A stretch of DNA of 33,415 bases, from assembly GCA_016932215.1 (NCBI GenBank), contig JAFGDH010000028.1, positions 1 through 33,415 on the forward strand. Reading direction: 5' to 3'. Below the pieces are notes generated by a model, which saw nothing but the letters and a program-made list of their open reading frames with translations, had not been told where the DNA came from and made no database searches. The stretch comes from Candidatus Aenigmatarchaeota archaeon (GTDB lineage Archaea > Aenigmatarchaeota > Aenigmatarchaeia > QMZP01 > QMZT01). How positions within the stretch are numbered: position 1 is the first letter of the stretch; every line of letters starts with the position of its first letter. The translations under genes were made by a program, and so were the position numbers. Positions 1-33,415 of this stretch are shown here, one piece after another.

Positions 1-26
1 CAAAATACAGCAAAGGAAGGGCAGCC

Positions 27-317
27 ATGAAAAGAATGGCTGATGCAGAAAGAAAAAACAAAGACCAGAATATAATGGTAAAGAGGGGCATGGGAAGATA
101 CCCGAAATGCCTTTCAGAAAAACCCTATTCGGGAATGTGTCCAAATGATACACCAAAAGACCCAATAAATGTTCCGGCTGATTGTAAACAATGTCCACAG
201 TTCGTAAACAGCAAATTTTATGCAGAAAAATATATGACACATGAAAGAAGAATTGAAAATCTCAAGAAAAGAGGATTGCCTATGGTTTTGGATAGCAATG
301 GTGGAATAAACAAATGA
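27..317 (+). CDS. Small Cys-containing hypothetical protein (96 aa)
   Basis: I do not recognise this protein. It is basic, with four cysteines: Cys28 and Cys39 early, then a Cys-x2-Cys pair near residues 53-56 followed by Pro, a possible small metal site. The C-terminal third is a Lys/Arg/Glu-rich predicted helix. A purine-rich stretch (GGAAGGG) lies about 7 bases before the ATG and supports the start; internal Met4 and Met17 are alternatives. It is followed by an AT-rich spacer and the 5S rRNA gene. The upstream neighbour is outside the window, so operon context is unknown. Confidence 0.5.
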   Translation: MKRMADAERKNKDQNIMVKRGMGRYPKCLSEKPYSGMCPNDTPKDPINVPADCKQCPQFVNSKFYAEKYMTHERRIENLKKRGLPMVLDSNGGINK

Positions 318-324
318 AAATTTT

Positions 325-375
325 GACTTTATTAGCAAAAACCCGACTTTATTAGCAGAAGTCAGTTAATTAGCA
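325..375 (+). repeat. Short tandem-like direct repeats upstream of 5S rRNA
   Basis: The 13-mer gactttattagca occurs exactly at 325-337 and 345-357. A degenerate third copy (cagttaattagca) lies at 363-375, giving spacings of 20 and 18 bases. The array lies between the small ORF and the 5S promoter. Roughly two-helical-turn spacing could suit protein binding, but it may be chance in AT-rich DNA. Confidence 0.4.
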
Positions 376-393
376 AAGCTCCGGTAAAATTAA

Positions 394-405
394 CCTTTTT
401 AAACC
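394..405 (+). promoter_or_regulatory. TATA box of the 5S rRNA gene
   Basis: The run ctttttaaacc lies about 25-30 bases before the apparent 5S 5' end, the expected distance for an archaeal TATA element. The assignment rests on motif and spacing only. Confidence 0.5.
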
Positions 406-423
406 TTTGCTGACAATTACATT

Positions 424-540
424 ATCGAGCGGCCAAAGCGAGAGGGATCACCTGTTCCCATTTCGAACACAGAAGTTAAAACTCTCCACGGTCTGGGAAT
501 TACTGCCGAATAGGTGGGAAATCCAGAACGCTGCCCTCTA
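424..540 (+). rRNA. rrf: 5S ribosomal RNA
   Basis: The segment has the conserved 5S landmarks in order: a GCGGCC-type end of helix I, the loop-A/helix-II region, the block CCCATTTCGAACACAGAAGTT (loop B/helix III), a loop-E/helix-IV region, and a GGGAAATCC block before the 3' strand of helix I (GCTGCC). About 115 bases is the normal size. The ends are approximate because helix I pairs imperfectly. No 16S or 23S sequence adjoins it, so 5S is a stand-alone transcription unit here, with its own TATA box and a hairpin terminator. The ORF that can be read across it is not a gene. Confidence 0.88.
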
Positions 541-550
541 TTTTTCGAAG

Positions 551-583
551 GAAGCAGGCGAGCCTGCTTCTATCTTATTTTTT
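551..583 (+). terminator. Hairpin plus T-run terminator after 5S rRNA
   Basis: A perfect 9-bp inverted repeat (GAAGCAGGC at 551-559, GCCTGCTTC at 562-570) is followed within a few bases by a T-rich tract ending in seven Ts. This has the form of a bacterial intrinsic terminator. Archaeal termination usually needs only the T-run, so the hairpin may instead protect or process the RNA 3' end. Confidence 0.6.
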
Positions 584-659
584 CCAAGGAAACGGGATTA
601 TCCGCTTTTTTCACTTGGGATAAGCGTTATAATTGAGAAGATTCAAGAATTAAGCGTAT

Positions 660-1517
660 ATGCTGAAAAAATACCTCGTGAATTCGAGACCTTATTCCTG
701 GGTAGATCTGATATTAGTCGGGCTGCTGGCCAAGTTCTCCGTTACCAGCGAACTCGTTTTCGTCAACAAGGATTTTTTCATGGCCCTGAGCCTGATATTC
801 CTATGGGTGGCCCTTAATTTCTTCCTCGAATATACACATTCCTACAGCTATAAAGGGAGGTTCCTTAAGGTTCACGGCATGTTCTTCTTTGCACTCGGCG
901 GCTTGATCGGGCTTATGATAAATCCGCTTTCATTCGTGTTTTTGGCATTCCTCGGAATATTCACGTTCATCTATCTCCAGAAATCAAGGAACAGCGTGTT
1001 CGGAAACCTGAGCTGCGTGATAAGGGGGGTTATTGAGTCCGTTTTCCTGTTTTACGCTCTAACCTTCTACGTATCGACGTTCACCATCCCTTCGATGGTG
1101 CTCGGTTTTCTCGTTTTCATGATCTACACAGCCCGTGCGCTGGTCGGGGACATAAGAGACCACAAGCATAACAGGAAAGCAGGCAAAAGGACGTTACCTG
1201 TGGTTTACGGGATCACACAGAGCAGGAACATAACAGTAATAATGCTGCTGCTCTCGGCAATCATCCAGATCGCCTACTTCAGTTCGTTTGCCATCGCAGT
1301 ACCCATAATCCTGTTCACCGTTTCCGTGCTCTTCTTTTCCAACGGTTACGTTCTACATCACCTGATGATATTCACAACCATGTTCTTCCACGTTAACATG
1401 ATCTACTATTTCACCCAGAACGACCTGCTGTTCACGAATCTGATCTATCTGGGAATACTGCTCAACATGATATTCTACCCGATGCTGAAACGTGAATCAA
1501 ACCCGAAATTCGTCTGA
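660..1517 (+). CDS. UbiA-family prenyltransferase, divergent
   Basis: A 285-residue integral membrane protein with about eight to nine hydrophobic segments. The second Asp-rich motif of the UbiA superfamily is intact: Asp164 and Asp167, Gly175, then Thr178-Leu-Pro. The first motif, normally NDxxDxxxD, is eroded to Asn53-x3-Glu57 without the downstream aspartates, so substrate or activity may differ from classical members. Archaeal UbiA proteins prenylate lipid head-group precursors (for example DGGGP synthase) or quinone and haem precursors; which applies is not visible. A TATA-like ttataattg about 30 bases upstream suggests a nearly leaderless mRNA. It is convergent with the dUTPase gene, with two bases between stop codons. 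An isoprenoid cluster lies 11 kb away. The superfamily is secure, the function is not. Confidence 0.8.
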   Translation: MLKKYLVNSRPYSWVDLILVGLLAKFSVTSELVFVNKDFFMALSLIFLWVALNFFLEYTHSYSYKGRFLKVHGMFFFALGGLIGLMINPLSFVFLAFLGIFTFIYLQKSRNSVFGNLSCVIRGVIESVFLFYALTFYVSTFTIPSMVLGFLVFMIYTARALVGDIRDHKHNRKAGKRTLPVVYGITQSRNITVIMLLLSAIIQIAYFSSFAIAVPIILFTVSVLFFSNGYVLHHLMIFTTMFFHVNMIYYFTQNDLLFTNLIYLGILLNMIFYPMLKRESNPKFV

Positions 1518-1519
1518 AA

Positions 1520-1870
1520 TCAGTAGCCGTTGTCCTGCCTCTCGGCGTTCTTCCTGTTCTTCTCCATGTACTTCTCGAACATCTCTTCCGGGGTGAATCC
1601 GAGCTTCAGGCACAGTGAAAGCCAGAAATGGAGAAGGTCGGCCAGTTCCTCCTTGAGCTCCTCCCTGGTGAAATCCTTGGGCTTCTTCCACCACTTCCAG
1701 TTGGAATGCTCCTTTATCTCCATCGCTTCCTCTATAATTGCCGTGGTGATCCTGTCTATCCATTCCTTATCGGAGAATTCGTAACCTGATCCATGTTTTT
1801 CCTGAGAATTCCTGATGTAAGTGTCCAGATTTTTCTGCTCCTCGAACATCCTTTCCAATTTGTCTTCCAT
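1520..1870 (-). CDS. Dimeric dUTPase-like all-alpha NTP pyrophosphatase
   Basis: Predicted to hydrolyse dUTP or a related nucleotide to the monophosphate and pyrophosphate, limiting uracil in DNA. The protein is all-helical. An EExxE metal motif lies in the IIEEAMEIKEH segment (Glu49, Glu50, Glu53, counted from the upstream Met) and the partner ELADLL motif (Glu77, Asp80) follows about 27 residues later. A tryptophan-rich NWKWWKK between them is typical of the dimeric dUTPase (dUTPase_2) branch of the MazG-like fold. About 116 residues is short for dUTPase_2, so a generic MazG-like housecleaning role is possible. The second ATG (1870) is preferred because a GGTGA purine stretch sits 6 bases before it; the upstream ATG at 1876 adds two residues. 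It is transcribed divergently from the tRNA-Asp/Lys pair. Confidence 0.72.
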   Translation of the reverse strand: MEDKLERMFEEQKNLDTYIRNSQEKHGSGYEFSDKEWIDRITTAIIEEAMEIKEHSNWKWWKKPKDFTREELKEELADLLHFWLSLCLKLGFTPEEMFEKYMEKNRKNAERQDNGY

Positions 1871-1879
1871 AGCCATTCA

Positions 1880-1920
1880 CCGGAATTATATATTTAAATT
1901 TGTAAATAAATAAAGAAGAC
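1880..1920. promoter_or_regulatory. Divergent promoter region, dUTPase-like gene and tRNA-Asp/Lys
   Basis: This AT-rich stretch contains tatatatttaaattt, about 20-25 bases from the leftward dUTPase start, and taaataaataaa, about 30 bases before the rightward tRNA-Asp. Both are plausible TATA elements. Assigned by motif and distance only. Confidence 0.45.
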
Positions 1921-1943
1921 ATCAGATTCATCGAATGGTCAGT

Positions 1944-2052
1944 GCTTCGGTAGTGTAGTGGCCTATCATCTGGGACTGTCACTCCCAGGACCCGGGTTCA
2001 AAGGCATTCGAAACCGTTCATCGGTTTCTGGCTGAAATTCCCGGCCGAGGCG
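1944..2052 (+). tRNA. tRNA-Asp (GTC) with a T-loop intron
   Basis: Removing bases 2003-2038 gives a full cloverleaf: 7-bp acceptor stem (GCTTCGG with CCGAGGC), D-arm of the archaeal Asp type, anticodon stem TGGGA/TCCCA with loop CTGTCAC (anticodon GTC at 1978-1980), 4-base variable loop, T-stem CCGGG/CCCGG with loop TTCAAAT, and discriminator G73. CCA is not encoded. Only two bases separate it from tRNA-Lys, so the two are surely cotranscribed. Confidence 0.93.
2003..2038 (+). other. tRNA-Asp intron at position 59/60 (T-loop)
   Basis: This 36-base intron fits a bulge-helix-bulge: central helix TTCA (exon) with TGAA (intron), 3-base bulges AAG and ATT cut after their second base, and the T-stem as outer helix. 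Inside is a GAAACCG/CGGTTTC hairpin. The cut restores a regular 7-base T-loop. A T-loop intron is non-canonical; most archaeal tRNA introns are at 37/38. Confidence 0.88.
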
Positions 2053-2074
2053 TCGGGCCTGTAGCTCAGCCTGG

Positions 2075-2133
2075 AATGCAGCGAAAGAAGCAGACTCCGT
2101 CCGCTTCGGTTAAATCGTTCGCAGTATGGGCAG
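2075..2133 (+). other. tRNA-Lys intron 1 (D-loop, after G19)
   Basis: This 59-base intron has central helix GCCT (exon) with GGGC (intron; one G-U pair) and 3-base bulges GGA and AGT cut after the second base. It contains GCGAA/TTCGC and GAAGC/GCTTC hairpins. Splicing restores the standard D-loop AGCCTGGTTA. Confidence 0.85.
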
Positions 2134-2145
2134 TTAGAGCACCGG

Positions 2146-2181
2146 TTTCCTTAGGGGAAAAGACTTTCCTGGAAGTGTGAA
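2146..2181 (+). other. tRNA-Lys intron 2 (anticodon stem, 30/31)
   Basis: This 36-base intron splits the anticodon stem after CCGG, with the next exon starting ACTTTTA. It holds a GGAAA-AGAC-TTTCC hairpin and a TTCC/GGAA helix. The flanking bulge-helix-bulge is relaxed (CAC with GTG only), so the exact cut could shift slightly, but only this join gives the CCGGA/TCCGG stem. Confidence 0.78.
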
Positions 2182-2188
2182 ACTTTTA

Positions 2189-2240
2189 TCTGGGCATAAA
2201 AGTGTGTTGATGGCTTTCAACAGTCAAATGACAGAAAGAC
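2189..2240 (+). other. tRNA-Lys intron 3 (canonical 37/38)
   Basis: This 52-base intron fits a textbook bulge-helix-bulge: exon helix strand CTTT with AAAG in the intron, bulges TAT (cut TA^T) and ACA (cut AC^A), inner helix CTG/CAG, and the anticodon stem outside. The bulge-helix-bulge can form only after intron 2 has been removed, because its outer helix needs A31. Confidence 0.87.
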
Positions 2241-2287
2241 ATCCGGGAGTCGCGGGTTCGAATCCCGTCAGGCCCATAAAAGCGTAT

Positions 2288-2317
2288 GACGACTTACACA
2301 GATTGAATCAAGTCATC
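2288..2317 (+). repeat. 3' hairpin after tRNA-Lys, related to the 25.7/28.7 kb repeat
   Basis: GACGACTT and AAGTCATC form a stem with 7 of 8 pairs and a 14-base loop, starting 11 bases after tRNA-Lys. The right arm (AGTCATC) equals that of the two hairpin repeats at 25702-25744 and 28707-28749, and the left arm differs by one base. The loop is not conserved. Possibly a shared 3'-end element. Confidence 0.4.
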
Positions 2318-2577
2318 TTTCGATCAACAACTTATTACAGCCTGGATATATTGATAATAACTGTCCTTCGAAAAAGCCGGATTTGCCCAAAAAATCGACA
2401 ATCTATTAAAAAATTCCTTTTAGAACGCCTATTTATAGGTGAAAAACCAAAAACTTTAAATACTTTAGCCCGACATATTTATCTTAACGCTTACAAGTAT
2501 ATACTACCCGTGGGAATCCCGCCGGAAAGTAAGTTGAATAACTCCTATCGGCTGCTTAGCCCAGCGAGTTATTGAAG
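2318..2577 (+). promoter_or_regulatory. rpoH upstream region: TATA candidates and start-proximal hairpin
   Basis: No gene is seen here. TATA-like elements occur at about 2431-2441 (ctatttatagg), 2453-2462 (ctttaaatac) and 2493-2503 (agtatatac). A hairpin lies at 2537-2573: AATAACTC pairs with GAGTTATT (8 bp), enclosing a smaller GGCT/AGCC stem. Its right arm runs into the possible TTG start of rpoH at 2572, so it could influence translation of the polymerase operon. Confidence 0.45.
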
Positions 2578-2814
2578 GTGATTGCATCGATTGACATATT
2601 GAGACATGAGCTCGTACCAAGGTTCCGTATTCTTACAGAAGAAGAAAAAAAGCAGGTTCTTGAGAGATTCAACACCACTGAAAAGAAGCTTCCCAGAATC
2701 CTTGCAGACGATCCTGCAGTAAAGGTTCTGAAGGCAAAACATGGCGACCTTTTGGAAATAAACAGAAATTCTAGAATAGCCGGCGAATCAGTTTATTACA
2801 GGATTGTTGTTTGA
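2578..2814 (+). CDS. rpoH: DNA-directed RNA polymerase subunit H (Rpb5 C-terminal homologue)
   Basis: The small archaeal subunit corresponding to the C-terminal assembly domain of eukaryotic Rpb5; it sits at the downstream jaw of RNA polymerase. The signature HELVPRFRIL near the N-terminus, the LPRILADDPAV segment and the terminal YYRIVV are diagnostic, and about 78-80 residues is the normal length. The start is uncertain: TTG at 2572 lies within a hairpin arm, GTG at 2578 is free, and TTG at 2599 would clip the family N-terminus; I use GTG. The rpoB2 gene follows 14 bases later, in the usual archaeal order H-B-A. Confidence 0.9.
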   Translation: MIASIDILRHELVPRFRILTEEEKKQVLERFNTTEKKLPRILADDPAVKVLKAKHGDLLEINRNSRIAGESVYYRIVV

Positions 2815-2828
2815 GGTTTGGAGAGAGA

Positions 2829-4298
2829 ATGTCATTTGTTACTCTGGTCAAGGGTTTTGAGAAGGAAAGGGAATGGGTCAAATACCAGATAGAATCATTT
2901 AACAATTTTATCGATTTCGGCCTCCAGAAAATAATAGACGAAGTGGGGGTTGTAAGGGTAATACAGGAAGCAGAGGACCTGAAGCTCAAGTTCGGTAAGG
3001 TGGAGATAGGTACTCCCACCATCCATGAAGCCGACGGGTCGACAAGAACGGTATACCCGAACGAGGCGAGGATACGCAACCTTACGTATATGGCCCCGAT
3101 ATACGTCAACATAACGCCCATATTCAACGGTGTCCAGGAAAAGATGGAAAGGGTCCATGTAGGAAACCTCCCAATAATGGTAAGATCAAAGGTATGCACG
3201 CTCTCGGATCTCGAAGAGAGTGAGAACATAGACGTGGGCGAGGATCCGACGGACCCCGGAGGTTATTTCATAGTCAACGGCACTGAAAGGGTGCTGGTTC
3301 TTATAGAGGAAATCACTTCAAACAAGCCGATTTTCGAGAAAACGCCCGAGGAAGGGGTGATGGTGAGGATAAACTCGGAGAAATCCGGCTTCAAGCAGAG
3401 GCATCTTATCGAGATGAAGCCTGACGGCGAGATAACGATCTCCTTTGCCAACATAAAAAAACTGCCGATAGTTGTCCTTCTGAAGGCCCTCGGCCTCGAG
3501 AACGACAAAGAGATGTGCTCACTTATTTCGAAGGACGACAGGATACTAAACGAATTCTACACAAATCTTTACGAGACAGACGTCATCACGACGGAGGAAG
3601 CGAAGGCATTCGTAGGAAGGAAGCTCAAGGTGAGCAAGGACTATGTCGACGAGAGGGTTAACCAGATACTTGACAGGTATCTCTTCCCCCACCTGGGGCA
3701 GGAACTTTCCGACCGTGCACTCAAGGACAAGTACATAGCAAGGATAATAAGGAAATGCATATCGGTCAAGCTCGGTATGTCCCCGGAGGACGATATCGAT
3801 CATTACTCGAACAAGCGATTACTCATGTCAGGGGAGCTTTTCGAGCAGCTTTTCAGGTCCATCCTGCTGGGGCGATGGGGCCTGATAGCGAAGATGACTT
3901 ATAATTACCAGAAACTGGTCAAGAGAGGGAAATTCCCATCAGTCCAGTCGATCATCGAGGCCAACACAGTCACTAAGCAGATACTTTCCTCGCTGGCGAC
4001 GGGAACCTGGATAGGCGGGCGAACAGGAGTTTCGCAGAGGCTTGACAGGAGCTCGTTCATCAAGTCGATTTCCCATCTGAGGTCCGTGCTTTCGCCGCTG
4101 ACTTCGACACAGGAACACTTCAAGGCAAGGCAGGTACACCCGACCGAGTGGGGGAGATTGTGCCCGGCCGAGACGCCTGAGGGTTCTTCGATAGGTCTTA
4201 GAAAGCATCTAGCCCTACTTACTGAGATAACCGCCGGCCTTTCTGACAAGGACGAGACAGAGCTTCTTAACAGCATAAAGGGGAGGGGAGTGAAATGA
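2829..4298 (+). CDS. rpoB2: RNA polymerase subunit B'' (N-terminal half of beta)
   Basis: About 489 residues covering the protrusion, lobe and fork regions of the second-largest polymerase subunit. The opening VKYQIESFNNFIDFGL is typical of RpoB'' and the end holds HPTEWGRLCPAETPEGSSIG, the conserved fork/rifampicin-site region. The ATG at 2829 is chosen because a GGAGAG ribosome-binding site precedes it and the family N-terminus begins there; an in-frame TTG at 2811 overlaps the rpoH stop. Beta is split into B'' and B', as in many methanogens, haloarchaea and related groups. The stop overlaps the rpoB1 start (ATGA), so translation is coupled. Confidence 0.96.
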   Translation: MSFVTLVKGFEKEREWVKYQIESFNNFIDFGLQKIIDEVGVVRVIQEAEDLKLKFGKVEIGTPTIHEADGSTRTVYPNEARIRNLTYMAPIYVNITPIFNGVQEKMERVHVGNLPIMVRSKVCTLSDLEESENIDVGEDPTDPGGYFIVNGTERVLVLIEEITSNKPIFEKTPEEGVMVRINSEKSGFKQRHLIEMKPDGEITISFANIKKLPIVVLLKALGLENDKEMCSLISKDDRILNEFYTNLYETDVITTEEAKAFVGRKLKVSKDYVDERVNQILDRYLFPHLGQELSDRALKDKYIARIIRKCISVKLGMSPEDDIDHYSNKRLLMSGELFEQLFRSILLGRWGLIAKMTYNYQKLVKRGKFPSVQSIIEANTVTKQILSSLATGTWIGGRTGVSQRLDRSSFIKSISHLRSVLSPLTSTQEHFKARQVHPTEWGRLCPAETPEGSSIGLRKHLALLTEITAGLSDKDETELLNSIKGRGVK

Positions 4299-6100
4299 AG
4301 GCCCCGAAGGAAAAGGTTGACGTCTACTTCAACGGAAACTTCATAGGTTCCGTCCCCAACGCAGACAAGTTCATTGCCGATATCAAGAAGAGAAGAAGGC
4401 ACAACATACTCCCAGACCAGATCAACGTGGCATATAACCAGAGCTTCTCCGAGATAAGGATAAATTCCGACTCAGGGAGGGCAAGGAGACCCCTTATCGT
4501 AGTTGAGGCAGGGAAGCCGAGGCTCACCAGCGATCTAGTTAAGAAGCTCGAAACGGGAAAAATAACATGGACTTATCTTTTGAAACACGGTATTATCGAA
4601 TACCTGGACGCGGAGGAGGAGGAGAACGCGTACATATCCATTGATCCGGCCAGCGTCACCAAAGAACACACCCATCTGGAACTCAATCCGATACTCGTTC
4701 TTGGAATATCGGCAAGCCTTACACCCTATTCGGAATACAACCGAGGGGACAGGGTAAACTACGGCGCAAAGATGGTCGGTCAGGCGATTGGAGCGCCGGT
4801 GGACAACTTCCTGATAAGGGCCGACACCAAGTTCAATATTCTCGCATACCCGCAGCGTCCCCTTGTGAGGACCAAGACTGACGACATCCTTTCGCTCCAT
4901 CCTTACGGACAAAACGTAGTGATAGCGATAATGTGCTGGGACGGGTTCAACATGAACGACGCCGTCGTTCTTAACAAGAGCTCAGTGGAAAGGGGGATGT
5001 TCAGGTCATTCTATTTCCGTACATACGAAACCTTCAAGAAGAGGTACTGGGGAGGACAGGAAGACAGGATAAGCATACCGGAACCGGGAATAAAGGGCTA
5101 CAGGGGAGACGAGGCATACAAGGACCTCGCCGAGGACGGCATAATAAACATAGAGACGCCTGTTCAGTCGGATTCCATACTCGTCGGTAAGACATCACCC
5201 CTGAGGTTCCTCACGGGTGGGGATTTCACGATGGACATAGAGAACAAGAGGGAATCCTCGATAACGGTGAGGCATGGCGAAAAAGGAGTGGTGGACAAGG
5301 TTCTCATAAGCGAGACAACGAACGGCGAGCAGCTCCTGAAAATAAGGATAAGGGACCAGAGAATCCCGGAACTCGGGGACAAGTTCGCAACGAGGCACGG
5401 ACAGAAAGGCGTAACGGCGCTGGTAGTTCCTCACGAGGACATGCCCTTCACAAAGGACGGCGTGGTTCCGGACGTTGTTTTCAACCCGCATGGCATTCCT
5501 TCGAGGATGACCGTGAGCCAGCTGATAGAAGTGCTGGCAGGGAAATGTTCCGCCTATTCCGGAAAGATAGTCGACGGTTCGACGTTCTCCGGGACGAAAG
5601 AGGACGAAATAAGAAAGGAAATGCTCAAGATGGGTTTCAGGGACGACGGGAAGGAGACGCTTTACGACGGAAGGACGGGGAAGGCTTACCAGGTTATGAT
5701 TTTCACAGGAATTACCTATTACATGAAGCTTGACCACATGGTCGCTGACAAGATACATGCCCGTTCAAAGGGACCGGTGACCCTGCTTACGAGACAGCCG
5801 ACGGAGGGGAGAAGCAAGCGCGGCGGCCTGAGGCTTGGCGAGATGGAGCAGCAGTGCCTTGTAGGTCACGGAGCCGCAATGACGCTCAAGGAAAGGTTCA
5901 ACTCTGACGAAACCGTGATTCCGATATGCCAGAACTGCGGTCTTATAGCGGTTCATGACAAGACGAAAAACAAGACGCACTGCCTTGTCTGCAAGGATTC
6001 AAAGGTACTTTGGGTGAACACGTCTTACGCCTTCAAGCTGACTCTCGACGAGTTCAAGTCGATGGGCGTGTATCCGAAACTGGTGGTGGAGGAGATATGA
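4295..6100 (+). CDS. rpoB1: RNA polymerase subunit B' (C-terminal half of beta)
   Basis: 601 residues forming the wall, hybrid-binding and clamp-anchor part of the second-largest subunit. Recognisable blocks are DGFNMNDAVVLNKSS, the GDKFATRHGQKG catalytic-centre segment, EVLAGK, and near the C-terminus GGLRLGEMEQQCLVGHGA followed by a four-cysteine zinc site (Cys-x2-Cys, then Cys-x2-Cys). The length is usual for B'. It starts inside the rpoB2 stop and overlaps the rpoA1 start by four bases. Confidence 0.97.
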   Translation: MKAPKEKVDVYFNGNFIGSVPNADKFIADIKKRRRHNILPDQINVAYNQSFSEIRINSDSGRARRPLIVVEAGKPRLTSDLVKKLETGKITWTYLLKHGIIEYLDAEEEENAYISIDPASVTKEHTHLELNPILVLGISASLTPYSEYNRGDRVNYGAKMVGQAIGAPVDNFLIRADTKFNILAYPQRPLVRTKTDDILSLHPYGQNVVIAIMCWDGFNMNDAVVLNKSSVERGMFRSFYFRTYETFKKRYWGGQEDRISIPEPGIKGYRGDEAYKDLAEDGIINIETPVQSDSILVGKTSPLRFLTGGDFTMDIENKRESSITVRHGEKGVVDKVLISETTNGEQLLKIRIRDQRIPELGDKFATRHGQKGVTALVVPHEDMPFTKDGVVPDVVFNPHGIPSRMTVSQLIEVLAGKCSAYSGKIVDGSTFSGTKEDEIRKEMLKMGFRDDGKETLYDGRTGKAYQVMIFTGITYYMKLDHMVADKIHARSKGPVTLLTRQPTEGRSKRGGLRLGEMEQQCLVGHGAAMTLKERFNSDETVIPICQNCGLIAVHDKTKNKTHCLVCKDSKVLWVNTSYAFKLTLDEFKSMGVYPKLVVEEI

Positions 6101-8592
6101 ATACTACAAGAATAGTCGGGATGAAGTTCGGGATACTGTCCCCGAGCGTTGTTAAGTCTCTGGCCACAGTGAGAATAGTCACTTCCGATCTTTACGACGC
6201 TGACGGATATCCTGTTGACGGCGGGGTGATGGACCCGAGGATGGGCGTCGTGGATCCCGGGATCAGGTGCAGGACCTGCGGTGCAAGCATCGGCGACTGC
6301 CCGGGACATTTCGGCTATCTGGAACTGGCGAGGCCGGTTGTGCACGTTCTGTACACCAAACAGGTTTACCAGTTGCTCAAGGCAACCTGCATCAAATGCG
6401 GGAAAATACTCTCCAAGAACCCGACATCCATAGACCAGGCGGCAAAAACCGCTACAAAGAAATGTTCCGCCTGCGGAAAGCAGCAGGGCAAGGTCAGCTT
6501 TTCCAAGCCTTACACGTATTACATCGGCAAGGAAGAGCTCTCTCCTATTGCGATAAGGGAATGGCTTGAAAGGATATCGGACGAGGACCTTAAAAAGATC
6601 AGCTTCCTCGGCGGAAGGCCGGAGTGGCTGGTTCTTACGCTTTTCCCGATACCCCCGGTGACGATGAGGCCGAGCATCACGCTGGAAACCGGTGAAAGGT
6701 CCGAAGACGACCTCACGCATAAACTTGTAGACATAGTCAGGATAAACCAGTCGCTGAAGGAGAACATAGACATAGGAGCACCGGAATTCATACTCAACGA
6801 TTTATGGGAGCTTTCCCAGTATCACGTCGCAACTTATTTCGACAACGAGCTTACCGGGGTTCCCCAGGCAAGGCACAGGTCGGGAAGGCCGCTCAAAGGA
6901 ATGATACAGAGGCTTAAAGCCAAAGAGGGAAGAATAAGGGGCAATCTTCTTGGAAAGAGGGTGAACTATTCGTCCAGAACGGTCATAAGCCCTGACCCGA
7001 CGCTTTCCATAAACGAGGTAGGGATACCGGAAATCGTTTCCAGCGAGCTCACAATACCGCAGACGGTCACGTCCCTCAACATAAAGGAAATAAAGGACAT
7101 GCTCAAGGACAAGAAGATAAATTACGTAACGAGGCCGGACGGAAGGAAGATAAAGGTCACGGAAGAGAACGTGAAGGATCTCATTTCCAACATCGACAAG
7201 GGATGGAGCGTTGACAGGCAGCTGAGGGATGACGATGTGGTTTTATTCAACAGGCAGCCGTCCCTCCACAGGGTTTCGATAATGGTTCACAGGGCGAAGA
7301 TAACGCCATACAGGACGTTCCGCATGAACCCGAGCGTCTGCGCGCCTTACAACGCCGATTTCGACGGGGACGAGATGAACATACACGCCCTCCAGTCCGA
7401 GGAAGCCCAGGTCGAGGCTTCGATGCTCATGGACGTTAAGAACAACATAATATCCCCGAGGTTCGGCGGTCCGCTGGTGGGCCTGGACCTTGATCATATT
7501 TCAGGAATATATGCTCTCACGAGAAAGGGCACGGTTATCGCAAGGGAGGACACTGTTCAGCTCTTCGCGAAAGCCGGAATAGACATTGAAGTTCCCGATA
7601 AGAAGGAGTTCACCGGCAAGGAAATAGTGAGCCTTCTGCTACCGAAGGAACTGGACATGGGGTACAAGTCAGGTTCCTGCAAGGAATGCGATGTCTGCAC
7701 GAAAGATAAATGCCCTTACGACGCGTGGGTTTCCGTCAAAAACGGCCAACTCGTCAGCGGCGTGCTGGACAGCTCGGCCGTGGGCGCGTTCAAGGGAAGA
7801 GTGATAAACAAGGTAAGAAGGCTGATAGACAACGACAGGCTCAAGGATTTCATTGACAATCTCGGAAGGATAGGCATTTCATATCTGATGCAGAGGGGAT
7901 TCTCGATCGGGCTTTCCGATCTTGATCTTCCAGAAAAGGCGCACAGGGAAATAAGAAAGGAGATAGACGGGGCCGAGAAAGAGGCTGACGACCTTGTTAT
8001 TTCATACAACAAGCACAAGCTCAAGGTTCTCCCTGGAATGACAAGAAAGGAGTCCCTCGAGACGCAGATACTTTCCTCGCTGGCAGAGGGCCTCAACAGG
8101 GTAAGCGAGATCATGGTAAAGAACATAAGGCCGAGCGACATACGCATCATGTCGGCTTCAGGCGCAAAGGGTTCCAACATAAACACCACCCAGATGGCCG
8201 CATGCGTCGGTTCCGAGACCATCCTCGGCCAGAGGATACAGAGGGGTTACATGGAAAGGATACTTCCCCATTTCAAGAAGAACGACCTTTCCGCCGGGGC
8301 GCACGGTTTCGTCGCCCGCGGTTTCAAGCAGGGCCTCACGCCGTTCGAGTTCTTCTGGAACGTCATGAACGGAAGGGAGGGTCTTATGGACAAGTCACTC
8401 CGGACAAGAAAGTCCGGATACATGCAGAGGAGGCTCATGAACTCCCTTCAGGACCTTAAGGTCTGCGATGACATGTCCGTGAGGGATTCGAACGACAACA
8501 TGATACAGTTCTTCGCGGGCGAGGACGGGATGGATCCATCGAAGACTGACTGGGGGGAGCTGAAGTGGAGGTTCCATCTGGAAAAAGAGTGA
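6097..8592 (+). CDS. rpoA1: RNA polymerase subunit A' (N-terminal part of beta')
   Basis: 831 residues. The active-site loop NADFDGD, whose three aspartates hold the catalytic magnesium, is present in PYNADFDGDEMNIH. The N-terminus carries the zinc motifs CRTCGASIGDCPGHFG and later CIKCGK/CSACGK. Another metal-type cluster, CKECDVCTKDKCP, lies around residues 528-540. The bridge-helix/funnel region (GAKGSNINTTQM) and the following GLTPFEFFWN block are intact. A longer upstream frame exists, but family alignment and the ATGA overlap with rpoB1 place the start at 6097. The stop shares its last base with the rpoA2 start. Confidence 0.97.
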   Translation: MNTTRIVGMKFGILSPSVVKSLATVRIVTSDLYDADGYPVDGGVMDPRMGVVDPGIRCRTCGASIGDCPGHFGYLELARPVVHVLYTKQVYQLLKATCIKCGKILSKNPTSIDQAAKTATKKCSACGKQQGKVSFSKPYTYYIGKEELSPIAIREWLERISDEDLKKISFLGGRPEWLVLTLFPIPPVTMRPSITLETGERSEDDLTHKLVDIVRINQSLKENIDIGAPEFILNDLWELSQYHVATYFDNELTGVPQARHRSGRPLKGMIQRLKAKEGRIRGNLLGKRVNYSSRTVISPDPTLSINEVGIPEIVSSELTIPQTVTSLNIKEIKDMLKDKKINYVTRPDGRKIKVTEENVKDLISNIDKGWSVDRQLRDDDVVLFNRQPSLHRVSIMVHRAKITPYRTFRMNPSVCAPYNADFDGDEMNIHALQSEEAQVEASMLMDVKNNIISPRFGGPLVGLDLDHISGIYALTRKGTVIAREDTVQLFAKAGIDIEVPDKKEFTGKEIVSLLLPKELDMGYKSGSCKECDVCTKDKCPYDAWVSVKNGQLVSGVLDSSAVGAFKGRVINKVRRLIDNDRLKDFIDNLGRIGISYLMQRGFSIGLSDLDLPEKAHREIRKEIDGAEKEADDLVISYNKHKLKVLPGMTRKESLETQILSSLAEGLNRVSEIMVKNIRPSDIRIMSASGAKGSNINTTQMAACVGSETILGQRIQRGYMERILPHFKKNDLSAGAHGFVARGFKQGLTPFEFFWNVMNGREGLMDKSLRTRKSGYMQRRLMNSLQDLKVCDDMSVRDSNDNMIQFFAGEDGMDPSKTDWGELKWRFHLEKE

Positions 8593-9890
8593 TGATTATG
8601 AGAGAACTGCCGGTAAAGATAAGAAAGGAAGTGGAGGAATACGCCGAGAAGAACAAGGTCGACCTTTCTGAGGTTATGGAAAAGGTGAAAAAGCTCTACA
8701 ACGATGCCCTTTATTATCCTGAAGAAGCGATGGGAGTCGTTGCTGCACAGTCCCTTTCCGAGCCCGCTACGCAGATGACCATGCGAACGTACCATTTCGC
8801 AGGCACCGCCGGTATCCAGGTAACCCTCGGACTCCCGAGGCTCATAGAGATATATGATGCCAAAAAGGAACCGGAGACCCCGAGCATGACTATATACCTG
8901 AACCAGGATTATCAGACAGAGAATAAGGCAATGGAAGTCGCGAAAAAGATCAAAGAAGTCAAGCTCAGGGATTTTGTTGTCGGCGACGTCATCGACCTTA
9001 TAAACCTCGTCATAAGGCTGAAGCTTGATATGGAAAAGCTCGGCAAGTTCGGCCTCGAGATAGAGAAGCTGAAGAAACACATAAAGATCAAGAACGTGGA
9101 CGTCGAAACCAAGGGGTCCGAAGTCATAGTTACCTCCAAGAAAATGGAGAACATCAATCTCCACAAGCTCAAGTACAAGGTCATGGAATCACATATCCGC
9201 GGCGTCAAGGGGATATCCCACGTCATCGTCAGCAAGGATGAAATGAAGGGATGGATAATAAGCACGCTGGGATCAAACCTGAAAAAGATACTGGAAGTGG
9301 AAGGCGTGAACCCGGAAATAACGACCTGCAACAACATATTCGAGATATACGACGTTCTCGGGGTGGAGGCGGCCAGGAACGCAATAATAATCGAGGCAAT
9401 AGACACGATAGAGGAGCAGGGACTGGGGGTTGACCCGAGATACGTCTCTCTTCTTGCCGATCTCATGACATCCTCAGGAAGCATAATGGGAATAGGGAGA
9501 TACGGTGTAGCCGGCAACAAGGATTCCGTCCTGGCGAGGATGGCCTTCGAGGAGACGAAAAAGCACATAATAACGGCAGCCATAGAGGGCATAAAGGACC
9601 CGCTGAAGGGCCACGTAGAAAACATAATAATGAACCAGGTGATACCTGTCGGCACCGGCGCTTTCCAGCTAATCGGAAGGTTTCCCGGGCAGGTAAAGGC
9701 CGCTGAAAAGCCTGCCAAGAAGGATTCGGCCCCGGAAAAGGAAAGGGGAATAGAGAAGGTAAAGGAAATGGAGAAGATATTTTCAAAGAAAACCGCTTCC
9801 AAGCCTGCCAAGAAGGAGACAAACAAGAAGCCGAAAAAAGCCGAAAAACCGGCAAAAAAACCAAATAAGGCCACAAAAAAGAAAAAATGA
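8592..9890 (+). CDS. rpoA2: RNA polymerase subunit A'' with a lysine-rich C-terminal tail
   Basis: About 432 residues from the ATG that overlaps the rpoA1 stop; ATG 8598 is an alternative two codons later. The core includes the trigger-loop region (PATQMTMRTYHFAG) and ends at the normal family terminus near residue 367 (GTGAFQLIGRFP). Beyond it, residues 368-432 form an unusual tail of Lys, Ala, Pro and Glu with repeated KPAKK units and a final run of lysines, resembling the disordered tails of nucleic-acid-binding proteins. The tail is in frame and uninterrupted, so it appears genuine. The polymerase gene run ends here; rpl6 follows behind its own promoter. Confidence 0.95.
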   Translation: MIMRELPVKIRKEVEEYAEKNKVDLSEVMEKVKKLYNDALYYPEEAMGVVAAQSLSEPATQMTMRTYHFAGTAGIQVTLGLPRLIEIYDAKKEPETPSMTIYLNQDYQTENKAMEVAKKIKEVKLRDFVVGDVIDLINLVIRLKLDMEKLGKFGLEIEKLKKHIKIKNVDVETKGSEVIVTSKKMENINLHKLKYKVMESHIRGVKGISHVIVSKDEMKGWIISTLGSNLKKILEVEGVNPEITTCNNIFEIYDVLGVEAARNAIIIEAIDTIEEQGLGVDPRYVSLLADLMTSSGSIMGIGRYGVAGNKDSVLARMAFEETKKHIITAAIEGIKDPLKGHVENIIMNQVIPVGTGAFQLIGRFPGQVKAAEKPAKKDSAPEKERGIEKVKEMEKIFSKKTASKPAKKETNKKPKKAEKPAKKPNKATKKKK

Positions 9891-9905
9891 GCTTATATTC
9901 TAAAA

Positions 9906-9918
9906 ACTTTTAAATAGT
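9906..9918 (+). promoter_or_regulatory. TATA box of the rpl6-rpl32e unit
   Basis: The sequence cttttaaatag lies in the 73-base gap between rpoA2 and rpl6, about 50 bases before the ATG. A start near 9938 would leave a short leader with a GAGG ribosome-binding site at about 9954. Confidence 0.5.
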
Positions 9919-9963
9919 TTCAACAACAATTTCACTATTAATCAACCAGACAAGAGGAAAAAC

Positions 9964-10509
9964 ATGCCGACATACGAGATTGACGTCCCGGAAGGGATAG
10001 AGATAAGAGAAGAGAAAAGAAGCATAATCGTTAAAGGGAAGAAAGGCGAATTATCGAAGGAGTTCAAGAACCCTTTCATAAAGGTTAAAGTAGACGGGAA
10101 AAAGATTGTCCTGTCATCCGAGACAGAGAGAAAGAAGGTGAAGGCCATAATGGGCACATGGAGGGCAATCCTTAAAAACATGTTCAAAGGCGTTTCTAGG
10201 GAGTGGAGAGGCGAACTCAAGATGGTTTACTCCCATTTCCCCGTCAAGATCAAGACAGATAATAACAGGCTGGTTATAGAGAATTTCCTGGGAGAGAGGA
10301 ACCCAAGATCCGTTCCCATTCCCGAAGGCCTGAAGGCAGAGGTGAAGGAGAACGTAATAACGGTGACCGGCCTTGACAGGGAAAGGGTCGGGCAGCTCTG
10401 CGGCAGAATAGAGCAGATCACCAAGGTCAGGGGATATGACAAACGGGTATTCCAGGACGGCTGTTACATAACAAAGAAACCGCACGTGGAGGAGACCGGA
10501 AATGAATAA
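9964..10509 (+). CDS. rpl6: 50S ribosomal protein L6 (uL6)
   Basis: 181 residues, normal for archaeal L6. It opens with the family pattern VPEGIEIREEKRSIIVKGKKG and contains both L6 repeats. The second repeat ends in a GYDKRVFQDGCYI-type segment; archaeal L6 usually has KDRRVFQDGIYI here. L6 binds 23S rRNA helix 97 near the GTPase centre. It overlaps rpl32e by 8 bases. In most archaea L6 and L32e are embedded in the spc operon after S8; here the pair stands alone behind RNA polymerase. Confidence 0.95.
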   Translation: MPTYEIDVPEGIEIREEKRSIIVKGKKGELSKEFKNPFIKVKVDGKKIVLSSETERKKVKAIMGTWRAILKNMFKGVSREWRGELKMVYSHFPVKIKTDNNRLVIENFLGERNPRSVPIPEGLKAEVKENVITVTGLDRERVGQLCGRIEQITKVRGYDKRVFQDGCYITKKPHVEETGNE

Positions 10510-10867
10510 GGAACTGCTTGAGCTGAGGAGCAAGATTAAGAAGAAGAAGCCGAAATTCAAGAGACAGGAACATAAAAGAAAGGGACTGAAGGACGTTTAC
10601 AGACGTCCCAGGGGAATCCGATCCAAAATTCGGATGAGGCTCAAGGGAAAATCCAGGCTCCCGTCACCGGGTTACGGCAGCCCTTCAGAGGTGAAGGGTC
10701 TCAACAGGAACGGCCTGAGGGAAGTTATTGTTTTTAACCGGAAGGATCTGGAAAAGGTAAACCCGGATAGCGACATTGCCGTAATTTCCGGTACGGTCGG
10801 CATGAAAAAAAGGATTGAGATTCTTGAACTGGCACAGAAAAGCAATATAAAAGTGCAAAACAAATAA
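10502..10867 (+). CDS. rpl32e: 50S ribosomal protein L32e (eL32)
   Basis: 121 residues, very basic N-terminus, with the L32e signature WRRPRGI-like YRRPRGIRSKIRMRLKGK and a C-terminal AVISGTVGMKKRIEILELA block. It starts inside the end of rpl6 (overlap of 8 bases), indicating coupled translation. L19e, the usual next gene, is absent; a short zinc-ribbon gene follows instead. Confidence 0.95.
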   Translation: MNKELLELRSKIKKKKPKFKRQEHKRKGLKDVYRRPRGIRSKIRMRLKGKSRLPSPGYGSPSEVKGLNRNGLREVIVFNRKDLEKVNPDSDIAVISGTVGMKKRIEILELAQKSNIKVQNK

Positions 10868-10886
10868 ATTAGCGCGGGTGTTTTTT

Positions 10887-11045
10887 GTGATCTCGAAAAA
10901 TTGTCCAGTTTGCGGTACTCATGGAAGGCTGTGGAACAAGCAGCCGGAGGCCTTTTTGTGCCCGAAATGCTTTACATTCTACAGCAAGTTCGGTCTCATT
11001 CTCGAGAGCGAAGCAGAAACGGAACCTGTAGAGCTCTGGACCTAG
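10887..11045 (+). CDS. Small zinc-ribbon protein (52 aa)
   Basis: GTG start with GGGTG six bases upstream. The frame encodes CPVCGTHG near the N-terminus and CPKC about 20 residues later, followed by an aromatic FTFYSKFGL segment and an acidic tail. Two Cys-x2-Cys knuckles predict a single zinc ribbon of about 50 residues. An in-frame GTG at 10878 is an alternative start. It follows rpl32e by 19 bases on the same strand and ends overlapping the convergent ogt gene by 4 bases. Partners and function are unknown; small zinc ribbons near ribosomal genes often bind RNA, which is inference. Confidence 0.72.
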   Translation: MISKNCPVCGTHGRLWNKQPEAFLCPKCFTFYSKFGLILESEAETEPVELWT

Positions 11046-11338
11046 AACCTGAACATGTGCTTTTCAAGGTCTATCCTCCCGTTAACGATTTTTATACCCT
11101 CTTTTTCGAGAAGTTCCGTCTTTTTATCCGTTTTTCTTTTTCCGCAGTATCCTCCAACCCTCCCGTCAGAGCAGACAACCCTGTGGCACGGAATCACTAT
11201 GGGATGTTCGTTCCTCCTGAGCGCCTGGCCTACCGACCGGTATCCAGTTGTCCCGAGAGCCTTCCCGATCTCCCCGTAAGTAGTCACTTTTCCCATAGGG
11301 ACCCTTTTAACGAGCGAAAGAACGTCATCCTTGAACAT
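11042..11338 (-). CDS. ogt: Methylated-DNA--protein-cysteine methyltransferase (DNA-binding domain only)
   Basis: Removes O6-alkyl groups from guanine by irreversible transfer to its own cysteine. The acceptor motif IPCHRVV is intact (Cys51), with the preceding Tyr21 and the Arg in QALRRNEHP that flips out the damaged base, and a terminal GYCGKRKTDKKTELLEKEG helix. At 98 residues it contains only the C-terminal Ogt/MGMT domain, without the N-terminal ribonuclease-like domain. Single-domain forms with the cysteine are usually active transferases; alkyltransferase-like proteins lack it. It shares a 36-base AT-rich intergenic region with the divergent 132-residue gene. Confidence 0.9.
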   Translation of the reverse strand: MFKDDVLSLVKRVPMGKVTTYGEIGKALGTTGYRSVGQALRRNEHPIVIPCHRVVCSDGRVGGYCGKRKTDKKTELLEKEGIKIVNGRIDLEKHMFRF

Positions 11339-11374
11339 AATTTTACTTAAAAATCCCTGATTTAAATTTTAAAC

Positions 11375-11773
11375 ATGCCCGCGAAAAGCAAAAACGCGAC
11401 CATTCGTCCAAAAGACGACGTCGTGATATTCATTCTTAAAAAAATCCTTAAGAAACACTGCGAAATAGAATCGCAAAAAAGGCTCAGGGATTTCGTTGTG
11501 GAAGATCTGAAAAGGGTCGAGCCGAGGTATTCCATATCCGGCGAAAGGATACGGAGGATTTGCGTTAAGACGCCGGGAATATACATGAAAATACACACGA
11601 GGAAGGGCAAGGCCAGGGAAAAGTGCCCTTCCTGCGGGCATTCCCTTCAAAAATCATTCACGAAGAACCTGAAGGGAAAGAAGTTCCTTGTCAAGGCTTC
11701 CTGCCATAAGTGCGGGTACAAATCGTCCGCAGGAAAATGGATCCCCAGCAAATACGAATTCAGAATCAGGTAA
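11375..11773 (+). CDS. Zinc-ribbon protein with N-terminal helical domain (132 aa)
   Basis: The basic N-terminal 75 residues look helical and may be winged-helix-like (DVVIFILKKIL ... GERIRRICVKTPGI). The C-terminal half is a zinc ribbon with Cys84-x2-Cys87 and Cys110-x2-Cys113 separated by a KSFTKNLKGKKFLVKAS strand pair. Proteins with this architecture occur in archaea without a known role. The arrangement suggests nucleic-acid binding (inference). Transcribed alone, divergent from ogt and convergent with the membrane protein downstream. Confidence 0.75.
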   Translation: MPAKSKNATIRPKDDVVIFILKKILKKHCEIESQKRLRDFVVEDLKRVEPRYSISGERIRRICVKTPGIYMKIHTRKGKAREKCPSCGHSLQKSFTKNLKGKKFLVKASCHKCGYKSSAGKWIPSKYEFRIR

Positions 11774-11795
11774 ATACAGCACGTTATTTTTCAGA

Positions 11796-12452
11796 TTATT
11801 TATCGAGATAGTCCAGTATTCCCCCTATCACGCCTATTACCGGACCTATGAACATGCCGCCGAAAAAGAACCCTATTACCGAAAGCATTATGGTAAGCAG
11901 ACCCTTGATACCCGTCTTCTTCTCGACCACGTGCTCCGCCTTGCCTATGACCTTCCTGTGTATTCCCTGGTTGTCTCCTGAATGCGGCTTCATTTTATGG
12001 AAGTTTACGGCGATAATCGCAATCCCGAAAACCATCCCGATTCCCCCGAAAATCATGTTGCCTAATCCCTGATTTGAAAACAGATAGAATGCCATCCCTA
12101 GCTGTGAAAACAAGTCCATGGTAATCTCCCTGAAGATCAGCGTGTAAAGACCGTTTATCAGAATCAGCACGCCGCCGATCATTGAAAGAAGAAGGCCGTA
12201 TGTATAATTGTTCCCGGAAACATTCCTTACTTTCTGCGTCTGCAGATGTTCCTGCTGCATCATCTGCTGTTCCTGTATGCGCCTGTTCTTCAGCTCCTTC
12301 TGGTTCGAGAGAATCTCCTCGACAGCCCTCATGGCACTGTCGATTTCGCTGCCCAGCCACCCGGCCTGTATTAGAATGTCCCGTACCTTTCTCGCGTCCT
12401 GTCCGCTCTCCACCTGGGATTTTATGTAATCAAACAGCTCTTTGTTGACCAT
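11796..12452 (-). CDS. Multi-pass membrane protein with N-terminal helical adaptor
   Basis: 218 residues. Residues 1-48 (ELFDYIKSQVESGQDARKVRDILIQAGW...) form a small three-helix module of the kind found at the N-terminus of many uncharacterised archaeal membrane proteins. A Gln-rich linker (about 50-78) follows, then about four hydrophobic segments, ending in a glycine-rich GFFFGGMFIGPVIGVIGGIL. A basic loop lies between the second and third groups. I cannot assign a function. It is 19 bases downstream of fni on the same strand and may be read from the fni promoter. Confidence 0.6.
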   Translation of the reverse strand: MVNKELFDYIKSQVESGQDARKVRDILIQAGWLGSEIDSAMRAVEEILSNQKELKNRRIQEQQMMQQEHLQTQKVRNVSGNNYTYGLLLSMIGGVLILINGLYTLIFREITMDLFSQLGMAFYLFSNQGLGNMIFGGIGMVFGIAIIAVNFHKMKPHSGDNQGIHRKVIGKAEHVVEKKTGIKGLLTIMLSVIGFFFGGMFIGPVIGVIGGILDYLDK

Positions 12453-12471
12453 GTTTCATAATTGGACGGGC

Positions 12472-13485
12472 TTACTTATATTTTTCGGTCAGCTTAGTTC
12501 TTCTCAACTGGTCCAGATTCTTCGCCCCTACAAGCAGCATTGCTGTCTTGAGTTCAAAAATAATCTGTTCTATCCTTTCCTTCACGGCTTCCCAGCTCTT
12601 CGTTGCCGGTTTCAAAACCGGAAGCGCAAACCCGACTACCGCGGAACCCATCGCAATCGCCTTCGCCACATCGATGCCGTTCCTTATGCCCCCGCTCGCC
12701 ATCACAGGGATCTTTACCTTCGAGACAACGTCTTTAAGCGCTTCCGCGGTGGGTATTCCCCATTCCAAAAAATTGTCCATCTCCCGCTCGCTCCTGTAGC
12801 TGTCCACCTTTATCCATGAAGTCCCCCCGGCCCCGGACACATCTATCGCCTTGACCCCCGCCAGGGCCAGCTGTCGCGCGACGTCGCCGGATATGCCCGT
12901 TCCAACTTCCTTGACAAGCACCGGGAACTTCACTAAAGCCGTGAGATTCCTGATCTTCTGCAGTACGCCGGACCAGGCGTAATCCCCCTCATCCTGCGCC
13001 ATCTCCTGGGCCGGATTCAGATGGACTGCCAGACCGTCCGCCCCGATATTTTTCACCATCAGCCTGATCTTCTCGATATCATATTCAAATAACTGCATCG
13101 CCCCTATGTTCCCGAGGATCAGCGTGTTCGGCGCGACGTGGCGGACTTCGTAGGTCTTGATCAGTGACGGCTTCTCGAGCATCGCCCTTTGCGATCCCAC
13201 ACCAAATCCGATCCCGAGAGCCTCGCAGGCGAGCGCTATGTTCCGGTTGATCTTCTGCGCCTGTTCAGTCCCGCCGGTGATCCCGGTCACGAAAAGCGGA
13301 TAACCTAATCTCTTCCCGAGAAACCTGGTAGAGCAGTCGATCGCCTGGAAATCCACCTCAGGCAACGCCTTATGAAGGAATTCGTATCGCTCGAACCCGT
13401 TCCCCTTCATGTACTCGACATCCTCTTCAAGGCATATCCGTATATGATCATCCTTCCGCGATTTCGTCGTCTTCTGCTTGGGCAT
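12472..13485 (-). CDS. fni: Type 2 isopentenyl-diphosphate delta-isomerase (FMN-dependent)
   Basis: Interconverts IPP and DMAPP using reduced FMN, the last step of the mevalonate route before prenyl-chain synthesis. The protein is a TIM barrel of 337 residues, normal for Fni. FMN- and substrate-binding blocks are visible: FVTGITGGTEQAQKIN, the HLNPAQE segment carrying the catalytic Gln/Glu region, VKEVGTGISGDVA, IDVSGAGGTSW, and the phosphate loop MASGGIRNGIDVAKAI. It lies downstream of the isoprenoid genes on the same strand but has its own TATA box, so it may be expressed separately. Confidence 0.95.
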   Translation of the reverse strand: MPKQKTTKSRKDDHIRICLEEDVEYMKGNGFERYEFLHKALPEVDFQAIDCSTRFLGKRLGYPLFVTGITGGTEQAQKINRNIALACEALGIGFGVGSQRAMLEKPSLIKTYEVRHVAPNTLILGNIGAMQLFEYDIEKIRLMVKNIGADGLAVHLNPAQEMAQDEGDYAWSGVLQKIRNLTALVKFPVLVKEVGTGISGDVARQLALAGVKAIDVSGAGGTSWIKVDSYRSEREMDNFLEWGIPTAEALKDVVSKVKIPVMASGGIRNGIDVAKAIAMGSAVVGFALPVLKPATKSWEAVKERIEQIIFELKTAMLLVGAKNLDQLRRTKLTEKYK

Positions 13486-13500
13486 AATTAGTATTGAAGT

Positions 13501-13516
13501 GGATTATATAAAAAAC
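13501..13516 (-). promoter_or_regulatory. TATA box of fni
   Basis: On the minus strand TTTTTTATATAATCC is centred about 24 bases before the fni ATG. That distance predicts a leaderless transcript. Confidence 0.55.
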
Positions 13517-13527
13517 TTGGATCAGCC

Positions 13528-14034
13528 TCATCTAAAACAATCCATGAAATCCCCGGAAGTGACCAGTTTCCATTCATTCTCTTTGGCTATTTTGATTAGC
13601 TTGTCTTCTCTGGGATTAAATACAATCGGGTTTCTGGATTTTTCCATTATGATTCTATCTCCCATCGAATCGCCTATGGTGACATAATTATTCCCGAGAA
13701 GATCCGAAGCCATCCCCTTGTTTAATGAAGTCATGTAGAAATCCGGATGGGATCCAGTATACTTTCCATTTTCAATAGGTGATACTGATCCGAATGAAAG
13801 GGGGACATCCAGCCTTTTTCCAATTACATCTATTATTTCCATTGAACTTGCTGAAATTAGAACCGGCATTATCCCATTTCTTTTCAAATGTTCGATCGCA
13901 TCCGGAACGTTCTGATATAGTTCTATCCCTTCTATCGCGTATTCCGCCGCCTCAGCGACAGCCTCGGTTCTCTGCCATGCCAATCCGGATGAATGGGCTT
14001 TCGCCAGTTTTACGACTGCCTCATCCTGCGTCAT
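13528..14034 (-). CDS. HAD phosphatase, C-terminal part (second frame of a split gene)
   Basis: 168 residues. It has HAD motif II (Ser in LISAS), motif III (Lys in TSLNKGMASDL) and motif IV (GDSMGD), but lacks the nucleophile aspartate loop, which is in the overlapping ORF upstream. Alone it could not be an active phosphatase. The two ORFs overlap by four bases (ATGA), so coupled translation of two chains, a programmed -1 frameshift at the five-A run, or a simple frameshift mutation or sequencing error are all possible. Joined, they make one HAD-IB (SerB-like) enzyme of about 245 residues. It is last in the ubiD-ipk gene run. Confidence 0.75.
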   Translation of the reverse strand: MTQDEAVVKLAKAHSSGLAWQRTEAVAEAAEYAIEGIELYQNVPDAIEHLKRNGIMPVLISASSMEIIDVIGKRLDVPLSFGSVSPIENGKYTGSHPDFYMTSLNKGMASDLLGNNYVTIGDSMGDRIIMEKSRNPIVFNPREDKLIKIAKENEWKLVTSGDFMDCFR

Positions 14035-14264
14035 TTTTCCTGATTGATATTTTTCTTGTCTACCTGTAGTGTTTCGTAAACATCCGTCCTAAATAGCCCG
14101 TTTTCCAGAAGAAAATCCATTAAGGTTAATTCTGTTATTCCGTCCACTATCGTATTATCTACGTCTATGAATGCCTTGCGTTGGGATACCGTTCCGTTTC
14201 CATACCTTTGCAATATTGAACTAGGATCACCTTCTCCGTAGTATCTGTTCCAAGTACTCGGCAT
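14031..14264 (-). CDS. HAD phosphatase, N-terminal part (first frame of a split gene)
   Basis: 77 residues carrying the HAD nucleophile motif DVDNT (Asp34 nucleophile, Asp36 acid/base, Thr38) and the first cap helices, then a stop at the four-base overlap with the next frame. The reading frame continues naturally into the downstream ORF if one base is slipped at GGAAAAATG. It starts 24 bases after ipk, so it appears part of the isoprenoid transcript. The substrate is unknown; a small phosphorylated metabolite is typical for this branch. Confidence 0.7.
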   Translation of the reverse strand: MPSTWNRYYGEGDPSSILQRYGNGTVSQRKAFIDVDNTIVDGITELTLMDFLLENGLFRTDVYETLQVDKKNINQEK

Positions 14265-14288
14265 ACCTATTATTCAAAAATAACCTTT

Positions 14289-15089
14289 TTATGCTTTGAT
14301 CAACGTGCCCTTCACTTTCTTCCCTTTCAGCGCCTTCTCCACGTTCCCGGCCCTGCTGGCGTTGATGAACTGGGAACTGATCCCCAGCTTTGCTAGCGTG
14401 ATCATCTCGCTGACCTTGAGGAACATACCTCCCGTCACGTCGACGGAACTCGACCCTGTCAGGCCGTTCTTGATCTTTCTCCAGTCTTCCAGCGTGATCT
14501 CCTTAATCAGCTTCGCCTTCCTGCTCCTTTTCGGATCTGCCGTGTATATCCCATCGACATCGGTCGCATGGATGATCTTGTCCGGTTTCAGTTCTTTCCC
14601 GATCCACGACATGATCATGTCACCGGAAAGGATGGAGCATTTCTGCTTCGTGTCGACCGCCGGGACGCCGTAGAGGACGGGAACCATCCCTATCTTTAGA
14701 AGCTCCTTCACCCCGTCTAGGCACATGTGCTTCAATCGGATGTTATGCATCACCGCGGTGGACGAGGCGAGGATGGGTATGGCCGGTATCCTCTGGCTCT
14801 GGAGGGATTCCGTTACCATCGCATTGAACCTGTTCTGGACCGTCTGGGTCTCGGCGAAATCGACCAGCTGCTTGGAATTACGGATGCCTTTGTGTATCTT
14901 GTTCTTGTGAACCATGTGATGGCCGAACGAACCGGCTCCGTGGATGAGAATCAGCTTCATCCTCCTCGGGTTGTATCCCTTTCTTATTTCCTTTGAAAGC
15001 CGGTTTATGGCCTTCCTGTTCTCGGTGAACGCCTTTTTCTTGTCCGTGATAACCGATCCGCCGATCTTCAGAAGCACGAGGTCTTTCAT
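14289..15089 (-). CDS. ipk: Isopentenyl phosphate kinase
   Basis: Phosphorylates isopentenyl monophosphate to IPP with ATP, the step that follows decarboxylation in the archaeal mevalonate pathway. It belongs to the amino-acid kinase fold: Lys8-containing LLKIGGSVITDK, and GAGSFGH with the catalytic His57 that distinguishes IPK from other kinases of the fold. A DVDGIYTADP segment and TDVTGGM-type loop (SSVDVTGGMFLK) bind nucleotide. 266 residues is normal. It follows the Nudix gene by 30 bases on the same strand. Confidence 0.95.
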   Translation of the reverse strand: MKDLVLLKIGGSVITDKKKAFTENRKAINRLSKEIRKGYNPRRMKLILIHGAGSFGHHMVHKNKIHKGIRNSKQLVDFAETQTVQNRFNAMVTESLQSQRIPAIPILASSTAVMHNIRLKHMCLDGVKELLKIGMVPVLYGVPAVDTKQKCSILSGDMIMSWIGKELKPDKIIHATDVDGIYTADPKRSRKAKLIKEITLEDWRKIKNGLTGSSSVDVTGGMFLKVSEMITLAKLGISSQFINASRAGNVEKALKGKKVKGTLIKA

Positions 15090-15119
15090 TATATTAGTTT
15101 GAAAAAAGAGGTTAATAAA

Positions 15120-15503
15120 TTACTTCAAGAAAAGCTTGTTGATGATCTCAATCGCGTAAGGTGACAAATTCATTTTCTTCATCTGCCGGATAGTGAACCA
15201 TCCCAGTTCCTTCGCGTCGTCTCCCGGCCTGATCTTACCAGCGATTTCACCCTCAAAAGTGTGACATCGATGAATATCACCAATGTGCATTGAATGGGTA
15301 TGCCGGCATAACTTCTTCCCGATTTTCACTTCACCTAGCTCTTCCTTCGCCTCCCTTCTCGCTGCCTGTAACGGGCTCTCATTCCTCTTCACGTGTCCGC
15401 CGGGGATTCCCCACGTATCTTTCCACGGATTATGCCCTCTTTTTGCCAGAAGGATTTTGTCACCTTTTTTTACCAGTATGGCAGCGGTTTCGTGAACCAT
15501 CAT
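15120..15503 (-). CDS. Nudix hydrolase
   Basis: About 127 residues with a complete Nudix box: GGHVKRNESPLQAARREAKEELG matches G-x5-E-x7-REUxEE-x-x-G. It hydrolyses a nucleoside diphosphate linked to another moiety, or another diphosphate; the substrate is not readable. ATG 15503 is preferred since it overlaps the ubiX stop as ATGA with GAGGTG just upstream; GTG 15509 and ATG 15500 are alternatives. It is translationally coupled to ubiX inside the mevalonate gene run, so a role on a prenyl diphosphate or a flavin nucleotide is an attractive inference. It is unlike type 1 IPP isomerase: it has the catalytic Nudix Glu pair and is shorter. Confidence 0.88.
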   Translation of the reverse strand: MMVHETAAILVKKGDKILLAKRGHNPWKDTWGIPGGHVKRNESPLQAARREAKEELGEVKIGKKLCRHTHSMHIGDIHRCHTFEGEIAGKIRPGDDAKELGWFTIRQMKKMNLSPYAIEIINKLFLK

Positions 15504-16054
15504 TCCCACCTCTCGTAAAGGTCATTCTCTATTCCCAGCGTATCCAGTATCTTCCCTACAATATGATTCTCCATTTCGTCCAGGGATTTTGGCTTAGAAT
15601 ATAATGAGATAACCGGCGGAAGGATGATCCCTCCTGCCCTGGTGACCCTTTCCATGTTCTTTATGTGGATCATACTCAGCGGCGTTTCCCTGGTAACCAG
15701 AACCAGCTTCCTTCGCTCCTTCAGCATGACGTCCGCTGTCCTCAGAAGAAGGTTCTCTGAATATCCGCTTGCCACGCCGGCCAGCGTTTTCATGGAACAC
15801 GGGACGATGACCATCCCTTCTGTCTTGAATGAACCAGACGCGATGGAGGCAAATAAGTCCGAGTTATTGTGAAATTTTGTTGCAAGTTTTTCAACGTATT
15901 CCACTTTGTAGTCTGTCTCATGCTCTATTATCTTCTCTGCGATCTCTGTTATAATCAGATGGGATTCCCAACCCTTCTTTTTCAGGAACTCCAGCAGTTT
16001 TATCCCTAGAACGACGCCGGAACTGCCCGAAATCCCTACGACGATTTTAAGCAT
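15500..16054 (-). CDS. ubiX: UbiX-type flavin prenyltransferase
   Basis: Joins a dimethylallyl group to FMN, making the prenylated FMN cofactor needed by UbiD decarboxylases. 184 residues. The FMN-binding start VGISGSSGVVLGIKLLEFL, the PCSMKTLAGVASGYSENLLLRTADVMLKERRKLVLVTRETP block and the C-terminal GGIILPP are typical. It overlaps the small AcnX subunit by 8 bases and the Nudix gene by 4. Its presence beside ubiD supports a prFMN-dependent decarboxylation. Confidence 0.94.
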   Translation of the reverse strand: MLKIVVGISGSSGVVLGIKLLEFLKKKGWESHLIITEIAEKIIEHETDYKVEYVEKLATKFHNNSDLFASIASGSFKTEGMVIVPCSMKTLAGVASGYSENLLLRTADVMLKERRKLVLVTRETPLSMIHIKNMERVTRAGGIILPPVISLYSKPKSLDEMENHIVGKILDTLGIENDLYERWE

Positions 16055-16430
16055 GGTTCACTTCACCGTTGTCCGCGTCCACGACAATCTTGTCACCGGT
16101 CTTGATCCCGTCTATCTCTATGTGGTCTACGCACGGTATGCCGGCCAGGATAACGCCTGTCGCCACGATGGTCTCAGTCTCCCTGTTCACTATCGCCTTG
16201 GGAGCGACGCCGTTCTTCTTCAGGCCGTAGATGACGTACGAACCCACGGTCGAACCTTTCCCGCTGGGGAAGACGAGTATCTTTCCCTTGACGTTCTTCC
16301 CCTCGAGAGGATGGCCCTTCTCGATGACCGTTCCGGTTTTCGCGTCTATCCCCCCGTAGAATCCGATGGGCTCGCTGGAAACGATGGCTTCCCCTTCAAC
16401 CTTCCCTGGTGATATCATTCTTCCTTTCAT
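16047..16430 (-). CDS. Phosphomevalonate dehydratase, small subunit (AcnX small, DUF126)
   Basis: 127 residues of the swivelling aconitase-X small domain: it opens ISPGKVEGEAIVSSEPIGFYGGID and has the LVFPSGKGSTVGSYVIY segment, where the serine/glycine loop contributes to the active site. With the large subunit it dehydrates mevalonate 5-phosphate to trans-anhydromevalonate 5-phosphate (known for archaeal AcnX from the Aeropyrum pathway). The start overlaps the large-subunit stop by four bases, and the end overlaps ubiX by eight. Related AcnX proteins act on hydroxyproline derivatives, but the neighbours favour the mevalonate role. Confidence 0.92.
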   Translation of the reverse strand: MKGRMISPGKVEGEAIVSSEPIGFYGGIDAKTGTVIEKGHPLEGKNVKGKILVFPSGKGSTVGSYVIYGLKKNGVAPKAIVNRETETIVATGVILAGIPCVDHIEIDGIKTGDKIVVDADNGEVNHA

Positions 16431-17614
16431 ACCAACAACTCCTCAACAAGTTTTTCAACGTCCCTGAAAATGACTTCCTGCTTACAGAATCCAGGCAGGT
16501 AATTCGCAGCCTTCCCGGAATTCACCCCGGTCCTCTTGTATCCCATTTCCTCTATGGGCGAAACCACCATGCAGGTGTCAGCGACGATCCTCCCCCCGGC
16601 CTTACGGATTTTGAGGGTGTATCCGAGGTTGTCCGCTAGCTGCTTCATGGCGCGGGAGGTGCATATCCATAGCGGTTTTCCCAGCCTCTTCCCTTCCAGC
16701 AGTGAAGCGACGTACGCTATCTCCCGGATGGATGCATGCGGGCATCCCAGTATAGCGATATCCGGATTCTGCCCGGTATTAAGCGTTTCGTAGGTTTCCT
16801 TCTTTTCCTTATCGCCGAAATCAAACGTTTCCAGTCCTCCCCCAACCTGCGAATCAGCCTCGGGGGTCAGTCCGCTTACGTGATAAAGAGCGACGGCCCC
16901 GGAAGCGGCCATTGCCGCTCCCAAAAATTTCAGCTCATCCGTATTGGCGTCCCGTATGCCCTTGAAGAAAGGGATCCCGTTCTTCGCATGCTTGCCGGCC
17001 CAGTATCCCAGTGCACCGAAGTCGGAACTGGTTTTCAGTTCGGTATTAACATTGATCCGGATGGTAGCTTTCCTGTTCTCCTCCAGGTGAAGGCCGTAAT
17101 TCGGGGTCACACCGAGCAGCGCTGACGCCAAAGCCGATGGTCCGCCTTCCCTGTTGGTCCTAGCCCCGATAACGGAATTGGCGAAAGAGACAGCCGAAGA
17201 CTCGGACCATGCGATATGCTCCCGGAACCTCGGAAGGTTTCCCGCCAGGTACGGCGTGCACGTTGCGGTCGTGTTTATGCCCATGTCCCCGAAGGCCCGC
17301 ATTATCCTTATCTGCTTCTCAGCGAAATCCTTCGGGAATCCCAGTTCCTTCCAGTCCTTCATGTCCATTCCCGCGGGATTCAGGTAAGTGAGAACCCTGA
17401 CTTTCCCCCCCTTAGAAGCGATGTCCTCCAGAAAATCCAGCCCGGGATCACCTATCGATTTGTAAGAAACGCCAGCCACCTGGACGCTCCCGACAGGGAT
17501 CATTTTATCAGCGTTGTAAATCTCTCCCAATCGAACGAGCAATCTCATCTGCCTTTCGAGCACGTCCCCGTGCTCCCCGTTAAGAATGCTTTCCTCCTGC
17601 TTAGTGAGTTCCAT
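16427..17614 (-). CDS. Phosphomevalonate dehydratase, large subunit (AcnX large, DUF521)
   Basis: 395 residues from ATG 17614; a longer frame runs upstream into ubiD but GGAGGG lies six bases before this ATG and the family N-terminus (LTKQEESILNGEHG) starts here. Aconitase-X large subunits bind an Fe-S cluster. Cysteines in the TATCTPYL, ILGCPHASI and VADTCMVVSP segments are the likely ligands. GARTNREGGPSALASALLG and the G-x-x-G loops match the substrate pocket. It forms the enzyme with the adjoining small subunit. The gene begins one base after ubiD. Confidence 0.93.
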   Translation of the reverse strand: MELTKQEESILNGEHGDVLERQMRLLVRLGEIYNADKMIPVGSVQVAGVSYKSIGDPGLDFLEDIASKGGKVRVLTYLNPAGMDMKDWKELGFPKDFAEKQIRIMRAFGDMGINTTATCTPYLAGNLPRFREHIAWSESSAVSFANSVIGARTNREGGPSALASALLGVTPNYGLHLEENRKATIRINVNTELKTSSDFGALGYWAGKHAKNGIPFFKGIRDANTDELKFLGAAMAASGAVALYHVSGLTPEADSQVGGGLETFDFGDKEKKETYETLNTGQNPDIAILGCPHASIREIAYVASLLEGKRLGKPLWICTSRAMKQLADNLGYTLKIRKAGGRIVADTCMVVSPIEEMGYKRTGVNSGKAANYLPGFCKQEVIFRDVEKLVEELLV

Positions 17615-17615
17615 C

Positions 17616-18899
17616 TTATCCCTCCAAATAATCCTCAACATTAAGGTCCATCGGCAGACCCGGCTTTTTGAAATCCCCCGGATTCTTGCCTTCCGGTATC
17701 GTGAGATCAAACCCGATTTTACATGTTTCCTTTGTCTCGAGATTTGAGCTAGGGTCGAGGGAAGACCCCTTTTCTCCAGGTTTCATGACAATATCCTTGT
17801 CTCCCTGGAAGCGGGTCGCCATAGCCCATTCTATTTCATTCGGGTTGCTTATGTCGATGTCCTCATCCACGACGAAAACATGTTTCATCGATTTGTGGCC
17901 TTTGAACGCCGCTTCTATTGCCGTCTTCCCGTCATCCGGGTTTTTCTTCCTTATGCTCACCGCCCCGTGCAGCCATGAGCACCCCCCGGGCGTTATCAAT
18001 ACGTCCTTGCAGTCGCATACCTTGGAAACCTCCTGATAAATGGTGGGTTCCCTCGGCATGCCCATGAGGACCTTGTGTTCCAGTCCTCCCGGAAGAAGGG
18101 CGTGGAACATCGAATCTTTTCTTCTGAAAATCTTTTTTATCTTGAATACTCTCTGCTCTCTCACTATGTCAGGGGTTTCAGTAAGATCAAGGAAAGGTCC
18201 CTCCTTTGCCTTTCTCCCCGTGACTTCAGCTATCAGAACTATTTCCGTCTCCGGGATTTTGTGACCGGCCAAATCGATCAGTTTCGTTTCCCCGAAAGCA
18301 TTTGCTATGTCCAGTTCGCTTTTATCAACTTTAGTTGATATGGAAGAAGCGAGCATAACCGGAATCGTATTTCCGATGCATATCGCAAATTCCTTCAACC
18401 CCCTCTCCAGATAAGTGTTGAAATCCCTTTCAAGTATCCTCATCACGACCTCGTCCTTTCCAAGTATCATGGTCCTCTGGTATGATGCGTTTTGTCCGTA
18501 TTCCGGATCATTCGCGATAACTATGGAAGACGCTATATATGGTCCGCCGTCAAACGGATAATACGTCAGTATGGGTATCTTCGAAAGATCTGGTTCCATC
18601 TCTTCGTACCCTTCGGCACCAATTATTCCCGGAGGCTTCGGGTTTTCAATGCCTTCAATAAACTTTTTAAGCAGGTTTTCCTTGGTTGTTTCCAGACCAA
18701 GCGCAACCAGATCCTTGGTAGAACACACGTTCGCCACAACCGGCATCTCGTATCCCTTTACGTTCTCGAAAAGCAACGGCCTGCCATCCAGCTTTTTCAT
18801 GATCGTGGCTATCTCGTACTTAACATCAACAGGCTTCTTGATGTGAACAAGAAGACCCTTTTGATCAAGCAGATCAACAAATGCCCTGAGATTCATCAT
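17616..18899 (-). CDS. UbiD-family decarboxylase, probable trans-anhydromevalonate phosphate decarboxylase
   Basis: 427 residues of the UbiD fold, spanning the start LRAFVDLLDQKGLLVHIKKPVD, PLLFENVKGYEMPVVANV, the central NASYQRTMILGKDEVVMRI, EIVLIAEVTGRKAKEGPFLDLTE and the C-terminal FVVDEDIDISNPNEIEWAMATRFQGDKDIV block, whose acidic residues serve the prFMN active site. It is shorter than bacterial UbiD and in the range of archaeal homologues. Classical UbiD acts in ubiquinone synthesis, absent in archaea. Coupling to AcnX, UbiX and IPK assigns it to producing isopentenyl phosphate. It is the first gene of the run, with GAGGTGAT before the start. Confidence 0.9.
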   Translation of the reverse strand: MMNLRAFVDLLDQKGLLVHIKKPVDVKYEIATIMKKLDGRPLLFENVKGYEMPVVANVCSTKDLVALGLETTKENLLKKFIEGIENPKPPGIIGAEGYEEMEPDLSKIPILTYYPFDGGPYIASSIVIANDPEYGQNASYQRTMILGKDEVVMRILERDFNTYLERGLKEFAICIGNTIPVMLASSISTKVDKSELDIANAFGETKLIDLAGHKIPETEIVLIAEVTGRKAKEGPFLDLTETPDIVREQRVFKIKKIFRRKDSMFHALLPGGLEHKVLMGMPREPTIYQEVSKVCDCKDVLITPGGCSWLHGAVSIRKKNPDDGKTAIEAAFKGHKSMKHVFVVDEDIDISNPNEIEWAMATRFQGDKDIVMKPGEKGSSLDPSSNLETKETCKIGFDLTIPEGKNPGDFKKPGLPMDLNVEDYLEG

Positions 18900-19143
18900 A
18901 TCACCTCAACACTATAAAATATATTAATTATACGATAGAGATTCGACTTTTAAAAGTAATGCAATTTTATCGATGATGAACGAAATTGATTTTCAGCTCC
19001 CGACATTAAAACCCAGATCCTTCATGTGCATGATGGCCTCGAATTTCCTCATAATTTTCCGTTAAAATTAAGCCTAAAAAAGCTTTATAAATCATTAAAT
19101 CAATAAAATATTACTAAAAAGTAGTTAAATTTATGGTGTTGGT
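18900..19143. promoter_or_regulatory. Divergent promoter region, ubiD run and methyltransferase
   Basis: No gene is seen. The minus strand has TAATTAATATATTTTATAG (18913-18931), a TATA element for the ubiD-led run with a short leader. On the plus strand ctttataaatc at about 19083 and ttaaataaaat-type sequence precede the methyltransferase gene. Confidence 0.5.
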
Positions 19144-20199
19144 ATGACTATAAAAGTTCCGATGCATGATGAAGTTCTGATGCCTATTAATTTGGGTAGT
19201 CCCCTGAGGTGTCCTTCCGAGGACTGGGATAAATACGGTATCAGCTGGGATACGGGTTCCGAATACATTACACTGATAAACGCTGGAAGATTCCAGTACC
19301 AGCTTGAATACGGTTCAGGCGATCCATCACAGCATGCCATAATTGGAAAGGCGTCTAAAAGAGCATTCGGCGGAAACGATAACAATCAGATTCTCAGGGA
19401 AGCGACCGGAAAAATGGTCGCTGCTTATCTTGACAGGAAGAAACCGGGAAAATACATTGTAGTTGATATTGGTTCCGGTTCCGGTTTGTCCGCAGAACAA
19501 ATGATAAAGAGCCTACCGAAGGATTTCAAAGGTGAGGTAGAAATCGTCCTTCTTGATGTTGCCCTAGGACCGCTTGAAGAAGCAAAAAAGTTGGTGGAAG
19601 GTTATGGATTAAGATGCGAAACGGCTAACTTGACCCAAGACCAGATACAGAATTATATGAAAGAAAGACAGGCAGACGTTCTTATGCAGGTCGGTTCGAT
19701 ACATCATGATCCTGCCATCCCGTTCGATACTTTCTATAAGGTTTTGAAGGATGGCGGAATACTGGTTTCTGGCGACTGGCATCCCCAGACATGGCAGGAA
19801 CCGTCTTATGTTTTACATATGCTTGAAGGAATGGAATGGCCCAGAAAAGAGGAAGGTCTTGACAATTACAGAAAAACGTATGGTGTTGAAGACAAATCCC
19901 TTCCGGACGACCCAAAGGACAGGAAGGCAATAACGGATATCTGGGAATTCTGGAGGCAGTATCAGGGAATGCTGGCTGAACAAGGAAATTTTGGCAATAA
20001 TTCAATATGGCCTCATGAAAGCCATCAGGATTCTAGGAGATATGTTGATAAGATGAACAGGGCAGGTTTTATCACACAAAATTCTGATGATGGCGAACTT
20101 GCCGAAATCCGTCAGGAATCAGGAATGGTTGAACCAATACATCTTTTTTATTATGACAGCTCAATAATCGCGGAGACCTCTGGAATAAAGAGGTTATGA
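19144..20199 (+). CDS. Class I SAM-dependent methyltransferase (unknown substrate)
   Basis: 351 residues. The Rossmann motif I is clear (VVDIGSGSG, Asp108 to Gly114), motif II ends in LLDVA, and a motif-IV-like DVLMQVGSIHHDPA follows, then GGILVSGDWHPQTW. The N-terminal 80 residues and a C-terminal 110-residue extension rich in Trp, Asp and Gln are not recognised; the latter may form the substrate lid. It separates mevalonate kinase from the ubiD-led run and lies on the opposite strand. Its A+T-rich codon use is slightly different from its neighbours, which could mean transfer, but this is weak. Confidence 0.75.
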   Translation: MTIKVPMHDEVLMPINLGSPLRCPSEDWDKYGISWDTGSEYITLINAGRFQYQLEYGSGDPSQHAIIGKASKRAFGGNDNNQILREATGKMVAAYLDRKKPGKYIVVDIGSGSGLSAEQMIKSLPKDFKGEVEIVLLDVALGPLEEAKKLVEGYGLRCETANLTQDQIQNYMKERQADVLMQVGSIHHDPAIPFDTFYKVLKDGGILVSGDWHPQTWQEPSYVLHMLEGMEWPRKEEGLDNYRKTYGVEDKSLPDDPKDRKAITDIWEFWRQYQGMLAEQGNFGNNSIWPHESHQDSRRYVDKMNRAGFITQNSDDGELAEIRQESGMVEPIHLFYYDSSIIAETSGIKRL

Positions 20200-20211
20200 A
20201 TAATTTAGTTT

Positions 20212-21150
20212 TTACACCCCGATCCTTGTTTTCGTTGTCATGAACCCTTCTTTTTCGATTGCTTCCGCTACCTTGTCCTGGAGATCTTTTCCCGGCGTCA
20301 GGGCGATCACGTTCCCCCCGCGTCCGGTTCCGGTCAGTTTCGCTCCAAGTGCCCCGTTATCCTTCGCCACCCTGACGATTGTTTCGATTTCGTCACACGA
20401 AATCGTGGACTCCCTGAGAAGATCCTGGTTTTTATCGAAGAGTTCTCCCAGTTTCTTGAGGTCATGATCTCCCAGCGCCTTCTTCCCTTCTTCGAAAACC
20501 TGATCGTATTCCCTGAAAATCCTTTCATACTTTTCGGGTTCGGATTCCTTCGCTTTCCTTAGATCGGCGACCACTTCTTTGGTGCTCTGGGTTATTCCGG
20601 TGTTGGCTATAACGATTTCTATCGGTTCCTTGACAGTGATCTTCTCGATGAAATTCGGCCCGCCTTCCATGTTCTTCCGGAAGATCAATAAGCCACCGAA
20701 AGTGGCGCATGTATTGTCTATTCCCGAAGGCGTTCCAGCGGACGCCTTCTCCCCCTCGTACGATACTTCGTTTATCTTGTCGTCATCCATCCCAAGGTCA
20801 AAATATCCCGATAATGCCCGGGCGATCGCGGTCGACATGGCAGAAGATGATCCGTTACCGCTCGTGCAAACAAGCGTCCCGTCAAGAATTATTTTTATCG
20901 GGTTCTTTTCCAGGTCGATGTTGAGGAATTTGATCATGAGTTCGATTGCCTTGTATATCTCTTCCCTTTTTTTCTCCTTGTATCCGGGGGTCTCCGGACG
21001 GTTGTCGATGAGAGTGAACCCCTTGCCTTCACCCTTCTCGATTTTTGCCTTCACGTAATGTTCCATTGCCCCCGCGATTCCTGAGAGACCGTAAACGACA
21101 TAATGCTCTCCGAAAAGAATAACTTTGCCGTATCCGATGTTTTCAGCCAT
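20212..21150 (-). CDS. mvk: Mevalonate kinase
   Basis: Phosphorylates mevalonate to mevalonate 5-phosphate with ATP, entry to the pathway whose later enzymes lie at 12.5-18.9 kb. GHMP-kinase motifs are all visible: GKVILFGEHYVVYG at the N-terminus (substrate), the ATP loop CTSGNGSSSAMSTAIA around residues 95-110, GTPSGIDNTCATFGG with the catalytic Asp, and the C-terminal KLTGTGRGGNVIAL. 312 residues is typical for archaea. A GGCGGTGGT ribosome-binding site precedes the ATG. It is divergent from the RibL-like gene. Confidence 0.95.
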   Translation of the reverse strand: MAENIGYGKVILFGEHYVVYGLSGIAGAMEHYVKAKIEKGEGKGFTLIDNRPETPGYKEKKREEIYKAIELMIKFLNIDLEKNPIKIILDGTLVCTSGNGSSSAMSTAIARALSGYFDLGMDDDKINEVSYEGEKASAGTPSGIDNTCATFGGLLIFRKNMEGGPNFIEKITVKEPIEIVIANTGITQSTKEVVADLRKAKESEPEKYERIFREYDQVFEEGKKALGDHDLKKLGELFDKNQDLLRESTISCDEIETIVRVAKDNGALGAKLTGTGRGGNVIALTPGKDLQDKVAEAIEKEGFMTTKTRIGV

Positions 21151-21226
21151 AAGACCACCGCCTTTTCTTTGATTTATCTTATGTTTTTATCTTAAAAATA
21201 TATTCTCTCTCCACCAATCACTATTA

Positions 21227-21685
21227 ATGAAAAGGGTTCTCGTCGGAGGGGTGTTCAATATAGTCCACGCAGGCCACCTTTTTTTCCTGAGGGAGGCCAA
21301 GAAGTTCGGGGACTATCTTATCGTTGTCCTGGCGAGCGACATGACGGCAGTCCGGAACAAGAGGTATCCCATATTTTCCTCGGAAAAAAGGAAGAAGATA
21401 CTGGAAAAACTGAAAATGGTCGACAAGGTCGTTGTGGGCGACAACATAGATTTCCTCAAGGTCGTGAGGAACGAGAAGCCGGACGTCATCGTTCTCGGGC
21501 ATGACCAGAAGATGAGCGAAAAACGGCTGGAGCAGGAAACAAAAAAACTCGGGATAGAATGTAAAGTGATTCGAATGAAGAAGTTCAGGAGAGGTTATTC
21601 CGTCAGCAAAATACTGATGAAAGAAATAGAAAGCCGGGATGATCCCGGACACCACCCCATAACAAAGGAAAAACTATTAATTTAA
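21227..21685 (+). CDS. Cytidylyltransferase-family nucleotidyltransferase, RibL-like
   Basis: 152 residues of the nucleotidyltransferase alpha/beta fold. The catalytic HxGH is intact (His14-Ala-Gly-His17 in VGGVFNIVHAGH); DYLIVVLASDMT, KRKKILEKLKMVDKVVVGD and DVIVLGHDQK match archaeal FAD synthetase RibL and glycerol-3-phosphate cytidylyltransferases. The ISSTxIR-type loop is replaced by RGYSVSKIL. RibL adenylates FMN to FAD. The length and DQK segment favour it, but other small alcohol-phosphate substrates cannot be excluded. It shares an upstream gap with mevalonate kinase. Confidence 0.7.
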   Translation: MKRVLVGGVFNIVHAGHLFFLREAKKFGDYLIVVLASDMTAVRNKRYPIFSSEKRKKILEKLKMVDKVVVGDNIDFLKVVRNEKPDVIVLGHDQKMSEKRLEQETKKLGIECKVIRMKKFRRGYSVSKILMKEIESRDDPGHHPITKEKLLI

Positions 21686-21696
21686 TCGGTTGTTAC

Positions 21697-21738
21697 TTAC
21701 TTCTTTTTCTTCGCTTTCGCTTTTTTCTTTGCTGCCAT
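21697..21738 (-). CDS. Possible 13-residue lysine-rich micropeptide
   Basis: An ATG frame encodes Met-Ala-Ala followed by ten residues, eight of them Lys and two Ala. Evidence that it is translated: GGAGAGGTG lies six bases before the ATG, and a TATA-like AAAAAATAC sits about 40 bases upstream on the same strand. The composition resembles the lysine-rich tail of RpoA2. No family can be assigned at this size; it may bind nucleic acid or be a leader peptide. It is convergent with the RibL-like gene, 11 bases away. Confidence 0.4.
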   Translation of the reverse strand: MAAKKKAKAKKKK

Positions 21739-21868
21739 TTCGGACACCTCTCCCTTAAAAAACTTAAGCAGTGTATTTTTTGTTTCAATTATTAATTGCC
21801 TTCAACTAGTATAAAAAACCGTTTTATTTTTTTTGACGGATTGTCGAATTTTTTTCTCCATGAAAATT

Positions 21869-22042
21869 TCAGAAATGGTGCGACGTATCTGGATTATGCC
21901 AGAAATGTTCAGGATGTTTGCCATTTTCCTTTTTTACCCGGAATGTTTTTTTGCAGCCCTTGCATTTGACGCTCGTTTCGTTGATTTTCACCCTCTGCTC
22001 CCTGTCGCAGTGCGGACACAAAACCAATCTGGATTTCCTCAT
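21869..22042 (-). CDS. Small zinc-ribbon protein (57 aa)
   Basis: The ATG frame gives a basic protein with Cys9-x2-Cys12 (LCPHC) and Cys27-x2-Cys30 (CKGC) 14 residues apart, a classic short zinc ribbon, followed by a KTFRVKKE strand and a His-rich C-terminus ending HHF. A TTTATTATTTAAG TATA element lies about 25-30 bases upstream. Two longer frames on the other strand overlap it but lack any protein-like pattern. Function is unknown; it is in an otherwise gene-poor stretch beside a candidate structured RNA. Confidence 0.68.
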   Translation of the reverse strand: MRKSRLVLCPHCDREQRVKINETSVKCKGCKKTFRVKKENGKHPEHFWHNPDTSHHF

Positions 22043-22147
22043 GATTCTATTTTGTTTCCGGTTCTTAAATAATAAATTAAGGCGTATTTTTTACTCCAGA
22101 AAAAACTGTAGAGTACCTATATATTATTCCTTTACAAAAATATTTTT

Positions 22148-22416
22148 AGATAGCATGAACAGCAATATCCACCCTTGGATGTGTAATTTCTTGGATATTG
22201 TCAGCTATCTCTTTGTCTCAACAGTCTCACACAAGAGAGGTCTGTTGGGATGATTCCGGTGCGGTTCGCCGCGGATGACCTTGACTTTTCGGCGGGATTC
22301 TTTTGAAGTTGGCTGTCCCCTGTCACTAGAGACTGAAGCAGTGCCCCGGGAGCTTTTTCCCATAGTGTGTGTATGTCTCTGGCTTCATAGATCTTTCGTG
22401 CCGGGGGCAGTGGGCT
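22148..22416. ncRNA. Candidate structured RNA of unknown class (strand uncertain)
   Basis: This gap between the zinc ribbon and agmatinase lacks a credible gene, yet from 22240 it is much richer in G+C than other spacers and full of paired segments. AGATAGC (22148-22154) pairs with GCTATCT (22204-22210), enclosing CAATATCC/GGATATTG (22163-22170/22193-22200). CAACAG/CTGTTG (22219-22224/22242-22247) encloses TCTC/GAGA. GCGG-TTCG-CCGC (22261-22272) is a UUCG tetraloop hairpin. TGCCCCGG (about 22342) can pair with CCGGGGGCA (about 22401). A TATA-like cctatatatta lies at 22115-22126, about 30 bases before the first helix, favouring the plus strand. I find no RNase P, SRP or guide-RNA signature. 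Confidence 0.45.
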
Positions 22417-23217
22417 TCATTTATAGCAAAGCATCTTCTTTATTATGTTCGCAGCTAACGTCGCTGTCGTCGAATTGATTTCCGTTGATCCGCATTCCAC
22501 AATGTCCATCCCGATTACCTTCGAAGAAGCTACTTCCTTCAGGATATTCAGGAACTCACCGAAATCCATCCCATTCGGCTCAGGCGTCCCAACCTCAGGA
22601 GAAATCTTCGGGTCGAAAACATCCATGTCCACCGTCACATAAACCGGTTTGCTGGTTTTCTGAAAACCATCGGTAACATTGACCTTCAACTTCTCCTCTT
22701 CCCCCGACCACGCCCTCGCCCCTACCTGCACTATATCGAAATCTTTTAGAGCGTGATTTACCCAGGTCACGTGCGAAAAGCGTTCGCCGAGAAATTCCGG
22801 CAGCATGTCCCTGTGCGCGTCGAAATCAACAACCGTTATCTTTTCATTGCGTAAATTCTTAATTGAATTGAGTATCCCCAACGTGACTAAGTGATCACCA
22901 CCTAAAAAGATTGGAAGGACCTTCGGATTGGCCTCGAATAAAGATGTGATGGTGTCCTTTATCCTCTCCTCCGTGGGCTTCCAGTTGCCCGGGACAACCT
23001 CTATGTCCCCCAGATCGGCGAATTTGTATTTCTCGAAGACGTTCGTTTTCGTCTCCGGATCAAACCCTATCATGTTTTTGATCGCCTCGCGGATGAAGAA
23101 AGGGCCGTACCTCGTTGGATAACCCGTCTGCGAGAAGTCCCACGGTATCCCTAACAGCACGACGTCCGCCTCACCGACCGGATACTCGAAACTGAAGGTC
23201 TTTTTGGTGTAGAGCAT
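22417..23217 (-). CDS. speB: Agmatinase/ureohydrolase family protein
   Basis: 266 residues of the arginase-agmatinase fold. All binuclear manganese ligand motifs are present: GGDH (His109), DFDAHRD (Asp131, Asp133, His135, Asp137) and the TVDMDVFDP pair. The SHVTWV loop and EPNGMDFGE segment match archaeal agmatinases, which turn agmatine into putrescine and urea. Guanidinobutyrase or arginase-like activity cannot be excluded from sequence. aIF5A, whose hypusine derives from a polyamine, lies 1 kb away; the two genes are often neighbours in archaea. It is divergent from the MazG-like gene. Confidence 0.88.
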   Translation of the reverse strand: MLYTKKTFSFEYPVGEADVVLLGIPWDFSQTGYPTRYGPFFIREAIKNMIGFDPETKTNVFEKYKFADLGDIEVVPGNWKPTEERIKDTITSLFEANPKVLPIFLGGDHLVTLGILNSIKNLRNEKITVVDFDAHRDMLPEFLGERFSHVTWVNHALKDFDIVQVGARAWSGEEEKLKVNVTDGFQKTSKPVYVTVDMDVFDPKISPEVGTPEPNGMDFGEFLNILKEVASSKVIGMDIVECGSTEINSTTATLAANIIKKMLCYK

Positions 23218-23251
23218 ATTGACTTTTAATGCAATATGGTTTTATATAATT

Positions 23252-23551
23252 ATGAAAATCGATGAAATGAAAAAGAAGGCGGTTGATATCATAAAAAGAA
23301 TAGACGAAAAAAACAACGGGGATCACAGCACAGAGTCAATTTTTTATCATACGATAGAGGAGATTGGAGAAATTTCCAGAGAATTGTATAACATGAAATC
23401 AGGCAGGGCTAAAATTGACAAAAAAAATCTTGCTCTGGAAATTGCGGACGTTTATCTCCTTCTGGCGCAGCTTTCTGAAAATTTCGGCATTGATCTCACT
23501 AAGGCAGTTAAGGATAAAATAAACGAACTGGAAAGAATCGCGGAACAATAA
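23252..23551 (+). CDS. MazG-like nucleotide pyrophosphohydrolase (99 aa)
   Basis: A four-helix all-alpha protein with the metal-binding EExGE motif (TIEEIGEISREL) and the second ELADV-type motif (ALEIADVYLLLAQL). This family hydrolyses non-canonical or excess NTPs to monophosphates. ATG 23252 is used here; the frame is open further upstream, but those codons are AT-rich promoter. A TATA element (tttatataat, 23241-23250) is only 10 bases before this ATG, so an alternative leaderless start at ATG 23267, 25 bases downstream of it, is quite possible. Confidence 0.75.
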   Translation: MKIDEMKKKAVDIIKRIDEKNNGDHSTESIFYHTIEEIGEISRELYNMKSGRAKIDKKNLALEIADVYLLLAQLSENFGIDLTKAVKDKINELERIAEQ

Positions 23552-23594
23552 ATATAAATTACTACTTTCTGATGATATATATTGTGTGATTAAA

Positions 23595-24200
23595 ATGAAA
23601 AAAACAATGATATATCCGGGTTCATTTGACCCTTTCCATCTTCATCATTTCATTGGGCTTGTTTATTTCGGCAACAAATACAGAATGGAAAGAGGAATAA
23701 TTATACCTTCGTATTCTCATCCTGAAAAGAATAATAAGGCGGATTTTGAAAAAAGAGTAGAAATTATTGATACATGGCTAAAAGATACCCCTCTCGGATT
23801 CCCTGTGGATGTTTCTTTGAGCGAGAAAGAAACAGGAAGCACGGGGAAAAGCATTATTGATATTTGTCGAAATAAAAATACTACCAATTACTTGCTCTTA
23901 GGGCTTGATACACTCTTTGAAAAATTCAGATATTTTGATGACAACAAAAAAATCATGGAAATGGTGAATTTAATCGTGAACGATTATGATCATGAGATAG
24001 TGGTTCATGAATCAAAAAACGGAGAAACTTATATTCAGAAACTAACAGAAAGCATGATACTCCCGACCGAAAATGTTATTCTGGATTCTAATCCGTTTAG
24101 CGGTCTGCATTCATCTGACATCAGACAATATCCAGAAGCCCACTTGAACGGGTTTCCCAAAAACGTCAGAAGACTTATCGAGAAATATTACATGGAATAA
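23595..24200 (+). CDS. NadD-like nucleotidyltransferase with an altered HxGH motif
   Basis: About 201 residues. The N-terminal YPGSFDPFHLHH aligns with the nucleotidyltransferase pattern GSFDPxHxGH, but the glycine is replaced: His15-Leu-His-His18. The two catalytic histidines are kept. A RGIIIPSYSHPEKN segment parallels the nicotinate-site loop of NadD, and the C-terminal SGLHSSDIRQYP corresponds to the ISSTxIR motif. An adenylyltransferase activity is likely; nicotinate mononucleotide as substrate is uncertain. ATG 23595 is chosen over the in-frame GTG 23586. The region (23.2-24.2 kb) is noticeably more AT-rich than neighbouring genes, possibly a later arrival. Confidence 0.7.
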   Translation: MKKTMIYPGSFDPFHLHHFIGLVYFGNKYRMERGIIIPSYSHPEKNNKADFEKRVEIIDTWLKDTPLGFPVDVSLSEKETGSTGKSIIDICRNKNTTNYLLLGLDTLFEKFRYFDDNKKIMEMVNLIVNDYDHEIVVHESKNGETYIQKLTESMILPTENVILDSNPFSGLHSSDIRQYPEAHLNGFPKNVRRLIEKYYME

Positions 24201-24210
24201 TGAATAAAGT

Positions 24211-24600
24211 CTATTTGGCCGCCTTTATCATTATCCTTTCCCCGATCTTCCAGTACTCGACTTCCTTCCCCGGCTCGATCTTGCTCTTAAGCTCTTCGGG
24301 GATGATCGCGTCGAACATCGAGTAGTCCTCGAGGTCCATGAGCTGCGCCATGTCCCCGGATATGCTGACCACCTGAGCCCCTTTCTTGAGGATTATCGGG
24401 ATTCCGCACGATGATGCCGTTGGCTTAAGAAGGGTTCTCTTCTTGTCGTCGAACACACCGACGGCTTCGACCCTTGCCTTTGTCGAGCCGTGCTTCCCGG
24501 GCTTTGACTTTGTGATCCTGACAACCTTGCAAGGTTCTCCGTCTATCGTGACGTAGGAACCAGGTTTCAAATCCTTTACTTCGCCTACCTTGTCTGCCAT
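24211..24600 (-). CDS. eif5A: Translation initiation factor aIF5A
   Basis: 129 residues. The hypusine/deoxyhypusine loop KSKPGKHGSTKA is intact with modifiable Lys36, in the N-terminal SH3-like domain, followed by an OB-fold domain. It relieves ribosome stalling at difficult peptide bonds. The start at ATG 24600 (MADKVGE) matches the family; a GTG three codons upstream is in frame but unlikely. It is divergent from TFB, with speB nearby. Deoxyhypusine synthase is not in the window. Confidence 0.95.
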   Translation of the reverse strand: MADKVGEVKDLKPGSYVTIDGEPCKVVRITKSKPGKHGSTKARVEAVGVFDDKKRTLLKPTASSCGIPIILKKGAQVVSISGDMAQLMDLEDYSMFDAIIPEELKSKIEPGKEVEYWKIGERIMIKAAK

Positions 24601-24754
24601 AAAAATCACTTATCTTAGTATTTAATTAGATTAATTATTAAAGATTTATGTCCGGAAATGCTTTTATAACACCTAGACTATAGAAATCTTTATATATAAC
24701 TTATGCAAAATTATATTAACGTTTAGAGATTTATAATCACTAAAGGGGGGTAAA
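24601..24754. promoter_or_regulatory. Divergent promoter region of aIF5A and TFB
   Basis: On the plus strand atctttatatataac (24687-24700) is a strong TATA element for TFB, leaving a leader of about 30 bases that ends in a GGGGGGT ribosome-binding site. On the minus strand GTTATAAAAGC (about 24660-24670) can serve aIF5A. Confidence 0.5.
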
Positions 24755-25708
24755 ATGACCCAAAAATCTGATCCGAAAGAAAAACAGGTTTGTCCTGAAT
24801 GCAAAGGTAAAGATATTAGATACGACCCGTCAAGGGGAGAAATGGTTTGTTCAAGCTGCGGGCTTGTTCTTGATCAGTCTGTAATAGACACAACGCAGGA
24901 ATGGAGAGCATTCGATGATAACCAGAGATCACGAAGAGTCAGAACTGGCGCTCCGCTTACCGTGACAAAGCATGACCAGGGTATAACGACTGAAATCGGT
25001 AAAGGAAGAGGGGAACTCTTCAAGGTGGCCGCTAAGAAAAGAGCTCAATACTACAGGCTTTCCAAATGGCACAAGCGTCTTATCAAGTCAAAGGACAGAA
25101 ACTTGTCTTTCGCTTTTTCGGAACTTCAGAGGCTTATTTCCTACCTCACACTGTCGCAGGCAATCCACGAAAGGGTTGCGAAACTCTACGAGAAGGCAGT
25201 CGAGAGGGGTTTGGTGAGGGGAAGATCCACGGAATCGATAATCGCTGCCCTGCTTTACACCACCTGCCGTGAGGAAGGCGCTCCTAGGACTCTTGACGAG
25301 ATTTCCAAGGCATCCGGAATCTCGAAGAGGGACATAGGGAAGACATATCGTTACATAGCAAGGAAGCTGGACATTCGAATCCTCCCTGCCAAGCCGCAGG
25401 ACTACATACCGAGATTCGGTTCGCTTCTAGGACTGGATGAAAAGGTCCAGGTGAAGGCAGTTAAGATACTTGACCAGGCAACCAGTTTCGACGTCACTTC
25501 CGGAAAGGGACCGATCGGAGTCGCTGCCGCAGCACTTTACATCGCTGCAGTGCTCTGCGGAAAGAAAAAGACGCAGAGAGAGGTGGCGGACGCGATCGGC
25601 GTGACCGAGGTTACGATAAGAAACCGATACAAAGAGGTCGTGGAAAAGCTCGGCATCAAGGACGAGGTCGAGGAAAAGGTCAAGGAAGACGAGGAACTTA
25701 ACGAATGA
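24755..25708 (+). CDS. tfb: Transcription initiation factor B (TFB)
   Basis: Bridges TBP and RNA polymerase at promoters. 317 residues: N-terminal zinc ribbon (Cys13, Cys16, Cys32, Cys35), a B-finger/linker with EWRAFDDNQRSRRVRTGAP, and two cyclin-like repeats starting near residues 125 and 215; the helix-turn-helix that reads the BRE is near the C-terminus (REVADAIGVTEVTIRNRYKE). It ends in an acidic tail. The G-rich ribosome-binding site (GGGGGG) 4 bases before the ATG is among the strongest in the window. Its stop codon lies within the first copy of a 43-base hairpin repeat. Confidence 0.97.
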   Translation: MTQKSDPKEKQVCPECKGKDIRYDPSRGEMVCSSCGLVLDQSVIDTTQEWRAFDDNQRSRRVRTGAPLTVTKHDQGITTEIGKGRGELFKVAAKKRAQYYRLSKWHKRLIKSKDRNLSFAFSELQRLISYLTLSQAIHERVAKLYEKAVERGLVRGRSTESIIAALLYTTCREEGAPRTLDEISKASGISKRDIGKTYRYIARKLDIRILPAKPQDYIPRFGSLLGLDEKVQVKAVKILDQATSFDVTSGKGPIGVAAAALYIAAVLCGKKKTQREVADAIGVTEVTIRNRYKEVVEKLGIKDEVEEKVKEDEELNE

Positions 25709-25744
25709 TGACTTGAACCTAAAATACGAGTCATCTAATGAAAT
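25702..25744 (+). repeat. 43-base hairpin repeat, copy 1 (3' end of tfb)
   Basis: Matches 28707-28749 at 38 of 43 positions. Perfect 7-bp arms GATGACT (25707-25713) and AGTCATC (25729-25735) flank a 15-base A-rich loop. It overlaps the tfb stop codon and sits between convergent genes. A probable 3'-end processing, stability or termination element, or a small mobile repeat. Confidence 0.7.
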
Positions 25745-25776
25745 CGGTTCCTCACATCTTTTTTCTTATTTTTCTT

Positions 25777-26850
25777 TCATTTTACTAGTTTCTTTATCGT
25801 TTTTATCCCGGCGTCGGTCCTGAATCCGTTCAGGCAGAAGCGAGTTCTTGACGCCCGGTAACCTTCCCCTTTGAGGGCTTCCAGGATTTTGTCCATTTTT
25901 GGCGGGCTTTTCCTGAGCCTCCTGCAGATTGAATGGAGATCGTAGTAGAATGGGATGTCCAGCTCCTCCACGGTCATCTGAAGCTCTTTGGGGTTCCTGA
26001 ACCCGGAATTGAAGAACTCCTGGAGTGCCTTTTTAACGAAATCCGCGTCCTTGGTGGGACCTGTCCATACCGGTCCTATATGAGAGAAACGGGAACCGCA
26101 TTTGCATTTCTCCCGGAATCCGATCACCCTGTTCAGGCATTTGTGGCAGTATGAAATCATCTCTATTTTGTCCAGATTCTGGTCCGTCTTCGTAGCGCCT
26201 CTCTCTATCCTCCCCATAACCCTGAAATAATGGTTTCCGTGGGAATACAAAGGAATGAAGGTCATGTCATTCGCTGATAAATGCCGGAGCACGGTGGTGA
26301 TCAAAACGCGCACACCCAGTTCCTTCGGGAAGTCGTTCGTAAGCGTCCGGACACCGTACCTTCGCATGCAGGCATTTGCGAACTTTCCTGCGAGCGCGCC
26401 GGAATCGGTAGCAGTCACACCCAACAGGGACGAGTCCTTGACGCAGAATCCGATGTTCCTGAGAAAATCTATCGGAGACCCGAACGGGTCGATATCCACA
26501 TAATCATACCTATTTTCAAGCATCAGCTTCCTCGCGTCCTCATTCCGGATTTCGTATGATTTCGGAGGGATTTTGTTCAGCATCAGATTCTTTTTCATGA
26601 GCTTGCACGCGCTGGGATTAGCGTCGTTGAGCACGATCTTTTCGCATCCAACTTCTTTCAGTATCCTTGCGCCCCTGACACCGGAAGCGGCGAGAGGGAG
26701 AAGGACCTCGGACGGCTTCGCAACCTTCAGGCACGAGATGGTCAAGTCCCTCTGGTATTCCATCACCGGGTTGTAGAAAACGTTGGACTTCTTGGTCAGC
26801 GAATCTTCTGGAACGAAGAATTCTATCAGGCCCTCGCTGGTTTTTTTCAT
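25777..26850 (-). CDS. trm1: tRNA (guanine(26)-N2)-dimethyltransferase
   Basis: Methylates G26 at the D-arm/anticodon-arm junction of tRNAs using SAM. 357 residues. The N-terminus EGLIEFFVPEDSLTKKSNVFYNPVMEYQRDLT, the SAM site AASGVRGARILKEVG, NDANPSACKLMKKN, the catalytic DIDPFGSP and a C-terminal zinc site (CHKCLNRVIGFREKCKCGSRF) are characteristic. It is convergent with tfb; the gap holds the hairpin repeat. Of the local tRNAs only tRNA-Asn has G at position 26 in my reconstruction. Confidence 0.96.
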   Translation of the reverse strand: MKKTSEGLIEFFVPEDSLTKKSNVFYNPVMEYQRDLTISCLKVAKPSEVLLPLAASGVRGARILKEVGCEKIVLNDANPSACKLMKKNLMLNKIPPKSYEIRNEDARKLMLENRYDYVDIDPFGSPIDFLRNIGFCVKDSSLLGVTATDSGALAGKFANACMRRYGVRTLTNDFPKELGVRVLITTVLRHLSANDMTFIPLYSHGNHYFRVMGRIERGATKTDQNLDKIEMISYCHKCLNRVIGFREKCKCGSRFSHIGPVWTGPTKDADFVKKALQEFFNSGFRNPKELQMTVEELDIPFYYDLHSICRRLRKSPPKMDKILEALKGEGYRASRTRFCLNGFRTDAGIKTIKKLVK

Positions 26851-26941
26851 AAAAACACAATCATTTGCTGATTTTTAAGATTTTCACCCGAAACATATAT
26901 TTAATACTTCTGCTGCAATACCTTACATTGGTGCAAAGGAT

Positions 26942-28699
26942 ATGAAAAAGAGTTTCGCTTTCCACGGAAATCAGGCGGTTGTATTCAGCCACGGCAAGAT
27001 ACCCCAGTCCGGTTCGGAACTACTGGACACGTCCCTTTTCAGGGAGGTCCTCAGGAAATACATAGACCATCTCAGAAGCACCGGTTCATCCCTTTTCGGG
27101 GTTTTCCCTCCCGGGCTTTCTGAAGGCGAACAGCATGAAAAGATGCTTGATCTCATGCAGAAGCTCGCGATAAAGCCGAAAGATGAGGTTATAAAGGAAG
27201 AACCGTGGTCAAAACCCTTCTTCCGCGACATATACGTAATCGACCAGTTCGTCGAGCACTTGTACAATTACTGGAGAAGCTACGAAAGATTTTTCGTGTG
27301 CTATTCCGAAAACGGAGACGATTCGTTGGACAAGAAGCCATACAGGACATTCAACGAAACTGTTGGTTTGCTGGACCACCTTACGAGGATGGTTTACAGG
27401 GACATAAGGGAAAACATAACCGGGGATCACCCCAGGATATACAGGCAGCTGGCTGCCGGCTGCCAGCTGGGCATGATACTTTCGGAAAAGGACTGGCAAT
27501 GCCCCGGAAAATACGAGAATGCAAAGAGAGTTCCCGTGATAAGGCAGGTCTACATGTCGCCTCCACTCATACTCGATCCTCCAATGAACAAAAGGGTGGG
27601 ATTCATCCAGAAGGTCGATTCCAATCCGCTGGAAGGATTGAAGTTCGAGGAAAAGGAGTGGTTCTGCTACCCCGCAAAGGTTTTCGACACGGTCATACTC
27701 GTGTTTTTCCACAGGAGTTTCATAGGAATAGGAGCCTCTCTGGCGAACCTTTTCGATCTCGCTGACGATGATGATCTCAAGAAAAAGCCTGATGCCATAT
27801 ACGCTTATGGCGTGCCTCCAGAAATGCTCAGGAAATACGGGGACCCTCCGACGGTGTTTTACGACGACGAAAAGAACGACATCCTCGTCGCAGCCATTCC
27901 CAGGGGAGACCAGTTCGGTTATTTCGGTTACCTCAAGAAGATGATGCTCACGCTTCATAACTCCGTTTCCATAAAAAAGGGAAGGTTACCCGTCCACGGC
28001 GCGATGGTGAGGATAGAGATGAAGAACGGGAAATCTGCCAATGTGCTCCTTTGGGGTGACAGCGGTGCGGGCAAGTCAGAAACATTGGAAGCGATCCGTG
28101 TTCTGGCGGACAGCTACATAAGGGACATGACCGTGATATTCGACGACATGGGTTCCCTGGAAATCGGGAAGGACGGGAAGGTCAGGGCGTACGGGACTGA
28201 AACGGGCGCTTTCGTACGCCTGGACGACCTCCAGCCGGGTTTTGCGTTCGGAAACATGGACAGGACCATCATACACAGCCCTCAGAAGATAAACGCAAGG
28301 GCAGTCATCCCAATCACTACACATGAGGAGGTTTCAAGGGGTTACGAAATCGACTTCCTTCTTTACGCCAACAACTACGAGACGATCGATAAAGACCACG
28401 TGATACTTGAAAGGTTTGACAAAATCGAAAAAGCGATCGAAGTGTTCAGGAAGAGCGAAAGGATGGCGAAGGGAACGACCGGGGAGAAGGGAATCACGGA
28501 TTCATATTACGCGAACCCTTTCGGCCCGCTCCAGTACAGGGACATATGCGAGAACCTTGCGGTCAAATACTTCAAAAAAATATTCGAAAAGGGAATATTC
28601 GTGGGGCAGATAAGGACGAGACTCGGTATACCAGGCTTCGAGACAGACGGACCACAAGCATCGGCAAAGGAACTGTTCGACGCGATAACGGGAATGTAG
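26942..28699 (+). CDS. HPr kinase/PEP carboxykinase superfamily protein (unknown role)
   Basis: 585 residues. The nucleotide loop GDSGAGKSET (about residues 372-381) followed by an acidic strand IFDDMG (about 399-405) is the kinase-1/kinase-2 pair of the HPrK-PEPCK superfamily, and GKSET is closer to HPr kinase than to PEPCK. The P-loop is preceded by PVHGAMVRIEMKNGKSANVLLWG, as in PEPCK folds. The N-terminal 300 residues show no recognised domain. Classical ATP-PEPCK would have a catalytic Arg and metal-binding Lys/His set that I cannot locate with confidence, so both carboxykinase and small-molecule or protein kinase activities remain open. A GGTG/AAAGGA ribosome-binding site precedes the ATG. 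It is followed by hairpin repeat copy 2. Confidence 0.7.
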   Translation: MKKSFAFHGNQAVVFSHGKIPQSGSELLDTSLFREVLRKYIDHLRSTGSSLFGVFPPGLSEGEQHEKMLDLMQKLAIKPKDEVIKEEPWSKPFFRDIYVIDQFVEHLYNYWRSYERFFVCYSENGDDSLDKKPYRTFNETVGLLDHLTRMVYRDIRENITGDHPRIYRQLAAGCQLGMILSEKDWQCPGKYENAKRVPVIRQVYMSPPLILDPPMNKRVGFIQKVDSNPLEGLKFEEKEWFCYPAKVFDTVILVFFHRSFIGIGASLANLFDLADDDDLKKKPDAIYAYGVPPEMLRKYGDPPTVFYDDEKNDILVAAIPRGDQFGYFGYLKKMMLTLHNSVSIKKGRLPVHGAMVRIEMKNGKSANVLLWGDSGAGKSETLEAIRVLADSYIRDMTVIFDDMGSLEIGKDGKVRAYGTETGAFVRLDDLQPGFAFGNMDRTIIHSPQKINARAVIPITTHEEVSRGYEIDFLLYANNYETIDKDHVILERFDKIEKAIEVFRKSERMAKGTTGEKGITDSYYANPFGPLQYRDICENLAVKYFKKIFEKGIFVGQIRTRLGIPGFETDGPQASAKELFDAITGM

Positions 28700-28706
28700 A
28701 GTTGAG

Positions 28707-28749
28707 CGAATGGTGACTTGAACGTAAAATAAAAGTCATCTAACGAAAT
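28707..28749 (+). repeat. 43-base hairpin repeat, copy 2
   Basis: Second copy of the element at 25702-25744 (five differences). The arms are GGTGACT (28712-28718) and AGTCATC (28734-28740); the change in the left arm keeps pairing as G-U. It lies 7 bases after a stop codon and abuts the stop of the convergent aminotransferase gene. Confidence 0.7.
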
Positions 28750-29889
28750 TTATTTCTTCAGGAACCTTTCGATCCTGTCCATGCCTTCCTTTATCCTTTC
28801 CAGAGAAGTGGCGTAGCTGATCCGCACGTGGCCTTCCATCCCGAATCCTACGCCAGGTACCACTCCAACCCGTTCGCTTTCAAGCAGTTCTTCCGCGAAC
28901 TTGTCGGAATTGTCGGAAGGTATCTTCGGGAAGACGTAGAACGCCCCTTCCGGCTTCGGGCATTCCATTCCAATTTCGTCCATCCGTTTGAGAATGAAGT
29001 CTCTCCTGTCCCTGAACTCCTTCACTGTGGGGACCAGGAAATCCTGCGGTCCGGAAATCGCTTCGAGTGCCGCTTTCTGGACTACCGACGTGGGGTTGGA
29101 CGTCATGTGGCTCTGAAGGTTGCCGATGGCCTTCATTATTTCGGCCGGGCCGGCGGCGTATCCTAATCTCCACCCGGTCACGCAGTAGGTTTTGCTTATG
29201 GCGTTAACCGTGAATGTTATGTTGCGGAATTCCTTGCCCATCGACGCGATCGAAAAATGCTCCGCGTCGAAGATTATCTTCTCGTAAACCTCGTCGGAAA
29301 CCATCAGGATGTTGTTTTCGAGGCAAAGCTCCGCTATCTTCTTCAGTTCTTCCCTGTCATATACCGCTCCGGTTGGATTGTTTGGGGAATTAATTAGTAT
29401 GAGCTTGGAGTTGCTGGTTATCTTATCCTCCACGTATTCCTTGGTAAGTTTGAAGTTCTCATCGGTTTCGATTACGACCGGTTTCCCTCCTGCCAGCTTG
29501 ACTTGTTCCGGGTAGGTTACCCAGTAAGGCTTCGGAATGAGGACCTCGTCCCCGGGCCCGATGACTGCCTGCATTATATTGTATATCGAGTGCTTCGCGC
29601 CGCAGGAAACCACCACCTGATCAGGCTGATAATCGATTCTGTTGTCTCTTCGAAATTTGTCACATATCACCTTCTTCAGTTTAGGCATCCCTGCAGCGGC
29701 GGTGTACTTGTTGAAGCCCTGGTTTATCGCGTCTATCGCCGCCTTTTTCACGTGTTCCGGTGCGTCGAAATCCGGCTGGCCAGCCCCGAAATCCACCACG
29801 TTCTTTCCCTGGGCGGCAAGCGCCTTTGCCCTGGCAGATATCGCCAGGGTGGGGGAAGGGCTGCAGTTCTTCGCTCTTTCAGACAACAT
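28750..29889 (-). CDS. aspC: Class I aminotransferase, aspartate type
   Basis: 379 residues of fold-type I PLP enzymes, close to the archaeal/thermophile aspartate aminotransferase group. Features: DFGAGQPDFDAPEHVKKAA near the start, LINSPNNPTGAVYD (PLP-facing Asn), SDEVYEKI (PLP pyridine Asp and Tyr), SKTYCVTGWRLGY with the PLP-binding lysine, and the C-terminal HVRISYATS whose Arg binds the substrate carboxylate. Transfers amino groups between aspartate and 2-oxoglutarate; the exact specificity among Asp, aromatic or prephenate substrates is unproven. tRNA-Phe lies upstream on the same strand, 34 bases before the start. Confidence 0.9.
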   Translation of the reverse strand: MLSERAKNCSPSPTLAISARAKALAAQGKNVVDFGAGQPDFDAPEHVKKAAIDAINQGFNKYTAAAGMPKLKKVICDKFRRDNRIDYQPDQVVVSCGAKHSIYNIMQAVIGPGDEVLIPKPYWVTYPEQVKLAGGKPVVIETDENFKLTKEYVEDKITSNSKLILINSPNNPTGAVYDREELKKIAELCLENNILMVSDEVYEKIIFDAEHFSIASMGKEFRNITFTVNAISKTYCVTGWRLGYAAGPAEIMKAIGNLQSHMTSNPTSVVQKAALEAISGPQDFLVPTVKEFRDRRDFILKRMDEIGMECPKPEGAFYVFPKIPSDNSDKFAEELLESERVGVVPGVGFGMEGHVRISYATSLERIKEGMDRIERFLKK

Positions 29890-29923
29890 ATCTAGAGAAT
29901 TGGAATGGAGGATTAAAAAAGCA

Positions 29924-30028
29924 TGGGACGAGTGGGAATTTCAACGGTTGCCTTCGAAGGCAAGCGCTTTTGAACCCACGACTCCATGGTCTTCAGCCAT
30001 GTGCTCTCCCGGGCTGAGCTATCGTCCC
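29924..30028 (-). tRNA. tRNA-Phe (GAA) with a T-loop intron
   Basis: Reading the minus strand and removing 29938-29968 leaves a complete tRNA: acceptor GGGACGA with TCGTCCC, D-arm GCTC-AGCCCGGGA-GAGC, anticodon stem CATGG/CCATG with loop CTGAAGA (GAA at 29992-29994), variable GAGTC, T-arm GTGGG-TTCAAAT-CCCAC, discriminator A73. CCA is not encoded. Confidence 0.93.
29938..29968 (-). other. tRNA-Phe intron at position 59/60 (T-loop)
   Basis: 31 bases. Same design as the tRNA-Asp intron: central helix TTCA/TGAA, bulges AAA and ATT, T-stem outside, with an internal TTGCC-TTCGAA-GGCAA hairpin. The loop restored is TTCAAAT. Confidence 0.88.
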
Positions 30029-30097
30029 GTTAAATTTCACGCGGTATAGGATTATTTTTGCTATTTGTTTTTAATAATTTAAATACATTAACAGGAG

Positions 30098-30370
30098 CTA
30101 GTGGGTCACCAATCCGATATCTGCTACCCTTCCCTTTATCGATTTCCCCTGGCTTTTAATTGGTTTCAGCTTGTCGGGCAGATCCTGCACAGTCTTTTCG
30201 TAATGCTCCGTGCAGAGAAACAGAGAGATCAAATCCCTGCTGGTCTCGTTTATCCGGTTGAGCTCGAACAGCACGAGCTTCTTGCTCGGTTTCTTGTCGC
30301 AGTTACCGTAGTTGCATCTTGACCGCATTCTTCTTATCTCGTATTCCGGCAGGACCTCGAGAATGTTCAT
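30098..30370 (-). CDS. Small hypothetical protein with possible CCCH zinc site (90 aa)
   Basis: The frame is open further upstream, but a TATA element (TTTTTAAATC on the minus strand, 30391-30400) lies about 25 bases before ATG 30370, so I start there, probably leaderless. Cys19-x4-Cys24 and Cys53-x2-His56 could bind zinc; in between are basic and Leu/Phe-rich strands. The C-terminus is Lys-rich. I do not recognise the family. It is divergent from the EamA transporter. Confidence 0.6.
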   Translation of the reverse strand: MNILEVLPEYEIRRMRSRCNYGNCDKKPSKKLVLFELNRINETSRDLISLFLCTEHYEKTVQDLPDKLKPIKSQGKSIKGRVADIGLVTH

Positions 30371-30390
30371 GAAAATCGTTTGTAAAGAAG

Positions 30391-30424
30391 ATTTAAAAAG
30401 CGAAACCGGGTCAGGATTTATACG
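30391..30424. promoter_or_regulatory. Back-to-back TATA boxes for two leaderless genes
   Basis: The minus-strand TTTTTAAATC (30391-30400) is about 25 bases from the start of the 90-residue gene. The plus-strand gatttatacg (30415-30424) is about 25 bases from the EamA ATG. Both spacings predict leaderless transcripts. Confidence 0.5.
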
Positions 30425-30444
30425 TGCTTCCACAATAGGATAGT

Positions 30445-31344
30445 ATGAGGGGAATTACATATCTGCTTCTGGGAGGATTCTTCGCCGGGACGCTCGGGGT
30501 CTGGATAAAGCTGCTCGGTCCGGACGTATCGCCCTTCCTTTTGTCCGTTTTGAGGATGTTTTCTGTTGCATTACTGACCTTGTTCCTGATTTTTTTCATG
30601 CGAAAGGTCAGGACGCTCGACCTCACAAAAAGGGAACTCATACTTTTCACGGTTTCCGGGTTCTTCGGGGTCACTCTCAGCGTGTTTTTTTACGTTAACG
30701 CGATGGTACTCGCTCCCGTTTCCAACGTGGTGTTGATACTGTATTTCTACCCCGTTTTCGCCTCGATACTTTCCTGGATATTCCTTAAGGAAAAAACCAA
30801 GCGAATCGAGATAATTGCGATAATAATAGCAATAACGGGAATATGGATAATATACGGTTTCGAGTTCTCCGGCGGCTGTATGCTAGGGAACATGCTTGCC
30901 CTCCTGACGGGTCTTTTCTATGCGTCCTTCATGGTCACCACGAGGTATTTCGAGAACAGGGGCGAGGAATACTGGAAGGTCGTATTTTGGATGTTCCTCA
31001 TAGGAGGGTTGATAGGACTGTTATGGCTTCCATTCGAGAAAACCGTTTTCATAGCTTCCGGCCCGATGCCGTTTTTCCTCGCGGGAGTAATGGTATGCAC
31101 GTTCCTCATGTACCTGTTCTATTCGATGGGTCTGAAGACCGTCCGCGCGCACAACGCCCCGATCATCCTCCTTTTGACCGAGCCGACCACCGCGATCGTT
31201 CTGGCGTGGATAGTCCTTTCGGAAGTCGTCACTTTCCACGTCCTTATCGGAGGGGCGTTACTGATAACAGCGAGTCTCCTGGTGGAGAAGGAAGTAAGGA
31301 AGAAGAAGATCAGGCGTAGAAAAGAAGCGGAAGCAGGGCGATGA
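30445..31344 (+). CDS. EamA/DMT-family membrane transporter
   Basis: 299 residues with about ten hydrophobic segments arranged as two EamA repeats (roughly 1-135 and 145-280), each with the motif-like glycine and proline positions of the drug/metabolite transporter superfamily (LSVFFYVNAMVLAPVSNVVLILYFYPVF and VRAHNAPIILLLTEPTTAIVLAW). The C-terminus is a short Lys/Arg-rich cytoplasmic tail. The substrate is not inferable. The last 35 bases overlap the 3' end of the convergent uppP gene. Confidence 0.88.
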   Translation: MRGITYLLLGGFFAGTLGVWIKLLGPDVSPFLLSVLRMFSVALLTLFLIFFMRKVRTLDLTKRELILFTVSGFFGVTLSVFFYVNAMVLAPVSNVVLILYFYPVFASILSWIFLKEKTKRIEIIAIIIAITGIWIIYGFEFSGGCMLGNMLALLTGLFYASFMVTTRYFENRGEEYWKVVFWMFLIGGLIGLLWLPFEKTVFIASGPMPFFLAGVMVCTFLMYLFYSMGLKTVRAHNAPIILLLTEPTTAIVLAWIVLSEVVTFHVLIGGALLITASLLVEKEVRKKKIRRRKEAEAGR

Positions 31345-32104
31345 TTCCCATTATTATGCAGAACTTCCAGAAGGAGAATTTCCCAGCTATCCTGATCAGG
31401 GCATGAATGGTAAGCATCCCGAGCACGAACGAAAACACGAGACCGGCTATTATCTTATCAATTCCTAATGATGGCAGGCCGTTTATCATTCCGAGTCCAA
31501 TCTCCGCGACAAATATCGCGGGGATGCTCATTAAAAACGAGAGCTTCAACGCTGACGACGAGTTATAGTTCCTGAACAAAAGCGATGACACGGTAATGCC
31601 TGACCTGGATATTCCCGGAATGATGGAAAGCCCCTGAGTAATTCCAAGAAGTATTGTGTCTTTCAGGTTAAGGTTCTTAAGATTCCTTTTCCCCGATCCC
31701 TTCACAGTCCTCTGTATCATGCCGGTGAATATTAGCGCTATCCCGACCAGACCTATGAAGACTTCACCAATGAATGGCGTTGCCTTGAGATACATGTAGA
31801 TCGGGTAGCCTACCAGTCCGGTTATGATGGTTGCGATGATCAGGAAACTGATAACACCGTTTCTTTCCTTATAATTCAGCCTGTAACCGGGTAGCGAACG
31901 GAGAATGGAAAGAACGTCTTTCCTGAAATAGACGATAGCAGCGAGCATCGTTCCCGTATGCAAAAAGATGGAATATGATATGGCGTCACCAGCCGAATAC
32001 CCGAACAACGAGACCATCAGAAGGACGAGGTTGCCCTGGCTGGATATCGGAAGCCATTCGAATATCCCCTGGATAATCCCGAAGAGGACAGCGTCTAGAA
32101 CCAT
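31310..32104 (-). CDS. uppP: Undecaprenyl-diphosphatase-like polyprenyl diphosphatase (UppP/BacA)
   Basis: 264 residues, mostly membrane helices. The two signature loops are present: GIIQGIFEWLPISSQGNLV (variant of EGxxEFLPxSSxGH; the final His is replaced by Asn) and QGLSIIPGISRSGIT, the PGxSRSG motif with active-site Ser and Arg. The family removes a phosphate from C55-PP to recycle the lipid carrier for surface polymers. Archaea would use it on dolichyl or other polyprenyl diphosphates. The altered first motif is common in archaeal members. Confidence 0.9.
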   Translation of the reverse strand: MVLDAVLFGIIQGIFEWLPISSQGNLVLLMVSLFGYSAGDAISYSIFLHTGTMLAAIVYFRKDVLSILRSLPGYRLNYKERNGVISFLIIATIITGLVGYPIYMYLKATPFIGEVFIGLVGIALIFTGMIQRTVKGSGKRNLKNLNLKDTILLGITQGLSIIPGISRSGITVSSLLFRNYNSSSALKLSFLMSIPAIFVAEIGLGMINGLPSLGIDKIIAGLVFSFVLGMLTIHALIRIAGKFSFWKFCIIMGIIALLPLLFYA

Positions 32105-32129
32105 AATGAGTTATTATCCGCGGAATATA

Positions 32130-32957
32130 TTAGTTTTCATTTTCAGATGGTCCGTACAAGGAAACACCTATTTTGAGCCCGGTTTCTCGGAATTTTTCAT
32201 ATACAGACTTGATTATTTTAGGTGCTTTTCCCGCTTTCGGACTTTTTGGATTATATTTGAATTTAACATTCGGAATGAAGATTCCGTTTACTATTTCCCA
32301 TACTTCTCCCTGGTTTTTCGCGTGAAAAATTTCACTGCTCCTGTCAAATCCTTCTTTTGATATTAACTGCCCTGCAATCTGTTTTGCGGCCACATACTCA
32401 GGCCCGTCAACGCAAACTGGAGGTACGTCGTTTTCATAAGTATCGTTTTCCAGAACCCCCTCAGGGAATTTCTGGCTTATGAAACGATAACCTATTTCGC
32501 TTATGAATTCAGAAGCTTGCTCTGGGAATTTTGCTATATAATCTTCCAGTGCCTTTATCCAATCCCTCCGGAAGATATCCATTTCTAAATGCCTGGTGGC
32601 GTGTTCCCCGTGTGTCAGTTCCTCCCCGATAACTTTGGGGAGAATTTTTTCAATATCCTCCCCCGCAACGAAAACTGCATATTCAGAATCACCAAGAATG
32701 CCCCCCAAATAAATGGTTTGGGCTCTCTTTCCACCTGGTCCGAACCCAGAAATATTATCTTCAATTTCTTCTTTTGTGTAATCCCCGTCATTTTCGTGTA
32801 TTTTTCTATATTCCCTCTTCCCCGATTCGGTTCCTATCGAATAGACGGCAAACGAGGAGTCTCCGAGATTAAACAAACTACTCAGATCTGCCCTTATTTC
32901 TCTTGATAAACCTCTCAATGTTTTACTTCTGTAAACGGGCGTGAAATCTATTTTCAT
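32130..32957 (-). CDS. Hypothetical protein with an E/H-rich putative metal site (275 aa)
   Basis: I do not recognise this soluble, acidic protein. The striking segment is GEELTHGEHATRH at about residues 111-123, an ExxH-x2-H-x3-H arrangement that could hold a metal; it is not the HExxH motif of zincin peptidases. The preceding half contains strands such as SSFAVYSIG and SEYAVFVAGED, and the C-terminus is Lys/Pro-rich (KYNPKSPKAGKAPK). It is monocistronic with an AT-rich upstream region. Its codons are more AT-rich than those of the polymerase genes. Confidence 0.55.
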   Translation of the reverse strand: MKIDFTPVYRSKTLRGLSREIRADLSSLFNLGDSSFAVYSIGTESGKREYRKIHENDGDYTKEEIEDNISGFGPGGKRAQTIYLGGILGDSEYAVFVAGEDIEKILPKVIGEELTHGEHATRHLEMDIFRRDWIKALEDYIAKFPEQASEFISEIGYRFISQKFPEGVLENDTYENDVPPVCVDGPEYVAAKQIAGQLISKEGFDRSSEIFHAKNQGEVWEIVNGIFIPNVKFKYNPKSPKAGKAPKIIKSVYEKFRETGLKIGVSLYGPSENEN

Positions 32958-33061
32958 AGTTTAATATTGAATAGATGGCTTATAAATAAATAATTACTTA
33001 TAAGTAGTAATAAATTGTATATTTTTATGGAATTAAATAAAAATAAACGCCCCGGGCAGGA

Positions 33062-33114
33062 TGACCAGCGAAAGTCACGACAAGCGTGACAAACGGAAAT
33101 ATCCGTTATTTGCT
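33062..33114 (-). other. tRNA-Asn intron 3, position 59/60 (T-loop)
   Basis: 53 bases, at the same position as the Asp and Phe introns. The central helix is weaker (TTCA with TGGT, three pairs), with bulges AAA and CAT. Internal hairpins include AACGGA/TCCGTT and GTCACG/CGTGAC. Confidence 0.82.
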
Positions 33115-33136
33115 TTTGAACCTGCGACCTTTCGGT

Positions 33137-33169
33137 GCCTATTGATGAAACCCTTCCGGATTTCAAGGT
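33137..33169 (-). other. tRNA-Asn intron 2, canonical 37/38
   Basis: 33 bases. The bulge-helix-bulge has exon strand CTGT with intron strand ATAG (one G-U), bulges TAA and GCA, and the anticodon stem outside. An internal TGAAA/TTTCA hairpin is present. Confidence 0.85.
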
Positions 33170-33185
33170 TAACAGCCGAGCGCTC

Positions 33186-33225
33186 TTTGGCGGCTGAAAC
33201 ATGCGGAGCATGTTTCGTTCGAAAC
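33186..33225 (-). other. tRNA-Asn intron 1 (D-loop)
   Basis: About 38-40 bases. Central helix GCGG (exon) with CCGC (intron), 5' bulge TAG, and CAAA before the D-stem. Strict bulge rules would leave two extra As in the D-loop (intron 33188-33225); the shown limits give the usual AGCGGTA loop. Internal GAAACATG/CATGTTTC hairpin. Confidence 0.8.
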
Positions 33226-33293
33226 TACCGCTGAGCTACCGGGGCATAGTCATAATTATACTACAATAATTTAAATAAATAGATATCCGGATA

Positions 33294-33356
33294 TCAGCTC
33301 AAAAAGTCCTTCTCCTTCAGCTTCTTCGGAAGGTAGTTCTCGGAGATTAACTTGAT
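33294..33356 (-). other. Possible C-terminal gene remnant upstream of tRNA-Asn
   Basis: A 20-codon minus-strand frame bounded by stops reads ISENYLPKKLKEKDFLS near its end, which looks like a genuine protein C-terminus, but there is no start codon and a stop lies directly before it. It could be a degraded gene end or chance. A second short frame with an ATG overlaps it. The rest of the right edge (33357-33415) is AT-rich with no visible gene. Confidence 0.3.
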
Positions 33357-33415
33357 TCATATATATAAAAACCCCATTAAAATCTTATATATAAAATAAT
33401 TAAAAATAAAATATG

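Follow-up and report, generated by a model that had tools for sequence, protein, structure and literature searches.

A small Nudix gene that starts on the stop codon of ubiX, inside a complete modified (archaea-type) mevalonate (MVA) gene run of a Candidatus Aenigmatarchaeota archaeon, belongs to a subfamily that sits beside MVA genes far beyond chance, in genomes of both pathway branches and independently of UbiX. The gene encodes an intact catalytic box on a predicted MutT-type fold, and homologous genes in several relatives are paired with a HAD phosphatase. We infer a substrate, a direction and a role from this setting and tentatively describe the product as a MutT-fold, MVA-dedicated Nudix diphosphohydrolase that probably acts on IPP/DMAPP-type substrates as a C5 flux valve, a description to which we give slightly less than an even chance. 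In the following, the window denotes the whole stretch of 33,415 nt that was analyzed (contig JAFGDH010000028.1, genome G000). The genes of interest form a minus-strand run at 12472-18899, with a mevalonate kinase further on:

17616..18899, minus strand: UbiD-family decarboxylase of the anhydromevalonate phosphate decarboxylase type (PF01977, PF20695, PF20696; TIGR00148 302 bits)
16427..17614, minus strand: AcnX large subunit, phosphomevalonate dehydratase L (AcnX_L; PF04412 522 bits)
16047..16430, minus strand: AcnX small subunit, phosphomevalonate dehydratase S (AcnX_S; PF01989 120 bits)
15500..16054, minus strand: UbiX flavin prenyltransferase (TIGR00421 260 bits against a cut-off of 108.9; alignments)
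15500..15503, minus strand: ATGA shared between ubiX stop and Nudix start (sequence)
15120..15503, minus strand: MutT-type Nudix hydrolase, 127 aa (Pfam NUDIX 68 bits, Nudix box, AF2 model, linkage statistics)
14289..15089, minus strand: isopentenyl phosphate kinase (IPK; NF040647 243 bits, cut-off 120)
13528..14264, minus strand: HAD-IB type phosphatase gene spread over two overlapping frames (ORF list; the second part matches TIGR01490/SerB weakly)
12472..13485, minus strand: type 2 isopentenyl-diphosphate isomerase (IDI-2; TIGR02151 389 bits)
20212..21150, minus strand: mevalonate kinase (MVK; TIGR00549 216 bits, cut-off 163)

The genes from UbiD through Nudix overlap or almost touch, and only 30 bp separate Nudix from IPK, so that an operon is likely. 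Both AcnX subunits, the UbiD-type decarboxylase, UbiX and IPK, which together mark the modified pathway, are present, and no DMD was found in the window genome in the search across the genomes of the phylum. On the minus strand between 14800 and 16300 (...GAATGATGG) the UbiX frame ends with GAA-TGA (15502-15500) and the Nudix ATG lies at 15503, which gives a four-base ATGA overlap. The original prediction had reported this overlap within the pathway run, and we confirm it; the Nudix gene, of MutT type, is intact and the modified MVA run around it is complete. The length of 127 aa is counted from ATG 15503; an alternative ORF start at GTG 15509 would add two residues only. We also observed that several Aenigmatarchaeota have a recurrent methyltransferase-domain protein close to their MVA genes (window 19144-20199, plus strand; L048:10676-11740, L089:8458-9489, L099:4938-5957).

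Membership of the Nudix superfamily is clear from PF00293 (NUDIX), which matches with 68 bits against a cut-off of 21. In the alignment the Nudix box G-x5-E-x7-REAKEELG is complete (G36, E42, R50, E51, E54, E55 and G57) and departs from G-x5-E-x7-REUxEExGU at the final position, where E stands in place of the expected hydrophobic residue. The AF2 model (pLDDT 93.7) shows a MutT-type fold with Z up to 18.4 against MutT folds. Its nearest solved folds are the nucleotide enzymes BdRppH, MutT and NudI, which counts against a prenyl-diphosphate substrate, and prenyl-diphosphate NUDX1 structures rank slightly lower; the match to AtNUDX1 (Z 16.4–16.6) is not specific, and fold comparison did not tell nucleotide from prenyl substrates. 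The best scores against curated nucleotide Nudix equivalogs of NCBIfam stay far below threshold (52.8, 41.3 and 29.5 bits versus cut-offs of 245, 156 and 148), the best of these sub-threshold matches being MutT/NudG-like. The missed cut-offs lower the label that the protein can be given, not its possible chemistry. The 1.14 Mb metagenome-assembled genome (MAG) holds nine Nudix genes, and over full length the window protein is at most ~33% identical to its paralogues.

A contig scan for homologues with the window protein alone as query gave no match. We give the results of profile searches in 156 Aenigmatarchaeota genomes, in which an individual absence carries less weight because MAGs are incomplete, but the overall pattern is not affected. 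The MVA-linked Nudix subfamily was defined here by a score of at least 130 bits against the A2 profile and a usual site no more than 3 kb from DMD, MVK or AcnX; the window Nudix scores 172 bits and lies 0.9 kb from AcnX_L. The broad alignment A2 itself showed no usable patterns; alignment A3 comprises Candidatus Aenigmatarchaeota MAGs and distant Nudix families. Counted per genome, the subfamily was found in 25 of the 156, DMD in 53, AcnX_L in 36, UbiX in 31, IPK in 61 and MVK in 86. Of the 25 orthologues, 18 have DMD, MVK or AcnX_L no more than 3 kb away, compared with 1 of 109 other Nudix genes from the same search (Fisher p 9e-16, without correction for relatedness). These 18 are spread over 15 genera and five families, and the gene orders vary (DMD-Nudix-MVK, Nudix-HAD-MVK, a HAD-Nudix fusion with MVK and IDI-2, UbiX-Nudix-IPK), from which it follows that the linkage is not one inherited block. 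The placement of the subfamily beside MVA genes is thus beyond chance, and the tie to isoprenoid metabolism in the original prediction stands. The remaining seven orthologues, one of them at a contig end, lie away from MVA genes, which counts against an MVA-dedicated reading.

The linked orthologues are mostly found with the classical pathway: 14 of the 18 belong to DMD genomes in which no UbiX, AcnX or IPK was found, three to AcnX genomes (the window, G097 and G031) and one to G002, with MVK and IPK, where no DMD, AcnX or UbiX was found. We read an apparent in-frame TGA in the G097 match as its terminal stop. Over the 156 genomes the presence of the subfamily is associated with classical-pathway DMD (17 of 53 DMD genomes, p 1.7e-4) and shows no association with UbiX (6 of 31 UbiX genomes, p 0.59). 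The best Nudix homologues, 36–48% identical, adjoin other MVA genes in genomes that lack AcnX, their neighbors being identified by NCBIfam and Pfam as the classical-pathway enzymes diphosphomevalonate decarboxylase, phosphomevalonate kinase and mevalonate kinase. In the subfamily tree few deep branches are resolved, and linked and unlinked as well as classical and modified cases are intermixed. As a separate observation, DMD and UbiX never occur together in any of the 156 genomes; classical DMD on the one side and modified-pathway AcnX/UbiX on the other exclude each other there, and the phylum is a patchwork of both MVA branches. Some MVA clusters that hold the first Nudix contain a second one of ~165 aa (L081:2393-2884, L082:2400-2897, L084:1646-2140, L090:7803-8288), which looks by sequence like a YfcD-type Nudix and not like a type 1 IPP isomerase (no Cys).

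The original prediction had assigned the Nudix to UbiX: it would convert DMAPP to DMAP, which UbiX would use to make the prFMN of the UbiD-type decarboxylase. The literature already suggests this role for several Nudix enzymes, E. coli NudJ among them (PMC12359138, citing Wang 2018), and the ATGA coupling to ubiX agrees with it. The genomic distribution does not: besides the lack of association with UbiX and the predominance of linked cases without it, 33 of the 36 AcnX genomes do not have this Nudix nearby, and among the three that do, it touches UbiX in the window alone, so that the conserved neighborhood with AcnX and UbiX that the assignment implied did not hold. None of 20 relatives with AcnX_L carries this Nudix between UbiX and IPK, and in G007, the closest relative with the same run (AcnX_L 69% identical), UbiX is directly followed by IPK. 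At the place of the window's Nudix, family f5 (L040, L041, L043, L044) has an opposite-strand gene of ~421 aa, which by eye looks like adenosylhomocysteinase.

The assumption of a typical need of UbiX for DMAP is also out of date. PaUbiX (F181) is DMAP-specific, while fungal and E. coli K-12 UbiX require DMAPP and the O157 enzyme (H164) accepts either, DMAPP giving more product; the residue at this position is not the sole determinant of donor choice (PMC6541611). In the window UbiX, His164 aligns with Pa F181, An Q203 and O157 H164, and His is also found in UbiX of the window's family and of family f5. As this is the residue of the dual-use O157 enzyme, and bearing in mind that it is not decisive by itself, the window UbiX may well use DMAPP directly, which IDI-2 of the same run would supply. 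The other two AcnX genomes with this Nudix nearby, G031 and G097, have the Phe of DMAP-specific PaUbiX, which favors DMAP supply there, but Phe is equally usual in UbiX of other archaea without this Nudix alongside (15 of 20). We considered whether the residue at position 181 tracks Nudix linkage and found no signal. On co-occurrence and linkage across the 156 genomes we reject UbiX feeding as the main role, and we regard it as improbable that the Nudix exists for this supply; a side role in the window genome, with DMAP for UbiX as a possible by-product of Nudix activity, is all that survives of the assignment.

A further feature of the subfamily is its pairing with phosphatases. Members of one HAD family, 25–44% identical to one another, adjoin the Nudix in G011, G039, G108 and G117, and in G133 a HAD of the same family is fused to it (L180:6225-7376) directly before MVK and IDI-2. 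An HD-domain protein adjoins the Nudix in G125 and lies nearby in G015. In E. coli, stepwise removal of both phosphates is reported for NudB with AphA, Agp or YqaB acting after it (PMC6058358), and by analogy the archaeal pair is compatible with the same sequence of steps. The HAD gene of the window is of a different class and split, which counts against such a pairing in the window itself. Its two frames (13528-14264, minus strand) share an ATGA; the 77-aa part carries motif I and the 168-aa part motifs II–IV. The split may reflect a frameshift, a fault of the assembly or genuine translational coupling.

The same data bear on three further explanations. That the Nudix is an ordinary nucleotide house-cleaning enzyme or NTP pyrophosphohydrolase (MutT, RppH or NudG-like), co-transcribed with MVA genes by chance, agrees with the nucleotide enzymes that are closest to it in both sequence and fold and with its sub-threshold family matches. 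However, no nucleotide equivalog cut-off is reached, and a chance neighbor would hardly explain linkage of 18 of 25 versus 1 of 109 in varied orders, or the HAD fusion and pairing; we consider this explanation unlikely, if still a serious one. Linkage and HAD pairing would be accounted for just as well by a longer prenyl diphosphate (GPP, FPP, GGPP or polyprenyl-PP) that is converted to the monophosphate or, together with HAD, to an alcohol such as geranylgeraniol. Plant NUDX1 bound to geraniol or GPP is among the structural matches, and NudB also takes GPP and FPP (PMC6058358), but the neighbors are C5-stage enzymes and no adjoining prenyltransferase or lipid gene was identified, which makes this substrate class quite unlikely. 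The type 1 IPP isomerase (IDI-1) is itself a Nudix protein, and an IDI-1 with a CCSHP or CCTHP motif sits in MVA clusters of some relatives (L102, L179) and in the AcnX region of another archaeon (L225). The window protein lacks the active-site Cys motif in the alignment and matches neither TIGR02150 nor PRK03759, L102 and L179 contain IDI-1 alongside the Nudix, and IDI-2 is present in the window; identity with a diverged IDI-1 is ruled out on these grounds and deserves next to no credence.

We return to a pathway-dedicated diphosphohydrolase. The Nudix would serve the MVA pathway of Aenigmatarchaeota whichever branch is used. Since 14 of the 18 linked orthologues occur in DMD genomes, the substrate is sought among products of both branches. 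The diphosphates common to the two are IPP, DMAPP and longer prenyl diphosphates, and most likely the enzyme would remove phosphate in a metal-dependent reaction from IPP and/or DMAPP to give IP and/or DMAP. That Nudix enzymes can do so, as the original prediction stated, is documented for E. coli NudB, NudF, NudI and NudJ (PMC12359138, PMC6058358). In the window operon IPK would re-add the phosphate, and the Nudix/IPK pair would act as a flux valve resembling the plant IPK/Nudix cycle, DMAP that reaches UbiX being a side benefit; in several relatives the adjoining or fused HAD phosphatase would carry dephosphorylation on to the alcohol. The counteraction by IPK that had been foreseen thus has a precedent in plants (PMC6779861), but it does not extend to most orthologues, whose genomes have no IPK that was found. 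In these classical-pathway relatives IPP hydrolysis would be pure loss, which argues against the valve.

Outside the phylum we covered the surroundings of AcnX in 55 more archaeal genomes, most families being represented once, and found no free-standing Nudix of the window subfamily. What we observed there is an AcnX_S with a C-terminal Nudix domain (L211:8171-9088, L237:3378-4199, L238:6139-6915 and L253-L277), a fusion kept by 59 of the 61 genomes sampled from one other archaeal order, the two misses being MAGs of 78–79% completeness. Pfam detects both domains in all three fusions tested, and the strict catalytic pattern G-x5-E-x7-RExxEE is present in 21 of 23 aligned fusion proteins (the row of the unfused window AcnX_S excluded). 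The fused domain, for which a phmmer search of the PDB gave no match, is a second Nudix domain separate from the window subfamily. Two genomes of archaeal family f38 carry a longer Nudix of another type ~1 kb away from AcnX_S (L201:5117-5689, L251:3160-3711). It is conceivable, though in our estimation rather doubtful, that archaeal MVA metabolism recruited a dedicated Nudix arm at least twice and independently, as neighbor or HAD fusion in Aenigmatarchaeota and as AcnX_S fusion elsewhere, which would hydrolyze or sense IPP/DMAPP and set C5 flux, with UbiX, where present, drawing on the DMAP formed.

Literature searches that joined aconitase X with Nudix (subscription journals mostly outside their scope), or Nudix and prenylated FMN with dimethylallyl monophosphate, yielded no publication. 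The DMAP-for-prFMN proposal and the plant IPK/Nudix cycle are already known (PMC12359138, PMC6779861); new are the physical tie of the subfamily to archaeal MVA genes of both branches, its HAD fusion and the separate AcnX_S-Nudix fusion. Should the proposed function prove correct, a Nudix dedicated to the pathway would control or recycle the C5 isoprenoid pool of archaea; up to now, such regulation has been described chiefly in plants and for promiscuous enzymes of E. coli. The finding also bears on the source of the prenyl donor of archaeal UbiX, and in the AcnX_S-Nudix fusion, a directly testable protein, a Nudix domain is coupled to one of the key steps in the modified pathway.

Compared with known systems, the window run resembles archaeal modified MVA operons (AcnX/PMDh, UbiD-type decarboxylase, UbiX, IPK) in that the lower-pathway genes lie in one run, whereas the Nudix comes in addition and lies near AcnX in three of the 36 Aenigmatarchaeota genomes that have AcnX. 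MutT/BdRppH type nucleotide Nudix hydrolases provide its best fold and sequence matches, but the window Nudix stays below threshold for all curated equivalogs and is genomically linked to isoprenoid genes. Like E. coli NudB, NudF and NudJ, which act on IPP and DMAPP (PMC6058358, PMC12359138), it is a small stand-alone Nudix for which the same conversion of DMAPP/IPP to DMAP/IP is proposed; those enzymes are described as promiscuous, while the archaeal gene is physically tied to MVA genes and in relatives to a HAD phosphatase. In plants AtNUDX1 and AtNUDX3 together with IPK set terpenoid flux (PMC6779861), and the putative opposing arms on the IP/IPP pool as well as the fold are shared with the window pair. 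In contrast to the plant enzymes, to which the window Nudix is only 17–18% identical, the archaeal pair lies in one operon, its activity is predicted, and most orthologues belong to genomes in which no IPK was found.
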